A stretch of 56,493 bases of DNA from NCBI GenBank assembly GCA_022709565.1, contig JAKLIO010000003.1, positions 1-56,493 on the forward strand, read 5' to 3'. Source of the stretch: Patescibacteria group bacterium. Its GTDB lineage: Bacteria > Patescibacteriota > Minisyncoccia > Moranbacterales > GWC2-37-73. Positions 1 through 56,493 of this stretch are shown here, piece after piece (positions within the stretch are counted from its first letter, which is position 1; the number at the start of each line of letters is the position of its first letter). The translations under genes and the position numbers were made by a program. Under the pieces are notes generated by a model. It made no database searches, was not told the origin of the DNA, and was given only the letters and a program-made list of their open reading frames with translations.

Positions 1-1
1 C

Positions 2-391
2 ACATACGTATGCCAGTACCATATAGTATGGACTCCCAGATACAGAGGCAAAGTGCTAGCCAACACTTACATTAAACAAGAACTTCAGAGAATATTCAAG
101 TTCATTGCCAAATGGAAGGGTTTTGAAATTATCCAATGGCACATCGGAGACGAGCATATCCATCTTTACATATCCATACCACCCAAATATTCCATTGCTT
201 ACGCAATCATGGTGCTCAAATCCAAATCTGCCAACTGGCTCAAAAAGAAAACCAAGAAGTTTCCACCAGGCAATCTATGGGCGCGAGGCTACTTTGTTTC
301 TACCATTGGGATTAATGAGCATGCAATCATAAATTACATTAAAAATCAAGACCATAAGAAAGTAACCGTAGAAAACCTCAAGATGTTCTAG
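2..391 (+). CDS. tnpA: IS200/IS605-family Y1 transposase TnpA (5' end cut by window)
   Basis: The frame is open from base 2, so the true start lies outside the window; 129 codons are visible. The N-terminal YHIVWTPRYR stretch, the HUH metal-binding pair (DEHIHL), the LWARGYF motif and the late tyrosine in INYIKNQ are the landmarks of IS200 TnpA single-strand transposases, which cut and join ssDNA through that Tyr. The stop codon overlaps a small hairpin, and a second hairpin follows. No tnpB is present on this side, so it is either an IS200-only element or one whose partner lies upstream. Confidence 0.93.
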   Translation, partial: TYVCQYHIVWTPRYRGKVLANTYIKQELQRIFKFIAKWKGFEIIQWHIGDEHIHLYISIPPKYSIAYAIMVLKSKSANWLKKKTKKFPPGNLWARGYFVSTIGINEHAIINYIKNQDHKKVTVENLKMF

Positions 392-450
392 CAGGCGTTA
401 GCCTGCAAGATAAAAACCACTAGCGTTTAAGCTAGTGGTTGTTTATTTTT
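391..450 (+). repeat. IS right-end hairpins
   Basis: Two perfect hairpins follow the transposase: GCAGGC-GTTA-GCCTGC (391-406) and ACCACTAGC-GTTTAA-GCTAGTGGT (416-439), the second followed by a T-rich tract. Subterminal palindromes at this position are the ends recognised by IS200-type TnpA. The second could also act as a terminator. The exact cleavage site was not determined. Confidence 0.7.
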
Positions 451-482
451 TATAGAGTATTTTTTATTTATAATAAGCAACG

Positions 483-1631
483 CTAGTATTTCTCCAAAGT
501 AATAGTTTTGTAATTATTTCCGTCTTCCAGATAGCTCAAATTAACTTCAACTTGGTTTTTCCGTATATTGATTACACTGAAAGCTCCAGGATATTTTGGA
601 TTTTTGTAAATTCCAGGGATGGAAAAATATTGAACTCCATCAACTTTTTCAGAGTAAAGGTCCTCAACGTGTCCACCAAAGACGGCCAAAACAGCATATT
701 TAGCGAAGAGCTCCCTGAGTTCAGTGGCATTGTCGAGAAGTTTAAGATCTGATTTGAAGTCAACATTGGAAAGAGGCGGATGGTGAATAAAAATGATAGT
801 TTTTTTGTCTGTGTTTTTTAGTTCTTTTTCTAACCATTTAATTTCTTCTCTCGAAACATGGCCACGTGTGTAGCCGTTGCCTGGCGATACATTGTTATCT
901 TTTTCGGTAAAATTACTGTCTAAAATGATTATTTTATAATTTCTTAGTTCGAATGATTTTCTAAGATAATTTATGCCCAGAGCGCTTTCCCATTGCTGTT
1001 TCGTGACAGAACGCAAATCATGATTGCCTGGAACCCAATATTTTTGTATTTTAGAAAAATTAAAAATATTTTTGACCAATTGCAGCTGCTTTATGCTTGT
1101 ATTGGCCGGTATTTTTGTTCCTTCAACCACATCACCATTTATCAACATGAAGTCAGGGACAATTTCATTATTCATTTTTTTAACAAAATAGTAAATTCTG
1201 TTTGTAAACGGCTCAGCAAGCTTGTTAGCTGAAGCGCCGTTAAATACATGCAAATCAGTAATAAAACCAATAGTTAGTTCGTCAGAATTTCTTGCGATGG
1301 GAACATAGGCAGGTAGTTTGGATGACAAATCACCCGCAGCTTCATTCTTGATTGATTTTTCTTCATCTGTTTCAGCTGCCGTTGGTTCAGTATTTTCTGT
1401 CTTTGCTTCTTCTTTTATTTCTTCAATTTCTTCTTGCACTGTAAGTTTTTCTGCATCATTTTCAACAATTTCAGGCGCTTCTGCGGTCAAATTGTCTGCT
1501 GTTAGAGTATCGGTAGCGCTTTTTTGTGCAACAATAAAAGGATTTCTTGAATTGAAAAAAGCATACACGGCGATGGATGCGATCACTGCGAAAATCAAAA
1601 GAGCACCGATTATTTTCTTTTCTTTATCCAT
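483..1631 (-). CDS. Membrane-anchored calcineurin-like metallophosphoesterase
   Basis: 382 aa. Residues about 7-25 form an N-terminal membrane anchor, followed by a Glu/Thr-rich linker to about residue 105 and then a metallophosphoesterase domain. Metal-ligand motifs are visible in order: DLHVFNG, NGDVVEG, GNHD, HHPP and GGHVE. The family hydrolyses phosphoesters with a di-metal centre; the substrate cannot be read from sequence. The anchor places the catalytic domain outside the cell. It starts 3 bp after the rtcB-like gene, so the two are probably cotranscribed, but an extracellular phosphatase is unlikely to share a cytoplasmic RNA substrate. Confidence 0.85.
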   Translation of the reverse strand: MDKEKKIIGALLIFAVIASIAVYAFFNSRNPFIVAQKSATDTLTADNLTAEAPEIVENDAEKLTVQEEIEEIKEEAKTENTEPTAAETDEEKSIKNEAAGDLSSKLPAYVPIARNSDELTIGFITDLHVFNGASANKLAEPFTNRIYYFVKKMNNEIVPDFMLINGDVVEGTKIPANTSIKQLQLVKNIFNFSKIQKYWVPGNHDLRSVTKQQWESALGINYLRKSFELRNYKIIILDSNFTEKDNNVSPGNGYTRGHVSREEIKWLEKELKNTDKKTIIFIHHPPLSNVDFKSDLKLLDNATELRELFAKYAVLAVFGGHVEDLYSEKVDGVQYFSIPGIYKNPKYPGAFSVINIRKNQVEVNLSYLEDGNNYKTITLEKY

Positions 1632-1634
1632 GAA

Positions 1635-3131
1635 TCAATACATCAACACCGCGACCGGTTCCATTTTGGCCACAACATTGATTATATTATTTTCTTCCAA
1701 TCCACTGATGACTTCTTCCACGTCTTTGTAATACGAACTGTCTTGCAGAACCACGCCCTTCGATTTGGCATTGTATAATTTTACGTTATTTTGCTGCATT
1801 TTTTGAAAGAGTTCTTTTTTATTGGCGGCTGCATTTTCTTGGTGGTGTTTGCGACGGCCGGTTCCATGAGGAGCGGAAAAAAATGTTGATTCATTTTTGT
1901 CATTGCCGACAGCAATGTAGGCGGACGTGCCCATGGAAGAAGGAATGAAAACCGGTTCACCGGTTTCTTTGAAAAGCAGGTGATCTTGCATACGCTCAGG
2001 CCCATTGGCGCGCACGCTACCGTTCCGGTGCACCCATACGTCTTGGCCAAAATGATTTTCTTTTTCAATAGAGATGTGTGTTGTGTCATACAGAAGATCA
2101 AGTTCGATTTGTTTGCCAAAAACTTTTTCCAGAGCGGTGTCCAGGTTGTGGGTTATAACCATTCTGTTGGCAAAGCCGAAATTGGCAGCGGCGCGATGCG
2201 CGTTCCAAAACATTCGTCCTTCCATGGAATCATCCTCATAACCGAAAAACTCATCTTTATTTTTATAAGATTCTATTTTTTTAGCCAAGCGCTGATAAAC
2301 TTTTTTCATCTGGCTGCCGAAAAAAGTCGTGCCGATTTTCAAAACAATCTGCTGGCTCAGGTGTTCTTTCTTTTTTGGAGTGTACATATAGGAAGCATAT
2401 TGGCCCATCAAGCCGCTGCCGGTGTGCAGCAAAAAAACATATTGACCGGTTCTGAGTCCGAATTTTTCGGCGATTTCCGGATTTTTTATTTCTGATATTT
2501 TCATGAGATCCAAAAAATGATTGCCGGCGGCACCCAAAATGCCAAGACGATAACTGCCGATTCTGATAAAAAGTTCCGGCACGGAATCCAGAATGTCGCG
2601 GTGGCTTGCTTTTTCATCGCGGAAAAAATTTCCGTTGGCAAAAGTGTTTGTGATTTCGTTTTTTGTGCGGATATTGAAATGATTTAGAAGGGGAGCAACA
2701 CCCAAAGAACATATTTCCAAAGCTGTGCGATAGGGTACTTTTGTGCCGATATATTTTTTAGTAGGAATAACTTTAACCAATTCTTGAAAAAGTCGGTCGA
2801 TACTTTCCGCCGTAACTTCATTGTCAAACAAGTTGGTTTTGACAAGGCGCATGCCGCAATTAGGAGCTGTGTCATTAATTTGCGGCAAAAAAGTGTTTTT
2901 CGTGGCGACCACGCTGCCAGTTGGAACCTTGCGGCCTTTTTTGGAATGGACATCGCTCATTTCCGCGACATGGTGGAAAAGACGTTCATCTTTGGCTAAA
3001 TCTTCAATCTGCGACAATGTTGCGTCATTTGGCAACAGGTCATCTGAAACATGTAAAATAGCCGGCACGTTCATTTTGTCGGTTTGTAACTCCTGCTTGT
3101 TGTCTGATATTTTTTTCAGATTGTAGGACAT
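1635..3131 (-). CDS. RtcB-family RNA ligase-like protein, divergent
   Basis: 498 aa from ATG at 3131; an upstream TTG at 3173 would translate low-complexity repeat DNA and is rejected. RtcB joins 2',3'-cyclic phosphate/3'-phosphate ends to 5'-OH RNA through a guanylated histidine. Visible family motifs are the Cys in PNCGMRL, GNHFLD, LLHTGSG, THISIEKENH, VHRNGSVRA, the glycine-rich IPSSMG and APHGTGR (the guanylation His region). The metal-binding Asp usually three residues before the Cys is Ala here, and the Asn after the third His is Ile. It is therefore a divergent paralogue whose ligase activity is uncertain. Confidence 0.8.
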   Translation of the reverse strand: MSYNLKKISDNKQELQTDKMNVPAILHVSDDLLPNDATLSQIEDLAKDERLFHHVAEMSDVHSKKGRKVPTGSVVATKNTFLPQINDTAPNCGMRLVKTNLFDNEVTAESIDRLFQELVKVIPTKKYIGTKVPYRTALEICSLGVAPLLNHFNIRTKNEITNTFANGNFFRDEKASHRDILDSVPELFIRIGSYRLGILGAAGNHFLDLMKISEIKNPEIAEKFGLRTGQYVFLLHTGSGLMGQYASYMYTPKKKEHLSQQIVLKIGTTFFGSQMKKVYQRLAKKIESYKNKDEFFGYEDDSMEGRMFWNAHRAAANFGFANRMVITHNLDTALEKVFGKQIELDLLYDTTHISIEKENHFGQDVWVHRNGSVRANGPERMQDHLLFKETGEPVFIPSSMGTSAYIAVGNDKNESTFFSAPHGTGRRKHHQENAAANKKELFQKMQQNNVKLYNAKSKGVVLQDSSYYKDVEEVISGLEENNIINVVAKMEPVAVLMY

Positions 3132-3260
3132 AACATTAAAATTTATAATTTTCAGTTTACAATTTACAATCAATTTCCAATTACAAAATTTTCAAACCAT
3201 AAATTGATCATTGATTCATTGTAAATTCAATGAAAATTGAGAATTGATTATTGAAAACTG
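3132..3260. repeat. Intergenic AATTTTCAATTTACAATT microrepeat tract
   Basis: Degenerate copies of a short unit (AATTTACAATT, AATTTTCAAT, AATTGATCATTGATT) fill the gap between two minus-strand genes and run up to the rtcB-like start codon. The same class is found at 44964-45072. Confidence 0.75.
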
Positions 3261-4376
3261 CTATAGTTTTTCGTAAACCTTTTTATATTGCTTGGCGACA
3301 TTTTTGATATCAAAATTTTCTTCTACGAATTTTCGCGCGTTTTTTCCGAGCAAAATTCTTTTTTCCGGATTGCGATATAAATCCAAAATGGCATCCTTTA
3401 ATTTTTGCGCATCAACTTCTTCAATTCTAACAGAATTTTCTTCTTTTGCGAACTCTTCAAGGATTGGCAAATTGTAAATTATAACCGGCTTTTCACAGGC
3501 CATAGCCTCAATGACAGCCAGCGGTACATCAAATTTTCCTTGCATGTTTTTGACCGGAAAAATGCTGATATCACAAAGGTTATATATATCAGGCATTTCA
3601 TATTTTCCGTCGTCATGAAAGACAACTCTTTCGAGCAGATTGTTTTTCCGGAAAATTTCCATCACTTCTTTTTTCTTGGCGGCGTCTTTTTTATTTTTTA
3701 TCCTGACGGGCAGAGAAAGTTTGGCTTCGGGAATGATTTTGGAAATTTCAATGAAACTTTGCACGACCGTGTCCATAGCATCATTGCGAACGTATTCGCC
3801 GGTGAAATTGATAATAAAATCTTCTGGAGAAAACGTGTATTTCTTGAGATAATCCGGATTTTTTTCTTGGCTGCGATAAATTTCCAAATCGATGCCGGGA
3901 TAGATCCTTTCAACATTACTAAAGCCCATTTGAGTCAGTTTATTTTTGGAATAATCGGAATAGGTAATTAGCCTGTCTCCAAAAAGCATGTCTCTAATTT
4001 CTTTTTCAGAGTAAAGATCTTCACGCAGCGTGGCGATGGTTTGAATCGTGCGAAAATCAGCTTTTTTATTGCAAATGAAATTTTTTATCAAAAACGAATT
4101 TTGTTTAGTCGGGGTGAAAAGAAAATGCAAAATATCAAATTCCTTTTTTAGTGTTCGGAGTTTTATTATTAGTTTGATTTTTTGCCAAAAAGAAAAAGTA
4201 TTTTCAGTGTATATAGGTTTTTGAATTACATTTTGAGGCAAGTTTGGAAGAATGCCCTTGGTTAAAAGACCAATTTTAAAATCGGAAATATTTTTGGCCA
4301 AAAAAAAGGCGAAATTTTTGGAACCTTCATCCCATGGGGGAGTGATCGGGCGGGTAACAAGCAGTATACTTCTCAT
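3261..4376 (-). CDS. Glycosyltransferase family 4
   Basis: 371 aa with a GT-B fold signature. The N-terminal acceptor domain begins ILLVTRPITPPWDEGSKN. The C-terminal donor-binding half has ITYSDYSKNKL, an IYPGID turn and the E-rich nucleotide-sugar motif near VPLAVIEAMACEKPVI. GT4 enzymes transfer sugars from nucleotide donors onto cell-surface glycans. It is the last glycan gene of the minus arm. The donor and acceptor sugars cannot be inferred. Confidence 0.88.
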   Translation of the reverse strand: MRSILLVTRPITPPWDEGSKNFAFFLAKNISDFKIGLLTKGILPNLPQNVIQKPIYTENTFSFWQKIKLIIKLRTLKKEFDILHFLFTPTKQNSFLIKNFICNKKADFRTIQTIATLREDLYSEKEIRDMLFGDRLITYSDYSKNKLTQMGFSNVERIYPGIDLEIYRSQEKNPDYLKKYTFSPEDFIINFTGEYVRNDAMDTVVQSFIEISKIIPEAKLSLPVRIKNKKDAAKKKEVMEIFRKNNLLERVVFHDDGKYEMPDIYNLCDISIFPVKNMQGKFDVPLAVIEAMACEKPVIIYNLPILEEFAKEENSVRIEEVDAQKLKDAILDLYRNPEKRILLGKNARKFVEENFDIKNVAKQYKKVYEKL

Positions 4377-4383
4377 AATTTCT

Positions 4384-4827
4384 AATTTCTAATTAAGAAT
4401 TTCTAATCAAATTTCAATTAAAAAATGTCTAATTATTTTTATTAGTTGAATTTATAATTGCATTAAATATTAAATTTAATTCTTTAGCTTCTTTCCAATT
4501 TGTTCGGGCTTCTTCTTTGTAGTCTTCACATGCAATTGCTATCATACGTAACCAATGTTTTGTTTCTCTAGATTCTTTTTTGCAGATCCCTATTTTGTGC
4601 TTAAAATCTTTTCTTGATTCTGCATCGTCTGCTTCACAATAATTAGCTCCAATGCTTGTTCCAGATTTGATTAATTGATTAATTATTGGAAGGGTTACTG
4701 AATTTTTTGGTAATTTATTGCAAAATTTAATAATACTTTCTCCAAATTTCGCAGTCCTTTCTTCTAAATCAAATTTTTGTTTTTCATTAGTCATTGATTA
4801 GAAATTAGTAATTCTTAATTAGAAATT
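4384..4827. repeat. Inverted repeat bracketing the four-helix-bundle gene
   Basis: AATTTCTAATTAAGAATT at 4384-4401 has its exact reverse complement at 4810-4827 (18 bp), and a further 9 bp (TCTAATCAA) matches after a gap on the right side. The arms enclose the whole 121-aa gene. AT-rich composition lowers the significance, but the perfect arms and enclosure are notable. Confidence 0.6.
4429..4794 (-). CDS. Four-helix-bundle protein of the 23S rRNA intervening-sequence family
   Basis: 121 aa. The helical pattern, the central LIKSGTSIGANYCEADDAESRKDF segment (split here for reading: SGTSIGANYCEA plus DAESRKDF) and the KESRETKHWLRM helix match the IVS/S23 four-helix-bundle family, first seen inside spirochaete 23S rRNA intervening sequences and related to the Avd fold. 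Molecular function is unknown. It interrupts the glycan gene run and is bracketed by an inverted repeat, as IVS cassettes are in rRNA. No reverse transcriptase is nearby, so a diversity-generating role is not supported. Confidence 0.85.
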   Translation of the reverse strand: MTNEKQKFDLEERTAKFGESIIKFCNKLPKNSVTLPIINQLIKSGTSIGANYCEADDAESRKDFKHKIGICKKESRETKHWLRMIAIACEDYKEEARTNWKEAKELNLIFNAIINSTNKNN

Positions 4828-5187
4828 TTTATATATTTCTTTCTTATTATCGCCAGCAGTAACTATTATGGTGATTTTTCTATTGGAGAGATCCAGAGTT
4901 TCTTTCGGGATAGGAACGTTTTTTGTTTCGCCTAGCGGAACAGGCAAGTCGCTTTCTATGACTACTTTTTTATCAACCAATATTTTATAGCGGAAATCGG
5001 AATTTTTACTGTGATTTTCAATCATAAAGTCCAATGAATCGCTTTTGGGATCAGCAAAATACAGTGTCCAGACATTGCTGTTGTCGAGGTTAGTATTTTT
5101 GGATTCAACGGCGGACAGAAACATGAAGCTTAGCAGCATCATTCCGAATAGGGCTAAAATAATAAATTTTTCACCTAAGTATTTCAT
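4819..5187 (-). CDS. Small membrane-anchored protein of unknown function
   Basis: 122 aa: one transmembrane helix at about residues 9-27, then a soluble part of predicted beta strands (NVWTLYFADP, DFMIENHSKN, YKILVDKKVVIES, RKITIIVTAGDNK). The layout resembles the small extracellular Ig-like domains that end some archaeal/bacterial membrane glycan proteins, but I do not recognise a named family with confidence. It lies 8 bp after the polytopic 637-aa gene and probably works with it at the outer face. Confidence 0.7.
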   Translation of the reverse strand: MKYLGEKFIILALFGMMLLSFMFLSAVESKNTNLDNSNVWTLYFADPKSDSLDFMIENHSKNSDFRYKILVDKKVVIESDLPVPLGETKNVPIPKETLDLSNRKITIIVTAGDNKKEIYKNF

Positions 5188-5195
5188 TTTTTTGG

Positions 5196-7109
5196 TTATG
5201 ATTTTTTATAAAATATTCCGACTTCATCAGATGCGTAAATTTGCCAGAAATTTTTGAGTCTTTGGAATTGTGAGCTGTCAATTTTTGGATTGAGCATGAT
5301 AAAATTTGTCTTTGTTCCTGCAAAACATTTTTGAGCTTCTGGGCTGCTGGGAAGTGAAATCATCTGATTGGTGCATTGCTCGCGTGGTTTGGTTTCATCC
5401 TCATAGCGCTTAAAATAGCCTCGGGAAAGCGGATAACTATAACCGCGCATAAAGAACAGCTTTATCCAGGAATCCCCAGAAAGATAGTTGTGATCTTTGA
5501 GGACAATATCGCTCTCTGACAAATGATTAGATAAATATTTTGAGGCCGCATAGGTTTGAATAGATTTTTTTATACTGCTATTGGATGTGAGCGTCTGGGA
5601 ATTGTCGCGTAATCCGTCCACTGCAATGAAAATCATAAATGTAAAAAATAAAAGCAAAGCAAAAAGCGGTTTCAGGTAATTTTTATTTTCTCCGGCTTTT
5701 AATAGGGCAAAGAGACGGACAAACGCGTAGGCTGCCACAATAGCAACGGGGAAAACCACATAGCTAGCAATTCTGGTGGAAGGAATATCAATGAAAAGCA
5801 AATCCGGTTTTAGTGACATTAAAACCAAAATGCCCAGCCAACCTAATAAAAACGCCTGATTGTATTTTCCGATTTTGCGCACAAAGAAAAGCAAAGTAAA
5901 TCCTAAAAAGGCGAAGGCAAAACGGGCTTCTCCTGCAGTAGTTTTGAGCTGTGTCAATGTTATGCCGGCGCGGGAATCTTTGCTGGGCGTGCCAACGGCC
6001 GTATCAATAGCTGATGAATTAAGGTAAGTCGGAACGCAGATAATAAATATGAAAGCCGCGCTTAAAATTATGATTGAAATTATTGAAGGAGAAAGAAACA
6101 TTTTCAGCCACTCTTTCGCTTCGAATTTTATGGTGCGAAAATTTAAAATAATAAAAAACAGCAGAGCAAATATAGTTGCGAAAATAAAGACAAAAGTGCT
6201 GAGATGATGCGTGTAGACAAGACCCAAGGTTGCGAAAATAGCCAGAGAAAGCAAATAAGCTTTCTTTTCCGAGAAGGCTTTTATGTAAAAAAGCATGGCC
6301 AATGGAATAAAAAGGTTGCCGATAGCGTTGCCAATAACGCCGCCGCTCACGAATTTTGCCTGTGGAGAAGCCAAGGCATAAAGCGGTCCAATAAGGAAAA
6401 GAGACATAATTGCAATCATATCCCGATGCTTTGTGTTTTTAAAAATTTCACGGGACAAAATGAAAATTGCTAAAATAGACATTATTTGCACCAGAAAAAG
6501 AACCAGAGACGGGAATGAGGAAATGAAATCTTTTCCGGAAATTAGAGCAATAGTAGCAAAGATCAGATGTTCTCCAATTATGAAATCGGCGATTGGCTTC
6601 GGACTTTCAATCGTATAATCACTGCCGATGTCAGCTTTTTCGTAGACAGGCAAATTTCCCGTAGCAACAATCTGCTTAGACCAGTACATATGATGTCCAA
6701 GGTCTGTTGAGGTCGGGGAAATCGTATCTTGAAAGTAGATGGTTTTAATGAAGATTGTCAGAAAAAGCAGGATCAATACCAAAACGACGGATTTTTTTGA
6801 AAGTTCATCGCGGACAATTTCTTCATTTTTTTCTTTTTTAAAATAATAAAAAACAGCACAGCAAATTCCGCAAAAAATGATTATGCCGGAAAGAATGGAC
6901 AAGCGGTTAATGCCAATGCCGGATTTTCCCAAAATAATCATCAAAAAATCAACGATGATGATGCTGAGGCCAAATGAAATAGTGAAAATTTCCAAAATGG
7001 AAAAATTGTTTTTCCGGCGCGTAGATAATAGTAAAAAATAACCGGGAACGAATAGTACCAGGGCGATGGCGACATAGAACATTAATTGTGATGTTATGAA
7101 TTGAAACAT
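5196..7109 (-). CDS. Large polytopic membrane protein, GT-C-like
   Basis: 637 aa with about 12 hydrophobic helices. A long loop after the first helices carries SPTSTDLGHHMYWSKQI, resembling the acidic first-loop motif of GT-C enzymes that use polyprenyl-phosphate sugars. A hydrophilic C-terminal domain of about 130 residues follows the last helix (NSQTLTSNSSIKKS onward). Placement among glycosyltransferases supports a role in surface-glycan transfer or polymerisation. Specific activity is inferred only; a flippase or polymerase is possible. Confidence 0.65.
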   Translation of the reverse strand: MFQFITSQLMFYVAIALVLFVPGYFLLLSTRRKNNFSILEIFTISFGLSIIIVDFLMIILGKSGIGINRLSILSGIIIFCGICCAVFYYFKKEKNEEIVRDELSKKSVVLVLILLFLTIFIKTIYFQDTISPTSTDLGHHMYWSKQIVATGNLPVYEKADIGSDYTIESPKPIADFIIGEHLIFATIALISGKDFISSFPSLVLFLVQIMSILAIFILSREIFKNTKHRDMIAIMSLFLIGPLYALASPQAKFVSGGVIGNAIGNLFIPLAMLFYIKAFSEKKAYLLSLAIFATLGLVYTHHLSTFVFIFATIFALLFFIILNFRTIKFEAKEWLKMFLSPSIISIIILSAAFIFIICVPTYLNSSAIDTAVGTPSKDSRAGITLTQLKTTAGEARFAFAFLGFTLLFFVRKIGKYNQAFLLGWLGILVLMSLKPDLLFIDIPSTRIASYVVFPVAIVAAYAFVRLFALLKAGENKNYLKPLFALLLFFTFMIFIAVDGLRDNSQTLTSNSSIKKSIQTYAASKYLSNHLSESDIVLKDHNYLSGDSWIKLFFMRGYSYPLSRGYFKRYEDETKPREQCTNQMISLPSSPEAQKCFAGTKTNFIMLNPKIDSSQFQRLKNFWQIYASDEVGIFYKKS

Positions 7110-7232
7110 GAGTTATAAATAAATTTTAAATCCAAATTTCAAATGGCTAATGACAAATCAAATCTAAAATCCAAATGACAAAAATTTTATTTTGAATTTG
7201 AACTTTGACATTGATTTGACATTGGAAATTTG
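7110..7232. repeat. Intergenic CAAATGACAAATTTC microrepeat tract
   Basis: Repeated variants of AAATCCAAATGACAAA and TTTGACATTGG fill this gap. The tract continues into the last codons of the upstream GT4 gene, whose stop and final QNDK appear to be repeat-derived. The same class recurs at 9588-9723. Confidence 0.75.
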
Positions 7233-8315
7233 TTATTTGTCATTCTGAATTGTTTTTTCTATCTCGTCTAAATATAATCTTGATATATGTTTCCAACTGT
7301 AATTGTCAACGACAAATTGGCGTGTTTTTTCTCCGAAAACTTCCCTTGGGTTACCTTGGGCAAAAAGGTCGTTTATTTTTGAAATATATGCGTTTGCATT
7401 GCCGGATTCTACCAAAAAACCATTTTGTCCTTCTTTTATGGCATCTCTAAGCCCTTCCAGACTAGAAGCCAGAACTGGTAAACGACAAGCGCCGGCTTCA
7501 ATGACAGAAATTCCAAACCCTTCCATATCTCCTGAGATTTTGATATTGGGCTGGACAAACAGATCGGCAGTATTAAACAGAGCATTTCTGACTGAATCGG
7601 TAACATAGCCAAGCACGTGCACGCGACTATATAAATTATTTTTTTTGATCATGCTAAAAATGTTTTGTTTGTCCGAGCCATCCCCAGCGATTATATATAT
7701 GAAGTTGTTGTCCAATTTTGGCATGACATTATCAATAAACCAAGCCACGCCTTTTCTCTTTGCCAACCGTCCGGAAGTGAGCATAATTTTTTTGTCAGTT
7801 ACTGATTGTTTAATAATTTTTTCCAAGTTTTCCCGAGAGCAATCAACTAAGTGTTTTTCAGTATCAACGCCGTTCGGAATGAAAACTATTTTATTTTCCG
7901 AAATTCCTTTTTCTTTGGCAATAGCTACTGTTTCGTTGCCGACGGCAATGAATTTATCTATTTTCTTTATGAAAATACCAATCCAGAGTTTCTGATAGAT
8001 AAAATTTTTGTAAGTCAGATCGAGTCCGTGAGCCACAGCGACAATGGGTTTGCGGCTAAATATTTTAACAAGCCAGCCGACATTGGCCAAAAGACAACTG
8101 CCCAGAACGATCACATCATATTTTGGCGCCATTAAAACGGCCCTAGCAGCGGCATATACCAAAAAAAACGGGATTAGCCATCTTTTTTTATTGGCAATCA
8201 ATTTCATTTCCGTTTGCTTGGACAGCCAGGTTGAAAGCTCGTAGTTGTGCGCTTCAACCCCGCCCACAATCGGCGGAAATGTGTGGGAAATAAACAAAAT
8301 TTTCGATTTTTCCAT
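7233..8315 (-). CDS. Glycosyltransferase family 4
   Basis: About 360 aa from ATG at 8315 (MEKSKILFISHTFPPIVGG); the upstream TTG adds six unlikely residues. A glycine-rich GGVEAHNYEL acceptor loop, VAHGLDL, FIPNGVD and the donor motif around EGFGISVIEAGACRLPVLAS give a GT4 call. It probably acts on a membrane-linked glycan intermediate in the cytoplasm together with the neighbouring GT2. The last residues overlap an intergenic microrepeat. Confidence 0.88.
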   Translation of the reverse strand: MEKSKILFISHTFPPIVGGVEAHNYELSTWLSKQTEMKLIANKKRWLIPFFLVYAAARAVLMAPKYDVIVLGSCLLANVGWLVKIFSRKPIVAVAHGLDLTYKNFIYQKLWIGIFIKKIDKFIAVGNETVAIAKEKGISENKIVFIPNGVDTEKHLVDCSRENLEKIIKQSVTDKKIMLTSGRLAKRKGVAWFIDNVMPKLDNNFIYIIAGDGSDKQNIFSMIKKNNLYSRVHVLGYVTDSVRNALFNTADLFVQPNIKISGDMEGFGISVIEAGACRLPVLASSLEGLRDAIKEGQNGFLVESGNANAYISKINDLFAQGNPREVFGEKTRQFVVDNYSWKHISRLYLDEIEKTIQNDK

Positions 8316-8349
8316 ATAAGAAGTATAGCGCAAAAGGGTATTTTTTTCA

Positions 8350-8378
8350 AGAAAAAAGCCGCCAGAAAAATTGGCGGC
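8350..8378 (-). terminator. Rho-independent terminator after the GT2 gene
   Basis: GCCGCCA (8358-8364) pairs with TGGCGGC (8372-8378). On the minus strand the stem is followed by TTTTTTCTT. It lies 18 bp beyond the stop of the 8396-9349 gene. Confidence 0.85.
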
Positions 8379-8395
8379 CCTATAAGCATATAAAT

Positions 8396-9349
8396 CTATT
8401 TCTTGTATTTTTCCACTTTGAAAAGATACATTTGTTCCTCGGTTATTTTGCGGTTAGATTTAATCATATCGGCGATGAGAGCAAATATAGCCAGCTGGAT
8501 TCCTAGAAAAATACTGATAGAAGAAAAAATTATGTAATTTCGGTAAGGTGTTATTTTAAAATCCTGAAAATAGTGAAATGCAAAAAATATCATGCCAATA
8601 AGTCCAAGCGAAATAAAAAATATTCCTGGCCAGCCAAAAAATTTGAGCGGGCGGACATCGCGGATGGCTTTTAGGATGATTTTAGTAGAGTTGCCAACGA
8701 ATTTCCAGATTGATTTGGTGATTTTTGCCTGCCGATTGTCAAAATAGAAAATCGTGATTGGTACCCAAACCAATTTCAGATCTTTTCCAACTGCATCAAT
8801 GATGGTTTCCTGCGTGTAAGTAAAATGCGTGTTGACTAGATTAAGCCTGAGCATTGTTTCTCGATTGTGCGCCCTGAATCCGCAGGTCAAATCGTTTGTT
8901 TCATGCCCCAGGAAAAAACCGATAACACCGGCAGCAAATTTATTAAGATTTTTTCTGATCCAAGGAATATTTTTAGCTTTAATTTCTCCAAACCTGTTGC
9001 CGATAACCATATCGGCCTTTCCTTTAAGGATGGGCTCTAAAAGGTTGGGTATCTCATCGGCGTCAAATTGTCCGTCAGCATCAATATTGACCATGATATC
9101 CGCGCCGTTTTCCAAAGAATTTTCAATAGCTCTTTTGAAAGAATAGGCCAAACGTCGGTTGGGCTTGTAAGAAACTATCAAATCAGCGCCAGCTTCCTTG
9201 GCTTTTTCTGCGGTTTTGTCCGTGGATCCGTCATCAATAACTTGAATAAGCACTTCATCAATGCCTGCAAATTGTCGGGGGATTTTTTTTATTGTTTCGG
9301 CTATTTTCTCTTCTTCATTATAAGCCGGAATGTTTATAATTAACTTCAT
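8396..9349 (-). CDS. Glycosyltransferase family 2, polyprenyl-phosphate sugar synthase type
   Basis: 317 aa. The GT-A domain has IPAYNEEEKI, VIDDGSTDKT and the DXD-type NIDADGQFDADE; the C-terminus has two membrane helices (about 238-258 and 272-295). This layout is typical of DPM1/GtrB-like enzymes that load a sugar onto polyprenyl phosphate for later use by GT-C enzymes, which fits the polytopic protein at 5196-7109. TCGFRAHNR matches the conserved acceptor region. Sugar identity is unknown. Confidence 0.88.
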   Translation of the reverse strand: MKLIINIPAYNEEEKIAETIKKIPRQFAGIDEVLIQVIDDGSTDKTAEKAKEAGADLIVSYKPNRRLAYSFKRAIENSLENGADIMVNIDADGQFDADEIPNLLEPILKGKADMVIGNRFGEIKAKNIPWIRKNLNKFAAGVIGFFLGHETNDLTCGFRAHNRETMLRLNLVNTHFTYTQETIIDAVGKDLKLVWVPITIFYFDNRQAKITKSIWKFVGNSTKIILKAIRDVRPLKFFGWPGIFFISLGLIGMIFFAFHYFQDFKITPYRNYIIFSSISIFLGIQLAIFALIADMIKSNRKITEEQMYLFKVEKYKK

Positions 9350-9356
9350 ATTGCTG

Positions 9357-9587
9357 TTATTGTTTCTTAATAATAAGTTTTGGATCTAAACAGTTGAAAT
9401 CGCACTTGGCATTTTTAGTTCCTTGCTCAACTAATTCTTTCGAGCATTGATTCAATCTTTCCTGGCAGACCACCTTGCTTTCGTTGAAATAATTCATGTT
9501 AACTTCATAGCCAAAATATCGCAAGACAAAAAATCCGACCACGGCAATTCCCACAAGCCAAACAATGAATTTTAAAAGATGAAACAT
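9357..9587 (-). CDS. Small membrane protein with four cysteines
   Basis: 76 aa: one N-terminal helix (residues 5-25), then a short soluble tail with cysteines in KVVCQERLNQCSKE and KCDFNCLDP, which could form two disulfides outside the cell. It ends 7 bp before the GT2 gene and so probably belongs to the same operon. I do not recognise a family. Confidence 0.65.
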   Translation of the reverse strand: MFHLLKFIVWLVGIAVVGFFVLRYFGYEVNMNYFNESKVVCQERLNQCSKELVEQGTKNAKCDFNCLDPKLIIKKQ

Positions 9588-9723
9588 ATGTTTAAAATGT
9601 CAAAATCTAAATGACAAATTTCCAATCAAGCTTAAATGACTAAATGTCAAATTAAGAATATCTTATCTTCCGCCGGTAGGCGGATTTATTTGTCATTAGA
9701 AATTGGTAATTTGAAATTTTATT
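9588..9723. repeat. Intergenic microrepeat tract with a GCCGGTAGGC palindrome
   Basis: Variants of CTAAATGACAAATTTCC fill the tract. It contains the palindrome TCCGCCGGTAGGCGGA (9669-9684), whose core GCCGGTAGGC is shared with 33615-33630. Confidence 0.75.
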
Positions 9724-11004
9724 CTAGTGTCCTATTCCTTTATACAGTATACCATGTTTTTCTATTTCTTCCTTATTGAGAGCGTTCATGCCGTCGACAA
9801 GCACTTTGATGCCGTGTTTTTTGAAGAGGGCAGGGTCAATTTCCAAAAACTCTTTGTGATTGGTGGCTAAAATCAATGCGTCTGATTTTTCCAGCAGTTC
9901 TTCTAGTGAGGTAGCAGTCGAGTGTTCTTTAGTGTGCGGATCGAAAATAAGAACATTAGCCTCATGACGTTTCAAATGATTGACTATTTTAATGACCGGC
10001 GATTCGCGAAGATCAGCAATGTTGGCTTTGTAGGAGATACCCAGAATTCCTATATTCGTTCCATTAAGCGGCATTTTAACTTTATTTAAGGCATCCTGTA
10101 AGATTTCCACAGTATATTCCGGCATGGAGTTGTTGACTTTGCGGGCAATTTTCAAAAATTCATGATCAAAGCCGGAAGCCTTGGCTCTTTCAATAAGATA
10201 ATATGGATCAACCGGGATGCAGTGTCCGCCAACCCCACGGCTTGGCCAGTGTGGCATAAAAGCAAAGGGTTTGGTGGAAGCACCTTTGATCACGTCAACA
10301 ATATCAATATCCAATACATCAAAAGATTTTGCCAATTCATTTACGAAAGCCAGATTGATGTCGCGGAAAGAATTTTCCATAATTTTGACGGCTTCGGCTT
10401 CGCGGATCGATTTCATTGGCATAATTTGTCCGTCAATGACTTTTTCATAAAATTCTACGGCTTGCTCCAAACCTTTCTTAGTGAAAGAACCAACAACGCG
10501 GGGAATGTTGGTGACATTCCATTTCGGATCTCCTGGGTTGATTCTTTCCGGGCAATGGGCTAATTCATAATCTTTTCCGATAGTAAAACCAGCTTCATCA
10601 AACATCGGCTTGATGACTTCTTCGCAAACTCCAGGATTGATGGTGGATTCTATGATAACCAGCTGTCCTGAATTTAAATTTTTTACTATAGATTCATTGG
10701 CGACTTTTACCGGCGTGAGATCGGGATAGTAGTTTTCATCAATTGGAGTTGGAACGCACATGATGACAATGTCGCATTTCTTGATTATGGACGGATCGTC
10801 GGTAGCGGTAAGTTTTACTTTTGGCAGATTTTCTACCAAAAATTCTTCATTGATGGTTGTTTTGCCGGCGTTAATGAGGTCATTTTTCTTGGTGTCGTTT
10901 TCCAGGCCGTAAACTTCATAGCCTTTGATGGCGCATTGAACGGCGAGTGGAAGTCCGACATAACCGAGACCGATAATGCAGACTTTTTGAGATTTGTTTT
11001 CCAT
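9724..11004 (-). CDS. Nucleotide-sugar dehydrogenase (UDP-glucose/UDP-ManNAc 6-dehydrogenase family)
   Basis: 426 aa. An N-terminal Rossmann motif (CIIGLGYVGLPLA), the central PERINPG and EAVKIMENSFRDINLAFVNE helix (in part), and the catalytic cysteine in GVGGHCIPVDPYYL are diagnostic. The enzyme oxidises C6 of a UDP-sugar to the uronate with two NAD+. The sequence around the Cys looks more like the WecC/TviB branch than hexose Ugd, but the substrate is not certain. It heads the minus glycan arm, with its own promoter at 11038-11066. Confidence 0.92.
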   Translation of the reverse strand: MENKSQKVCIIGLGYVGLPLAVQCAIKGYEVYGLENDTKKNDLINAGKTTINEEFLVENLPKVKLTATDDPSIIKKCDIVIMCVPTPIDENYYPDLTPVKVANESIVKNLNSGQLVIIESTINPGVCEEVIKPMFDEAGFTIGKDYELAHCPERINPGDPKWNVTNIPRVVGSFTKKGLEQAVEFYEKVIDGQIMPMKSIREAEAVKIMENSFRDINLAFVNELAKSFDVLDIDIVDVIKGASTKPFAFMPHWPSRGVGGHCIPVDPYYLIERAKASGFDHEFLKIARKVNNSMPEYTVEILQDALNKVKMPLNGTNIGILGISYKANIADLRESPVIKIVNHLKRHEANVLIFDPHTKEHSTATSLEELLEKSDALILATNHKEFLEIDPALFKKHGIKVLVDGMNALNKEEIEKHGILYKGIGH

Positions 11005-11037
11005 AAAAAATGTTATTGTTTATAGTTTACCTTTCAT

Positions 11038-11066
11038 ATAGTAAAGCATTTTGGAAGTTTATACAA
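11038..11066 (-). promoter_or_regulatory. Promoter of the nucleotide-sugar dehydrogenase operon
   Basis: On the minus strand TTGTAT (11066-11061), a 17-nt spacer and TACTAT (11043-11038), about 30 bp upstream of the start codon. Confidence 0.6.
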
Positions 11067-11098
11067 GACAGCAGCTTTTCGTTTTGGCCGAAATGGGG

Positions 11099-11104
11099 TA
11101 CAAT
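11099..11104 (+). promoter_or_regulatory. Possible -10 box giving a leaderless message
   Basis: TACAAT lies 8 nt before ATG 11113, so transcription would begin at or next to the start codon. No Shine-Dalgarno sequence is present. The -35 (TTTTCG region) is weak. Confidence 0.35.
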
Positions 11105-11112
11105 TGAAGCAT

Positions 11113-12279
11113 ATGATTATAGGAATAAATGCGTCGTTTGTGCGCAAACAAAATACGGGGATAGGGCAGGTGACACTTAACTTTCTGCGAAAGTTAAGTG
11201 AGTTAAAAGTTCAAAGTGGAAAGTTAAAAGATGTTGAACTCTTTTTGTATCTGGAGGAAAAATTGCCGAAGGACATTAAACTGCCGAAAAATTTCAAAAC
11301 AAGGGTTTTTTTGCCTAAATATAAACGCGATGACCTAATCCGGAAAATTTGGTGGGAAAATTATCTTTTGCCAAAAAAAATCAAAGAGGACAAATGTGAT
11401 GTTTTTTTAAGCCTCTATCAATCGGCTACTATTATAAAAGATGCAAAGCATATCATGCTGGTTCATGATATTATTCCCAAGCTTTTTCCTAAGTATCTTA
11501 ATAATCTGCGCAAAAAAATATATCAGATGCTGGTTCACAGCGCGATCAAAAAAGCAGATAAGATTATTAGTATTTCACATCGGACCGAAAAAGATTTGAT
11601 TCAACACCTGAGCATTGATGCTGCCAAAATAAGCGTGGCTTATATTGACGTGGATGAAATTTATAAAAAAGAAGTTTTGGAAAAAGAAAGCCAAAGAGTG
11701 CTGAGAAAATACAAATTAAAACCCGGTTATATTCTGGCGGGCGGGGGATTGGAAGTTCGTAAAAACATCAAAGGCGTTCTTGAGGCCTATAAAATATTGC
11801 AAGAAAAATATGGCCAAGCCGGCTGGGTTCCAAAACTGGCAGTTTATGGAAAACTGATGCCAGAACTAGCTCCCCTCGTGACTGACGCGGAAAAAATCGC
11901 TAATGAATTGGGAATTAAAAAAAATGTGAAACTTTTGGATTGTGTTCCGCAAAATGATTTGCCGGTTTTATATAAAAATGCTAGCGTGTTTGTCTACCCG
12001 TCTTTTTATGAGGGTTTCGGGATGCCTGTTTTGGAAGCCATGAATCAGGGCACGCCAGTCTTAACATCCAAAACGTCATCACTCCCGGAAGTTGGCAGTG
12101 ATGCGGTGCTCTACTGCGATCCGGAAAAATCGGATGATATTGCAGCGGTAATCAGGAATATTTTAAACAATAATCATATCAAAGCCGCGCTTTCCCTGAA
12201 AGGCAAAGAGAGAGCCACGCATTTTTCGTGGAATAAATTCGTGGGGAAAGTAATGAATATAATAAAAGGCTTAAGCTAA
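11113..12279 (+). CDS. Glycosyltransferase family 4
   Basis: 388 aa from ATG at 11113 (MIIGINASFVRKQNTGIGQV); a TTG nine bases upstream is less likely. LVHDIIPKLFP, the ISISHRTEKDL helix, GGGLEVRKN and YPSFYEGFGMPVLEAMNQG are GT4 donor-site features. Residues about 27-39 (LRKLSELKVQSGK) are encoded by an AAGTTAAAAGTTCAAAGT-type microrepeat, which seems to have expanded inside the frame. It opens the plus-strand glycan arm. Confidence 0.9.
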   Translation: MIIGINASFVRKQNTGIGQVTLNFLRKLSELKVQSGKLKDVELFLYLEEKLPKDIKLPKNFKTRVFLPKYKRDDLIRKIWWENYLLPKKIKEDKCDVFLSLYQSATIIKDAKHIMLVHDIIPKLFPKYLNNLRKKIYQMLVHSAIKKADKIISISHRTEKDLIQHLSIDAAKISVAYIDVDEIYKKEVLEKESQRVLRKYKLKPGYILAGGGLEVRKNIKGVLEAYKILQEKYGQAGWVPKLAVYGKLMPELAPLVTDAEKIANELGIKKNVKLLDCVPQNDLPVLYKNASVFVYPSFYEGFGMPVLEAMNQGTPVLTSKTSSLPEVGSDAVLYCDPEKSDDIAAVIRNILNNNHIKAALSLKGKERATHFSWNKFVGKVMNIIKGLS

Positions 12280-12287
12280 TACAGAAG

Positions 12288-13901
12288 GTGACTGAATATT
12301 TTGAAAATTTTATAAATAATTTGCAAGGTAAAACGACCAAAATTTACCTTATTTTAGCTAATATTATTTTGGTTATTTTTGCTATTTGGTTTTCTAATAT
12401 CGGTCTTTTGCCTTTTGCTAATGTTAGTGATTTTTTGGTTTTCGCCGGTTTAGGACTGCTTTTGGCCATTTATCGTCCGGGTTGGACATTTGTGCTTTTT
12501 ATTGGATCGCTGGCGCTGGAAAATATTAATTTAGCTCCAAGTGTTTTTGGTTTATCTTTGCGTCCCTACCAATTTCTGGGCGCCATCACGATCATAGCTC
12601 TGATTATGCGTTTGGCAGCCAAAAGACTGCCGCTTCCGGCTGGGGAATTTTTTCCAAAATTCAAATGGTTTGACGCCTTGCCGATCATTTTTACTATTGG
12701 CGGATTTTTAAGCAGTCTCGTTTTTGGAGCAGGATTCAAACAGGCAATAGTTGCTTTGTCTTTTGTGGCTTTGTATTTTCTCACCAGAATATATATTCAA
12801 TCATTCGATGATCTTAAAAGAATACTGCCGTTTTTTCTAAGCAGTGGCTTCGTAGTTGCGCTGTACGGAATTTTGCAAAACATTCTTTTCATAAGTGGCA
12901 GAAATGCTTTTGAGGCAATGCCGGGCCGTCCCAATGGAACTTTTTCAGAACCGGATTGGTTTGGCATTTTTCTGGTTTTTGTTTTGGCAATAATATTTTC
13001 TATTATTTATCATTTTAAAAATACGAAATACGAGATACGAGATACGAAATACTTTCTGCTAGTTGCTAGTTGCTGGTTACTGATTACTATAGCATTTATC
13101 GCTTTAATTTTAACTGTGAGCAGGAGTGCGTGGCTGGGAGCTGTGTTTGTGACAATCGTATTTTTAAAAATAATGCTGACTAATGCCTCTTTCGGGCTGT
13201 CGAATTGGGATTGGAAAAAATTCCTTTATTCTCTTGGGGGCATGGCAACAGTAATAATTATTAGTATTGGTAGTGTGTATATTTTTAGCTTATCCAGATT
13301 TCAGATTGGAAGTCGCGCCGCGAGCACTGGCGGACTCCAAAAAATTACGATTGCCTGCCAAAGCGAATCAGTAAAGACTGTTCCGGAAAAAATTAATAAT
13401 ATAGAAGAGTTGGCGGAATATGGCTGCCGGCATATAAATCTAGAAGAGATTGAGCAGGAAAAAAATGCTGGCAACATTGTGCAAGAAATTTATCGTCCGG
13501 ATCCAAACATAAATATTCGAGCTGATATTTATCGGAAATCATGGGAACAAATCAAACAGCATCCGGTTTTTGGAATCGGGTGGGGGACTATCAGCCAAAT
13601 CTTGGGCACTGATGAGCGCGGTGCCGGACTCAATGCCAGCAATATATTTTTGGAAACATGGCTGGGCTCCGGATTGCTTGGAATCTTATCTTTTGCTATC
13701 TTGCTGATATATATATTTATCAAAGTTGCCTTAGAGCTGTTACGAGAAAAAACGGAGGATAAAACAATTGCGCTATTTTTAATGCTTGGATTTGTCGCGA
13801 TTATTGTGCCAAACCTTTTCAATTCAGGCATATTTCTGGGTTTTGTTTGGGTTTTTTTGGCAATAGCCAATGGTTTGATAAATACTAAAAATAATTGTTA
13901 A
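12288..13901 (+). CDS. O-antigen ligase/polymerase-like polytopic protein
   Basis: 537 aa from GTG at 12288; the start is uncertain because AGAAGG abuts the GTG. About 10-12 helices, with a large external loop (about 350-435) ending in RADIYRKSWEQIKQHPVFGIGWGT (shown in part), the hallmark of the Wzy_C/WaaL family that ligates or polymerises lipid-linked glycan outside the membrane. Residues about 245-267 come from two microrepeat classes (13019-13088), and the repeat-coded part runs into a membrane helix. It follows a GT4 gene by 8 bp. Confidence 0.83.
   Translation: MTEYFENFINNLQGKTTKIYLILANIILVIFAIWFSNIGLLPFANVSDFLVFAGLGLLLAIYRPGWTFVLFIGSLALENINLAPSVFGLSLRPYQFLGAITIIALIMRLAAKRLPLPAGEFFPKFKWFDALPIIFTIGGFLSSLVFGAGFKQAIVALSFVALYFLTRIYIQSFDDLKRILPFFLSSGFVVALYGILQNILFISGRNAFEAMPGRPNGTFSEPDWFGIFLVFVLAIIFSIIYHFKNTKYEIRDTKYFLLVASCWLLITIAFIALILTVSRSAWLGAVFVTIVFLKIMLTNASFGLSNWDWKKFLYSLGGMATVIIISIGSVYIFSLSRFQIGSRAASTGGLQKITIACQSESVKTVPEKINNIEELAEYGCRHINLEEIEQEKNAGNIVQEIYRPDPNINIRADIYRKSWEQIKQHPVFGIGWGTISQILGTDERGAGLNASNIFLETWLGSGLLGILSFAILLIYIFIKVALELLREKTEDKTIALFLMLGFVAIIVPNLFNSGIFLGFVWVFLAIANGLINTKNNC
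13019..13088 (+). repeat. Microrepeat tracts inside a coding sequence
   Basis: Four or more ATACGAAATACGAG units (13019-13052) are followed by CTAGTTGCTAGTTGCTGG and TTACTGATTACT (13057-13088). Both classes occur elsewhere in intergenic positions. Here they stay in frame within the O-antigen-ligase-like gene. Confidence 0.8.
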
Positions 13902-13911
13902 CCGAAAAATT

Positions 13912-14277
13912 ATGAACAAGAAAGGCGTTATTATTGGATTAATTGTTGCTATTTTAATTTTTTTAGGCGGTGGTTATTATATAAAAAATAGTCCTGGCAG
14001 CACGAGACTGACTTGGGATGCCAACAAAGAACCAAACATTGCCGGCTACAAAATTTATTATGGAACATCGCCCCGAACCGGCAATTGTCCAAAAGGCGGC
14101 TATGAAAATAAGGTAGATGCCGGCAATAAAACGGATTATACGATAGATGGCCTCAAAAGGAACACTAAATATTACTTTTCCATTACCAGCTATAATTCCG
14201 AAGGCAAAGAAAGTTGTTTTTCGGATGAAGTCAATAAAAAGGTAGACATTATTAATTGGAAATTCTGGAAGAAATAA
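13912..14277 (+). CDS. Membrane-anchored fibronectin type III domain protein
   Basis: 121 aa: N-terminal anchor (about 5-25), then one FN3 domain with the typical RLTWDANKEPNIAGYKIYYG (20 residues) and YTIDGLKRNTKYYFSI strands. Two cysteines (NCPKGG, SCFSDE) could pair. FN3 domains serve as extracellular interaction modules. It sits between the ligase-like gene and a GT4 gene with 10-18 bp gaps, so it is part of the glycan operon. Its ligand is unknown. Confidence 0.82.
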   Translation: MNKKGVIIGLIVAILIFLGGGYYIKNSPGSTRLTWDANKEPNIAGYKIYYGTSPRTGNCPKGGYENKVDAGNKTDYTIDGLKRNTKYYFSITSYNSEGKESCFSDEVNKKVDIINWKFWKK

Positions 14278-14295
14278 ACATGCAAGCGAAAAAAC

Positions 14296-15450
14296 ATGGC
14301 AAGGATTGGAATTGATATCAGGTTAATAGGCAAAAAGAGAACCGGTGACGAGGTTGTCATTTTTAATTTGGTTAAAAATATGGCCCAAATGGATGCGGAT
14401 AACGAATTTGAATTGTTTACGGATATTGCGGATGAAAAAATATTAAAAGAAATTTCTGAGCAGTTAGGAATTACCGGAAAGAATAATTTTAAAATAGTTT
14501 CTTTGCCGGCAAAAAATAAATTCACCTGGAATCTATGGACATTGCCGAAATATCTTCGTCAAAATCCGGTTGATGTTTATCACACACAATATATTACGCC
14601 TTGGTTTGTTCCGAAAAAAATAAAAATCGTGACAATTGTGCACGATATTTCCTTCAATTTTTTTCCGCAATTCATAAAATTTTCCGATTTATTTTTTCTT
14701 AAAGCATTGATTCCAATAAGCCTCAAAAGATCGGATAAAATCGTGGGCGTTTCGCAGTTTACCCGTGATGAAATCATAAAATTTTATAATATCAATCCGG
14801 AAAAAGTCGACTATATTTACGACGCAGTCGGCGACGAATTTTTGAGTCCGCCGGCCGGCGAAGAAGTTTCTGAAGAAAAAATTGCGGAAGTGAGAAAAAA
14901 ATATGATCTGCCGGAAAAATTTATTTTATATATGGGAACGCTGCAGCCAAGAAAAAACATTCCGCAGCTTATTGATGCTTATGCGGCAACTAAAAATAAG
15001 CTTGGTGGAATCAAATTGGTTATTTGCGGAAATCGTCAGGCCTATAATTTTGACAAGAAAATTGACGAAGCAGTCGCTAAAAATAATTTAAGCGAAGAAG
15101 TTTTTTTTCCGGGATATATAGATGAAAAAGACAAACGGCTTGTTTTTGCGGCAGCGCAGGCTTTCATCTTTCCGTCATTGTATGAAGGTTTTGGCATACC
15201 AGTTTTGGAAGCTATGAGTCAAAAGGTTCCGGTTTTAGCTTCAGACATACCCAGCTTGAAAGAAATCGCTGGTCAGGGCGCATTATATTTCGATACAACA
15301 TCGGTTGCTGATTTTTCACAGAAGCTGTATGATATTTGTGTTAACAATGATCTTAGGGCGCAGCTGATCCAATCAGGCATGGCAAGAATCAACTTTTTTT
15401 CTTGGAAAAATTCAGCCCAAAAGATGCTTGCAATATATCGTAAATTATAG
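14296..15450 (+). CDS. Glycosyltransferase family 4
   Basis: 384 aa. GIDIRLIGKKRTGDEV acceptor loop, VHDISFNFFP, IVGVSQFTRDEI, GTLQPRKN and FPSLYEGFGIPVLEAMSQK (donor site) make a typical mannosyltransferase-like GT4. It probably adds a sugar to the lipid-linked glycan in the cytoplasm; linkage and sugar are not readable from sequence. Confidence 0.9.
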   Translation: MARIGIDIRLIGKKRTGDEVVIFNLVKNMAQMDADNEFELFTDIADEKILKEISEQLGITGKNNFKIVSLPAKNKFTWNLWTLPKYLRQNPVDVYHTQYITPWFVPKKIKIVTIVHDISFNFFPQFIKFSDLFFLKALIPISLKRSDKIVGVSQFTRDEIIKFYNINPEKVDYIYDAVGDEFLSPPAGEEVSEEKIAEVRKKYDLPEKFILYMGTLQPRKNIPQLIDAYAATKNKLGGIKLVICGNRQAYNFDKKIDEAVAKNNLSEEVFFPGYIDEKDKRLVFAAAQAFIFPSLYEGFGIPVLEAMSQKVPVLASDIPSLKEIAGQGALYFDTTSVADFSQKLYDICVNNDLRAQLIQSGMARINFFSWKNSAQKMLAIYRKL

Positions 15451-15497
15451 CATAATCATAGAGATTGTTTTTAATTAATAATAAATCAGAAATAATT

Positions 15498-16712
15498 ATG
15501 GGAAGTTACCAACAGGATTCAAAAAGTCCTATCATACAAAAAAAGAAAAAAAGATGGCTAGTGCCATTTTTAGTTGTTGTGGCGATCATTGTGGGTATAG
15601 CAGGTTTTTTCGCTTGGAAAGCCGGCTTTACTTTGAGCAAGATTTCTACTGATGGCAAGAATGGGCTGTTTGAGACCCTAACACGTTCTCTTCCGGGAGT
15701 TGAAAATAAGGTAAAAGGCGAAGAAGAAGGCCGTATTAATATTGCGCTTTTGGGGATGCGGGGCGAAAACGTTATTGGTGGCGGAACACTGGCTGACACT
15801 ATTATGGTCTTAAGTGTTATACCAAAGGAAAACAAAGTTTCGTTAGTGTCTGTGCCGAGAGATTTATGGGTAAAAAACCCGGGAACTGAAAGTTACAGTA
15901 AAATAAACGCAGTTCATGCCTATGGTGAAGAAAACGGAAAACAGCAGGGACTTTCACAAATGGAAAAAGTTTTGGAGGAAGTTCTGGGTTTGCCGATTCA
16001 TTATGCTGTGAAAATTGACTTCAAGGGATTTAAAGAATTGATTGATGTGATTGGTGGTGTGCAAATCACGCTGGACAAACCTTTCGAGGAGGGCGTGCAA
16101 TTTAATAAGCCCCACGTTTGTGATTCCTTTTTCACTATTCCAACGGGAGAATATGAAAATAAAACAGTAAAATATTTCAGTGAATTTTCACGTACTTATA
16201 AAACGCGAATAGTCGAGAGTTATCCTTTGTGCACAGCGCCACCTAATACATTGGAATGTGGAGGAAATTTCAAATTAGATGCCGGTACGCAAACCTTGAA
16301 TGGTAATCAAGCCTTATGTTTTGCGCGTTCTCGCGAGACATCCAGTGACTTTGAAAGAGCCAAGCGTCAACAAATAATCATCCAAAAAATTCAGGAAAAA
16401 ATCATAAGCATTGGAACAATGAGCGATTTTGGCAAAGTAAATGCCATGTTGGACAATCTTGGCAACAATGTAAAAACGGATTTGCAGGCTTGGGAAATGA
16501 AAAGGCTGTATGATTTGTATAAAGGTATGCAGAATATACAGGTAGTTCAGCGTGTTCTTGAAGCTTCAGAAGAAGGGTTGCTTTATTTCCCGGAAACGAC
16601 TCCGGAGAAGGGTTCCATCCTATCGCCGATTGGAGATAATTATGATAAAATCCATGAAATGTTCAAAAACATCTTCACGCTTCCGGAACAATCTGATATC
16701 AATCCGAGATAA
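15498..16712 (+). CDS. LytR-CpsA-Psr (LCP) family glycopolymer transferase
   Basis: 404 aa from ATG 15498; the TTG at 15465 is in the leader and rejected. A basic N-terminus, one membrane helix (about 21-40), then the LCP domain: NIALLGMRG, LADTIMVLSV, SVPRDLWV and the arginine-rich FARSRETSSDFERAKRQQ. LCP enzymes attach lipid-linked glycopolymers to peptidoglycan. The position between glycosyltransferases fits attachment of the polymer made by this cluster. A Cys-containing insertion lies around HVCDSFF...PLCTAPPN. Confidence 0.92.
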   Translation: MGSYQQDSKSPIIQKKKKRWLVPFLVVVAIIVGIAGFFAWKAGFTLSKISTDGKNGLFETLTRSLPGVENKVKGEEEGRINIALLGMRGENVIGGGTLADTIMVLSVIPKENKVSLVSVPRDLWVKNPGTESYSKINAVHAYGEENGKQQGLSQMEKVLEEVLGLPIHYAVKIDFKGFKELIDVIGGVQITLDKPFEEGVQFNKPHVCDSFFTIPTGEYENKTVKYFSEFSRTYKTRIVESYPLCTAPPNTLECGGNFKLDAGTQTLNGNQALCFARSRETSSDFERAKRQQIIIQKIQEKIISIGTMSDFGKVNAMLDNLGNNVKTDLQAWEMKRLYDLYKGMQNIQVVQRVLEASEEGLLYFPETTPEKGSILSPIGDNYDKIHEMFKNIFTLPEQSDINPR

Positions 16713-16727
16713 ATAACTTGCTTTAAC

Positions 16728-17537
16728 ATGGAACTTTCTATTATTGTTACGAATTATAAGAATCCGGAACTTCTCAGGGTTTGTTTGGATTCAATAAAAA
16801 AAGGCATAACCGGAATTGACTCCGAGCTTATTGTAGCTGACAGTGAAACACAGGAAGACACAACCATAATGATGCGTGAAGAATATCCGGATGTTATTTT
16901 TTTTCCTTTTGAAAAAAATGTTGGTTTTCAGGCATTACTTAAAAAAGGCATTGAAAACAGCCAGGGAAAACATCTGCTTTTGCTTAATGGAGATATTATA
17001 GTCAATCCGGGTTCAATTGAAAAAATGTTGGAATATCTAAAAAGCAATGAAGATGTCGGCATGGTTGGTCCGAAACTTCTAAATTTTAACGGAACTCTCC
17101 AATATTCTTGTTCGCGCTTTTACAAGCCAAAGACAATATTGTATAGAAGAACTTTTTTAGGCAGGTTTCCATTTGCAAAAAAACATTTAGACTGGTTTTT
17201 AATGAAGGACTATGATCACGCTTCGCCTAAAGAAGTTGATTGGCTGATGGGGAGTGCGCTGATGGTTTCCCGCAAGGCTTTGGAAAAAGTTGGACCCATG
17301 GATTCCCAGTATTTTATGTATTTTGAAGATGTTGATTGGTGCCGCAGATTTTGGGAAAATGGTTATAAAGTTGTATATTATCCTCTTGCAAGCATGCATC
17401 ATTATCACGGCAAGGGAAGCGCCAAAGGGGGAGTTATAAAGTCGCTTCTTTCCAGCCGATTGACATGGATCCATATTTCTAGCGGTTTCAAATATTTTAA
17501 AAAGTTTTTAGGAAAACCTCTGCCGACTCATAATTAA
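16728..17537 (+). CDS. Glycosyltransferase family 2 (rhamnosyltransferase-like)
   Basis: 269 aa. The GT-A start is SIIVTNYKNPELL, with LNGDIIVNPGS as the DXD region, GPKLLNFNGTLQYSC and the WLMGSALMVSRKALEKVGPMD segment common in WbbL-type rhamnosyltransferases. The complete dTDP-rhamnose gene set at 42754-48462 could supply the donor; this link is inference. 15 bp after the LCP gene. Confidence 0.88.
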   Translation: MELSIIVTNYKNPELLRVCLDSIKKGITGIDSELIVADSETQEDTTIMMREEYPDVIFFPFEKNVGFQALLKKGIENSQGKHLLLLNGDIIVNPGSIEKMLEYLKSNEDVGMVGPKLLNFNGTLQYSCSRFYKPKTILYRRTFLGRFPFAKKHLDWFLMKDYDHASPKEVDWLMGSALMVSRKALEKVGPMDSQYFMYFEDVDWCRRFWENGYKVVYYPLASMHHYHGKGSAKGGVIKSLLSSRLTWIHISSGFKYFKKFLGKPLPTHN

Positions 17538-17555
17538 ATTTCAAATAAACAGACT

Positions 17556-18854
17556 ATGCAAGAAAAAGATAATGATATTCAAGAGCAATCAAACAAGGAA
17601 GATATTTTTTTTAAGAAAAAGTTTGTCCGCAATTATCTGCAGATGGTAGTTATTGTTATTTTTTGCGCGTTTTTCTTTTGGTTAGGTTTTGAAAAGGGCA
17701 AAGAAAACAAAGCAATTTCCTTGCCGGTAGTGGAATTACAAGACGCTGTTTTTGAAAACAAAGAAAAAAATGCGGACAACAGTCTGGATTTTTCTTTATT
17801 TTGGAAAACATGGGATTTGGTAAAGAGTAAATATGTTGATGCTGACAAATTGGATGCCAACACTCTGTTCTATGGAGCTATCAAGGGTATGCTGCAAGCT
17901 ACCGGAGATCCGTATACCACATTTTTTACGGCTGAAGAAAACAAGAAGTTTAATGAAGATATGAGCGGTAATTTTGAAGGCATCGGCGCCGAACTTGGAG
18001 TGAAAAATGAAATTCTCACCGTGATTGCGCCACTTCAGGGAACTCCGGCGGAAAAAGCGGGCCTGCGCAGCGGAGATAAGATCGTGAAGATTAACGGAAA
18101 AATGGCAGCGGATATGACCATTGAAGAGGCTGTTGATAATATTCGCGGACCGAAAGGCACATCAGTTGTGCTGACAATTTTCAGAAATGGGGATCAAGAT
18201 ACGCAAGACATTACCGTGGTAAGAGAAGTGATTAACATAAAAAGCGTGACGCTGGAGCTAAAGGAAAATAATATTGCCTACATAAGCATCACTCGTTTCG
18301 GGGATGATACCGGCAGTTTGTTTTCAAGTATAATCAAAACGGTTAAAAATAGTAATGCTAACGGGATTATTTTGGATCTGCGCAATAATCCCGGAGGATA
18401 TTTGGAAACGTCCATTGATGTTGCCAGCAAGTTGCTGCCTAAAGATAAAATTGTGGTTATTGAAGAAAATGGAGACAAGAGTCAGGAAAAAATGTATACT
18501 CATGGCGGGGATGTGGCCAGTGAAATTGAAACGGTTGTGCTTATCAATGAAGGAAGCGCCAGCGCTTCGGAAATTTTAGCGGGAGCCTTGAGGGATAATC
18601 GCAGCAATGTTACGCTTGTGGGTGAAAAATCATTCGGCAAGGGCTCAGTTCAGGAATTTGTCGAATTGCCTCAGGGAACAGCGGCTAAAATTACAGTGGC
18701 GCGCTGGCTGACTCCAAATGGCGTGCAAATTAATGAACAGGGGATAAAGCCTGATCAGGAAGTTGATCTAACCAATGACGACTACAATAATAATAAGGAT
18801 CCGCAACTGGATACAGCAATCAAAACGCTAAAAGATAAATTAGGCATAAAATAG
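17556..18854 (+). CDS. S41-family C-terminal processing peptidase (CtpA-like)
   Basis: 432 aa: membrane anchor at about 28-47, a helical cap, a PDZ domain (about 140-220, GIGAELGVKNEILTVIAPLQ onward), then the catalytic core with Ser in NEGSASASEI and Lys in GEKSFGKGSVQ. This Ser-Lys protease cleaves C-terminal tails of periplasmic or exported proteins. It closes the plus glycan arm and may process exported components. All catalytic residues appear intact. Confidence 0.93.
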   Translation: MQEKDNDIQEQSNKEDIFFKKKFVRNYLQMVVIVIFCAFFFWLGFEKGKENKAISLPVVELQDAVFENKEKNADNSLDFSLFWKTWDLVKSKYVDADKLDANTLFYGAIKGMLQATGDPYTTFFTAEENKKFNEDMSGNFEGIGAELGVKNEILTVIAPLQGTPAEKAGLRSGDKIVKINGKMAADMTIEEAVDNIRGPKGTSVVLTIFRNGDQDTQDITVVREVINIKSVTLELKENNIAYISITRFGDDTGSLFSSIIKTVKNSNANGIILDLRNNPGGYLETSIDVASKLLPKDKIVVIEENGDKSQEKMYTHGGDVASEIETVVLINEGSASASEILAGALRDNRSNVTLVGEKSFGKGSVQEFVELPQGTAAKITVARWLTPNGVQINEQGIKPDQEVDLTNDDYNNNKDPQLDTAIKTLKDKLGIK

Positions 18855-18917
18855 TAAAGGCTTGAAGGTGAGGTTTAGTTCTTTTTATTTTAATAAAGAA
18901 AGGGGATTGGGAGCATT

Positions 18918-19145
18918 ATGATTAATGATAATAATTTGAAAAAAGATGAGTTTATCTGGAAATGCATTTCTGCTACACTTTTCCTGCTTCTTTTTTTGTT
19001 TACTGTAGCGATTATTTTTTATGATTTATTTTTTAAAAAAAATAACAGCCCTTTGAGTTGGTTTTCTTTAGCAATGATAGCCGTTGAGTTAAAAATTTTC
19101 TATTCAATTTACATCAAAGAAAAGAAAATGTTGAAAATCGGCTAG
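18918..19145 (+). CDS. Small two-helix membrane protein
   Basis: 75 aa with two hydrophobic helices (about 15-36 and 45-62) and a lysine-rich tail. The start is supported by AAAGAAAGGGG in the leader, a better ribosome site than in the glycan genes. A terminator follows at 19198. Family not recognised. Confidence 0.6.
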   Translation: MINDNNLKKDEFIWKCISATLFLLLFLFTVAIIFYDLFFKKNNSPLSWFSLAMIAVELKIFYSIYIKEKKMLKIG

Positions 19146-19197
19146 AAAAAAGAAAACACAGGAGCAAAAAGCTCAATCTCTTAATTTTTTCCAAAAA

Positions 19198-19236
19198 TAA
19201 AGCTGCCACCCAACAGGGCCGCAGCTTCGTTTTTTA
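19198..19236 (+). terminator. Terminator between convergent genes
   Basis: AAGCTGC (19200-19206) pairs with GCAGCTT (19221-19227), followed by CGTTTTTT. It ends the plus arm before the convergent rhodanese gene. Confidence 0.8.
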
Positions 19237-19257
19237 TATCTATAGTCAGTATCAAAC

Positions 19258-20097
19258 TTATTTTTGAATCAGATACCCATTCTTTTCCCATTCCGGCATG
19301 GCGCCGTTGAGAACAAAAGGGGAAACTAAGAGCATATCGTATATTTGGACGGATGATTGGAACTCCTGAAGTTCATTTATTCCGACTACAACAACTCTTT
19401 TTTCAGTAATTTCTTTGCGTCTTTTTTCCAATTCCTCAGCAGGAATATTGATAGCTCCGGGAATATGCCCTTTGGCATATTCTTCAGCGGTTCTAACATC
19501 AAGAATAAAGGTAGGCACGTTTTGTTTGAGAGCATCATTCAAATCCTTGCCTTCAACATAAGAAACCTTCATCTGATCTTCAAAAGAGTTCGGATTGCCA
19601 TAATTGACAGTTACACCCACTAATTGTTTCCAGGCTTCCATGCCTCCGGCTAATACCATAAAATTTTTAAAATCTTCTTTTTCAAGCTGGGTTATGGTTT
19701 TTTTAATATTTTCATCTTCTGGATTTTCTCCGATGACGATTATTGATTTGTGCAAATCAATTTTTTGCTCCAATGGAAATTCCTCGGGAGTTATGTTGAT
19801 CGCATCCGCAATGTGCTCATCGGCGTAAGTTTGAAATGGCCGGATATCCAAAAGAACAGGTTGTTCATTTTCCTCGGCTAGCAATATTTTTTTGTGCAAA
19901 TCTTTGGCAGTAATCGCCTTGTATTCCAAGCCGTTGTCTTCTTTGACAATTTGGCCTTCATTTTGAGCATCATCCTCTCCAGAAAAAAGATTGCTGCGGA
20001 ACAATGTGATTAAAATGACAATTAAAATCAGCAAAAATCCTATAGCTATGGCAATTTGTTCTTTTTTGTTTTTTGAAATTTCGTTTGTATTTTCCAT
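19258..20097 (-). CDS. Membrane-anchored double rhodanese-like protein lacking catalytic cysteines
   Basis: 279 aa: anchor at about 14-33, then two rhodanese folds (about 55-155 and 175-275). Each keeps the structural signature (VLLDIRPFQTYADEHIADAI; FILDVRTAEEYAKGHIPGAI) and the terminal GGMEAW/GAMPEWEK. The active-site Cys loop is replaced by VIGENPED in the first and VVGINELQ in the second. Sulfur transfer is therefore unlikely and binding or scaffolding more plausible. It lies 17 bp after fmt and may share its transcript. Confidence 0.85.
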   Translation of the reverse strand: MENTNEISKNKKEQIAIAIGFLLILIVILITLFRSNLFSGEDDAQNEGQIVKEDNGLEYKAITAKDLHKKILLAEENEQPVLLDIRPFQTYADEHIADAINITPEEFPLEQKIDLHKSIIVIGENPEDENIKKTITQLEKEDFKNFMVLAGGMEAWKQLVGVTVNYGNPNSFEDQMKVSYVEGKDLNDALKQNVPTFILDVRTAEEYAKGHIPGAINIPAEELEKRRKEITEKRVVVVGINELQEFQSSVQIYDMLLVSPFVLNGAMPEWEKNGYLIQK

Positions 20098-20114
20098 ATT
20101 TGTTTTTGATAAAT

Positions 20115-21086
20115 TTACTTCAAAATACTGCCAATAAAATCCGGATGTCCATTTTTAAATTCTTGCACAGTCATCACGTTTTTTCCTTCCGATTGGATTT
20201 CTTTCAGAATGATAACGCCATTTCCGGCTTGGACTCCGATATCATCGGCAATTTCAAAAACTTCTCCTTCAGCGTACTTTTGCTGAGGACTTATTTTTTG
20301 CTTTTCTATGGAAATCATTTTGAGGCGAATCGTATCAGAATTACTTTTCCAGTAGCAAAAAATTCCCGGCCAAGGCGTCAGAGCGCGATAGCGATTGAAA
20401 ATATCTTCGGCATCATCGGTCCAATTAATATGTCCGTCGCTGCGCTCAATCAGCTGGCAAATTGTAGCGGAAGAGTTTTCTTGCGGCTTTGGCTGAATTC
20501 CTCGCTCAATCCAAGGCGGGAGTGTTTTAATAAGCAAATTTGCGCCTACAACAGACAACTTATCTAAGAGCGTGGCATTATTATCATTCGGTTCAATATT
20601 AATGGATTCTTGGGATAAAATATCGCCGGTATCAATGCCCTTATCCATAAGCATGATAGTGATTCCGGTTTCCTTTTCTCCGTTCATAAGAGCATTTTGA
20701 ATAGGAGATGGTCCGCGATATTTCGGCAGCAGGGAAGCATGCACATTAATACAGCCGAATCCGGGAATATCCAAAATTGCTTGTGGAATAATCTTTCCGT
20801 AAGCAGCGACAATAATCAGATCAGGTTTTAATTTTTTAAGCTCTGCTATCGATTCTTCGTCAAATTTTTCCGGTTGAAAAACCGGTATTTTATTTTCATT
20901 CGCCAATTTTTTTACTAAAGGTTCCGAAATTTCTTGTTTGCGTCCGATTTTTTTGTCAGGCTTGGTAAAAACTCCGGAAATAACGTAGTTTTTTTCTAGC
21001 AAAGCCTTCAATACAGACTCTGATAATTTGGAAGTCCCCATAAAAACAATAGGGATTTTTATCTGCTTTTCGTCTGTTTTTTTCAT
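20115..21086 (-). CDS. fmt: Methionyl-tRNA formyltransferase
   Basis: 323 aa. IVFMGTSKLSESVL N-terminus, the catalytic INVHASLLPKYRGPSPIQ block (18 residues), GITIMLMDKGIDTGDIL and a C-terminal tRNA-binding domain (WTDDAEDIFNRYRALTPWPG). It formylates initiator Met-tRNA with 10-formyl-THF. It sits 5 bp after def, the usual def-fmt pairing that couples addition and removal of the formyl group. glyA (one-carbon supply) is elsewhere in the window. Confidence 0.96.
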   Translation of the reverse strand: MKKTDEKQIKIPIVFMGTSKLSESVLKALLEKNYVISGVFTKPDKKIGRKQEISEPLVKKLANENKIPVFQPEKFDEESIAELKKLKPDLIIVAAYGKIIPQAILDIPGFGCINVHASLLPKYRGPSPIQNALMNGEKETGITIMLMDKGIDTGDILSQESINIEPNDNNATLLDKLSVVGANLLIKTLPPWIERGIQPKPQENSSATICQLIERSDGHINWTDDAEDIFNRYRALTPWPGIFCYWKSNSDTIRLKMISIEKQKISPQQKYAEGEVFEIADDIGVQAGNGVIILKEIQSEGKNVMTVQEFKNGHPDFIGSILK

Positions 21087-21091
21087 ATTTT

Positions 21092-21562
21092 TTAACTTTT
21101 TTTAATTATTTTGTTGGCCTTCTTCACTTTTGAAACAAAAAGAATTCCATCTAAGTGATCAATCTCATGTTGAAAAGCTCTGGCTAATAGTCCTTGCGCC
21201 TTTGTTTTGGCTGGTTTTCCGTTTTCATCCGTATATCTGACCTGCACTTCACTGCAACGGGAAACAGGATAAAATTCTCCCGGAAAGCTCAGGCAGCCTT
21301 CTTCGCAAATTTCTTTTTTTCTGGACTTGGCAGTAATTTTAGGATTGATCAAGACATAGCGAGTATCTTCCAATTCAATCATGCAAAGCCGGACACTGAC
21401 GCCAACTTGCGGCGCAGCTAAACCCACGCCATTTTTATTAGCATGCAAGGTTTCAATCATGTTTGCGATAAGTTCCTGAACCTCTTTGCCTAGCGGATCT
21501 TTGATTTTGGCGGCTTTTTGCGACAAAACCGGATCAGGATATTTTCTGATGGGTAGTTTCAT
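21092..21562 (-). CDS. def: Peptide deformylase
   Basis: 156 aa. The three PDF motifs are intact: GVGLAAPQVG, EEGCLSFPGE (metal Cys) and QHEIDHLDG (two metal His and the catalytic Glu). It removes N-formyl from nascent proteins in the cytoplasm. First gene of the def-fmt pair. An AT-rich leader of 47 bp separates it from the small gene at 21610. Confidence 0.97.
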   Translation of the reverse strand: MKLPIRKYPDPVLSQKAAKIKDPLGKEVQELIANMIETLHANKNGVGLAAPQVGVSVRLCMIELEDTRYVLINPKITAKSRKKEICEEGCLSFPGEFYPVSRCSEVQVRYTDENGKPAKTKAQGLLARAFQHEIDHLDGILFVSKVKKANKIIKKS

Positions 21563-21609
21563 ATTTATTTTAATATTAGCATAAAAAATCGTTTTCTGTA
21601 CAGTTTTTT

Positions 21610-21876
21610 TTATTTATTTTTTTCAATAAGTTTGAAAAAATAGCGCCATTTTTCACCGCTCTTACAAAGCTCCTTGGTATCATTCAAAGCTTTTTCCACG
21701 ATTGGCTTGGCATTTTTTTTGCATACAAGAAAAATGGAGCTGCGCTTATTGTTGGGGATATTCAATTCACTTATAATTCGGAGAGCCAAATCTTGCCATT
21801 CAAAAGCCGGCGCTTTTTTGATCACCCTGTTTTTCATCAAATCCCCGAAAGATTTAAGGTTCCTTTTTTTCTCCAT
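21610..21876 (-). CDS. Small basic protein of unknown function
   Basis: 88 aa, Lys-rich, predicted mostly helical with a central strand (SSIFLVCKKN). It precedes def on the same strand with a 47-bp gap. I do not recognise a family. The position at the head of a translation-related operon suggests, without proving, a role in that context. Confidence 0.6.
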   Translation of the reverse strand: MEKKRNLKSFGDLMKNRVIKKAPAFEWQDLALRIISELNIPNNKRSSIFLVCKKNAKPIVEKALNDTKELCKSGEKWRYFFKLIEKNK

Positions 21877-21921
21877 AATTCAATTTTAACAGCAGTTGTT
21901 GGTATTGGCAAAAATATTTTA

Positions 21922-21950
21922 TTGACAAGAAGCATACTTCATTTTATGAT
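21922..21950 (+). promoter_or_regulatory. Consensus promoter of the 71-aa gene
   Basis: TTGACA (21922-21927), a 17-nt spacer, then TATGAT (21945-21950). The spacer contains the short dyad GAAG-CATA-CTTC, a possible operator. The gene has AAAGGAGG before its ATG. Confidence 0.8.
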
Positions 21951-21986
21951 AAAAATTACCAAAATTGATGAAAGGAGGTATTTGCT

Positions 21987-22202
21987 ATGCTTTATCTAGT
22001 TGTTTATCCGTGGAGTTTGTCCAATGCATCAGTAAAATATGTATCTGTAATAACAGATTCTCCGGGAAAATTTACGGATGCTATTTTTTCTGGAAAATTC
22101 AGTAAGTCTTCAGAAGAAGAGGTCACTGAGCTGGCAAGAGCAGAAGCGCGAAAAAGGGGTATTGCCTTTGTTCGGGGATTAGATAAAGCACCTTCTAAAT
22201 GA
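21987..22202 (+). CDS. Small orphan protein with strong expression signals
   Basis: 71 aa: a strand-rich N-terminal half (LYLVVYPWSL, VKYVSVIT) and an acidic helix (SEEEVTELARAEARKRG). A near-consensus promoter, a full AAAGGAGG Shine-Dalgarno and a dedicated terminator all support a real, well-expressed gene. No family recognised. The expression design differs from the weak-SD glycan and housekeeping genes and resembles 30587-31003. Confidence 0.75.
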   Translation: MLYLVVYPWSLSNASVKYVSVITDSPGKFTDAIFSGKFSKSSEEEVTELARAEARKRGIAFVRGLDKAPSK

Positions 22203-22214
22203 AGTGCTTTATTA

Positions 22215-22254
22215 AAAAACGGGTTAATAGGCATCAGCCAACCCGTTTTTAATT
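22215..22254 (+). terminator. Terminator of the 71-aa gene
   Basis: AAAAACGGGTT (22215-22225) pairs with AACCCGTTTTT (22240-22250), with an inner GGC/GCC pair in the loop and a T tract. Confidence 0.88.
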
Positions 22255-22416
22255 TGATTTTTGGCTTAAATATGATACTGTTTGATTATGCCCAGTAGTG
22301 AAAATCCAAAAATATGGCTAGCCATAATCTTAATATAATGCTGAGCATCAATACGATAAAAAATGTAAATTAAAAATTCTTTAGGGCTTTGCCCATTTGA
22401 ATTTCTACTACGGGGT

Positions 22417-22956
22417 ATGCAAAAGAAAAAAATATTTATTGAAATACCTGTTCCGGACCAGATTAAAAAAATATTGGCGCAAAAGATCACCAAGTGGTCT
22501 GACTTGCCGGTTAAGTGGGCCAAAAAAGAAAGTCTTCATATAACCGTATCTTTTGTGGGCTATGTCGATGAAAGCGTTGTACCTGATATTTGCCTTAAAG
22601 TCAAAGAAACCGCCAGCCAATTTGAATCTTTCGAAATCATCTTTAATCGCATTGAACTTGCCCCAAACACTGAAAATCCTCGCTTAATTTCTCTTTCGGG
22701 AGGTCCAATAGAAGAATTGGGCAAATTAAATGAAACAATCGAAGAAGCTCTCGGAATGCATCCTCAAAAACACAAGCAATTTGCCCCGCACATAACCTTA
22801 GGCAGAATTAGGAAATTAAAATGGGATGAAATTCCGGAAAAACCGGTTATTGAAGAAAAAATTAGAGTCACTATGACTGCCGACGCCGTTTTAGTTATGG
22901 AAAGTAAAGGCGGGGGAGCAGAGTATTCTGCTTTGGAACAATGCGAGCTCAAATAA
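22417..22956 (+). CDS. thpR: RNA 2',3'-cyclic phosphodiesterase (2H phosphoesterase)
   Basis: 179 aa. The two HxT motifs of the 2H superfamily are present: LHITVSFVG and PHITLGRIRK. FIEIPVPDQIKK is a typical LigT/ThpR start. The enzyme opens 2',3'-cyclic phosphates on RNA; ligase activity is a side reaction in the family. The start ATG follows CTACGGGGT directly with no clear Shine-Dalgarno. It is the second RNA-end enzyme family in the window, beside the RtcB-like protein. Confidence 0.93.
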   Translation: MQKKKIFIEIPVPDQIKKILAQKITKWSDLPVKWAKKESLHITVSFVGYVDESVVPDICLKVKETASQFESFEIIFNRIELAPNTENPRLISLSGGPIEELGKLNETIEEALGMHPQKHKQFAPHITLGRIRKLKWDEIPEKPVIEEKIRVTMTADAVLVMESKGGGAEYSALEQCELK

Positions 22957-22985
22957 TAGCCTGTATTATGTATAAAGTATCATGT

Positions 22986-23690
22986 ATGGAAATACTTGGA
23001 GTTAAGATTGATAACCTTTCGCGCAAAGAAGTTCTTGAAAAAGTAGAATCGTTTTTGCATGAAGATAAATTTCATCAGATTGCGACAGTTAATCCGGAGT
23101 TTATTTTAAAAGCGGAGAAAGATGAGGAATTTAAAAATATACTTAATCAGTCAGATTTAAATGTGGCAGATGGGATTGGAATTTGGTTTGCGTTTTTACG
23201 ATTTGGGAAATGGCTAAAAGCCAGACTCGCTGGAGCTGATCTTGCGCAGGAAATTTTGGGAATGGCGAATGAAAAAAAACTTTCCGTATTTTTGGCAATA
23301 AACAAAAATGGATTGAGTTCCTATGAAGAAATTATAAGAGTACTTTCCCAAAAATATCCCGACATAGAATTTAGCGGAGCTAATCTAGATCCTTTGAGTT
23401 TTTCTTCATACGATATGCAAAATACCAAATACGAAATACTATTTTGCAACTTCGGCGCCCCTTATCAAGAAAAGTTTATTAATTCCGTAAAAGATGCTAA
23501 AATAAGTGTGGCCATGGGAGTTGGTGGCAGTTTTGATTTTATTACAGGTAAAGTAAAAAGAGCGCCTAAAATAATGCGCTATTTTGGCTTAGAATGGCTT
23601 TGGAGGCTGATTTTGCAGCCAAATCGGTGGAGAAGAATCTGGAATGCTGTCATTGTTTTTCCCATAAAAGTATTAATTAATAAAAAATGA
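22986..23690 (+). CDS. WecG/TagA/CpsF-family glycosyltransferase
   Basis: 234 aa from ATG 22986 (MEILGVKIDNL). TVNPEFILKA, the catalytic-region VADGIGIW, AGADL and FCNFGAPYQEKFI ... GVGGSFDFITGKVKRAP (in part) are family hallmarks (GT26, transfer of ManNAc-like sugars onto lipid-linked glycan). DNA 23421-23440 (ATACCAAATACGAAATAC) is an in-frame microrepeat coding NTKYEIL, and the upstream junction carries the same class. The stop TGA overlaps the next ATG. Confidence 0.92.
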   Translation: MEILGVKIDNLSRKEVLEKVESFLHEDKFHQIATVNPEFILKAEKDEEFKNILNQSDLNVADGIGIWFAFLRFGKWLKARLAGADLAQEILGMANEKKLSVFLAINKNGLSSYEEIIRVLSQKYPDIEFSGANLDPLSFSSYDMQNTKYEILFCNFGAPYQEKFINSVKDAKISVAMGVGGSFDFITGKVKRAPKIMRYFGLEWLWRLILQPNRWRRIWNAVIVFPIKVLINKK

Positions 23691-24181
23691 TAATTTTAAT
23701 CGGTTTAATTTTATTAATATTAATTTCTATTGCCGTTATAAGTTTTCTTATAAAGGACAATGAGAATGAAAAAAATATGACATCAAAAACAAAACTAATC
23801 AAAACAATTTATCTGTATCTGGTAGCGGCAGTCAGTCTTATTTTTGTGGCTGTCGGTTTAGGAACGCTGCTTAATACCGGGCTTAAATATTCTGTCTTTC
23901 CGGAAGCGGAAAAGAAAAGTTATTATGAATGCAACAATCAACCGCCGGTAGCCTCGGTTATTTCCAAAGAAGGCGCGACAACGGAGCAGAAGGTTCAAAT
24001 AGACGCGCTTTTGGCTGACTATCAAGCGTGGAAAGAAAGTCAATCTGGCGACAATTGTATCCGTCCAGCCAGACAAAATAAAATTATTGATGCCATAACC
24101 ATGGTTATCATAGCCTTGCCAATCTGTTTATTTCACTGGATGTTGATTCGCAGAACTAAAAAAGATGAAAATGAAGAATAA
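23687..24181 (+). CDS. Membrane protein with three predicted helices (DUF5671-like)
   Basis: 164 aa: helices at about 2-20, 37-60 and 135-155 with a Cys-containing extracytoplasmic loop (YYECNNQPP ... GDNCIRP). The second helix (YLYLVAAVSLIFVAVGLGTLL) resembles the DUF5671 pattern; this is tentative. It overlaps wecG by 4 bp (ATGA), so translation is coupled. Function unknown. Confidence 0.65.
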   Translation: MIILIGLILLILISIAVISFLIKDNENEKNMTSKTKLIKTIYLYLVAAVSLIFVAVGLGTLLNTGLKYSVFPEAEKKSYYECNNQPPVASVISKEGATTEQKVQIDALLADYQAWKESQSGDNCIRPARQNKIIDAITMVIIALPICLFHWMLIRRTKKDENEE

Positions 24182-24205
24182 GATTAATCAAATTAATCAA
24201 AAAAT

Positions 24206-24493
24206 ATGAACTTTGAAGAATTTAATGAGCCAGCAAATTTGAAAGATAAATATTCGTCGCAAGTTGATAGTGATGGCTATTTAAACATCGGCACTTTCGC
24301 TACAAGTGAGCTCAAGCGGCAGACTAAAAATGTGGCTAGCTTGCTTGATGGTGCAGAAGGAACTGAACAAGACTATCTTTTAGGTAAAGATTTGAAATAT
24401 AAAGGAAATTCCGGTAATTATTCTGATATGAAAATTCATATTGATGATCTTGAAGAATTTATTAAAAGAGTAAAACAACATTATGGAGAATAA
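24206..24493 (+). CDS. Small acidic protein of unknown function
   Basis: 95 aa, no membrane helix, ending in a DDLEEFIKRVKQHYGE helix. Its 3' end overlaps the gltX start by 11 bp, which argues for a translated, coupled gene. Family not recognised. Confidence 0.6.
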   Translation: MNFEEFNEPANLKDKYSSQVDSDGYLNIGTFATSELKRQTKNVASLLDGAEGTEQDYLLGKDLKYKGNSGNYSDMKIHIDDLEEFIKRVKQHYGE

Positions 24494-26036
24494 AATCAGA
24501 GTCAGATTTGCGCCGTCGCCAACGGGATATATGCATGTGGGAAATTTTCGCACGGCTCTTTATGCTTATCTTTTTGCTCAGAAAAATGGCGGTGATTTTA
24601 TTTTGCGCATTGAAGATACGGATCAAGAAAGATTTATAAAAGGATCTCTTGAAAATATTTTAATAATCTTAGATTGGGCAGGAATAAAACATCTTGAGGG
24701 CCCATTTACTGAAAATATTTTCAGGCATGTAAGCCCTGTAAAATGCGAGGAGTCAAAAAAATATCCAGGAATTTTTAATGTGGGAAATTTTGGCCCATAT
24801 ATACAATCAGAACGCTTGGATCTATACAAAAAGTATGCCGAACAGTTGGTGGCCGACGGCAAAGCTTATCATTGTTTTTGCACGCCGGAAAGATTGGAAC
24901 AGATGAGAAATGAACAAGCAGCCAAAAAACAGGCACCTATGTATGACAGATGCTGCCTAAATCTTTCCCAAGAAGAAATTGCCAAAAAAATTGAGCAGGG
25001 TGAAAAATATGTTATTCGGCAAAAAATAGACACGGACGGTTTCACAGAGTATGAAGATTTGATCCGCGGAAAAGTTAAAATAAAAAATGAGCTATTGGAT
25101 GATCAGGTGCTTTTAAAATCTGACGGATATCCGACATATAATTTGGCCAATGTCATAGATGATCACTTGATGGAAATTTCCCATGTTATTCGCGGCGAAG
25201 AGTATGTTTCCAGCACGCCTAAGTATATTCAGCTCTATCAAAATTTGGGCTGGGATGTGCCTCAATTTGCGCATTTGCCGTTGCTGCTTAATCCGGACAA
25301 ATCCAAGCTTTCCAAGCGCCAAGGCGATGTGGCCGTAGAAGACTATATTAACAAAGGCTACCTCAAAGAAGCGATTATAAATTTCGTGGCGCTTTTGGGC
25401 TGGAATCCGGGCGAGGGAAGCGTGCAGGAAATTTTTTCCATGGAAGAACTGATTCAAAAATTCGATCTGGCGAAAGTGCACAAAGCCGGCGCGGTTTTTG
25501 ACATAAAGAAATTAGACTGGATTAACGCGCAGTATATCAAAAAAATGAGCGTGGATGAAATATATCAAAACGCATTGATATATTTAAAACAGAAAGAATT
25601 CTACAAAACCTGGGCTCAGGAGAAAGGGGCAGGGGATGAAAAGGCCAAAGAAGAATTTATTAAAAAGGTTTTAACGGTTGAAAAAGACAGGCTCGCAAAA
25701 TTTTCCGAAGTCGGAGAAAATAATAAATTTTTCTTCCAGGAAATTAAATATGACAAAGAGCTGCTACGTTGGAAGAAAAATTCTGATGCAGAAACCAAGC
25801 AAGCACTGGAAACCGCAAAAAATGTTTTAGAAAAAATCAGCGATGCCGATTGGACACTGAAAAATTTGGAAGAAAAACTATTGGAGGCAGCGGGAGAAAA
25901 GCGCGGAGACTTGCTTTGGCCGCTGAGAGCAGCTCTCACTGGCGAACAAAAATCGCCGTCACCGTTTGAAGTGGCTTGGGTATTAGGAAAAAAAGAAACC
26001 TTATCTCGAATAGAACAGGCCTTAAAATTATTTTAA
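24483..26036 (+). CDS. gltX: Glutamyl-tRNA synthetase
   Basis: 517 aa class I synthetase. The HIGH-type motif is in FAPSPTGYMHVGNFRTALYA (20 residues), RIEDTDQERF follows, and KLSKRQGD replaces KMSKS. A C-terminal helical anticodon-binding domain is present. It charges tRNA-Glu in the cytoplasm. Whether it also makes Glu-tRNA-Gln cannot be told here because no gatCAB genes are in the window. Confidence 0.96.
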   Translation: MENKIRVRFAPSPTGYMHVGNFRTALYAYLFAQKNGGDFILRIEDTDQERFIKGSLENILIILDWAGIKHLEGPFTENIFRHVSPVKCEESKKYPGIFNVGNFGPYIQSERLDLYKKYAEQLVADGKAYHCFCTPERLEQMRNEQAAKKQAPMYDRCCLNLSQEEIAKKIEQGEKYVIRQKIDTDGFTEYEDLIRGKVKIKNELLDDQVLLKSDGYPTYNLANVIDDHLMEISHVIRGEEYVSSTPKYIQLYQNLGWDVPQFAHLPLLLNPDKSKLSKRQGDVAVEDYINKGYLKEAIINFVALLGWNPGEGSVQEIFSMEELIQKFDLAKVHKAGAVFDIKKLDWINAQYIKKMSVDEIYQNALIYLKQKEFYKTWAQEKGAGDEKAKEEFIKKVLTVEKDRLAKFSEVGENNKFFFQEIKYDKELLRWKKNSDAETKQALETAKNVLEKISDADWTLKNLEEKLLEAAGEKRGDLLWPLRAALTGEQKSPSPFEVAWVLGKKETLSRIEQALKLF

Positions 26037-26059
26037 ATGGCTGGAAAAATTCTGCCAAT

Positions 26060-27385
26060 ATGAAAATAAAAAGAAAAAATAACTTTAAATACGGAATAAA
26101 CCTTTTTCTGTTAGGCGCAATGTTTTGCGCCGGCTTTTGGGTGTTTTATGTTGTCAGAGCCGAAAGCATTAGTGATATTAATGAAAGTTCTCTTTCTGAA
26201 AAAGATCAAGATAAGTTGAAGGAATTGGAACGCAAAGAGGAACTATATACCCAGATGATTGAAATAAAAAGGAAGCAGAAAGAAACACTGGAAAATCAGC
26301 TTTCTATAAATAAATTAACCATAGAAGATCTAGAGGAAAAAATTAAGGCCAATGAAAAGCAAATCGGCGATCTAAATGATCAAATAATCAAACTAAAAAA
26401 ACAGATCAAGGAAAAAGAAATCATGCTTGATTCTCAAAGAAAACTGTTAGCCAATATTGTTCAGACCTATTATGAGACCAATAAGGCAGGACTTTTAACG
26501 GCTTATCTTTCGGGTGAAAATATAGCCTCCTTTATCGTAAAAAAAGACAGAATTGCGCAAACTGGCGATAGGATAAGTGAATTAGTCAGATCAATCACAG
26601 AAATAAAGAAGGACTTGGAAAGCCAAAGCAAGGAGCTTGATTCGAGAAAGGTTGATTTTGTATCTAGAAATGAGGATTTGCAAAGTAAAAATAGTGTTTT
26701 GGAAGCGAAAAAAAAACAGAATCAAAAACTGCTGAATGAAACTGCCGGTGATGAATCGCGCTATGAACAATTGCTTGCCAGAGTTCAAAATCAAAAACAA
26801 GAACTCCTAGATATTGATCAATTTTTCGCGGCTAGCGGATTAAGCGCGGCTTCATATCCAAAGCCGGATGAAAAATATTTCGCATCAACAAGCTGGTACT
26901 ATACGCAATGGGACAAAAGGTGGGGCAATGATAATATCGGAAATACCAGAACCCTGATGAAAAGCTATGGCTGCGCAGTGACTGCTGTGTCAATGGTTTT
27001 TACCAAAAAAGGAGTTTCTATGACTCCGGGAAAACTTGCCAACGAGCCGATTTTTTCCGGCGATCTGATTAATTGGTATGATGCAAAAGATTGGGAAAAA
27101 AATTGGCCGGTTCCAGATTCTCATGGTTATAGGCATGGAAACATTAGCTGGGCAGTTGTTGATAGTGAAATTAAAAAAGGCAATCCGGTTATTGTTTATA
27201 TAAGAAAATCTAATGGCGGCGGCGGACACTATGTTGTGGTGCATAATAAGGATTCGAAAGGGAAGTATGTGGTTCATGATCCGTATTTTGGATCCAACAT
27301 ATTTCTGGATACGTCCAGAGCTTTAGTTGGAGCCATGGGTTCTTCGAGCAAAACATCCGTTGATCAGATGATTATATATAACTAA
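26060..27385 (+). CDS. Exported coiled-coil protein with C39-like cysteine peptidase domain
   Basis: 441 aa from ATG 26060; the longer frame begins inside gltX and is rejected. Signal/anchor at about 12-33, then a long heptad-rich coiled coil (about 45-250) like PcsB/CwlO/EnvC-type division hydrolase regulators. A C-terminal C39-like domain follows with Cys in KSYGCAVTAVSMV, His in GGHYVVVHN and Asp in VHDPYFGS. It probably cleaves peptide bonds outside the cell, possibly in peptidoglycan; the substrate is inferred. A terminator follows at 27553. Confidence 0.85.
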   Translation: MKIKRKNNFKYGINLFLLGAMFCAGFWVFYVVRAESISDINESSLSEKDQDKLKELERKEELYTQMIEIKRKQKETLENQLSINKLTIEDLEEKIKANEKQIGDLNDQIIKLKKQIKEKEIMLDSQRKLLANIVQTYYETNKAGLLTAYLSGENIASFIVKKDRIAQTGDRISELVRSITEIKKDLESQSKELDSRKVDFVSRNEDLQSKNSVLEAKKKQNQKLLNETAGDESRYEQLLARVQNQKQELLDIDQFFAASGLSAASYPKPDEKYFASTSWYYTQWDKRWGNDNIGNTRTLMKSYGCAVTAVSMVFTKKGVSMTPGKLANEPIFSGDLINWYDAKDWEKNWPVPDSHGYRHGNISWAVVDSEIKKGNPVIVYIRKSNGGGGHYVVVHNKDSKGKYVVHDPYFGSNIFLDTSRALVGAMGSSSKTSVDQMIIYN

Positions 27386-27552
27386 AATGTTTTTATATTT
27401 TTCTATTAAGGGGTTGTGCGACATTGGGCAGGTATCTATTTTTTTAAAAAAGGAAACAAAAAAGTCAGTCGTTGAATTGCTAAAACTGCTTAGCTGTTGA
27501 TTTTTTTAATAATAAGAATATATTCAATAATATAAATTAAGCGCAATTGCAT

Positions 27553-27586
27553 AAATTCAAATCTTTTTAGGTTTGAATTTTTTGTT
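27553..27586 (+). terminator. Terminator of the C39-like gene
   Basis: AAATTCAAATC (27553-27563) pairs, with one G-T, to GGTTTGAATTT (27570-27580), followed by TTTTTGTTT. Confidence 0.7.
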
Positions 27587-28273
27587 TGAATTTTTTTCTT
27601 TTAAAAAATTTTTTAAATTTATATTTTTTTTATTTTATATTTAATTATTTTTTCAAAAAATTATCCCAAGACAAGAGCTAGAATGATTTGAGTGGTTTCG
27701 GGGATAGGTAGATGTATGCCCAGGTTGGTTCATTTTTGCCATAGGTCAAAATAGAGCGTCTTTTTTTACAAATGAAGGCTTTTGGGGATACATAGATGTA
27801 TCTGGGTTTAGGCAAAAGCCGGCATAAACTTTTTCAAATTTTTTATTTACACATAAATTCAAAAACGAAACATGATTTATTAAAAAAGATAGAGCTAGCG
27901 GTTGCTACGAAAAGCGCAAGGGAGATTAGAATCGTGGATACAGATAGGATATTGAATCCAGAGTGTTTAGAAGTGCCGATGTGGTTTTAATAAGGCTGTA
28001 TTTTATATACAATGTCGCAAAAGATATATTGTGCGACATTGTATATACACTTAGCCAAGGCCCTTTACTAATCTTCCCCTATAAATAAACAGTGGTAATC
28101 CTGATAACCCTCCATGATTCAGAATATTAAAATAAAGAAATGATTTGTTTGTTTATTATCTGTCTAATCCTCTTTCCTTTGTCCGCTTGATGATATTTTT
28201 TTATTTAGTATCTTTTTAAATCCTTTTAAACATATTTATTATATTTGACCATTACTATTATCCCCCATTCAAC
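27587..28273. other. Gene-poor stretch with repeated motifs and possible RNA hairpins
   Basis: No convincing gene. A 64-codon frame at 27796-27990 starts just after a stop, has no ribosome site, and is doubtful. GGGGATA..TAGATGTAT occurs twice, 84 bp apart (about 27699 and 27783). The second copy forms GATACAT-AG-ATGTATC nested inside GGCTTTT/AAAAGCC (about 27777-27820), which looks like RNA structure. TTGTGCGACATTG occurs at 27414-27426 and 28029-28041 as direct repeats about 615 bp apart. 28060-28270 is pyrimidine-rich and featureless to me. Confidence 0.5.
28004..28047. repeat. Perfect 16-bp inverted repeat
   Basis: TATATACAATGTCGCA (28004-28019) and TGCGACATTGTATATA (28032-28047) are exact reverse complements around a 12-nt loop. 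No T tract follows, so it is not a standard terminator. Its right arm shares 13 bp with 27414-27426. Confidence 0.85.
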
Positions 28274-28310
28274 ATAAAAGGACTTGAGCTATAAACTCAA
28301 ATCCTTTTTA
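28274..28310. terminator. Bidirectional terminator next to iscU
   Basis: AAAAGGA-C-TTGAG pairs with CTCAA-A-TCCTTTT (one mismatch) around CTATAAA. T tracts lie on both strands. It ends the isc operon read from the right. Confidence 0.75.
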
Positions 28311-28329
28311 AATTCAGATAATTTGTGAT

Positions 28330-28716
28330 TTATTTTTTCTTTTTGTATTCTTCAATGGCTTTTCTGAGTGCATCGGCGGCCAGATTGCTGCAGTGCATCT
28401 TGACGGCGGGCAGTCCGCCAAGCTCATCAGCTACCATTTTGTTGGTAATTTTCAAAGCTTCATCCAAGGTTTTGCCCTTAGCCATGTCAGTGGCCATAGA
28501 AGATGTGGCAATGGCGGCACCGCAACCCAATGTTTCAAATTTGATGTCATCTATGATTTCCTCGCCTTTTTTATTTTTGGAAACTTTGATATACATGCGC
28601 ATGATGTCACCGCACTTTGGATTGCCGACCAAGCCGACTCCGTCTGGATTTTTAATCCCCCCTTGGTTATGAGGTTTTGTAAAATGCTCGATAACTTTTT
28701 TAGAATATTTTTGCAT
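28330..28716 (-). CDS. iscU: Iron-sulfur cluster scaffold IscU/NifU-like
   Basis: 128 aa from ATG 28716; the longer frame into the iscS 3' region lacks family sequence. The three cluster-binding cysteines are visible in NPKCGD, LGCGAA and MHCSNL. It assembles [2Fe-2S] clusters with sulfur from the IscS encoded 25 bp upstream. No HscA/HscB/ferredoxin genes follow, so the operon is a minimal iscRSU. Confidence 0.94.
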   Translation of the reverse strand: MQKYSKKVIEHFTKPHNQGGIKNPDGVGLVGNPKCGDIMRMYIKVSKNKKGEEIIDDIKFETLGCGAAIATSSMATDMAKGKTLDEALKITNKMVADELGGLPAVKMHCSNLAADALRKAIEEYKKKK

Positions 28717-28741
28717 ATATTTAAAATAATTCAATAATAAT

Positions 28742-29962
28742 TTATTTAAACTCTGATAGCACATTGCCGGAAATTTTGCGAAGTCTTCCGACTATTTCCT
28801 TAAGCTTTTTGATCAGGGTGTTGATTTCTCCTTTGGTTGTATCTTTTCCTAATGTAATCCTGAGACTGCCGTGTGCTTGTTCATGCCGCAGTCCTATGGC
28901 CAACAGCACGTGTGACGGCTCCAGAGTGCTTGATGAGCAGGCACTGCCAGTTGAAGCCGCGATTCCCTCCATATCTAAAGAAAGAATCAAACCCTCTCCT
29001 TCCACATCATCAAATCTGAAATTGGCATTATTCGGCGAACGTTTATCAGCAGAACCGTTGAGATATGATTTTGGAATTTCTGCTAAAACTTTTTTAATCA
29101 AATAATCCCTTAATGATTGTATCTTTTTACTGATTACTGGTTGCTGATTACTGATTACTGAAATAGCTTCGCCAAGCCCAACTATTCCAGGCACATTGTG
29201 CGTGCCAGCGCGCATCTTATATTCCTGATCGCCGCCATCCTGGATGCGTTTGATCGGCGTGCTTTTGCGGATGTATAGAATTCCTACTCCTTTAGGTCCA
29301 TAAATCTTATGTCCGGACATAGAAAGTAAATCAACTCCCAAATCATTCACGTTGCAATTAAGATAATTGACGGCCTGAGTGGCATCCGTGTGAAAAATTA
29401 TTCGCGGTAATTTCTTTTCCGCTCTCTTGATGTTTATTCTTTTAAGCATCTGCCCTATTTCAGCAATCGGCTGCAAGGTCCCGATTTCATTATTAACATA
29501 CATGATTGAAATAAGAATTGTGTTGGGCTGGATGGCTTTTTCAATATCTTTAATTGAAATAATCCCTTCTTTGTCCGGAGCGATATATGAAATCTGCGCG
29601 CGCCTGTCTTTCTCGGTCTTTTTGCAAGCATCTAACACACAATGATGTTCAATTTTGGTGGTGATTATATGCGGTTTAGCGTTGTTTTTGTGATCAACTG
29701 AATAATACGCGGCTAAAACGCCCTTTATGGCCAGATTATTGCTTTCTGTGGCGCCGGAAGTGAAAATGATTTCCGAAGCAGTTGCCCCAAAAAAATCAGC
29801 AACTTGGGTCCGAGCTTTGTCAATTGCTTCCGTGGCTTCCTGTCCAAAGCTGTGAACAGACATGGCATTGCCGAATTTTTCCGAAAAATAAGGCAGCATT
29901 GCTTTAAAAACTTTTGCATCCACTGGAGTTGTGGCAGCATAATCTAAATAAATTTTTTTCAT
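28742..29962 (-). CDS. iscS: Cysteine desulfurase IscS/NifS
   Basis: 406 aa PLP enzyme. YLDYAATTPVD start, FTSGATESNNLAIKG, PLP lysine in SMSGHKIYGPKG and the mobile catalytic cysteine in STGSACSSS. It gives sulfur to IscU. Residues about 268-279 (SVISNQQPVISK) are encoded by TTACTGATTACTGGTTGCTG-type microrepeat DNA (29127-29160), in frame, between catalytic segments. Second gene of the isc operon, 3 bp after iscR. Confidence 0.95.
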   Translation of the reverse strand: MKKIYLDYAATTPVDAKVFKAMLPYFSEKFGNAMSVHSFGQEATEAIDKARTQVADFFGATASEIIFTSGATESNNLAIKGVLAAYYSVDHKNNAKPHIITTKIEHHCVLDACKKTEKDRRAQISYIAPDKEGIISIKDIEKAIQPNTILISIMYVNNEIGTLQPIAEIGQMLKRINIKRAEKKLPRIIFHTDATQAVNYLNCNVNDLGVDLLSMSGHKIYGPKGVGILYIRKSTPIKRIQDGGDQEYKMRAGTHNVPGIVGLGEAISVISNQQPVISKKIQSLRDYLIKKVLAEIPKSYLNGSADKRSPNNANFRFDDVEGEGLILSLDMEGIAASTGSACSSSTLEPSHVLLAIGLRHEQAHGSLRITLGKDTTKGEINTLIKKLKEIVGRLRKISGNVLSEFK

Positions 29963-29965
29963 AAG

Positions 29966-30355
29966 TTATTTTATTAAATCGCTTAATTTTATTCCATACA
30001 AAGTTTTCTTGATTTGCTGTCCTAATTTGTTCCAAACTATGCTGGATGGGCACTTGTGTTCGGCGGCGCAAAATTTTCCCACACAGCGCATCGGCGAAAT
30101 TTCCCCATCCAAAATTTCAATAATTTCTCCAACGGTAATCCTTTTTGGATTGCGTTTTAATACATAACCGCCCAATTTTCCCTTGGTGCTTTCCACTATT
30201 TCCCCATTGCGAAGATTGCCCAAGAGTCTTTCCAGATATTTTTGAGAGATATCTTCTTCTTGCGCGATTTCTTTGGCACTTTTTTGCCGAGGAAAAGCTT
30301 TTGCCAAATTAACTATAGCTTTAAGACCATATTCAGCTTTGGTTGAAAATTGCAT
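29966..30355 (-). CDS. iscR: Rrf2/IscR-family transcription regulator
   Basis: 129 aa from ATG 30355 (MQFSTKAEYGLKAI); the upstream TTG is rejected. A winged helix with IAQEEDISQKYLERLLGNLR as recognition region, and cysteines RC-x4-C-x5-C (RCVGKFCAAEHKC) matching a [2Fe-2S]-sensing loop, though the spacing is one shorter than E. coli IscR. It probably senses Fe-S status and controls its own operon through the dyad at 30363-30381. Confidence 0.9.
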   Translation of the reverse strand: MQFSTKAEYGLKAIVNLAKAFPRQKSAKEIAQEEDISQKYLERLLGNLRNGEIVESTKGKLGGYVLKRNPKRITVGEIIEILDGEISPMRCVGKFCAAEHKCPSSIVWNKLGQQIKKTLYGIKLSDLIK

Positions 30356-30362
30356 ATCTTTA

Positions 30363-30381
30363 ATACCTACCAATTTAGTAT
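30363..30381 (-). promoter_or_regulatory. Candidate IscR operator
   Basis: ATACCTACCAATTTAGTAT is an imperfect dyad (ATACCTA / TTAGTAT) just downstream of the iscR -10, at the expected start site. Position and half-sites resemble Rrf2-type sites; binding is inferred. Confidence 0.55.
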
Positions 30382-30387
30382 GCTTTC

Positions 30388-30416
30388 ATATTAATGCCTT
30401 TGCCAAAAAGTGTCAA
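30388..30416 (-). promoter_or_regulatory. iscRSU promoter
   Basis: Minus strand TTGACA (30416-30411), 17-nt spacer, TAATAT (30393-30388). Confidence 0.82.
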
Positions 30417-30423
30417 GAGATTG

Positions 30424-30489
30424 TCCCGCACTAACTTTGCATAAACGTAAAACACTAGTTAGCAAAGCCAGAGCAAAGTTAGTGCGGGA
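30424..30489. repeat. TCCCGCACTAACTTT palindromic element, copy 1
   Basis: TCCCGCACTAACTTTGC (30424-30440) and its exact complement at 30473-30489 (17 bp) around a 32-nt loop. It lies between the divergent iscR and 30587 promoters, and TTGACT begins directly at its right edge. Related copies are at 43594 and 49726. Confidence 0.9.
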
Positions 30490-30518
30490 TTGACTTTTTA
30501 GACAATTAGGAGTAGGCT
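30490..30518 (+). promoter_or_regulatory. Promoter abutting the palindromic element
   Basis: TTGACT (30490-30495), 17 nt, TAGGCT (30513-30518). The -35 starts right after the GCGGGA end of the hairpin, as at 49720. Confidence 0.6.
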
Positions 30519-30586
30519 TTATTGAAGTTCATGAAAAAGTTAAAAAATAAATTAACGTTTTGATTTAACAAGAAAGGAGTTTTATT

Positions 30587-31003
30587 ATGGTAATGTCAGA
30601 TGGATCATTAAAAGGAATGGGAGAGTCAACAGCGGATAAATTGTTGCGAGCCGTAGCACGTAAATTATCCGAAAAAATTGGACTCACATTGACAATACGG
30701 ATGTTAGATAGAACTGATATTCAAATTGGTGAGGCCGGCCCTAATGGGTCTTGTATTCATGACACAATCATGCAATTCATTGCGGATCCAAGATTATTCA
30801 GAGTAAAAATCACTTTTGCGAAAAATGTTAACAATCTTCCCCAAAAACGTGCTCTAGTCAAAAGAAGATGCCCCGAATTTATCGTTTCCATGCGGGAGAT
30901 GGAAAATGGCAATTTTGAATATTTAGCACAGGATATTACCGACAAAGTCGCAGACATCCTCAAGGAAATATTAAGAATTGATCTTTTCGCACCCAGAACC
31001 TAA
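30587..31003 (+). CDS. Orphan soluble protein with strong expression signals
   Basis: 138 aa, basic, alpha/beta pattern (LLRAVARKLSEKIG, LTIRMLDRTDIQI, FRVKITFAKN, a C-terminal amphipathic helix). AAGAAAGGAG ribosome site 8 nt before ATG, own terminator at 31041 and a promoter linked to the palindromic element. No family recognised. Isolated, like 21987-22202. Confidence 0.72.
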   Translation: MVMSDGSLKGMGESTADKLLRAVARKLSEKIGLTLTIRMLDRTDIQIGEAGPNGSCIHDTIMQFIADPRLFRVKITFAKNVNNLPQKRALVKRRCPEFIVSMREMENGNFEYLAQDITDKVADILKEILRIDLFAPRT

Positions 31004-31040
31004 TTAAGATTCAACTAAAAACAATTAAGACATGTTTAAA

Positions 31041-31075
31041 AAGAGGCTGTTGTATCGACGCAGCCTCTTTTTTCT
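31041..31075 (+). terminator. Terminator of the 138-aa gene
   Basis: AAGAGGCTG (31041-31049) pairs with CAGCCTCTT (31061-31069), followed by TTTTCTT. Confidence 0.9.
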
Positions 31076-31086
31076 TACCCCAATTT

Positions 31087-31123
31087 TATATACTTGATAC
31101 ATAATACCTGATACATTATACTG
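31087..31123. repeat. ATACTTGATACATAATACC microrepeat
   Basis: Five degenerate (A/T)ATAC(C/T)TGATAC units just before the nuclease gene start. Same class as 13019, 23421 and 35189. Confidence 0.7.
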
Positions 31124-31130
31124 TTTATAT

Positions 31131-32261
31131 ATGCGAATTTCCTATTCAGCCTTGGACACATACCAAAATTGTTCGCTGAAATACAAATTTCAGAATATTG
31201 ATAAAATCAAAGAGCCTAAATCCAAAGAGGCGGTTTTTGGCACGCTCATTCATTCCACTTTGAAATTCATCCATACCCCTGCCCTGCTTCAACCGAAACT
31301 GGAGGAAGCGCTGGATTTTTTTTCCAAAAATTGGAATGCGGACGTTTTTGAAAATGAAATGGAAGAAAGAGCCTCCTTCTCGCAAGGCGTGGCGATAATC
31401 CAAGATTATTACAAAAAAAATAATCCAGCCGATTCAAACATTGTTGATTTGGAAAGCCGTTTTGCGATTGAAATAGCCGATCCGCAAAAAAACACTACCC
31501 ACATCGTTTCCGGAATAATAGACCGCATCGACAAAACCGAAGACGGCTATGAAATTATTGATTACAAAACGACTAAAAAAATGCCCTCGCAGGAAAAAGT
31601 GGATAATGATTTGCAGCTTTCAGTCTATTTAAACGCATTCTTGTCCCGCTATCCAAAAGAAGCTGAGAGATTGGATAAGATAACTGTCAGCCTCTATTAT
31701 CTCAAACACGGCGTCAAATTAAGCTCTACACGCACCAAGGAACAACTGCAAAGCGCCAACAAGATTTTTTTGGATGTTGCTTCTGCTATTGAAGAAGGAA
31801 AATTTGAACCGAATGTAACTCCGCTTTGTGACTGGTGCGGCTATCAAAAACTATGTCCAATGTGGAAACATAAATTCAAGGAAGAAAGAAAAATTGACAC
31901 GGAAGAAGTTAATGCTGCCATTGAAGAATATATTAATATAAAAGCCGCAATTACCACAACCAAAACCAGAATTGCGGAACTACAGGAAAAAATTATTGAT
32001 TATATGCAACAGGAAGGCGTCGACCGAGTTTTCAGCGAAGAAGGAATTATCGCAGAGTCAATCAGAAAAACCTATAAATACGACGAAAAAAAGCTCCGTG
32101 AAATTTTGGAGCCTTTGGATAAATGGGAAGATGTTTTGAAAGTTGACAGCATCGCGCTAAAGAATATTCTGCCGGTTCTGTCCCTTGCTGCCCGCAAAGA
32201 AATCGACAGCGCAAAAGTTTTGGACAAAGAAACGAGAAGCTTGACTGTCAAGAAAAAATAA
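31131..32261 (+). CDS. PD-(D/E)XK nuclease with Fe-S cysteines (Cas4/RecB-type)
   Basis: 376 aa. Starts MRISYSALDTYQNC; the nuclease core shows GTLIHSTLKF, SGIIDRIDK, EIIDYKTTK (D-x-K catalytic) and LQLSVYLNAF (QxxxY motif). Cys14 plus CDWCGYQKLC near residues 235-246 form the four-cysteine cluster of Cas4/AddB-type enzymes. The last 100 residues are helical. It probably processes DNA ends in repair. No CRISPR array or cas1/cas2 is nearby, so a CRISPR role is not supported. Confidence 0.88.
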   Translation: MRISYSALDTYQNCSLKYKFQNIDKIKEPKSKEAVFGTLIHSTLKFIHTPALLQPKLEEALDFFSKNWNADVFENEMEERASFSQGVAIIQDYYKKNNPADSNIVDLESRFAIEIADPQKNTTHIVSGIIDRIDKTEDGYEIIDYKTTKKMPSQEKVDNDLQLSVYLNAFLSRYPKEAERLDKITVSLYYLKHGVKLSSTRTKEQLQSANKIFLDVASAIEEGKFEPNVTPLCDWCGYQKLCPMWKHKFKEERKIDTEEVNAAIEEYINIKAAITTTKTRIAELQEKIIDYMQQEGVDRVFSEEGIIAESIRKTYKYDEKKLREILEPLDKWEDVLKVDSIALKNILPVLSLAARKEIDSAKVLDKETRSLTVKKK

Positions 32262-32263
32262 GT

Positions 32264-32971
32264 TTAGAATTTCACAAATTTTTTCCAGCGATCGTATAAT
32301 TCTTTTGTGGCGATTAGATCGCCGACATTATATTTGGCAATCTCAAAAAACTTTTTTTCTTTGAATAATTTTCCGACATCTTCGCCAGTGATGCCTTCCG
32401 CTTTTGGACTCTTGATTCCAAAGGCGCGTGACCAAAGATGCAGGCTGCCTTTTCGGCGAACGGCCCCATAGAAAGTAAATTGATCCAAAAGGTCGATATG
32501 TTTGGCATTTTTGGGCTGGCTTGAAAGATAGCGATTAGCCATTAGATTCTTTGTTGGTTTGACGCCGTGAATGGCGCTTCTAATCATCAAAAAAGGCACA
32601 TCAAAGGCGCGCCCGTTGAAACTCACAAATTCATCATATTTTTCAGACAGGTTCCAAAATTGTTGCAAAAGTCCTTTTTCGTCCAGAATCCTAAACTTAA
32701 CATTGTCTTCTTCCGAGTTTTCTATGCTGGCATTCGGAGCTTGAAAATAGACAGCGGCTTTGTCTTTTTCGGTGTCATAGACTCCAATGGCCACAATTTC
32801 TCCGGTCAGCGGAGAAAATCCCAATCCATTTTTGAGATCCGCCAAAGATTTTTCATATTCTGTTTCAGTGTCTGATTCTTTTTTTATCCAACGTGTAAGT
32901 GTTTCCTGAGTAATTTCATCAAGAGTATCAAAATCTTCCCCGATTGTTTCTATATCAAATACCAATGCCAT
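32264..32971 (-). CDS. DEDDy 3'-5' exonuclease, PolB-exonuclease-like
   Basis: 235 aa RNase H-like fold. FDIETIGEDFD carries the first Asp/Glu pair, FNGRAFDVPFL the second Asp and YNVGDLIATKELY the Y-x3-D (DEDDy). It matches the stand-alone exonuclease related to B-family polymerases. It degrades DNA or RNA 3' ends. It converges with the Cas4-like gene, stops 2 bp apart. Confidence 0.87.
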   Translation of the reverse strand: MALVFDIETIGEDFDTLDEITQETLTRWIKKESDTETEYEKSLADLKNGLGFSPLTGEIVAIGVYDTEKDKAAVYFQAPNASIENSEEDNVKFRILDEKGLLQQFWNLSEKYDEFVSFNGRAFDVPFLMIRSAIHGVKPTKNLMANRYLSSQPKNAKHIDLLDQFTFYGAVRRKGSLHLWSRAFGIKSPKAEGITGEDVGKLFKEKKFFEIAKYNVGDLIATKELYDRWKKFVKF

Positions 32972-33071
32972 ACGGATTTAGTTTAATTTGTATTCTAATT
33001 ATAATCAGCAAAAATCTTTTTGTCTATTTTATTTAGTTGCCTATTTTTTTATAAAAAGTTATTCTATATCT

Positions 33072-33542
33072 ATGGCAACACTCTGGCAAAAAATCAAAAA
33101 TTTCTTGCGGCATTTTTTTACGCTTAAGGATACGCCCCATAACATTGCGGCCGGTTTTGCGCTGGGAGTCTTTTTGGGAATTGTCCCAGGCGGCGGTCCT
33201 TTAACAACCTTACTGGTTGCAACTTTTTTTAATTGGAACCGGGCTTCGGCAACCATTGGCGTTTTGGCCAGCAACTTGTGGACTACCCTGCTTATTTTGC
33301 CAATGGCTGCGACTATTGGCGGTTTTCTTTTCAACACAACTCCTGCCTGTTTAATGAGGGAATTCAATCGTACGCTCGATCTCGGCGTCCAATATTTTTT
33401 CAGCGAAATTGTTTTCTTTGACTTGGCTCTGCCTCTCTATGTTGGCTTTGTCATTATCGGCGGAATTATTGCTCTCCTTTCTTATCTTTTTTTCTATCTT
33501 TTGTTGAAATATAAAAAAGTAGCAGTCAGACAAAACAAATAA
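33072..33542 (+). CDS. DUF2062 membrane protein
   Basis: 156 aa from ATG 33072; the earlier TTG start is rejected because it adds non-family sequence. HNIAAGFALGVFLGIVPGGG, ATIGVLASNLWTTLLILP and a final pair of helices match DUF2062, a family of small integral membrane proteins of unknown role often linked with cell-envelope genes. Confidence 0.85.
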   Translation: MATLWQKIKNFLRHFFTLKDTPHNIAAGFALGVFLGIVPGGGPLTTLLVATFFNWNRASATIGVLASNLWTTLLILPMAATIGGFLFNTTPACLMREFNRTLDLGVQYFFSEIVFFDLALPLYVGFVIIGGIIALLSYLFFYLLLKYKKVAVRQNK

Positions 33543-33555
33543 AGATATATCATAC

Positions 33556-33582
33556 AAAAAAACAGCTCAAAAGCTGTTTTTT
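33556..33582. terminator. Bidirectional terminator between DUF2062 and pyrH
   Basis: AAAAAACAGCT-CAAA-AGCTGTTTTTT, a symmetric stem serving both convergent genes. Confidence 0.9.
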
Positions 33583-33604
33583 ATGTGAATGATATTCCTA
33601 TTTC

Positions 33605-33655
33605 CTAAAAAGCCTGCCTGCCGGTAGGCAAGCTAAGAAGCTAAAGCCTGGCAAG
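33605..33655. repeat. AAGCTAAGAAGCTAAAGCCTG microrepeat with GCCGGTAGGC palindrome
   Basis: TGCCTGCCGGTAGGCA (33615-33630) followed by AGCTAAGAAGCTAAAGCC units next to the pyrH stop. The same unit is found at 37728-37760 next to pyrG. Confidence 0.75.
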
Positions 33656-34348
33656 CTATCTAATGGTTGTCCCAACAAACTTTTCCCCATCCAGATATTT
33701 TTGAAAATTCTCCAGTTTTTTGCCATTCAGAATTGCCACTTCAATTCCCTCCTTGGCGGCTACTTTAGAAGCAACTGGATCAAAAGGCACGTTGGAACCC
33801 GGATCCCATTTGTCGCCGACAATTTTTTGAAAATCTGGCCAGGAAATTTCTTTTATTTTTTTCGCATCCTTATATTTTTTTGGATCCTTGTCGCAAACAT
33901 AATCAATATTGGAAAGATTGACTACTTTTTTTATTTCGAAATGTTTGGCTAAAAGAATGGAAATATAATCAGTTGAATTGCCTGGACGGTAGCCGCCGGC
34001 AACCAAAATTGATTCCTTCGCTTTTAAAAAACTTTCCAAATCGTAAGGATTGGTATTGATTGTTGGATGCGCATATTTTTTGAAAATGGTGCGCATGAAA
34101 TGAGCATTCAGCCTGGTTGAATGTATGCCTATCCAATCTTTGTCGTCCGAATCAATATTCCCCATTTTTGCTCCGGCCTCGATATATTTTCGAGCTGTTT
34201 TTCCTCCACCGGTCACAATTATAAAACGACAACCTTTTTTGATTTCCGTTTCGATTATTTTTTTGAATTGTTTTAAGAATTTCCAATCGATTTCATCCGG
34301 TACAATCAATGATCCACCGAGCGAAATCACAATCATTTTCTTGTTCAT
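33656..34348 (-). CDS. pyrH: UMP kinase, archaeal type
   Basis: 230 aa amino-acid-kinase fold. MIVISLGGSLIVPDEIDW, IVTGGGKTARKYI, GIHSTRLNA and NLSNIDYVCDKDPKKYKDAKK (in part) match the archaeal branch of UMP kinases rather than the usual bacterial PyrH. It converts UMP to UDP, feeding CTP synthase (pyrG) and the UDP-sugar enzymes in this window. Own promoter at 34382-34410. Confidence 0.88.
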   Translation of the reverse strand: MNKKMIVISLGGSLIVPDEIDWKFLKQFKKIIETEIKKGCRFIIVTGGGKTARKYIEAGAKMGNIDSDDKDWIGIHSTRLNAHFMRTIFKKYAHPTINTNPYDLESFLKAKESILVAGGYRPGNSTDYISILLAKHFEIKKVVNLSNIDYVCDKDPKKYKDAKKIKEISWPDFQKIVGDKWDPGSNVPFDPVASKVAAKEGIEVAILNGKKLENFQKYLDGEKFVGTTIR

Positions 34349-34381
34349 AAAATATGGTTTAAATTTCTATTTACTCTGTCT

Positions 34382-34410
34382 ATTATACTATTTTCGAAAA
34401 ACTATAGCAA
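34382..34410 (-). promoter_or_regulatory. pyrH promoter
   Basis: Minus strand TTGCTA (34410-34405), 17-nt spacer, TATAAT (34387-34382). Confidence 0.78.
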
Positions 34411-34419
34411 CAGAAGCTG

Positions 34420-34448
34420 TTGACTTCATTTGATTGTTCTGTCAATAT
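34420..34448 (+). promoter_or_regulatory. Possible promoter of a plus-strand small RNA
   Basis: TTGACT (34420-34425), 17 nt, CAATAT (34443-34448). The -10 is weak, but an orphan terminator lies downstream. Confidence 0.45.
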
Positions 34449-34454
34449 TTACAC

Positions 34455-34607
34455 ATACAAGCAATTAGTCTTATAGAGGGGATGAACACTTCTCGCCGGG
34501 GACTTTTCTTGCATGTCCTTTCGCCTCGGAACAAAGTTTAAATATTTGTCTCTGTAAGCTTTTTTGTTAGTCCGAGGGGGCCATCGATGCGCCCCCGCTT
34601 TTTTTAT
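34455..34607 (+). ncRNA. Candidate structured small RNA
   Basis: This lies between two minus-strand genes, yet a strong plus-strand terminator ends it, with no plus-strand ORF for over 900 bp upstream after the DUF2062 terminator. CTTATAGAG (34470-34478) pairs with CTCTGTAAG (34550-34558). Inside are GGAC/GTCC and ACAAA/TTTGT hairpins, and CTTTTTTG follows the closing stem. It does not carry the SRP, tmRNA or RNase P signatures I know. A 6S-like RNA is not excluded. Confidence 0.55.
34576..34607 (+). terminator. Orphan plus-strand terminator
   Basis: GGGGGC (34576-34581) pairs with GCCCCC (34591-34596), then GCTTTTTTTATTT. Confidence 0.88.
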
Positions 34608-35161
34608 TTAGAAATCCTTATCAATTCTTCCAGCGCGATTGGAAGTTCAAGATCTTCAATGTGTCCAGCGTTTTTCAAAACAATCAACTTTGCCCCAAGT
34701 TCTTCAAAAAATATTCTTTTATTTTCTTCAAATCCGCCAAACGGATCATTATCGGAAATAATCTCAACATAATTCTCTGAAACTTTTTTAAGTTTTTCAA
34801 AATTAATATTATTTTTAACCCATGGCGCCGCAATTGTAATTTCTTCCGGTTCCAAATTTTTAAGCATAAACCATCCGGCGATAAAAATAGCGCCGCCAAC
34901 TTTTTGATTGATGGTTTGTAAATATCTCATTATTGCCTGACAGCCTATGCTGTGTCCAATAAAATATGTCTGCTTATCCGGCGTGTCGACAAGTTCTGCA
35001 AGATAATTTACCCATTCTGAAATTTCAGGTTCATCAGTGTTTGGCATTTTTGGCGCAAATACTTCAAAACCATTTTCTTCTAATTTATTTTTTAGCCAAG
35101 GCAAACAAGCACATTCCGGTCCTCCTCCCCAGCCGTGAATTATAAATACGCGTTTTTTCAT
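34604..35161 (-). CDS. RBBP9/YdeN-family alpha/beta hydrolase
   Basis: 185 aa. The IHGWGGGPE oxyanion region, nucleophile in IGHSIGCQA, acid in ISDNDPF and His in NAGHIEDL give a complete Ser-Asp-His triad. These small cytoplasmic serine hydrolases have poorly known substrates. The start is preceded by an ATACATGATACATTATAC microrepeat rather than a ribosome site. Confidence 0.88.
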   Translation of the reverse strand: MKKRVFIIHGWGGGPECACLPWLKNKLEENGFEVFAPKMPNTDEPEISEWVNYLAELVDTPDKQTYFIGHSIGCQAIMRYLQTINQKVGGAIFIAGWFMLKNLEPEEITIAAPWVKNNINFEKLKKVSENYVEIISDNDPFGGFEENKRIFFEELGAKLIVLKNAGHIEDLELPIALEELIRISK

Positions 35162-35188
35162 ATAAATATTGAATTAATTTTATAATTT

Positions 35189-35219
35189 ATACATGATACA
35201 TTATACTAAATACCAGATA
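35189..35219. repeat. ATACATGATACATTATACT microrepeat
   Basis: Degenerate GATACATTATACTAAATACC units fill the junction and end at the stop of the 140-aa gene. Confidence 0.7.
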
Positions 35220-35642
35220 CTAATTCGCGCATTTACTTTCTGTTCTTCCCTGCCCGATTGCTTCTTCGGCACTCTTAAAACAGACCACATTTTCCGGCTT
35301 GATGCGTTTGGCATATGAGCAAGTCGGCGGGTAAAATTTGTTGGAATTTTTACTGCCTACAAAAGCGCAACCCGCCATTGAACCGGTCAAATTAGCGCTA
35401 GTTTGAGAAACTACAGCCAAGACCTTTCCAGGAGCGTCAGAAGGCTCAATTTTGGCATTTTGAGCCCCATCTGGCGTAGTAGCAGGCTTTTCAACAATAA
35501 GTGGCTGTTGCTGCCATTTTTGGCCTTGTAATGTGCCAAAACCGAAAGAAATGGCTGAAATAAGGCAAAAAGCGACAATCAGCACTATCTTTTGCTCATT
35601 TTTAAGAAAAAATTCCTTAATTTTAATAAAAGTATTTTTCAT
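35220..35642 (-). CDS. Membrane-anchored protein with Ada-like metal-binding motif
   Basis: 140 aa from ATG 35642 (MKNTFIKIKEFFLKNEQK); the longer frame is rejected because its first 46 residues look random. Anchor at about 20-40, a linker, then FVGSKNSNKFYPPTCSYAKRI (in part) ... VVCFKSAEEA ... KCAN, the Cys-rich Ada-type zinc-binding motif that recurs at the end of exported nucleases. Here it stands alone outside the membrane. A DNA- or metal-binding surface role is possible but inferred. Confidence 0.72.
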   Translation of the reverse strand: MKNTFIKIKEFFLKNEQKIVLIVAFCLISAISFGFGTLQGQKWQQQPLIVEKPATTPDGAQNAKIEPSDAPGKVLAVVSQTSANLTGSMAGCAFVGSKNSNKFYPPTCSYAKRIKPENVVCFKSAEEAIGQGRTESKCAN

Positions 35643-35862
35643 TTTGTGTGCTGTGTCACGTAGTCCGATTCGTTGGACTTTACGTGGTTGACTTATTTTC
35701 CATATAAGATATAATATTTTCTGTATGGTTAAAGCAAATTTAATATATTTTTCAAGCGACAATTGCGCGTCGTTAGCCATTGAAAAACATAAAAAATTTG
35801 CTGATATTATTTTTAAATAATTTTATATTTTTATTTGGTAATTGTAAATCTAATTAGCTTTT

Positions 35863-35898
35863 TGCTGATTACTGATTGCTGATTACTGATTGCTGATT
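35863..35898 (+). repeat. TGCTGATTACTGATTGCTGATT microrepeat abutting the bL27 start
   Basis: Near-perfect alternation of CTGATTAC and TGATTGC units runs to within one base of ATG 35899 and occupies the place of a Shine-Dalgarno. An imperfect CACGTAGTCC/GGACTTTACGTG hairpin lies further upstream (about 35655-35685). Confidence 0.85.
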
Positions 35899-36357
35899 AT
35901 GGCTCATCGTAAAGCTGGTGGATCTACTTCGCTCGGACGAGATTCCCGCGCCCAAAGACTGGGCGTTAAAATTTTTGGAAATCAGAAAGTTAAGACTGGT
36001 AATATAATTATACGTCAGCGCGGAACAAAATTCCATGCCGGAGCGAACGTGAAGCGTTGCAATGACGACACGCTGATGGCAATGGCAGACGGAACGGTAA
36101 AATTTGTTTCCAAAAAAGTCCGCAGTTTCACAGGACAATTGGTCACTCGCCAATTCGTAAGCGTGATCAAATCTGACAAACCGGTTGAAATCAAATTTAG
36201 AAAGACTGGAGCCAAAAAAGCCGGACTCAAACTGCGGGTTCATCTTAAGACTAGAAAAGCTGGCAAAAAGAAAGGACCAAGGAAACCAGGCGGAAAAGTT
36301 ATCATCAGCAGCAAAAACAGAAGGCACCTAACGGCCGGCAAAGGAAAAATTAGGTAA
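35899..36357 (+). CDS. rpmA: Ribosomal protein bL27 with long basic C-terminal extension
   Basis: 152 aa from ATG 35899 ([16 protein letters not shown]). The standard domain ([20 protein letters not shown], then [12 protein letters not shown]) ends near residue 93. The remaining ~58 residues are Lys/Arg/Gly-rich ([17 protein letters not shown]) and absent from the usual ~85-residue protein. bL27 lies near the peptidyl-transferase centre of the large subunit. The extension probably contacts rRNA. No Shine-Dalgarno; a microrepeat abuts the start codon. Confidence 0.93.
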
Positions 36358-36384
36358 AATAGCTTTTAGCTTTTAGATAGATAT

Positions 36385-36416
36385 AAAAAAGAAACCTTTT
36401 GTGAGGTTTCTTTTTT
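36385..36416. terminator. bL27 terminator, copy 1
   Basis: AAAAAAGAAACCT pairs with AGGTTTCTTTTTT. It differs by one loop base from the terminator at 37151-37182. Symmetric, so it also serves the convergent 36429 gene. Confidence 0.9.
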
Positions 36417-36428
36417 GATAATTTATTT

Positions 36429-37079
36429 TTATTTTAATATATCTTCAACACTTTGTTTATTATGCTCACTCAATTCGCTTTGTCTTTTTTGTTCAAACCT
36501 TTGTGTTTCCTTTTGCTTTTCAATCTCCATTCTCTCTAGTTCTTCTTGTTTTTCTAATTCTAACTTTTTTTGTTCTTCTTTTTTTTCTTCTTCTAATTTA
36601 TTTCTGTTTAATGCTTCTTTTATTTTTTCATCTCCTGCTTCATTAACAATATAAGCACTAAATTTTCTAATTATTTTTTTAAGGTCGTCATTGGATAATT
36701 CATTTCCATCTATCTTTCCTGATATTCCTTTGAATCCCAATGCTCGCCTGCCTCTCGGAGGAAGGTGGCATTCATAAATACCACCTAAAATTTCCAGCTG
36801 GTGTTCTTTGGTTACAATATTTACTCCTCCATCAAAAAATTCTAACGATTTTACACTTTCTGCTATTTCTTTAAGGTCTTGTTCTTCATTTAATTTTTTA
36901 ATATGATGTTCACCGATACTTTCTGATAGTTGCTCTCCGAACTCTATTGCTTTTTTATCTTTAAATAATCCCAATATTTTTTTCTCTCGAAAAGGCTTTT
37001 GTGTCTCTGCCATTTCTTTAGCAACTTCAGGATTTTCAACTCGTCCCTCTTTATTGTAGAGCTCAAATTTTTCTCTCAT
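36429..37079 (-). CDS. Soluble protein with C-terminal charged coiled coil, unknown function
   Basis: 216 aa. The N-terminal 150 residues have a mixed fold with SLEFFDGGVNIVTKEHQLEI and CHLPPRGRRALGFKG; the last 65 residues are almost only Glu/Lys/Gln (KLEEEKKEEQKKLELEKQEE). No signal or membrane helix. Near-identical terminators lie on both sides, so it is a one-gene unit. Family not recognised. Confidence 0.65.
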   Translation of the reverse strand: MREKFELYNKEGRVENPEVAKEMAETQKPFREKKILGLFKDKKAIEFGEQLSESIGEHHIKKLNEEQDLKEIAESVKSLEFFDGGVNIVTKEHQLEILGGIYECHLPPRGRRALGFKGISGKIDGNELSNDDLKKIIRKFSAYIVNEAGDEKIKEALNRNKLEEEKKEEQKKLELEKQEELERMEIEKQKETQRFEQKRQSELSEHNKQSVEDILK

Positions 37080-37150
37080 AATTTTATGTATTTAATAAAT
37101 TAAAATTTGTAACTATATAGACAAATTATACCAATCTGAACTAAGTTGTC

Positions 37151-37182
37151 AAAAAAGAAACCTTTTGCGAGGTTTCTTTTTT
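37151..37182. terminator. Terminator, copy 2
   Basis: Same stem as 36385-36416 with GCG for GTG in the loop. It overlaps the stop of the NUDIX gene. Confidence 0.88.
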
Positions 37183-37714
37183 ATAGTAAACTTTTTAATT
37201 CCCTTATTATTTTCATGAGGTCATCATTTCCCATGGTCCAAATCTTTGGGTTATTTTTCATTGAATCTATAATCTCATTTTCATTCATCCATTTTACTTC
37301 TTGAACTTCCCCATCATCAAAAGACAATTCTTCTTTATTTCCTAAAAAATTATAATAGTAAACTGAAATAAATTCTTTATTTTTTTCTCCATCATATTTT
37401 TCTGCTTTACCTTTTAATAAATCTTTTAGATTTATTGAAAGCCCTGTTTCTTCTTTTATTTCTTTTATTATTGCTTCTTCAATTGATTTTTTTGAATCAA
37501 CATGTCCTCCGAAACGCGTATCCCACTTGTTAGGATCCAGATCCTTAAATTTTGATCTTAAATGCACAAGAATTTCAATAAAATCGCCTTTTGTTCTAAA
37601 AAAATAAATATGAACAACCCAGTGCCATAATCCTTTTGCATGCACAACCCTCCGCAGTTCTTTTTCTCCGGTTAGATTTCCATTTTCGTCGACAATATCA
37701 AGATATTCCTCCAT
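37181..37714 (-). CDS. NUDIX hydrolase, isopentenyl-diphosphate-isomerase-like
   Basis: 177 aa. Opening EYLDIVDENGNLTGEKELRR, then AKGLWHWVVHIYFF and the Nudix box GGHVDSKKSIEEAIIKEIKE followed by ETGL. The N-terminal pattern matches the IDI/YfcD-like branch. It hydrolyses a nucleoside-diphosphate-linked substrate; identity unknown. The gene precedes pyrG on the map but is transcribed after it. Confidence 0.88.
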   Translation of the reverse strand: MEEYLDIVDENGNLTGEKELRRVVHAKGLWHWVVHIYFFRTKGDFIEILVHLRSKFKDLDPNKWDTRFGGHVDSKKSIEEAIIKEIKEETGLSINLKDLLKGKAEKYDGEKNKEFISVYYYNFLGNKEELSFDDGEVQEVKWMNENEIIDSMKNNPKIWTMGNDDLMKIIRELKSLL

Positions 37715-37755
37715 GAATTTTTTCCTAAGAAGCTAAGAAGCTAAAGCCTGAAAAG

Positions 37756-39399
37756 CTAGTTCTTTTCGCTTCTCTCTTTCGCCGCTTTTACGAATTCAAA
37801 AAACAAAGGATGGGATTTGAGCGGAGTTGATTTGAATTCTGGATGAAATTGGGTTCCCAAGAAGAAGGGATGCTCGGATTTTGGCAATTCTGCAATTTCC
37901 ATCAGTTTTCTGTCAGGCGATATGCCGGAAAAAATTAAGCCGGCTTTCTCCAGTATTTCAATGTATTTTGGATTTACTTCCCATCTGTGTCTATGCCGTT
38001 CGGAAATTTTTTCCGTGCCATAAGCCTCATAGGCAATAGTTCCTTTTTTGAGAACCGCTGGATAAGCGCCCAGCCGCATCGTGGCTCCGTAATTTTTGTC
38101 TTCCAAATTCTTTTTTTGTTCCAACATAATGTCAATGACCGGATTTTTGGTTTCGCGATCAATTTCGGTCGTGTTGGCATCTTTGAGTCCCAAAATATTT
38201 CTGGCAAATTCAATGGTCAAAAGTTGCATGCCATAGCAAAGTCCAAAATACGGAATTTTATTTTCGCGGCAGAATTGAATGGCTTTAATTTTACCTTCTA
38301 CTCCCCGACCGCCAAATCCGCCCGGAACTAAAATACCATCATATTCTGAAAGAGTATTGATTTTTTCCGGTTCTTTTTCATAAATTTCACTATTGATCCA
38401 GTCCAATTCGGTTTTGACATTATTTTTAAAGCCCGCGTGCTTAATGGCTTCAATAACGCTGATGTAAGCGTCGCTCAAAACAAAGTCGCCGGTGCCGAAA
38501 TATTTGCCGACAACTCCAATTTTGACTTTTGTTTTGGCGGACTTCATATTATCCAAAAGTTCTTCCCAATCTTTCATATCTGATTTTCCCGGTTTGAGGC
38601 GCAATTTTTTGAGAATAATTTTGCCGATATTTTCGCGTTCAAAATTATGCGGGATTTCATATAAAGAATCCGCGTCCGGAGCGCTAATGACGCATTCTTC
38701 CGCCACATTGCAAAACAGAGAAATTTTTTCCTTGCGTTTCTGATCAATCGGCGATTCACTGCGGGCAATAATGATGTCTGGCTGAATGCCGGCACCATTA
38801 ATGGTACGCACGGCATGCTGGGTCGGTTTGGTTTTCATTTCTCCTGAAGCATGCGGCACTGGCAGATAGCTAACCAAGACGGAAATAACATCGTCCGGAT
38901 TTTTTATTTTCATCATGCGGATCGCTTCCAAAAACAAGATGTTTTCATATTCACCAACGGTTCCACCAACTTCAACTATGGTTATATCTGCTTTAGCTTT
39001 GCTGGCTGCACGCTTAATGCGATCAATAACTTCCAGCGGAATATGCGGCACAACTTGCACACATTTGCCCCCGTATTCCAAATTGCGTTCGCGATGAATA
39101 ACGGATTCATAGACTCGTCCCGTCGTCATATAATTATCACGAGAAAGCGTTATGTCCATGAAGCGCTCGTAGTTGCCCATATCCTGATCGGTTTCATCTC
39201 CATCATCCAGCACAAAAACTTCGCCGTGCTCAGTTGGGTTCATGGTGCCGGCGTCAACATTTACATAGGGATCTATTTTGATGGCAGTGACATTGTAACC
39301 GCGCCCCTTGAGAATGGCGCCAATAGAGGCTGCTGTGATTCCTTTGCCGACTCCGCTCATGACTCCCCCTGTAACAAAGATGTACTTTCTGTCCGCCAT
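37756..39399 (-). CDS. pyrG: CTP synthase
   Basis: 547 aa. An N-terminal synthase domain (FVTGGVMSGVGKGITAASIG) with KIDPYVNVDAGTMNP and EHGEVFVLDDGDETDQD, and a C-terminal glutamine amidotransferase with the nucleophile in GLCYGMQLL and a late His-Glu (FHPEF). It makes CTP from UTP with glutamine nitrogen. Its promoter lies inside the 3' end of rplI (39503-39531), leaving a leader of about 97 nt. Next to the pyrH region. Confidence 0.97.
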   Translation of the reverse strand: MADRKYIFVTGGVMSGVGKGITAASIGAILKGRGYNVTAIKIDPYVNVDAGTMNPTEHGEVFVLDDGDETDQDMGNYERFMDITLSRDNYMTTGRVYESVIHRERNLEYGGKCVQVVPHIPLEVIDRIKRAASKAKADITIVEVGGTVGEYENILFLEAIRMMKIKNPDDVISVLVSYLPVPHASGEMKTKPTQHAVRTINGAGIQPDIIIARSESPIDQKRKEKISLFCNVAEECVISAPDADSLYEIPHNFERENIGKIILKKLRLKPGKSDMKDWEELLDNMKSAKTKVKIGVVGKYFGTGDFVLSDAYISVIEAIKHAGFKNNVKTELDWINSEIYEKEPEKINTLSEYDGILVPGGFGGRGVEGKIKAIQFCRENKIPYFGLCYGMQLLTIEFARNILGLKDANTTEIDRETKNPVIDIMLEQKKNLEDKNYGATMRLGAYPAVLKKGTIAYEAYGTEKISERHRHRWEVNPKYIEILEKAGLIFSGISPDRKLMEIAELPKSEHPFFLGTQFHPEFKSTPLKSHPLFFEFVKAAKERSEKN

Positions 39400-39502
39400 A
39401 TTTTTGATCCCCTAAAAATTAGTTGATTATATTCTCCCTATACAAAAAGCCGCTTTTCTGCGACCCCTGTTTTTATTAAAAAGTTGCTTGCTATCTTTTT
39501 AG

Positions 39503-39531
39503 ATTATACACCATTCCTTAATCTGATTCAA
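39503..39531 (-). promoter_or_regulatory. pyrG promoter
   Basis: Minus strand TTGAAT (39531-39526), 17-nt spacer, TATAAT (39508-39503), overlapping the rplI stop region. Confidence 0.82.
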
Positions 39532-39955
39532 CCCTTAAAATTATTTCAGTTTTTATGCCAAAATTCAAGCTAATTTCCAATTTTTTCTCACCCAATTCTT
39601 TGATATGGCCGGCGCTGATTGATTTTTCCGGAATATCAAAACCGATCTTTTCCAGGGCTGAAATTATTTCTCTGGCGGTAACTGAGCCGAATAATTTTCC
39701 ATTCTTGGCTCGGGTTTTTATAACAACTCTTTTTCCTTTGAGCGCTTCAGCTATTTTTTGGGTTTCTCGTTTCTCCGCTTCCAATTGTTTTTTCTTGTTT
39801 TCTTGTTCGGTTATGATATGTTTGGCCGCGTCCGGAGTTGAAACAGCTGCCAATTTTTTAGCCAGCAAAAAATTACGGGCGAAACCGTCCGGAACATTTT
39901 TTATCTCTCCTTTTTTGCCCACATTTTTAACGTCCTGTAAAAGTATTATTTCCAT
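39518..39955 (-). CDS. rplI: Ribosomal protein bL9
   Basis: 145 aa from ATG 39955 ([20 protein letters not shown]). The N-terminal rRNA-binding domain with [13 protein letters not shown], a long connecting helix and a C-terminal domain are all present; a longer frame upstream is rejected. bL9 is missing from some CPR lineages, so its presence helps placement. The upstream neighbour is the 231-aa membrane gene. Confidence 0.95.
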
Positions 39956-40014
39956 TGGAATATTTTTCTTAAAGTTTCTGTCACCACTAATTGTAGCAAA
40001 TATTGTCTTGGAAA

Positions 40015-40710
40015 TCAAGAATGAATATTGTTCGATTTTCTTCTACCGTTCATAAACATAAAGATAAAAAGCGCCTGGGAAGCTAAAATTCTGAGCATTT
40101 CCAAGTCTTCTATTTTTTGTGCCGGCGTTTTCTTTTTGATAATTATGCAAGCAACAATGTCATCAATGTCTTTTGGTGAAATTACGCTCAGAAATTCATC
40201 TGTCTCCGTGATTTGTGTTTTAGGATCAAGCTGCTTGCAAGAAAAACTAAAGGGCGCATCTTGCAAATTTTTTATTTCCTTGAGAAGTTCGTTAGTTTTC
40301 ATGTTGGAAAATCGCAGAACAAAATCATCTGATTTTGCGATAATTCCAATAGCTTGCATAGTTGAATTGTATATTTCCTTCTGCTTTTTACTGGTAAGAT
40401 GCAGGCTATCTGGATGACTAAGCGTTATGTTTTCCAGAATATCAAGCTTTCTATTGACTTCCCCGATATATGAATAGGATTGCGTCAGGTCTTTGGTTAT
40501 AGTATTTACTTTGCGTTGTATGTCATTTTTTTCCGACATGTTTTTTTTCAGTCTTTTTTCCTGAACCAAAAAAGCCAAAAAACCCAAAGAACCCAGAATG
40601 AGGATGACAAATTCCTGAGTTTGGGCTTTGTCAAAGATATAGAAGCCATGATGGATTGCGGTGGGGACAAAGACTATTAAAGTGAAGATTATCAAATATA
40701 ACCAATACAT
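40015..40710 (-). CDS. Membrane protein with coiled coil, unknown function
   Basis: 231 aa: two N-terminal helices (about 4-22 and 34-50), a coiled-coil segment ([20 protein letters not shown] onward), then a soluble domain ending near [15 protein letters not shown]. The soluble half could be a degenerate sensory (GAF-like) fold, but no motif is decisive. It precedes rplI by 59 bp. Confidence 0.65.
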
Positions 40711-40813
40711 AGGCTATTTTTAAAAAGGGCTTTTATTGTTTCATAAAATTTCAATTATGTCAATCCTTTTTGGACAATCCTTTCGTAGCTAAAAACATCA
40801 TATTTTTTAATAA

Positions 40814-40838
40814 AAATCCCGCTTTTGAAGCGGGATTT
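40814..40838 (-). terminator. galU operon terminator
   Basis: AAATCCCGCTT-TTG-AAGCGGGATTT. On the minus strand it is followed by TTATTAAAAAA and sits 6 bp after the galU stop. Confidence 0.85.
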
Positions 40839-40843
40839 ACTAG

Positions 40844-41716
40844 TTATAGCTTTTTGGAAATATCTTTTATATAATCGTGTAATTTCTTACCTATTTCGGG
40901 GTGTTTAAGCCCAATATGAATAGAAGCCTTCATGAAATTAAATTTATCTCCCGTATCCAGCCATTCTCCATCGATAATTTTTCCATAAATTGGGCGATTA
41001 TTGTTTAGCATTATATCAAAAGCATCTGCCAGTCTTATTTCTCCAGATTTTCCGTCTTTTATGCCCGTCAGAACATCTAAAACTTCAGGGGTTATGACAT
41101 ATTTTCCCACAGCCACCAAATTAGAAGGGGCTTCCTCCATTTTTGGTTTTTCAACCATTTTTTTAACTTCATAGGTATGTTCGTCGAGTTTTACTCCGTC
41201 AATAACTCCAAACATCGAAACTTGTTCTTTGGGAACCTCACTTAATCCAATGACAGGATCTCCGTATTTTTCAAAAGTTTCTATAAGTTGTTTTGAAGCG
41301 GGAACCTTGCTGTCATATAAACAATCGCCAAAAATTACAAGTGCAGGCTCGCCATTTAGCAGATGAGCAGCTTGCAGAATTGCGTGTCCATCTCCCAGTG
41401 GTTTTGGCTGTCTTACATAAGAAAATTTGGCTAAGCTTGAAATTTTTTGCACTGTTTCCAGCAAATCGTGCTTATTTTTCTCAACCAAGGTGTCTTCCAA
41501 CTCATAAGATATGTCAAAATGGTCTTCAATGGATCTTTTGCCGCGTCCGGTAACAAAAATAATTTCTTCAATTCCTGAAGCTACAGCTTCTTCGACGAGA
41601 TATTGAATAACCGGCTTATCAACAATAGGCAGCATCTCTTTTGGTTGGGCTTTTGTTGCAGGCAGGAAACGCGTTCCAAAACCAGCTACGGGTAAAATTG
41701 CTTTTTTTATCTTCAT
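40844..41716 (-). CDS. galU: UTP-glucose-1-phosphate uridylyltransferase
   Basis: 290 aa. AILPVAGFGTRFLPATKAQP (20 residues) nucleotide loop, KEMLPIVDKPVIQYLVEEA, GRGKRSIEDHFD and VEKPKMEEAPSNL are GalU signatures. It makes UDP-glucose, a likely precursor for the nucleotide-sugar dehydrogenase at 9724 and for glycan synthesis. It ends the nucleotide-sugar operon with a good terminator. Confidence 0.95.
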   Translation of the reverse strand: MKIKKAILPVAGFGTRFLPATKAQPKEMLPIVDKPVIQYLVEEAVASGIEEIIFVTGRGKRSIEDHFDISYELEDTLVEKNKHDLLETVQKISSLAKFSYVRQPKPLGDGHAILQAAHLLNGEPALVIFGDCLYDSKVPASKQLIETFEKYGDPVIGLSEVPKEQVSMFGVIDGVKLDEHTYEVKKMVEKPKMEEAPSNLVAVGKYVITPEVLDVLTGIKDGKSGEIRLADAFDIMLNNNRPIYGKIIDGEWLDTGDKFNFMKASIHIGLKHPEIGKKLHDYIKDISKKL

Positions 41717-41733
41717 AGTTTTATAAAAATTAA

Positions 41734-41904
41734 TTATTTAAAAACTTCAAGTTTTTTAAGCTCTTCCGTAAAATTTTCAAAAATTTCTTTTTGTTGTTTC
41801 TCTGGCAAATCATCATGGATATCAACCCAGTATTGCATCTCTTCAGCATCCTCTCCTTTTTCTATTAACTTTTTGGCGATTGTTTGAAATTCTTCTTTGT
41901 TCAT
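41734..41904 (-). CDS. 56-residue acidic small protein
   Basis: ATG 41904 to TAA 41734; 56 aa beginning MNKEEFQTIAKKLIEKGEDA and ending ELKKLEVFK. Highly charged and helical, with YWVDIHDDLPEKQQKEI in the middle. It fills the gap between the 277-aa gene (11 bp) and galU (17 bp) exactly, which supports a real gene. No ribosome site is clear. Function unknown; it might partner the upstream protein. Confidence 0.6.
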   Translation of the reverse strand: MNKEEFQTIAKKLIEKGEDAEEMQYWVDIHDDLPEKQQKEIFENFTEELKKLEVFK

Positions 41905-41915
41905 ATTTTTGTTTT

Positions 41916-42749
41916 TTAGGCTGCTTTTCTTTTTTCTAAATTTTCTTGTGTTTTTTCCTGACTTGTCTTGGTTTTATTTCTGAAAAAATTCAAAACACTT
42001 CCCTTAATTTTTTCCTTAATTGAATTATCTATTTTTTCTTTTCCAAGAATATTATTTATATCTTTTTCTACTGGATTATTTTCTTTTAATTCTCTTTTTA
42101 GTTTAAAATCCACTGCTTTTTCTAATTTTTCAACTAATTTTGGATTTTTATTCATTAGTTCTCCGGTTTTTTCAAAAATTCTTGAAAAATTCTTTTCCCG
42201 TTCACTTTTAGCAGAGGCTTTTGCTAGCCATTCCATCGCTTTGATACTTCGTCCGGCAACTATTCCCTCTTTCGCAACTTTTTCAAAGCGAGCTCCCTTG
42301 CCCAATACCACAGCAACTCTGGCAGCATATGCAGCTTCTCCTGCCACAGGTACGAAATAGAGGACTCCGCCAGCTACCCCGACTGCCACATTGAATATTC
42401 TTTCTTTTCCTGTCATTTTTTCTTTAGTAATCAAATTTTTGCCTGTCACTCCGTCTACTATCATTGAAAGTTCTCCTATTCCAGGAATAACCTTTACTGT
42501 TATATCAGTCATTGCACGCTTCAAGGTTTCAGCTCTTTTTTCTCCAGCTTCCTCAAAAATTTTTTCTTTCTCTGCCGGTGTTTCTAATTTTTTCTTTATT
42601 TCATCAATTTTTTTCTGATCATTTTCTTTCTGATTCAATACATCTTCTGCTAATGTTTTATCATGCTCTCCTGATAATTCCTGGGGTTTAATAATATTTT
42701 CTGCTGGTTTTTCTTTAATTTTCTCAATTATTGGAATTTCTTTTGACAT
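41916..42749 (-). CDS. Helical protein with pre-toxin-TG-like segment
   Basis: 277 aa. N-terminal 80 residues charged and helical. The middle (about 90-145) reads VIPGIGELSMIVDGVTGKNL, then ITKEKMTGKERIFN and a hydrophobic Gly/Ala stretch, resembling the pre-toxin TG (PT-TG) module found ahead of polymorphic-toxin domains. The C-terminal 110 residues are Lys/Glu-rich with no toxin motif I recognise. No signal peptide. It is inserted between rfbA (4 bp) and the 56-aa gene. The toxin link is tentative. Confidence 0.55.
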   Translation of the reverse strand: MSKEIPIIEKIKEKPAENIIKPQELSGEHDKTLAEDVLNQKENDQKKIDEIKKKLETPAEKEKIFEEAGEKRAETLKRAMTDITVKVIPGIGELSMIVDGVTGKNLITKEKMTGKERIFNVAVGVAGGVLYFVPVAGEAAYAARVAVVLGKGARFEKVAKEGIVAGRSIKAMEWLAKASAKSEREKNFSRIFEKTGELMNKNPKLVEKLEKAVDFKLKRELKENNPVEKDINNILGKEKIDNSIKEKIKGSVLNFFRNKTKTSQEKTQENLEKRKAA

Positions 42750-42753
42750 AAAA

Positions 42754-43554
42754 TTATGCTAGTTTTTTCTTAGCCAACTCTTTTAATTCCGCGTTGAATT
42801 CTTCAATGGCTTTGTTTATAATCGGATCAAATTTTTTGTATATTTCCTTTTTCTTCACGACGTTGCCGGCTTCCAAAAGAGAATCAAATGTCCCGGCATC
42901 CAGCCACTCCCCTTCTATTTTTTTAACGGATAATTCTCCCGCTTCAAGATATTTTTTATTGATGTCGGTTATTTCGATTTCGCCTCTGTCTGAGGGAGCA
43001 AGATTTTTGGCAATTTCCACGACTTTTTTGTCATAAACATACAGTCCGGTTATCGCCCAATCGCTCAGGAATTCTTTTGGCTTCTCCTTTATTTCTGTTG
43101 CTTTTCCGTTTTCATCAAATTTTACAACTCCAAACCTTTCCGGATCCGACACTTTTTTGGCGAAAACCATGCTTCCACTTTTAAAATCTTTGATATCTTC
43201 GGCTAAATCGTCTTCGAAAATATTGTCCCCAAGCACCATAGCCACCGAATTATTATCAATAAAATTTTCTCCCACCAGAAAAGCATCCGCCAATCCCCTG
43301 GGTGTTTTTTGCACCTCAAAAAAGATATTGATGCCGTGATTTTTGAAGATAGAGCCCAAGAGATTTAAAAATTGGCCACTATGTTCCGGCGCTACGATTA
43401 TCAAAATATCCTTAATGCCGGCTTTAACCAAAGTGTTAAGCGGATAGAAAATCATCTGCCGATCATAGATTGGCAATAACTGCTTTGATGTTGTCGCGGT
43501 CAGCGGAAAAAGTCTTGTGGCTGTTCCCCCTGATAAAATTATCCCCTTTATCAT
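42754..43554 (-). CDS. rfbA: Glucose-1-phosphate thymidylyltransferase
   Basis: 266 aa. GIILSGGTATRLFPLTATTS, KQLLPIYDRQMIFYPL, VMVLGDNIFEDD-type region (AMVLGDNIFEDDL) and GEWLDAGTFDSLLEAGN match RmlA. First step to dTDP-rhamnose. The C-terminus is shorter than the 290-residue enzymes. The other pathway genes, rfbD, rfbB and rfbC, lie upstream on the same strand. Confidence 0.93.
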   Translation of the reverse strand: MIKGIILSGGTATRLFPLTATTSKQLLPIYDRQMIFYPLNTLVKAGIKDILIIVAPEHSGQFLNLLGSIFKNHGINIFFEVQKTPRGLADAFLVGENFIDNNSVAMVLGDNIFEDDLAEDIKDFKSGSMVFAKKVSDPERFGVVKFDENGKATEIKEKPKEFLSDWAITGLYVYDKKVVEIAKNLAPSDRGEIEITDINKKYLEAGELSVKKIEGEWLDAGTFDSLLEAGNVVKKKEIYKKFDPIINKAIEEFNAELKELAKKKLA

Positions 43555-43593
43555 TTTTGTCTGTGAGCGAAGCGAGCAGGAACAAAAACGATA

Positions 43594-43705
43594 TCCCGCA
43601 CAAATTCGCTATTAATTTATCTTATTATTTCTTACTTAAGCCGCAGGCGAATTCACAATAAAGATACTAAACTATCTGAAAATTTTATTGGAATTTGTTG
43701 CGGGA
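43594..43705. repeat. TCCCGCA...TGCGGGA palindromic element, copy 3 (degenerate)
   Basis: TCCCGCACAAATTC (43594-43607) faces GAATTTGTTGCGGGA (43691-43705), complementary except for one extra base. The interior holds AT-rich sequence and AAGCCGCAGGCG. It fills the glyA-rfbA junction. Confidence 0.7.
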
Positions 43706-43712
43706 CAAAATC

Positions 43713-44963
43713 CTACTTAATATTCTTATAAATTGGAAATCTCTTACATAGTTTTATCACCTCCTGATGCAGTTTTTTTAAAAACTTTTCGTCTTTGTGA
43801 TTTTCAATCGCGTCTTTTATCCATTTGGAAATTATTCTGATTTCTTTTTCTTTCATACCGCGAGTTGTGATTGCCGGCACGCCAATGCGCACACCGCTTG
43901 GATCAAATGGGCTGCGCGGATCATCCGGGATCATATTTTTGTTTAATGTAATGCCGATTTTATCCAAAGCTTCTTCTGCTTCTTTTCCGGTTACGCCTTT
44001 GGAGCCAAAGATATCCACCAGAACCATATGATTGTCTGTGCCCCCAAACATCAATTTAAATCCGTGTTTCTTGAGTTCTGTTTCCAAAACCTTGGCATTT
44101 TTGAGAATTTGCTTAGCGTATGTTTTAAAAGATGGTTTCAAAGCTTCTCCAAAAGCCACGGCTTTTGCCGCCACATTGTTCATATGCGGTCCGCCCTGAA
44201 ATCCTGGGAATGCTGATTTGTCGATCGCTTTGGCGAATTCTTTTTTGCACATTATCATTCCTCCTCTGGGTCCGCGCAATGTTTTGTGCGTTGTGGTTGT
44301 CACGATGTCAAAATATGGCACCGGATTTAGCAAAGCTTTGCCGGCAATAAGTCCGGCGATGTGCGCAATGTCAAACATAGAAATCGCGCCAACTTTTTTG
44401 GCAATGGCTTGGAATTTTTTGTAATCCAGTTGTCTGGTGTAAGCTGAAAATCCTGCCAGAATTAATTTTGGTTTGTGCTTCACTGCCATTTTTTCCAATT
44501 CTTTGTAATCAATTTTTCCTGATTTGTCTGTTTTATACCGAATGAAATTATATATTTGGGCTGAAAGCGTGACCGGATGACCATGCGTCAAATGACCGCC
44601 ATGTGAAAGATCCATGCCTAAAACGGTGTCACCTGGTTTAAGAACAGCACTATAAGCAATCATATTGGCTGGCGCGCCTGAATGCGGTTGAACATTCACG
44701 TGCTCGGCACCAAAAAGTTTCTTAGCTCTATCAATAGCCAATGTTTCTGCGATATCGGTAAATTCCTGCCCGCCATAATAGCGATGGCTTGGATATCCTT
44801 CAGAATATTTGTTAGTAAAAACACTGCCCAAGGCTTCAAGGACCGCCTCGGAAACATAATTTTCCGATGCAATCAGTTCCATACCTTCCTGCTGACGCTT
44901 GAGTTCTCCCTGCATGGCCTTATAAACTGCAGAGTCTTGTTTTTTGAGATTATTGTATATCAT
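43713..44963 (-). CDS. glyA: Serine hydroxymethyltransferase
   Basis: 416 aa from ATG 44963; the TTG at 44975 lies in a microrepeat. [32 protein letters not shown] and the PLP lysine in [15 protein letters not shown] are canonical. It interconverts serine and glycine and loads one-carbon units on THF, needed for fmt. It interrupts the rhamnose genes without obvious functional link. Confidence 0.97.
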
Positions 44964-45072
44964 GAAAATTTTCAATGATCAATAATCAATTTACAATGAA
45001 TTTTCAGTGATCAATGTTTTGAAAATTTAAAAATTGAACATTGATTGAAAATTGTAAATTGAAAATTGTAAA
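44964..45072. repeat. AAAATTGTAAATTGAAAATTG microrepeat tract
   Basis: Degenerate CAATTTACAATGAATTTTCA and TTGAAAATTGTAAATTG units between glyA and rfbD, same class as 3132-3260. Confidence 0.78.
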
Positions 45073-46011
45073 TTATTTTATATTTTTTAAATATTCTCTC
45101 AAAGCTACCTTATAATTTCTCATCGGATTTAATTTCGTATTTATTAAAGTCGAAACATACGGACGAACAGCTGGGCGCGGAAACTCAGAAGCGCTGACTG
45201 AAGCCACTTTTGTCTTTATTTTGGCCATCCTATACAATTCTACAACCGCGTCGTACCAAGTGCAAGCGCCGCTATTGGTCACATGATAGATGCCAAATGG
45301 TTTTTTTGATTCGATAATTTCCTTGGTTTTTTTGGCTAAATCAGGCGCATAAGTAAAACAACTTGTTTCTTCGTCAACAACACGCACTTCCTTATTTTTT
45401 TTGCCAGCTGCAAGCATCACATCAAAAAAACTTTTCTTAGCTCCTGCAGATTTTGCCGGTTTTCCAAATAATTTAGAAAGACGAATGATATAATATTTCT
45501 CGCCGTTTTTTTGCACCGCTTCCTCGCCCATGAGTTTTGTTCGGCCATATTTTTGCACAGGTTCCGGCACCGCATTTTCACCAAAACCAATCTGTGGCAC
45601 AAAATCCTGATGCAATCCGCATGAGGAGCAGGAATGGGTACAGCCTTGTGGTTCAGGAATTTCAGGCAAACCATTGAAAACATAATCTGTTGAATAATGC
45701 ACCAGAATTGCTCCGATTTTTTTGGCAATTTTTGCCAGATAGCCGGGCGCTTTGCCATTCAGATTTTTAGCCTTGGCAAATTCTTTTTTATCTTTCTCGC
45801 ACAAATCAACGGCATTGTATGCTGCCGCATTCAAAATGACATCGGGTGCCAGCTTTGTAATTTTTTCCTGAACTTGTTTTTGGTCTGTAATATCAATTTC
45901 CTTTCGATCCCAAGCAGTCACTTTATAATCTTTGTCCCGCTTAAAAACAGAAACTAATTCCTGTCCCAGCATTCCCTTAGAACCGATTATTAGTACTTTT
46001 TTATTTACCAT
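45073..46011 (-). CDS. rfbD: dTDP-4-dehydrorhamnose reductase with Cys-rich insertion
   Basis: 312 aa. IIGSKGMLGQEL Rossmann start, NAAAYNAVDLCE, STDYVFNG and YGRTKLMGE (catalytic Tyr-Lys) match RmlD. Between the last two, where the family has ~15 residues, about 35 extra residues include PQGCTHSCSSCGLHQDF: Cys124, Cys128, Cys131 with His126 and His134. The underlying DNA has an imperfect palindrome (TCCTGATGC/GCATGAGGA), so it may be an inserted element. Last reductive step to dTDP-rhamnose. Overlaps rfbB by 11 bp. Confidence 0.92.
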   Translation of the reverse strand: MVNKKVLIIGSKGMLGQELVSVFKRDKDYKVTAWDRKEIDITDQKQVQEKITKLAPDVILNAAAYNAVDLCEKDKKEFAKAKNLNGKAPGYLAKIAKKIGAILVHYSTDYVFNGLPEIPEPQGCTHSCSSCGLHQDFVPQIGFGENAVPEPVQKYGRTKLMGEEAVQKNGEKYYIIRLSKLFGKPAKSAGAKKSFFDVMLAAGKKNKEVRVVDEETSCFTYAPDLAKKTKEIIESKKPFGIYHVTNSGACTWYDAVVELYRMAKIKTKVASVSASEFPRPAVRPYVSTLINTKLNPMRNYKVALREYLKNIK

Positions 46012-47005
46012 ACTGTTTTTTATAATATTCTTTATAATCCCCAGTTTTTATATTTTTCCACCAGCTCTCATTATTTTTATACCACTCAACTGTTTTTTTC
46101 AAACCTTCTTCAAATGAAACCTGCGGTTCCCAACCAAGTTCATTTTTAATTTTCGAAAAATCAATCGCATATCTTCGATCATGTCCAAGACGGTCTTTGA
46201 CATATTCAATCATATCTTCACTCTTACCCATGAGCTCAATGATTTTTTTAGTAATCTCAATGTTTGGTTTTTCAGAATTTCCGCCAATGCAATAGGTCTC
46301 CCCTATTTTGCCTTTTTGCAAAATCAAATCAATAGCTTGGCAATGATCTTCCACAAAAAGCCAGTCACGCACATTCATTCCGTCGCCATAGACTGGAACT
46401 TTTTTGCCTTCCATCAAGTTTGTAATAAATAATGGAATAATTTTTTCCGGAAACATAAATGGACCATAATTATTGGAACAATTGGAGATTGTCACCGGCA
46501 AGCCAAAAGTGTGAAAATAGGCCCTCACCAAATGATCTGAGGCTGCCTTGGAAGCGCTGTAAGGGCTTCTGGGCTCATAGGGCGTGAGTTCATTAAAAGC
46601 GGGATCATTCGGCCCCAAGTGTCCGAAAACCTCATCTGTTGAAATGTGGTGAAAACGCTTATTGCCATTGTTTTTGGCGGCTTCTAATAGTGTATACGTT
46701 CCTAAAACATTTGTTCTGACAAAGTTTTCCGCATCTAAAATTGATCGATCAACATGTGATTCAGCTGCAAAGTTTACAATTACATCCACATCTTTTACTA
46801 ATTCATTGACCAAATCCTTGTCGCAAATGTCTCCTTTCACAAATTTATAATTTGGATTGCTTTCAACGTCTTTCAAATTTTCCAGATTGCCGGCGTACGT
46901 CAAAGCATCCAAATTAACAATTTTGTCTTTGGGATATTTCCTAAGCCAGTAGTGAATGAAGTTGCTCCCTATAAAACCAGCACCACCTGTGACTAGTAAT
47001 TTCAT
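46001..47005 (-). CDS. rfbB: dTDP-glucose 4,6-dehydratase
   Basis: 334 aa extended SDR. VTGGAGFIGSNFIHYW, NFAAESHVDRSI, STDEVFGHLG and the catalytic YSASKAASDH are canonical RmlB. Second step to dTDP-rhamnose. It overlaps rfbD by 11 bp and lies 4 bp after the NUDIX gene, so it is tightly coupled in the operon. Confidence 0.97.
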   Translation of the reverse strand: MKLLVTGGAGFIGSNFIHYWLRKYPKDKIVNLDALTYAGNLENLKDVESNPNYKFVKGDICDKDLVNELVKDVDVIVNFAAESHVDRSILDAENFVRTNVLGTYTLLEAAKNNGNKRFHHISTDEVFGHLGPNDPAFNELTPYEPRSPYSASKAASDHLVRAYFHTFGLPVTISNCSNNYGPFMFPEKIIPLFITNLMEGKKVPVYGDGMNVRDWLFVEDHCQAIDLILQKGKIGETYCIGGNSEKPNIEITKKIIELMGKSEDMIEYVKDRLGHDRRYAIDFSKIKNELGWEPQVSFEEGLKKTVEWYKNNESWWKNIKTGDYKEYYKKQYGK

Positions 47006-47009
47006 AAAT

Positions 47010-47537
47010 TTATTTTTTAATTAAATATTTTTTAGCTAAAGCCAACGCTGAAATCGTTATTCCATCAATAATTTTTCCTCGTTCAATCATTGTGTAGACA
47101 TCTCTAATTTTTATTTTTATTGTCTTAATATCCTCAGTATCATCCATATTGGTTCCGATAAAATTTAGATTTTTAGCCAAGAAAACATGGCAAATTTCTG
47201 AAGAAAAACCACAAGCAGATGCAAATTTTCCAATTTTTTTCAAATTTTTTGCAATAAAGCCTGTTTCTTCTTGTAATTCTTTCTGCGCAGTTTTTTGTGG
47301 TGTAATGCCGATTTCTATTCCTCCAGCCGGAAGTTCAAGAGAAAATTTATTAATTGGATAACGGAATTGTTTTATAAACAGTATTTCGTCATTAATAACG
47401 GGGATTATTATGGAAGCATCTTTAGTTTTAACAATAAAATACTCCCCTTTTTTCTTGTTGGGCATTTCAAAATTTTTCTGAACAACTTGATACCACTTAT
47501 TTTTGTGCACTATTTTTTCGGATAATGTTTTCCACAT
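47010..47537 (-). CDS. NUDIX hydrolase, ADP-ribose pyrophosphatase-like
   Basis: 175 aa. FIVKTKDASIIIPVI, FIKQFRYPINKFSLELPAGG and the Nudix box GGIEIGITPQKTAQKELQEE (20 residues) then TGF. The GGIE and preceding LPAG pattern is that of NudF/ADP-ribose and sugar-nucleotide pyrophosphatases. It may clean up nucleotide sugars, given its operon position between rfbB and HIT; this is inference. Confidence 0.9.
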   Translation of the reverse strand: MWKTLSEKIVHKNKWYQVVQKNFEMPNKKKGEYFIVKTKDASIIIPVINDEILFIKQFRYPINKFSLELPAGGIEIGITPQKTAQKELQEETGFIAKNLKKIGKFASACGFSSEICHVFLAKNLNFIGTNMDDTEDIKTIKIKIRDVYTMIERGKIIDGITISALALAKKYLIKK

Positions 47538-47547
47538 AGACTATTAA

Positions 47548-48000
47548 TCATTTTTTAATTTTATTTGCAAGTTCGGCTAATTTTTCATCATCAGCGCGTT
47601 TGTAATCATGCGATGAAATATAACCTTCGTATTTTTTAAAATACTTATCCACATTTGAATGAAAAGGCTTCCAATCTTTGCTTTTTGTACCATGCATTGG
47701 AAAAAGTTTCGCATGCAGGTGATCAACGCCAAAGCCTTCAAAAATCAGACCCGTGCGTCCCACATCTTCTAATTTTTCATCCAATAATTTACCAACTTTT
47801 TTCGCTGCAACCACTAATTCTGTCAGGACATCTTCCGGAACTTCAAAAGCATAGCTTGGATAATGTTTTTTGGGAATAACAACTGAAAAACCTTCCGTAT
47901 TTGGAAAAATAGAAAAAAATGCAAGATGTTTTTCGTCCTCCCAAATTTTGTGTGCAGGCATTTCTCCCGCTACGATTTTGCAAAAAATACAATTTTCCAT
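47548..48000 (-). CDS. HIT-family hydrolase with altered histidine triad
   Basis: 150 aa. CIFCKIVAGEMPAHKIWED start and VDHLHAKLFPMHG active site. The first two His of the HxHxH triad are present, with Lys in the third place, while the middle (nucleophilic) His is kept. HIT enzymes hydrolyse or transfer nucleoside monophosphates. The two N-terminal Cys probably bind zinc. In operon with NUDIX and rfbC. Confidence 0.9.
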   Translation of the reverse strand: MENCIFCKIVAGEMPAHKIWEDEKHLAFFSIFPNTEGFSVVIPKKHYPSYAFEVPEDVLTELVVAAKKVGKLLDEKLEDVGRTGLIFEGFGVDHLHAKLFPMHGTKSKDWKPFHSNVDKYFKKYEGYISSHDYKRADDEKLAELANKIKK

Positions 48001-48009
48001 AAATTTAAT

Positions 48010-48462
48010 TTATTGGATTTTAAATGGCGAATTTGGATCTTTTTCATGACGTATTTCATCCACTTCCTCCTTCTTGTCTTTTCCGGCATAAAGTTTATCC
48101 GGCAAATTGATGCACCAAGCAACATTGTCCGAAATGCATTTGTAGCCATGCACCACGCCCGGCGGCACAATCACAAAAACAGGATTGTTTTCTCCCACTT
48201 CAATTTCCATTTTTTCCTGAAAGGTTTCGCTTTTTTCTCTATTATCCCAAAGAAACAGTTTGAAACTGCCCGGTCCGAGAAAAACAAACCCGTCAGCTTG
48301 AAATTTGTGCTCGTGCGGACCGCGGACAAATCCCGGTTTTGTTTCGCTGACATAAGACATTATGGGACTGAAATTGCTCTCATCATTTCTCCAAATTTCA
48401 GCCAGCCAGCCGCGTTCATCAACGTTTTTATTAAGTTTTTTAATTACTACGCCATTAATCAT
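48010..48462 (-). CDS. rfbC: dTDP-4-dehydrorhamnose 3,5-epimerase family protein
   Basis: 150 aa cupin. LNKNVDERGWLAEIWR, FVRGPHEHKFQADGFVFLGP and PPGVVHGYKCISD are RmlC-family features; the catalytic-His region reads RGPHEH rather than RGLHYQ. With rfbA, rfbB and rfbD it completes the pathway. At 150 residues it is shorter than the ~180-residue classic enzyme. It is the first gene of the rhamnose run. Confidence 0.85.
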   Translation of the reverse strand: MINGVVIKKLNKNVDERGWLAEIWRNDESNFSPIMSYVSETKPGFVRGPHEHKFQADGFVFLGPGSFKLFLWDNREKSETFQEKMEIEVGENNPVFVIVPPGVVHGYKCISDNVAWCINLPDKLYAGKDKKEEVDEIRHEKDPNSPFKIQ

Positions 48463-48567
48463 AGCTAGTTCTTAGCTTTCAAATTTTGGCTTTTGGAAAA
48501 GCCAGAAAAAAGCTTTTTTGTTATTTTTAAGCTTCTTAATAATACTACGGGTGACTTTTTTTGGCAA

Positions 48568-48600
48568 AAATAGCTGCCACGTATTCTGTGGCAGCTATTT
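48568..48600 (-). terminator. Terminator of the Wzz-like gene
   Basis: AAATAGCTGCCAC (48568-48580) pairs with GTGGCAGCTATTT (48588-48600), 13 bp, with TTTTTGCC after it on the minus strand. Confidence 0.92.
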
Positions 48601-48611
48601 AAATCAAAGTG

Positions 48612-49658
48612 TTATTGTATGTCTCCCTTTAGAAGTCTGTTGAGTCTTTCCTTGAGCTGGTCTTCTCCCGGTTCAATATAGTCTTTCTTTTCTTCTGGCT
48701 TGGCTTCTGCAGCCGGTTTATTAAAGCTGTAGCCTTCAGCAATTGGCAGATTTTCCGGAGCAGCGGCTTTTGGATGGGAACTCTTGGGAACTTCGGGAAA
48801 GTTAGGATATCTGTCAGGTTCGATGCTTTTAGTCAATTCTTTTATTTCCTGAAAACCGGAATTGTCTTGTTTGGTTTTTCTCTTACTTTGCTCCTTTTTT
48901 TCTTGAAAACCCAGCGGCAATTCTGCTTGCTCAAGGACGTATAGGCTTTCCAGATATTTTTTTTCTTCTTCGGAAGATTCCGTTTCTTTCTTTGAAAAAT
49001 CAAACCAATTTTTTTCGGCAAAAATCTGGCGGCTGCTAGCAAAGATCGCTCTGCTTCGCTTGAGAAATTTTTGCAAAACAAAAGCCACTGCAAAACCGAA
49101 GATCAAAGATAAAATCAAAGCCCAAACAAATCCGGCGAAAAAATTGGTACGCAAAATCGGTCCGTCCACAATGCGCAAGTCGATGTCTTTTTTCACATCA
49201 TAATAACCGCTGGCCATGTCAAAAAGATTGCGGGCGGTTTTTTGTGCCAAAAGTTTAGCATCTGCTTCCCGCCTGGTTGTGATGGAAATTTCAAACATGG
49301 AAGAATTTCTTCCAACTTTTTTAATTGTAATCAAATTATTCCAAATTCTTTTTCTTTGTAATGATTTTTCTCCCTGCGCAATATCCCGCACATCGGAATT
49401 ATTTTTTAAAAGCCGATCATAAAAATTCAAAGTTTTCGGCAGTTCTATGAGATTATTAAAAATCTGTTTGGATTGCAAAGCGGCTGTTTCTGATTTGCCA
49501 GTAAAAAGTATTTCAATTTTGGCTGTGTGCGTCTTGAAAGCGCTGTTTAAGAGCAAAAAAAACATGATTGATAAAACCAAGCCGGCCAAAAAAACCTGCG
49601 CGGAAACGTGCTCTTTAAACTTGCCGATTTTTTCTTTAATTTGTGTGATTTTGATCAT
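48612..49658 (-). CDS. Wzz/YveK-like polysaccharide chain-length or kinase-modulator protein
   Basis: 348 aa: helix 1 at about 23-43, an extracytoplasmic domain (about 44-172) with KIEILFTGKSETAALQSKQI, helix 2 at about 173-195, then a long charged cytoplasmic tail of ~150 residues rich in Lys, Glu and Pro. Two helices flanking an external domain is the Wzz/CapA layout. No tyrosine-kinase domain follows. It may tune glycan chain length; the tail is unusual. It has a promoter directly abutting the palindromic element. Confidence 0.78.
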   Translation of the reverse strand: MIKITQIKEKIGKFKEHVSAQVFLAGLVLSIMFFLLLNSAFKTHTAKIEILFTGKSETAALQSKQIFNNLIELPKTLNFYDRLLKNNSDVRDIAQGEKSLQRKRIWNNLITIKKVGRNSSMFEISITTRREADAKLLAQKTARNLFDMASGYYDVKKDIDLRIVDGPILRTNFFAGFVWALILSLIFGFAVAFVLQKFLKRSRAIFASSRQIFAEKNWFDFSKKETESSEEEKKYLESLYVLEQAELPLGFQEKKEQSKRKTKQDNSGFQEIKELTKSIEPDRYPNFPEVPKSSHPKAAAPENLPIAEGYSFNKPAAEAKPEEKKDYIEPGEDQLKERLNRLLKGDIQ

Positions 49659-49696
49659 AAAAATACTACAACCTTTTTACAAATATATGACTCAAG

Positions 49697-49725
49697 AGTC
49701 TAGCAAATAAGGGAAAATATGTCAA
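49697..49725 (-). promoter_or_regulatory. Promoter of the Wzz-like gene abutting the palindromic element
   Basis: Minus strand TTGACA (49725-49720), 17 nt, TAGACT (49702-49697). The -35 begins right after the GCGGGA end of the hairpin, mirroring 30490. Confidence 0.75.
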
Positions 49726-49791
49726 TCCCGCACTAACTTTTTACTGGCTAAAGCCGCTGACGCTTCGCGTTTGTAAAAAGTTAGTGCGGGA
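49726..49791. repeat. TCCCGCACTAACTTT palindromic element, copy 2
   Basis: TCCCGCACTAACTTTTTAC (49726-49744) and its exact complement at 49773-49791 (19 bp) around a 28-nt loop that holds GGCT/AGCC. The first 15 bases equal those of copy 1. CAA flanks both sides. Confidence 0.92.
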
Positions 49792-49827
49792 CAAATCCCT
49801 CTGCTTTATTTTTGTATATTTAAGACA

Positions 49828-49867
49828 ACGAAAAAACAGCGTTCCAACAATTTGGTACCCGCTGTTT
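49828..49867 (-). terminator. Terminator ending the hairpin-array transcript
   Basis: AAACAGCG (49834-49841) pairs with CGCTGTTT (49860-49867). On the minus strand it ends in TTTTTTCG, so transcription from the 52.5-kb promoter would stop here, about 265 nt past the last stop codon. Confidence 0.85.
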
Positions 49868-50131
49868 ATATAATTACCTTCCATTGGAAGGATAATTTTC
49901 AATTTTACGAAACCTTATTAAAGGTTTAAATACTGCTTTCGAAACTCTTGCGAGTTTAGGTATTGCTTTCGATACTTCCGCCCACATAGTGGCTCGGCCG
50001 TATAAATTCAGACATCCATAGGATCATCTGATGACCAAACCTCCATAGGAGCGTTTGATTTATCACCTGCATAGCAGCGTGATGGTTGTGAGAGTCTGAA
50101 CTGTTTCCAGTTCAGACTCTCAGGTTAAATT
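49868..50131 (-). ncRNA. Array of nine tandem hairpins, long structured 3' UTR or RNA
   Basis: Minus strand, in order: a 14-bp stem with GAAA loop (50121-50090); four units at 50083-50062, 50057-50036, 50031-50008 and 49997-49978. These share outer stem, asymmetric C/CN internal loop, 4-bp inner stem and a UAU loop, with inner stems (plus strand) CTGC/GCAG, CTCC/GGAG, ATCC/GGAT and CCAC/GTGG. Then GTAT/ATAC (49975-49960), AAACTC-GCAA-GAGTTT (49957-49942), AAACCTT/AAGGTTT (49927-49910) and ATTA-CCTTCC (49896-49873). GNRA loops appear only on the minus strand. The family is unknown to me. Confidence 0.75.
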
Positions 50132-51046
50132 TTAGCTGATCTTAATTTCTTTAGTCACATTGACCAAATAATTAATCAGCGCTTCTTCCTGTGTTCCAGC
50201 CAGTCCACCTTTGAGGAACTTTGTCATCGTTCCGCGGACATACTTTGCAGCCAAGCCTCGCTTGTGTTTGTCGAGAACTTGCCGTTCAAAGTCAGCTGGA
50301 TTTTGACTGCCGTTCGTACGTTCAATGTAGAGCGTAAGGTAACACTCATCATCAGACACCGAGAAATTACACTCAATGTGTTTTCCCTCGATGTCATACG
50401 TAAACGGTGTCGGGTCAAAATATTCATTGACCGCCTTCGCCGTTTCAACCGGAATTGTTTCCCTGGCTACATTGATTTTATCACTGAGATTCTCACTTAC
50501 TATTTCTAATTTATTGAGAATCTCATCATCCTTTCCATCCTTACGGAAGAAAATGAGATAAATAAGGAGACCAATAACAGCCCCTATAAGAATAGCCAGA
50601 ATCCAGGTATTGTTCGCGCCGTTGTTCAGAATGGCTTTTCCGTAAGCCACTATATTTTTGTTTGCAGTATCGGCATGTTTGAATGCCTTATCTGCAGTTT
50701 TGGCGGCTTTTTCTGTTTCGTTCGCCAAAATTGTTACGTTGTCAGCCAGCGTTGTAACTGCTGACTGAGTGTTAATCTGAACAACAATCATTTTGCGCTG
50801 CTCAGATGCTAGAGCGTTAGTGCTCTTCTCTAGCTTCTTCAATCTGGCAGAGTTGCCCTTGATTGCTTTCAACATCTTTGCAGATGCATCGGGAACCCGA
50901 GCTGCGTATGTGGGATTTTTATACGCTGCTGTAGATGACGATACGCCAACCTGGCGCTCCCCGTTGACTGTAACAGCCTGCGCCAAGGGCGCAAGCCACA
51001 TTGTAATAACTACGATGGCCGCAATGGCCAAAATAAATCTCTTCAT
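50132..51046 (-). CDS. Exported coiled-coil membrane protein, unknown function
   Basis: 304 aa: signal peptide (about 1-24, cut near AQA), an extracytoplasmic helical/coiled-coil part (about 50-145, KKLEKSTNALASEQRK; ANETEKAAKTADKAF), one membrane helix (about 150-167), then a cytoplasmic domain ending in EEALINYLVNVTKEIKIS. TTTGGAGGAG is a strong ribosome site. Codon use looks more GC-rich than neighbours. Second gene of a two-gene operon whose non-coding parts are full of hairpins. No family recognised. Confidence 0.75.
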   Translation of the reverse strand: MKRFILAIAAIVVITMWLAPLAQAVTVNGERQVGVSSSTAAYKNPTYAARVPDASAKMLKAIKGNSARLKKLEKSTNALASEQRKMIVVQINTQSAVTTLADNVTILANETEKAAKTADKAFKHADTANKNIVAYGKAILNNGANNTWILAILIGAVIGLLIYLIFFRKDGKDDEILNKLEIVSENLSDKINVARETIPVETAKAVNEYFDPTPFTYDIEGKHIECNFSVSDDECYLTLYIERTNGSQNPADFERQVLDKHKRGLAAKYVRGTMTKFLKGGLAGTQEEALINYLVNVTKEIKIS

Positions 51047-51070
51047 TTTCTCTCCTCCAAATATTGGGTT

Positions 51071-51098
51071 CAGGTGAGCTTCCTAAGAAGCTCACCTG
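51071..51098 (-). other. Intercistronic 12-bp hairpin
   Basis: CAGGTGAGCTTC (51071-51082) and GAAGCTCACCTG (51087-51098) are exact complements around CTAA, 9 bp past the stop of the 411-aa gene. There is no T tract, so it is probably an RNA stability or processing element rather than a terminator. Confidence 0.85.
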
Positions 51099-51107
51099 GT
51101 TAAGTGT

Positions 51108-52343
51108 TTACAATTGCGGGACTTTTTCAACCCGCTTCTCCGCTGCGAATCTGTCGGCTGCACTCTGTCCATTGAGAACATTGATACAGCCTGCCCAGAA
51201 GTAGTAATCCTGAGCGATCAAACGATCCGCTTCAGCCTGATTAGCTTTGATGTCGTAGCCTTTCAGGTAATTACGCTCCGCGATCTGAAACTGCTCGATC
51301 GCCGAGTTGAGATGACGCTTGTCACCTGTACACTGATACAAGTCGATGTAAGCCTCTCCCAACTTTGAACGCAAGCGGAGGTTGTTCATGCACCAACGAG
51401 TGCATTCCTTTATCCGTTGCTTCAAGTCCTCGATCCGAGCCCAAATACTGCTCGGGTCGCAAGCTTTCGGCTGCTCATAGGCTATTGGTGCTCCGCAGGC
51501 AAAGTTGCCACTAGAAACACCCTCGTATGAGGTGACCATGAACATATAAATAGTTCTGGTCAAAGTCGCAGAATCGCTAGAGGAAGCCCCTATAGAAGCA
51601 GACGCCGCAACTCCGTTTGTGTGCGCGCCAGTGCCCCCAATGCCTAGGGATGATGCCTGAGACTCTCTCTCAAACATGTAATCCCAATAGATTAGGACAC
51701 TAGTAGATCTTGTCTGTTGAACAACATCCAGAACCGTTTCCGCGAAGATGCCGATATCAGGGCTATCATAGTCGCTTCGACCCTCGGCCTTTCCACTCCG
51801 CTTTCCTTCACCGAATCCGGGTTTCTTGTTGATTATCCGAATAACGGTGTCGTCATTCAACTCCCTGTTGGCTCTGAAAATGACCTTGGTTTCAACTCTT
51901 CCAGTGAAAAGGGTTTTGAGGCCCTTTCCTCTTTTATTGAAAAAGCTTCCACCAGCAGCCATTTCCTTCAGCTGACCAATCGTGAACTCGGAATAATCCG
52001 GATCACAAATGATCTGCTTCCAACCTTGTGGAACTTCTGAAGTCGGAGCATTAACGAATGCGCTTAATAGTGGCGCCGTCACGTAATTCTTGGCGGCTTC
52101 GTATGTATTTCCGCCCGAATTACTTGAGCTTTTGCTCTTGCTGTTTGCGGCCTGAAACTGCCACTCAGACTGAATTTGCCACTCAGACTGAATTTGACTT
52201 TGATCCTGCTCAGCGTCTCCACCGGTTCCAATTCCCGTTGCCGTAGCTCTATTATCAATACCAATTGTCTGTGCTAACGAAACGCTCGCACAGAAAACAA
52301 TTGCCATAACCGCGACCATGATGGCCAGAAAACATTTTCTCAT
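51108..52343 (-). CDS. Secreted protein with Q/S repeats and TPR-like C-terminus
   Basis: 411 aa: signal peptide (about 1-24, cut near SLAQ). Residues 25-75 are Gly/Gln/Ser-rich (RATATGIGTGGDAEQDQSQ, then QSEWQIQSEWQF) and resemble the sortase substrates at 53611 and 54278. A beta-rich middle follows (VLIYWDYMFERESQ; TRTIYMFMVTSYEG), and a helical C-terminus (about 310-395) with TPR-like AYIDLYQCTGDKRHLNSAIE. GAGGAGGG precedes the ATG. Function unknown; probably a surface or matrix protein. Confidence 0.75.
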   Translation of the reverse strand: MRKCFLAIMVAVMAIVFCASVSLAQTIGIDNRATATGIGTGGDAEQDQSQIQSEWQIQSEWQFQAANSKSKSSSNSGGNTYEAAKNYVTAPLLSAFVNAPTSEVPQGWKQIICDPDYSEFTIGQLKEMAAGGSFFNKRGKGLKTLFTGRVETKVIFRANRELNDDTVIRIINKKPGFGEGKRSGKAEGRSDYDSPDIGIFAETVLDVVQQTRSTSVLIYWDYMFERESQASSLGIGGTGAHTNGVAASASIGASSSDSATLTRTIYMFMVTSYEGVSSGNFACGAPIAYEQPKACDPSSIWARIEDLKQRIKECTRWCMNNLRLRSKLGEAYIDLYQCTGDKRHLNSAIEQFQIAERNYLKGYDIKANQAEADRLIAQDYYFWAGCINVLNGQSAADRFAAEKRVEKVPQL

Positions 52344-52546
52344 GATTCCCTCCTCGGCCTTTCCGGCCTTCTATCGTTATTTTAATTTCTATTCAATTGG
52401 AAAATAACTCATGCAATCCACACTGGATTAGAGCATGAACTACATGTCGCGTTACTTCTATATTTTCACAGAGCTTTTTTAAAAATTTCATGTCCCATAA
52501 AGTGGGCATTGAAAAGCTCTGAGTTAAATACAGATATATTGTTAAC
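52344..52546 (-). promoter_or_regulatory. Structured 5' leader of the two-gene operon
   Basis: About 200 nt between the start site and ATG holds four hairpins: CAGAGCTTTT/AAAAGCTCTG with inner CCCA/TGGG (52469-52522), TCATGC/GCATGA with inner AATCC/GGATT (52409-52438), GTTATTTT/AAAATAAC (52376-52408), and GGCC/GGCC just before the ribosome site (52356-52368). No known riboswitch was recognised. Confidence 0.7.
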
Positions 52547-52552
52547 CGTCCA

Positions 52553-52580
52553 TTGTAGCAAAAAAAAGAGAGTTTGTCAA
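52553..52580 (-). promoter_or_regulatory. Consensus promoter of the two-gene secreted operon
   Basis: Minus strand TTGACA (52580-52575), 16-nt spacer with a T tract, TACAAT (52558-52553). Confidence 0.85.
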
Positions 52581-52609
52581 CCCCAGTTAGTCACTTTTTG
52601 TCATAAACC

Positions 52610-52637
52610 AAAAAATGGCTTTTGTGAGCCATTTTTT
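52610..52637 (-). terminator. Sortase gene terminator
   Basis: AAAAATGGCT (52611-52620) pairs with AGCCATTTTT (52627-52636) around TTTGTG, 30 bp past the sortase stop. Confidence 0.9.
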
Positions 52638-52665
52638 AGGTTATTTCTCTAAATCTATTGTAAGA

Positions 52666-53538
52666 CTATTTTATCATCTCGGCTTTGACAATCAATCGTT
52701 TGAAATTGGTGCCCAGCGGCCAGCAAGTTGAAAGAGTTATGGTTGGCAGTTCATCAATCTCTTCAAAAATTCTTTCATCGTCCGGTGCAGTCACAAATTT
52801 ATCGCTAATCTTATAATTGTAAGTGATGATTCTGCCATTTTTTTGGATTGTTGTTGCTGTGATCACATCTCCCGGCTCCAAATTGTTCAGATCCTTGAAA
52901 ATATAATTGTAATCGCCTTTGATCCAAAAATAATTGCTGGAATGTCCGGAAATGACTGCGTTGCCGTTTTGTCCCGGCGCGGCTGATTTTGGATAGTGGT
53001 TGACTCCGCCTTCCAAGTCTTTAAGCATGGCTTTTTCTTCAGCGCTCTGCGACCAAATCATCGGCACTTCTACATTAATCTTTTTTATACCGATGAGAAC
53101 CATGGGTTTCGCATCCCCTTCGGCATCCGGATCATAGCCATTGATAAGCTCCTGTTTATCGGAAAATTTGTCGCCATCAGTGTCAGCTTTGAGCGGATCA
53201 GTACCATAGATGTATTCCAAATAGTTTGGCAAACCATCTTTGTCCGGATCAGCTTCCAATGCAATGCTGACATTCAAATCGTTGATTTTTGCCCAACTGT
53301 CATAGCCGGCAAAACTGAAATCGGTTGAACCGAGCAGTTTTTTAATTTCTTCATCCGCATTCTGAACGGAATATTTTTGGACAGTTTTTTCGTTTTGCAC
53401 GCCTGAATTTTTGAAAATTGCATTCCAATCTGTGTTAACCAGAAAAAACAAAACCAAAAAGATAGCCAAAAAAAGGATGCTCATAGTTGCAACCTTTCCT
53501 ATAACTCTTTTTGTTTTGATAGATGCTTCAGACATCAT
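52666..53538 (-). CDS. Sortase with Ca-binding thrombospondin-3-like repeats
   Basis: 290 aa: membrane anchor at about 16-34, two acidic DPDKDG/DTDGDKFSD repeats (about 97-137, calcium-binding TSP3 type), then a sortase core with His199 in ISGHSSN, Cys272 in TLSTCWPLG and Arg281. All three catalytic residues are present. It joins sorting-signal proteins to a cell-surface amine. The two genes directly upstream encode likely substrates. Calcium repeats between anchor and core are unusual. Class assignment (D/E-like) is tentative. Confidence 0.9.
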   Translation of the reverse strand: MMSEASIKTKRVIGKVATMSILFLAIFLVLFFLVNTDWNAIFKNSGVQNEKTVQKYSVQNADEEIKKLLGSTDFSFAGYDSWAKINDLNVSIALEADPDKDGLPNYLEYIYGTDPLKADTDGDKFSDKQELINGYDPDAEGDAKPMVLIGIKKINVEVPMIWSQSAEEKAMLKDLEGGVNHYPKSAAPGQNGNAVISGHSSNYFWIKGDYNYIFKDLNNLEPGDVITATTIQKNGRIITYNYKISDKFVTAPDDERIFEEIDELPTITLSTCWPLGTNFKRLIVKAEMIK

Positions 53539-53564
53539 TTTATAGCTTATTCCCTACGGAATGA

Positions 53565-53588
53565 CCACGGAACATTGAGGTTCCGTGG
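53565..53588 (-). other. Hairpin between substrate and sortase genes
   Basis: CCACGGAAC (53565-53573) pairs with GTTCCGTGG (53580-53588). A smaller ATTCC/GGAAT stem and the palindrome GGTTTAAACC flank it. No T tract, like the hairpins at 50090 and 51071. Confidence 0.8.
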
Positions 53589-53610
53589 CTGCCTAGGGTT
53601 TAAACCAATA

Positions 53611-54153
53611 TTATTTAAGCTTGTTAGAATACTTTTTAACTCCAAGTCCTGCAGCTAAAATGGACAATAGGGCGATTCCGGCTAAAACAACTGAATTGCT
53701 TCCTGTGGCTGGTACGCTGCCATGCCTGTAGCTTGCTCTGTGTGAACTGTGTGAATGATCACCATCGTCTTCATCAACATCAACATCAATGTCTGTTTCA
53801 GAAGAAGTAGTTGAAGTTGCGCTGCCGCCTGTGGCTGACTGCGATTGACTCTGGGATTGCGAAGAAGACTGAGAACCGGCTTGTGCTTGCAATTGACCGC
53901 CTGATCCAGATCCTGATCCTGGCTGACCATCTGAATCCAGTAGTTGAGCTTGCGCCTGAGCTTGAGCTTGGCGTTGGCTCTGAGATTGACCCTGAGATTG
54001 AGTCGCACTGCCACCAGTTGCAGTCGCAGTAGAAGTGTTTTCGTTGTTGATATCAATGTCGACATCAGCAAAAGCTACATTCGCAGCATAAAACAAGGCT
54101 ACGACTGAAATAGCAATTATTGACAAATAAGTTAAGCTTTTTTTCATTGTCAT
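53611..54153 (-). CDS. Sortase substrate, Q/S-rich surface protein (copy 1)
   Basis: 180 aa: signal peptide (about 1-29), then DVDIDINN, STATATGGSATQSQ, a QSQSQRQAQAQAQAQ tract, a Gly/Ser linker, SQSQSQSQSATGGSAT, TDIDVDVDEDDGD, and a C-terminal sorting signal: VPATGSN, a hydrophobic helix (VVLAGIALLSILAAGLG) and a KKYSNKLK tail. The two TGGSAT blocks and the two DID/DVD blocks make the region quasi-mirror-symmetric. The layout is that of LPxTG proteins anchored by the adjacent sortase. Confidence 0.88.
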   Translation of the reverse strand: MTMKKSLTYLSIIAISVVALFYAANVAFADVDIDINNENTSTATATGGSATQSQGQSQSQRQAQAQAQAQLLDSDGQPGSGSGSGGQLQAQAGSQSSSQSQSQSQSATGGSATSTTSSETDIDVDVDEDDGDHSHSSHRASYRHGSVPATGSNSVVLAGIALLSILAAGLGVKKYSNKLK

Positions 54154-54205
54154 AAGTTTAAATTAAATAAATTAGTTGAAAAATGTTCCTTTGTTAGAAC
54201 CCGAT

Positions 54206-54234
54206 ACACTAGCATAAAGCCGTATTTTTGTCAA
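54206..54234 (-). promoter_or_regulatory. Promoter of substrate copy 1
   Basis: Minus strand TTGACA (54234-54229), 17-nt spacer, TGC-TAGTGT extended -10 (54211-54206). Identical to the copy at 54978-55006. Confidence 0.75.
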
Positions 54235-54277
54235 CTCTTTTTATGCTACTTTTTATGGCTTAGGGTTTAAACCAAAA

Positions 54278-54925
54278 TTATTTAAGCTTGTTAGAATACT
54301 TTTTAACTCCAAGTCCTGCAGCTAAAATAGCCATCAAGGCGATTCCAACCAAAACAGCTGAATTGCTTCCTGTAGCTGGCACGCTGCCATGGCTGTAGCT
54401 TGCTCTGTGTGAACTGTTTGAATTGTGTGAGCTTCCTGATCCATGTGAATTATATGAATAATGATGATGAGAATCACCATCGTTATCGCCATCATCACCA
54501 TCGTCGCCATCATCACCATCGTCGCCATCATCACCATCGTCTTCATCAACATCAACATCAATGTCTGTTTCAGAAGAAGTAGTTGAAGTTGCGCTGCCGC
54601 CTGTGGCTGACTGCGATTGACTCTGGGATTGCGAAGAAGACTGAGAACCGGCTTGTGCTTGCAATTGACCGCCTGATCCAGATCCTGATCCTGGCTGACC
54701 ATCTGAATCCAGTAGTTGAGCTTGCGCCTGAGCTTGAGCTTGGCGTTGGCTCTGAGATTGACCCTGAGATTGAGTCGCACTGCCACCAGTTGCAGTCGCA
54801 GTAGAAGTGTTTTCGTTGTTGATATCAATGTCGACATCAGCAAAAGCTACATTCGCAGCATAAAACAAGGCTACGACTGAAATAGCAATTATTGACAAAT
54901 AAGTTAAGCTTTTTTTCATTGTCAT
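54278..54925 (-). CDS. Sortase substrate, Q/S-rich surface protein (copy 2)
   Basis: 215 aa. The first ~130 residues equal copy 1. The acidic block is then expanded to repeated DDG units (about 131-150), followed by SHHHYSYNSHGSGSSHNSNS and the sorting signal VPATGSN, helix and KKYSNKLK. The Asp-rich run could bind calcium or other cations and the His-rich run metals; this is inference. Own promoter, so each paralogue is a separate unit. Confidence 0.88.
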   Translation of the reverse strand: MTMKKSLTYLSIIAISVVALFYAANVAFADVDIDINNENTSTATATGGSATQSQGQSQSQRQAQAQAQAQLLDSDGQPGSGSGSGGQLQAQAGSQSSSQSQSQSQSATGGSATSTTSSETDIDVDVDEDDGDDGDDGDDGDDGDDGDNDGDSHHHYSYNSHGSGSSHNSNSSHRASYSHGSVPATGSNSAVLVGIALMAILAAGLGVKKYSNKLK

Positions 54926-54977
54926 AAGTTTAAATTAAATAAATTAGTTGAAAAATGTTCCTTTGTTAGAACCCGAT

Positions 54978-55006
54978 ACACTAGCATAAAGCCGTATTTT
55001 TGTCAA
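54978..55006 (-). promoter_or_regulatory. Promoter of substrate copy 2
   Basis: TTGACA (55006-55001), 17-nt spacer, TAGTGT (54983-54978) on the minus strand, identical to 54206-54234. Confidence 0.75.
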
Positions 55007-55075
55007 CTCTTTTTTGCGCTGAGTTTCTGTTTATGGCTTATAAAAGCCTGCATTCGATCATTTGCAAATAAAATT

Positions 55076-55126
55076 AAAAAAACCTCCTAAAGTATGCTTA
55101 TAATAATACAATGTAAAAGGTTTTTT
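55076..55126 (-). terminator. Probable terminator of the HtrA-like gene
   Basis: AAAAAAACCT pairs with AGGTTTTTT around a long 32-nt loop. The minus-strand tail is T-rich. Confidence 0.6.
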
Positions 55127-55156
55127 AGTTTGTTTTTCTTTTTTTGTTTTGATGTT

Positions 55157-56326
55157 CTATAACTGCACCGGGATTTTTATTTCTTCTCCGTTTCTATCAA
55201 CGGTCATTTCTATTGTATCACCTTTTTTATATTGCGCAATCAAGTTGGAAAGCGGGTTGTCCAGATTCACACCCTGTGAATTTACGGAAACAATTATGTC
55301 ATTTATTCTAAGTCCCGCGTTTTCAGCCGGCGATCCGGAAATCATAGCCAGCCCCTGTTTGCCAGAAGGAGAATATATGAGCGCTCCGCGATCATGATCG
55401 AGATTGTTAGTAATCGCATATTCTTTAGTAATGGAAATGTAATAAGCGCCAAAATATGGCCGGTCGAAATTTTTATTCTGCAGAATAAGGTTCATGGAAT
55501 TTTTCACGATATTGGACGGAATTTGAAAATATTTCTCTTTGCCGTTAATGACTTGCATGCCTATAATTCCTATCATATCCCCACTGTAACCGATAACTGG
55601 ACCACCGACATATTCGGTTTGATTATTAAAATCGTCCTCAAAAACGCCTTCTAGTTTTTCGGAAGAAGCCAAGGTTTTTCCGCTTAGATTAAAGGTTTTG
55701 GCAACATTGCTGAGCAACCCGCCTTCGTAGCGATTTTGATATTCACCAAAAGAATTGCCAATCGCCACTATTTTTTTGCCGGGAAGCGCATCCGCAGAAT
55801 CAGCCAATGATATAGCGGTTAAATTAGGCGCTTCAATTTTTAGAAAAGCTAAATCGGAAAATTCATCAACATTAAGCAATGTGGCTGGATAGTTGTTTCT
55901 ATTGGAAAGAAAAACCTGATAGGTAGCATCCTGTTCGATAATAGCGCTGCGATAGGTTGCAATCAGTCCGTCACTGGTAACAACAACGCCTGTTCCGCTT
56001 TTGTTTATATTTTCAGTTTCTTTTCCGAGTGTTCCTTTTTGATCAGTCACGGATATTATATTCACCACAGCATTAGATGCTTGGGAAGCTATTTTATTAA
56101 TTGAATCATCTTCTTTAATAATCACCTGCTCGGTCTTGTTTATCACGGTCACATTTTCCGATAGACGGTTAAACAAATTTATGCGCGATAAATACTTGTT
56201 TGTGCGAATAAACGGCAGAACTTTTTGATCGAAATATACTCCGCCAACTCCGCCAATCGAAAAAATCAGGAATACTATGATTATTCCCTTGGCTATCTTT
56301 TTTGAATTTTTTGAATAATTGTTCAT
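55157..56326 (-). CDS. HtrA/DegP-like pseudoprotease with PDZ domain
   Basis: 389 aa: membrane anchor at about 14-32, trypsin-like fold (about 75-280) and a PDZ domain (about 290-385, SGSPAENAGLRINDIIVSVN). The family's THV site reads DGLIATYRSAI, so Ser127 replaces the catalytic His. Asp158 is kept (DEFSDLAFLKI). The GNSGGP site reads TEYVGGP, so Val240 replaces the nucleophile. It cannot work as a serine protease by the known mechanism; a chaperone or scaffold role is likely. Next to the sortase locus. Confidence 0.88.
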   Translation of the reverse strand: MNNYSKNSKKIAKGIIIVFLIFSIGGVGGVYFDQKVLPFIRTNKYLSRINLFNRLSENVTVINKTEQVIIKEDDSINKIASQASNAVVNIISVTDQKGTLGKETENINKSGTGVVVTSDGLIATYRSAIIEQDATYQVFLSNRNNYPATLLNVDEFSDLAFLKIEAPNLTAISLADSADALPGKKIVAIGNSFGEYQNRYEGGLLSNVAKTFNLSGKTLASSEKLEGVFEDDFNNQTEYVGGPVIGYSGDMIGIIGMQVINGKEKYFQIPSNIVKNSMNLILQNKNFDRPYFGAYYISITKEYAITNNLDHDRGALIYSPSGKQGLAMISGSPAENAGLRINDIIVSVNSQGVNLDNPLSNLIAQYKKGDTIEMTVDRNGEEIKIPVQL

Positions 56327-56421
56327 TGTTACTAATTACTAATTTATATAAAAATATACCAATTTTCGAACTCTTTTTATTTTAAAACCTTTAAACTTTA
56401 TGACTTTATACTTTAGACTTT
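56327..56421. repeat. Microrepeat tract (TTACTAATTACTAATTT and CTTTAAACTTTATGACTTT)
   Basis: Two microrepeat classes fill the gap upstream of the HtrA-like gene: ACTAATTACTAATTT (56331-56345) and AACCTTTAAACTTTATGAC with ACTTTATACTTTAGACTTTT (about 56385-56424). Confidence 0.7.
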
Positions 56422-56493
56422 TTATACTATCGGCATCCATCTGGCGCTTGAAAGAACCAACACGACTAAAAATCCGAAAAAAACGATGTTGGC
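56422..56493 (-). CDS. C-terminal fragment of a membrane protein (cut by window)
   Basis: 23 codons plus TAA, open to the window edge: ANIVFFGFLVVLVLSSARWM then PIV. A hydrophobic helix ending near an Arg-Trp suggests the end of an integral membrane protein. Nothing more can be said without upstream sequence. Confidence 0.45.
   Translation of the reverse strand, partial: ANIVFFGFLVVLVLSSARWMPIV

Follow-up and report, generated by a model that had tools for sequence, protein, structure and literature searches.

The window analysed here, a 56,493-nt stretch of a Moranbacterales genome (contig JAKLIO010000003.1), carries on its minus strand a two-gene operon encoding a secreted protein, P1, and a membrane-anchored protein, P2. 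P1 (51108..52343; 411 aa) has a signal peptide, a Q/N-rich stretch, a beta-containing part and a C-terminal helical domain; it matched no Pfam family, its predicted structure was poor (pLDDT 54) and the C-terminal helices of this low-quality model were weakly TPR-like (best E 0.03, none at 0.001). P2 (50132..51046; 304 aa), present in a long form, has a signal peptide, a coiled-coil-like part and one transmembrane segment (aa 149-167), followed by a 137-aa C-terminal part predicted to be cytosolic, which contains a C-terminal domain of about 119 aa (50135..50491). As the original prediction had it, the operon begins at a consensus promoter (52552..52580; TTGACA-17-TACAAT with an extended TG at the -10 element and 11 of 12 consensus matches), closes near 49828 with an intrinsic terminator (49831..49867 by sequence and fold), and folds into about four hairpins in its leader (z -4.1 against 200 shuffles). 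The same holds for the 12-bp hairpin placed 9 nt past the P1 stop, for the strong hairpin expected about 10 nt past the P2 stop (15 bp, at 9 nt), and for the absence of T tracts from both, each being followed by a single T in 8 nt.

A search of 128 genomes of the order gave P1 in 26 at E 0.001, and the full analysis covers 22 P1 loci; genome G012 falls outside this set, its P1 and P2 being on separate contigs, G040, G024 and G056 gave partial or weak matches and were not used, and G113 was found through the P2 C-terminal domain only. The TTGAC...TA...T promoter pattern recurs in 19 of the 22 leaders. A strict automated rule missed most terminators, and a second rule found none in the window, L073, L020 and L025, ended prematurely in L069 and L070 and made a spurious call in L068; the window terminator was missed by both rules, and the terminators of all these loci were assessed by eye.

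Structure was surveyed in 106 intergenic strand-regions of 90-1200 nt, defined by crude gene calls, from the window and eight further stretches of its genome, together 175 kb or 24% of the assembly. The 3' region of the operon ranked first (z -9.6; mean -2.4, sd 2.1), whereas the leader ranked 25th (z -3.8) and is thus not unusual by energy alone; in the comparison with the rest of the genome that was originally proposed as a refuting test, the operon therefore stands out at its 3' end and not in its leader. The 61-nt intercistronic gap was under the size limit of the survey. In the shuffled controls, none of 100 shuffles of positions 49820-50145 was as stable as the 3' region (z -7.7). No Rfam family reached its gathering threshold in the window or in 14 related loci, and sub-threshold hits (E up to 1) were discarded as chance-like. 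A literature search returned nothing on hairpins of Moranbacteria and, among the matches listed, nothing on a P1-P2 operon. The hairpins of the operon are real, and its transcript contains at least three kinds of RNA element, so the original view of them as a single phenomenon was too simple.

The leader contains a conserved, covarying RNA element (52457..52534; consensus UUUGANUCGG ... CCGUNAAAAUAUAG) in which two helices flank an internal loop. It is present at 18 of the 22 loci, where its ends were set by eye, and 12 of its 16 pairs show changes on both sides. A model of the element, R1, gave a strong hit in 19 genomes, in 18 of which it occurs as a single copy before P1; in G109 there are two copies, the second before a paralogous operon. 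Scoring used strict filters on 39 first-look candidates per genome, such that extra copies may be missed, and outside these 19 genomes the model gave a reverse-strand echo for G016 and weak hits (E 0.01-0.1) for G045 and G078. The element is covarying and almost exclusively found before P1, and it probably sets P1 expression. Downstream of it, folding gave a second leader hairpin of 15 bp (52410..52446; the leader folds of relatives were inspected by eye only) and a small GGCC hairpin adjoining the ribosome-binding site (52356..52368), with GGCC-like small hairpins also in L020 and L069-L071.

The two stop-proximal hairpins, one intercistronic (51071..51098) and one after P2 (50089..50122; GAAA loop), are both conserved and resemble mRNA stabilisers. 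The intercistronic hairpin occurs at 15 of the 22 loci, namely those with a spacer of at least 45 nt, and among these 15 sequences both sides have changed in 10 of its 12 pairs; a strong hairpin follows the P2 stop at all 22 loci. A role as intrinsic terminators was rejected on the missing T tract, in the window and in 15 of 15 spacers (0-3 T in the following 8 nt). At the 16 long-form loci the P2-stop hairpin is followed by 0-5 T in 8 nt, with the highest counts in L073 (5) and L023 (4), and at the short-P2 loci L020, L021 and L032 the equivalent hairpin carries a T tract. Stop-proximal intercistronic hairpins without a T tract are known to confer segmental mRNA stability in bacterial operons, as in malEF and puf. 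Here too a strong hairpin lies soon after a stop codon within the operon, without a terminator; because of this precedent, the hairpins most likely protect 3' ends such that the P1 and P2 messages would last differently. Segmental stability accounts for the two stop-proximal hairpins but not for the uniform bulge and loop of the array described below. Of the two explanations originally offered for all of the hairpins, mRNA stabilisation suits this conserved pair, and an RNA with a role of its own is the better fit for the leader element and the array, which are conserved and specialised, the array in addition tracking a protein domain.

The array consists of four short hairpins with UAU loops and, together with the terminator, spans 49831-50083. 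Three of them, found by folding and by pattern scan, have a bulged G on the 5' strand between a lower stem of 5, 7 or 6 bp and an upper stem of 4 bp (50062..50083, 50034..50059 and 50008..50031, respectively). The fourth (49978..49997), with an imperfect lower stem and a CCAC/GTGG upper stem, was missed by the strict scan and was assigned from sequence and a span-limited fold; a CCAC...GTGG hairpin like it is present in L028 and, by eye, in L029. Farther downstream are two 23-nt direct repeats that form small hairpins with GCAA and TAAT loops (49910..49976; repeat search and fold) and a 3' element hairpin from the pattern scan (49872..49897; ...UCCUUCC AAU GGAAGG...), and in several relatives an A-rich hairpin of the CCUUC...GAAGG type was seen by eye right before the terminator. 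The strict pattern, which required a lower stem of five or more pairs, one 5' bulge, 3-6 bp and a small loop, matched the window 3' region four times (three array hairpins and the 3' element) versus 0.17 times on average over 30 shuffles, and not at all with the bulge on the 3' strand. Across both strands of the 175 kb surveyed, three bulged hairpins cluster within 160 nt in this array alone, and no wider set of such arrays is therefore visible in the sampled 24% of the genome.

In relatives the architecture of the array is kept and its stems differ. Strict scanning of the 16 long-form loci gave 49 hairpins with a 5' bulge versus 15 with a 3' bulge, and energy folds of the first 330 nt of the same 3' regions gave 42 versus 2 (a single bulge after 3-6 apical pairs); in the pattern scan, polarity is weaker in L029, L034 and L035, with three 3'-bulged hairpins each. 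A bulged core is found in at least two hairpins at 12 of the 16 long loci, in one in L022, L034 and L071 and in none in L031, and short loci have two (L025) or one (L027, L032). Within any one genome the bulge base and the loop vary little, but both change from genome to genome; array loops of relatives include AAU, ACCC and AGA, among others. In 36 hairpins from 12 genomes (one genome per close group, hairpins less than 25 nt from the stop excluded, bulges after 2-6 pairs accepted), the bulge base was the same in 0.91 of within-genome pairs versus 0.36 when permuted, and loop similarity was 0.65 versus 0.45, neither value being reached in 5000 permutations. MAFFT misaligned the units of the three-hairpin region, which precluded a covariance model of the array. 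The array is almost certainly a conserved functional RNA element.

Inspection by eye showed an array at 17 of 18 loci whose P2 has the C-terminal domain and at none of the six short-P2 loci. The 17 comprise 16 loci inspected first and L088 of G012, fetched later as a test, in which the domain was indeed accompanied by an array; in G113 (L089), a divergent domain goes with a single small unbulged hairpin between stop hairpin and terminator. The P2 gene has changed between long and short forms at least four times on a sortase tree (21 rows) and at least six times on a P1 tree (22 rows), with well supported branches forcing two and three of these changes. Between close relatives, domain and array can change jointly: identity between L022 and L023 is 88% in the P2 N half, 25% in the C domain and 46% in the array, and between L022 and L088 it is 45%, 71% and 66%. 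For L028 and L029 the figures are 27%, 42% and 57%, and in the other seven pairs C-domain identity is 12-22% and array identity 25-32%. Over 17 loci, a partial Mantel test did not favour the C domain above the N half in predicting array similarity (0.20 each; 52 and 73 of 5000 permutations as high), with the P2 of L088 read one codon past its stop in this test and the identity comparisons, which barely altered identities. Domain and array also adjoin in the DNA, and hence a single deletion or exchange event could carry the two together even if they were functionally unrelated.

The C-terminal domain gave a strong hit in 18 of the 128 genomes (weak hits, E 0.03-0.3, from seven more genomes were not counted, nor was an additional one from G015) and is very divergent, with 12-25% identity to that of the window. 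It is not basic, K+R being about equal to D+E in 10 long forms, and it matched no known RNA-binding family in PDB profiles, Pfam, PADLOC or PHROGs. A PDB profile match to cystatin (E 0.005) or a coiled coil was not convincing, matches in Pfam, PADLOC and PHROGs were scattered and weak (best PHROGs E 0.0027), and the predicted structure was unusable (pLDDT 38.5). The topology of P2, with its signal peptide, transmembrane segment and C-terminal tail, would place the domain on the same side of the membrane as the RNA.

Since the array usually comes and goes with the inner end of P2, P2 may grip its own message, and we tentatively favor the reading, at somewhat less than even confidence, that the array acts in cis as an RNA element with several sites for recognition by the cytosolic C-terminal domain of P2 itself. 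During synthesis and insertion of P2, this domain would bind the array of the mRNA that encodes it, and could thereby either hold that message at the membrane so that P1 and P2 are secreted co-translationally or stabilise or silence it in feedback; we consider tether and feedback about equally probable. It is doubtful that the fullest version applies, in which P2 holds its mRNA at the membrane and the domain reads a coevolving 3' UTR barcode of bulged hairpins, specified for each lineage by bulge base and loop and exchanged with the domain as a cassette. An array and hairpins that merely act as generic stabilisers or barriers to 3' exonucleases for highly expressed surface proteins, linked to the domain by DNA adjacency, would fit the stop-proximal hairpins after P2 (22 of 22 loci) and in P1-P2 spacers (15 of 22), as well as a contiguity that lets one deletion take both domain and array. 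Generic barriers, however, need no uniform bulge base, polarity or loop, and short-P2 relatives with the same genes lack an array, making this explanation rather unlikely.

Reading of the array by another factor (RNase, RNA chaperone or base-pairing RNA), as in a row of processing sites that free a stable 3'-derived sRNA, would account for the largely uniform loop and bulge within a genome. The array, moreover, lies between a stop hairpin and a terminator, the boundaries typical of 3'-UTR-derived sRNAs. We regard this too as unlikely, given that a general factor leaves the absence of the array at six of six short-P2 loci unexplained and that no second array cluster was found in the sampled part of the genome. 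The divergence of the domain and its joint change with the array might also suggest an effector held in check by an RNA partner that diversifies along with it, as in toxin-antitoxin or immunity systems. This is very improbable: the domain forms the tail of a membrane protein, and relatives retain the gene in a short form without it, toxin and defence models match single members weakly (Ntox46, E 0.043; HORMA, E 0.022; Csx28, E 0.048), and direct repeats arrayed as in type III antitoxins were not found. If P2 does recognise its own array, the operon would exemplify in nature a membrane protein tied to its mRNA through a lineage-varying RNA code, and would offer a system in which to test how bacteria localise mRNA and how RNA-protein recognition coevolves. 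Binding aside, the operon contributes two RNA elements without an Rfam match, in one order of Patescibacteria.

Among known systems, TIGR arrays of CPR bacteria and phages also adjoin a gene, with repeats fixed within a locus and differing between loci (PMC12045711). The window array differs in having small loops only (3 nt), no spacers and no tandem repeat by TRF, and no Nop domain was matched when P1, P2 and three other proteins of the window, 16 C-terminal domains and 15 P1 proteins were scanned against Pfam. Identical direct repeats with unique spacers, as in CRISPR arrays, were not found, and unlike type III toxin-antitoxin RNA, with its tandem direct repeats upstream of a toxin gene, the array lies downstream and has differing stems. 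Iron-responsive elements share the 5' bulged hairpin and CsrB the presence of several protein sites in one RNA, but the array has neither the CAGUGN loop of the former nor the GGA apical loops of CsrB and RsmZ, and matches neither in Rfam. AcnB of E. coli is likewise reported to act on the 3' UTR of the mRNA that encodes it; it is a soluble enzyme, whereas the proposed binder here is a membrane-protein tail and its site an array. A recurrent hairpin with a fixed bulge and loop and a free stem, as seen here, is also the form of an autogenous operator (in one comparison, of 12 units chosen by fit). In the coat-protein operators of MS2 and PP7, as in the array, a short hairpin combines one 5' unpaired base, a few bp, a small loop of fixed sequence and a free stem; here such hairpins stand in tandem in the 3' UTR of a bacterial membrane-protein operon, as candidate binding sites.

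The promoter, leader hairpins, 12-bp intercistronic hairpin, array and terminator noted for the operon encoding the secreted protein P1 and the membrane-anchored protein P2 were all found in the window, as was the hairpin after P2, whose stem measures 15 bp and not the 14 bp noted. In a comparison with intergenic regions of the same genome, based on crude gene calls and covering 24% of the draft assembly (742 kb, 61 contigs), the 3' region stood out by energy, ranking 1 of 106, but the leader did not (25 of 106). Further strongly structured intergenic stretches lie at window positions 392-482 (z -8.0) and at 744-1015 of locus L096 (z -6.9).

A hairpin of 11-19 bp begins no more than 29 nt after P2 in all 22 related loci, and one of 10-15 bp occurs in each of the 15 P1-P2 spacers of at least 45 nt, the spacers of the remaining seven loci (10-22 nt) being too short for a hairpin. 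The hairpin after P2 is mostly free of a T tract in loci encoding long P2, which has an additional predicted cytosolic domain (C domain) after its TM segment; among these loci, L073 (5 T in 8) and L023 (4 T in 8) come closest to such a tract. In L020, L021 and L032, which encode short P2, a T tract does follow the hairpin.

Between the P2-stop hairpin and the terminator, three array hairpins of the window share a common plan (a lower stem, then four base pairs closed by UAU, with a single G bulging from the 5' strand between the two) and differ in stem sequence, with a looser fourth hairpin at 49978-49997 on the minus strand. The plan recurs in relatives with a changed bulge base and loop, for example G with an ACCC-type loop (L028), A with AGA (L026), G with an AA-rich loop (L073) and T with AAU (L034); fit to the canonical core is poorest in L022, L031, L034 and L071. 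Energy folds, which are blind to the motif, placed the bulge on the 5' strand in 42 hairpins versus 2 on the 3' strand, and a looser pattern scan gave 49 versus 15. Although the 100% pairing in the alignment of array units is a product of how units were selected, 42 cells changed on both sides indicate that the stems vary freely.

After the TM segment, long P2 has 112-184 residues and short P2 4-48. Among 128 genomes searched in the order, 18 gave one strong match each to the C domain; when 383 genomes were sampled from the class, the only matches outside the order were two partial ones (E 8.5e-5 and 9.3e-4), which cover the first third of the profile and are probably coiled coil. Protein family searches with the C domain gave no convincing match. 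The array accompanies the C domain in 17 of these 18 genomes, the exception being G113, and is present in none of six short-P2 loci; a paralogous short P2 in G109 likewise ends at a plain terminator. For the loci at which the automated terminator rule performed sensibly, the stretch from stop to terminator contains 4-10 hairpins in each of 13 long forms and two in G113; three short forms and the G109 paralog have 0-2. The long or short state of P2 has switched several times.

In the mechanism proposed here, P2 would bind the array in cis through its cytosolic tail, either keeping the message at the membrane or feeding back on its stability or translation. The topology of P2 supports access of the tail to RNA, and the C domain, having neither basic character nor a known fold, calls for caution. 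Recognition predicts that C domain and array change jointly in close relatives, as they do between L022 and L023, where the N-terminal half of P2 stays, and between L022 and L029, where the hairpin just before the terminator stays (91% identical). Alternatively, adjacency in DNA could cause this co-change, and a Mantel test over all pairs did not separate the C domain from the N-terminal half of P2 as a predictor of array similarity.

The leader element, an RNA structure upstream of P1, shows conservation of both sequence and fold at 18 of 22 loci and, as judged by eye, is missing or altered in L032 and L069-L071. Twelve of its 16 pairs show changes on both sides, with the element's ends set by eye in a manner favouring the outer helix. 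With a covariance model, 19 of the 128 genomes gave a match with an E value no higher than 1.4e-4, including G012, which was outside the model's input. In 18 of the 19 the element was seen once, upstream of P1, in a search scoring 39 candidates per genome, such that rare extra copies are possible. G109 has two, the second preceding paralogous P1-like and short P2-like genes; this operon (L123, G109:C34, 4499-7058) runs Q-rich, sortase, leader element, P1-like, short P2-like and plain terminator. As seen here, the leader element acts like an operon-specific cis element rather than a genome-wide riboswitch.

The minus strand of the window encodes two Q-rich LPXTG-like proteins, a sortase (PF04203), P1-P2, a membrane protein and sugar genes. 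The membrane protein, ending RLNRLLKGD, matched no family above the curated cut-off and by reading is Wzz-like. In nearly all of the 22 related loci, P1 and P2 are flanked by sortase/Q-rich genes and by a Wzz-like, glycosyltransferase or sugar gene; L073 lacks an adjoining sortase and L071 has an intervening transposase-like gene. Of the four named relatives of P1, two are recorded under Parcubacteria and one each under Patescibacteria and Candidatus Moraniibacteriota. The Q-rich proteins (53611-54153 and 54278-54925) are in tandem and identical over approximately their first 130 residues, the longer bearing an expanded acidic repeat. Immediately past the operon terminator, a perfect 19-bp inverted repeat (49726-49791) adjoins the next gene's promoter. 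In L068 (genome G112; 6270-6887 of the reversed locus), P2 is succeeded by another short P2-like protein, with a GC-rich hairpin behind each. For L022, L023, L029, L030 and L072, the sortase tree conflicts with the P1 tree, and close relatives show mixed combinations of P1, halves of P2 and arrays, which points to recombination at this surface locus.

Neither the leader element nor the array matched an Rfam family, and the stop hairpins are of the ordinary, already known kind. That a bacterial protein can act on the 3' UTR of its own message is also known in principle, from aconitase B (PMC4150767).

Follow-up and report, generated by a model that had tools for sequence, protein, structure and literature searches.

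In single-stranded RNA phages, the operator hairpin has a 5'-side bulged base, a short inner stem and a loop, and it is read by the coat protein encoded on the same RNA. In type III toxin-antitoxin systems such as ToxIN, tandem structured RNA repeats are matched to a neighbouring protein in specific pairs, and the ToxI repeats are near-identical in sequence. We know of no described 3' untranslated region (3' UTR) that combines a tandem hairpin array with a membrane-protein domain as its partner. Bacterial 3' UTRs that act on their own mRNA, in autogenous control, have been reviewed (PMC7821165, PMC5502269). In TIGR arrays, which have also been reported from CPR genomes, hairpins stand in tandem next to the gene of their protein partner; their stems vary but are consistently palindromic, and they share short conserved motifs. 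TIGR-Tas is defined by units that each carry a pair of 8-12-nt spacers with box C/D motifs on either side (PMC12045711).

The locus described here lies in Patescibacteria group bacterium GCA_022709565.1 (genome W) on contig JAKLIO010000003.1, the whole 56,493 nt of which are referred to as the window. Patescibacteria (CPR) are ultra-small, uncultured bacteria, and all genomes compared in this study are metagenome assemblies. Two genes on the minus strand form an operon. The first, gene1 (51108-52343), encodes a secreted protein of 411 aa with a conserved C-terminal helical, Cys-containing domain. The second, gene2 (50132-51046), encodes a protein of 304 aa with a signal peptide, a coiled region, one transmembrane helix and a C-terminal domain (CTD; 50135-50545), for which a profile was built from 15 genomes. 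Basic residues follow the transmembrane helix, which by the positive-inside rule suggests that the CTD is cytoplasmic. No known family was found for the gene2 protein as a whole.

The hairpin array occupies the space between the gene2 stop codon and a terminator. It opens with P1 (50089-50122), a perfect 15-bp hairpin with a GAAA loop that begins 9 nt past the stop codon, and continues with four units of one design: unit 1 (50062-50083), AUCAC g CUGC (UAU) GCAG GUGAU; unit 2 (50034-50059), AUCAAAC g CUCC (UAU) GGAG GUUUGGU; unit 3 (50008-50031), UCAGAU g AUCC (UAU) GGAU GUCUGA; and unit 4 (49972-50003), CCG ag CCAC (UAU) GUGG g CGG within a further 4-bp stem. Three more hairpins follow, one with a GCAA loop (49940-49959), one reading AAACCUU(UAAU)AAGGUUU (49900-49935), and one, AAUUA u CCUUCC (AAU) GGAAGG UAAUU (49872-49897), that again has a one-base bulge on its 5' side. 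A 30-nt direct repeat (49924-49946 / 49954-49976) includes the first two of these three. The units are hairpins of 20-26 nt and the linkers between hairpins are 2-10 nt; we ourselves set the thresholds for calling hairpins and chose where each UTR ends. The terminator-like hairpin, AACAGCG...CGCUGUU followed by U6 (49831-49867), was recognized by eye and is absent from the output of a simple consensus terminator scan. The initial annotation of this DNA had described four units of shared architecture with differing stems, and its stem sequences, their compensation and its ATA (UAU) triloop are all correct, the triloop being C-UAU-G in 4/4 units. Its C/CN internal loop is not: units 1-3 have a single bulged G on the 5' side, between an outer stem of 5-7 bp and an inner stem of 4 bp, and only unit 4 has a 2x1 internal loop.

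The hairpin array is real. A minus-strand fold of the region, which the initial annotation had proposed as a check, reaches -116.2 kcal/mol over 49810-50150 (z -8.8), and 0 of 100 shuffled sequences fold as well; the plus strand of the same region gives z -8.2. Hairpins with a one-base 5' bulge occur four times in the W UTR, against 0.34 expected from shuffles, and every other 260-nt stretch on the minus strand of the 56-kb window contains one such unit at most. When a covariance model, also proposed at the outset, was built from the four units, it found in W's own assembly (67.6% complete) only those four, at 30.2, 30.5, 28.2 and 27.5 bits for units 1 to 4, the next match scoring 13.4 bits (E 9.5). 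The suggestion that the array belongs to no known RNA class is borne out by Rfam release 15, which gives no match at or above the gathering threshold in the window or in nine loci of relatives, and only chance-level, microRNA-type matches at a relaxed E-value. We found no description of this array in the open-access literature, which does not exclude a prior description elsewhere.

Set beside the systems above, the array is like TIGR arrays in its tandem, variable-stem hairpins next to a partner gene and in its occurrence in CPR, but there is no Nop protein by the PF01798 model, there are no dual 8-12-nt spacers, and the putative partner is a membrane protein. It shares with ToxIN the tandem structured RNA repeats and, as inferred here, their specific pairing with a neighbouring protein; in the present array, however, the stems differ and only the loops agree, so that it is not a set of tandem repeats of one sequence, and no Pfam or PADLOC match to a ToxN/AbiQ-like endoribonuclease was obtained for 15 CTDs. 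The hairpin architecture is that of the ssRNA-phage operator, except that there are many sites in a 3' UTR instead of one at the ribosome-binding site; the CTD has no sequence match to any phage coat protein family, and its low-confidence model gives no clear fold match. In the reading proposed below, the likeness to autogenously controlled 3' UTRs would be that the 3' UTR acts on its own mRNA.

Of 131 genomes of the order, 23 contain relatives by a gene1 profile, and these are spread over several families; the conserved C-terminal domain of gene1 (CDPxxIxxxIxxLKxxIxxC...CTGDKxxL) belongs to no Pfam family, and the nearest named relatives are in metagenome-assembled genomes deposited as 'Patescibacteria group' and 'Parcubacteria group'. 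Relatives were also sought in viral contigs, without success. The order of the neighbourhood is kept: repetitive surface proteins, a sortase (PF04203), gene1, gene2, and after them, in most cases, a glycosyltransferase, a Wzz-like gene or both, the last two names having been given by eye. In the window, two tandem repetitive Q/S/A-rich surface proteins with a C-terminal anchor lie upstream of the sortase on the minus strand (53611-54153 and about 54280-54900), the second copy with an additional Asp/Gly-rich repeat. The gene1-gene2 block (50250-52250) has a G+C content of 0.42-0.50, compared with mostly 0.30-0.42 in its flanks. There is a long gene1 5' leader (52344-52545, minus strand) with several hairpins (AGAGCUUUU...AAAAAGCUCU; AAUCC...GGAUU), and a hairpin between gene1 and gene2 (51071-51098, minus strand; CAGGUGAGCUUCUUAGGAAGCUCACCUG). 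G003 has the same intercistronic hairpin with compensated outer pairs (CGGGUGAGCUUCUUCGGAAGCUCGCCCG), which indicates that this structure is conserved too. Past the terminator, a 19-bp inverted repeat (49722-49795) has seven matches in the same assembly; it is thus a dispersed element, probably of a small MITE-like kind that has nothing to do with the array.

An array separates gene2 from the gene that follows it in W and in 16 further genomes (G001, G002, G004, G006, G011 to G018 without a gap, G101, G108, G109 and G113). The initial annotation had held that RNA folding is selected, a claim that the absence of arrays downstream of related genes would have refuted; the arrays are present there, behind the orthologous gene, and the claim stands. 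Seven relatives are array-less: G003, G007, G024, G104, G105, G107 and G037, which has one bulged hairpin. Every relative has a long hairpin at the position of P1, which in most array-less ones is followed by U-rich, terminator-like sequence; the 3' region of array-less G104 is still strongly folded (z -5.8). G037, whose gene2 lacks the CTD, keeps a lone 5'-bulged hairpin behind that gene (locus L044), GAUuCUCC(GAAU)GGAGAUC, similar to unit C of the arrays. In four loci (L057 of G004, L037 of G017, L042 of G011 and L079 of G013), the hairpin behind the array, CCUUUCRCUCUGAUGGCAGAGAAAAGG or close to it, and the terminator are nearly identical, while the arrays that precede them differ.

The architecture is directional across these arrays. 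Internal loops are 5'-heavy rather than 3'-heavy in a ratio of 73:12 (55:6 when non-redundant), and 5'-bulged units occur at 7.8 per kb in arrays compared with 0.56 per kb in the remainder of the loci, a difference of about 14-fold. The minus strand, which is the mRNA sense, had been proposed as the relevant one, and the comparison agrees: the arrays contain 29 5'-bulged units in sense and 1 in antisense, and sense folds better than antisense, each relative to its shuffles, in 16 of 17 arrays (Wilcoxon p 5e-5). Both observations favour the sense strand, and we therefore take the mRNA strand as the one under selection. With the loops masked, stems correspond between genomes in their order along the array (score 633.5 vs 563 +- 13, 0/1000 permutations). 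G011 and G015, for example, have four corresponding units in which the stems match or are compensated and the loops have changed. The CCAC/GUGG inner stem of unit 4 recurs in G011, G015 and the f7 trio. A whole-UTR alignment of G108 and G113 shows two double and five single consistent changes and no broken pair. Such alignments of distant pairs gave many apparent pairing breaks, partly misalignments around loops of variable length, and were for this reason replaced by unit-level tests.

Loops behave differently from stems: they agree inside an array and differ between genomes, even where the stems are orthologous. The array of W has CUAUG in its four units, G015 has CACCY, G011 YCCUW, G004 GAUAU, G017 CAAUY, G016 and G018 AAUG, G001 CAGAG, and the f7 trio mostly AAAUU. 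The mean shared substring within arrays is 2.69, compared with 2.22 +- 0.06 after label shuffling (0/2000), although agreement varies by array and is not significant in every one (e.g. p 0.76 in G012). Since the shared loops sit on stems that are orthologous in order, recent duplication of one unit does not explain them, and something that reads the loop is implied.

The CTD of gene2 follows the array closely. In all 17 array genomes, gene2 extends beyond the transmembrane helix by a domain of 107-180 aa, whereas it ends just past the helix in G003, G007, G024, G104 and G105 and has a short unrelated tail in G037. Thus CTD and array are observed together in 17 genomes, both are missing in 6, and one, G107, has a diverged CTD without an array (Fisher p 5e-5, phylogeny not taken into account). 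The array and array-less states are both found in two families; in a sortase tree, rows with and without arrays are scattered, requiring four changes, at least two of them forced by well-supported branches. A prediction recorded beforehand for three loci detected with the CTD profile was met by arrays with shared loops in G006 and G013 and failed in G107, where the profile match is weak (E 7e-8) and the 3' region consists of P1, one plain hairpin and a terminator.

All CTDs belong to one homologous family by profile, but searches of Pfam, PHROGs, NCBIfam, PADLOC and PDB sequences assign it to no convincing known family; the best PDB rows are to cystatin A (E 0.005), over a short stretch only. 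The core of the domain has a pI of 5.3-9.3 and a net charge of -3 to +3, so that an RNA-binding surface is not obvious. AlphaFold2 models of the CTD (three sequences, shallow alignment) are poor, with pLDDT 51 and 44; for this reason the PUR-alpha, MRP1/2, Whirly and PC4 folds that rank high in a search with the low-confidence model (Z at most 3.6) mean little.

Comparisons of related genomes show that the CTD and the array are exchanged together. Between G004 and G017, DNA identity is 80-97% over a stretch that starts where gene1 ends and reaches about residue 190 of gene2, drops to a background of about 40% over exactly the CTD, the stop codon and the array, and returns to 92% from UTR position +173 on (in the window, UTR position k is 50132-k). 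Their gene2 proteins are 87% identical in the N-terminal part and 38% in the CTD, and their loops are GAUAU and AAUY. G004 and G013 show the converse: 39% identity in the N-terminal part and 73% in the CTD, with GAUAU loops in both, and at the DNA level low identity over the N-terminal part, 70-79% over the CTD and 100% over the array where it can be aligned. Over all pairs, loops are more alike the more identical the CTDs are (rho 0.27), a trend not seen for the N-terminal part (rho -0.06); these values carry no correction for relatedness. Because the CTD and the array are adjacent, which makes co-transfer easy and in part compels it, joint exchange supports a functional pair and does not prove it. 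The initial annotation had noticed neither this tie to the CTD nor the concerted loop changes nor the exchange as a cassette.

Presence, divergence and exchange of the array all go hand in hand with those of the inferred cytoplasmic tail of gene2, and the gene2 protein therefore probably grips its own message, although binding is inferred. We slightly favour a reading in which the array is a set of binding sites for the CTD in the 3' UTR, tethering or clustering the mRNA at the membrane; no binding data exist. Here the array would form part of the gene1-gene2 mRNA, transcription being assumed in the absence of RNA-seq. Each hairpin, with its 5'-side bulge and a loop particular to the species, would be one site, and the CTD would read the loop and probably also the bulge. 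Since a message has several sites, a number of gene2 molecules could sit on it at once and would tether it to the membrane, where gene2 and its secreted partner gene1 would be made and clustered. Contact between CTD and array could also feed back on the stability of the mRNA. A translational operator at the start of gene1 or gene2 was considered and rejected: motif hairpins are absent from both start sites and essentially confined to the array, so that the array is unlikely to work by occluding a ribosome-binding site. What would remain are tethering, clustering of nascent protein and control of decay from the 3' end. A more elaborate version, in which gene2 binds loop-coded hairpins, the mRNA, as a multivalent scaffold, brings copies of the protein and its secreted partner together at one membrane site, and CTD and loop code co-diversify and are exchanged between species as a cassette, is possible and decidedly tentative.

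Other explanations have to be weighed against binding by the CTD. Stacked hairpins could passively slow 3'-5' exonucleases and raise expression of the surface operon, their sequence being free as long as the stems pair. The position between stop codon and terminator, the compensatory stem changes and the presence of a hairpin between gene1 and gene2 as well would all fit such a stabilizer, but it predicts neither the bias of bulges to the 5' side nor loops shared only within an array nor the dependence on the CTD, and we consider it unlikely. About equally unlikely is that a protein or small RNA from another locus reads the array in trans and that the CTD is linked by position only. Concerted loop change requires some partner in trans, nothing directly identifies the CTD as that partner, and the CTD is not basic; on the other hand, loops follow the identity of the CTD and not that of the N-terminal part of the same gene, the array is missing where the CTD is missing, and the units occur nowhere else in W's assembly, a restriction that a general factor would not require.

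The remaining candidates fare worse. Related genomes trade CTD and array as a single cassette, and both diversify fast, which recalls a conflict-type cassette in which a variable CTD effector is neutralized by a hairpin RNA, as in type III toxin-antitoxin or polymorphic CTD/immunity cassettes. This is improbable given that the CTDs are one homologous family instead of unrelated effectors, that no toxin, immunity or PADLOC family was matched convincingly or by more than one member, that the domain lies behind a transmembrane helix, and that array-less relatives simply lost or never had the CTD. An element acting as single-stranded DNA (REP/BIME, attC-like or HUH-transposase hairpins) would account for strand-specific bulged hairpins, which are typical of such elements, and yet appears highly improbable: the units sit at one locus per genome, between stop codon and terminator, and are not dispersed in W's incomplete assembly, the neighbouring ORFs contain no recombinase, and folding is better on the sense strand, where G-U pairs count, in nearly all arrays. 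A TIGR array of guide RNAs for Nop-domain Tas proteins also comes to mind, since such arrays, known from CPR bacteria too, are rows of hairpins whose palindromic stems vary (PMC12045711). We rejected this candidate as scarcely tenable, since the Nop domain (PF01798) is absent from W and 19 relatives and present in four control archaea, the units lack two 8-12-nt spacers each, their linkers being 2-10 nt, and no Tas-like gene adjoins the array; a diverged Tas is not excluded.

If binding by the CTD is correct, a bacterial mRNA would be held by the membrane protein that it encodes, via a row of coded hairpins, and the array would be a natural counterpart to the engineered hairpin arrays that tag messages. 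Since every species has its own loop code, the locus would also provide a family of orthogonal protein-hairpin pairs. Even with another partner, it is unusual for loops on orthologous stems to change in concert, and such change is the mark of a reader acting in trans. For the Patescibacteria, whose cell biology is little known, binding by the CTD would offer an entry to the spatial organization of surface-protein synthesis.
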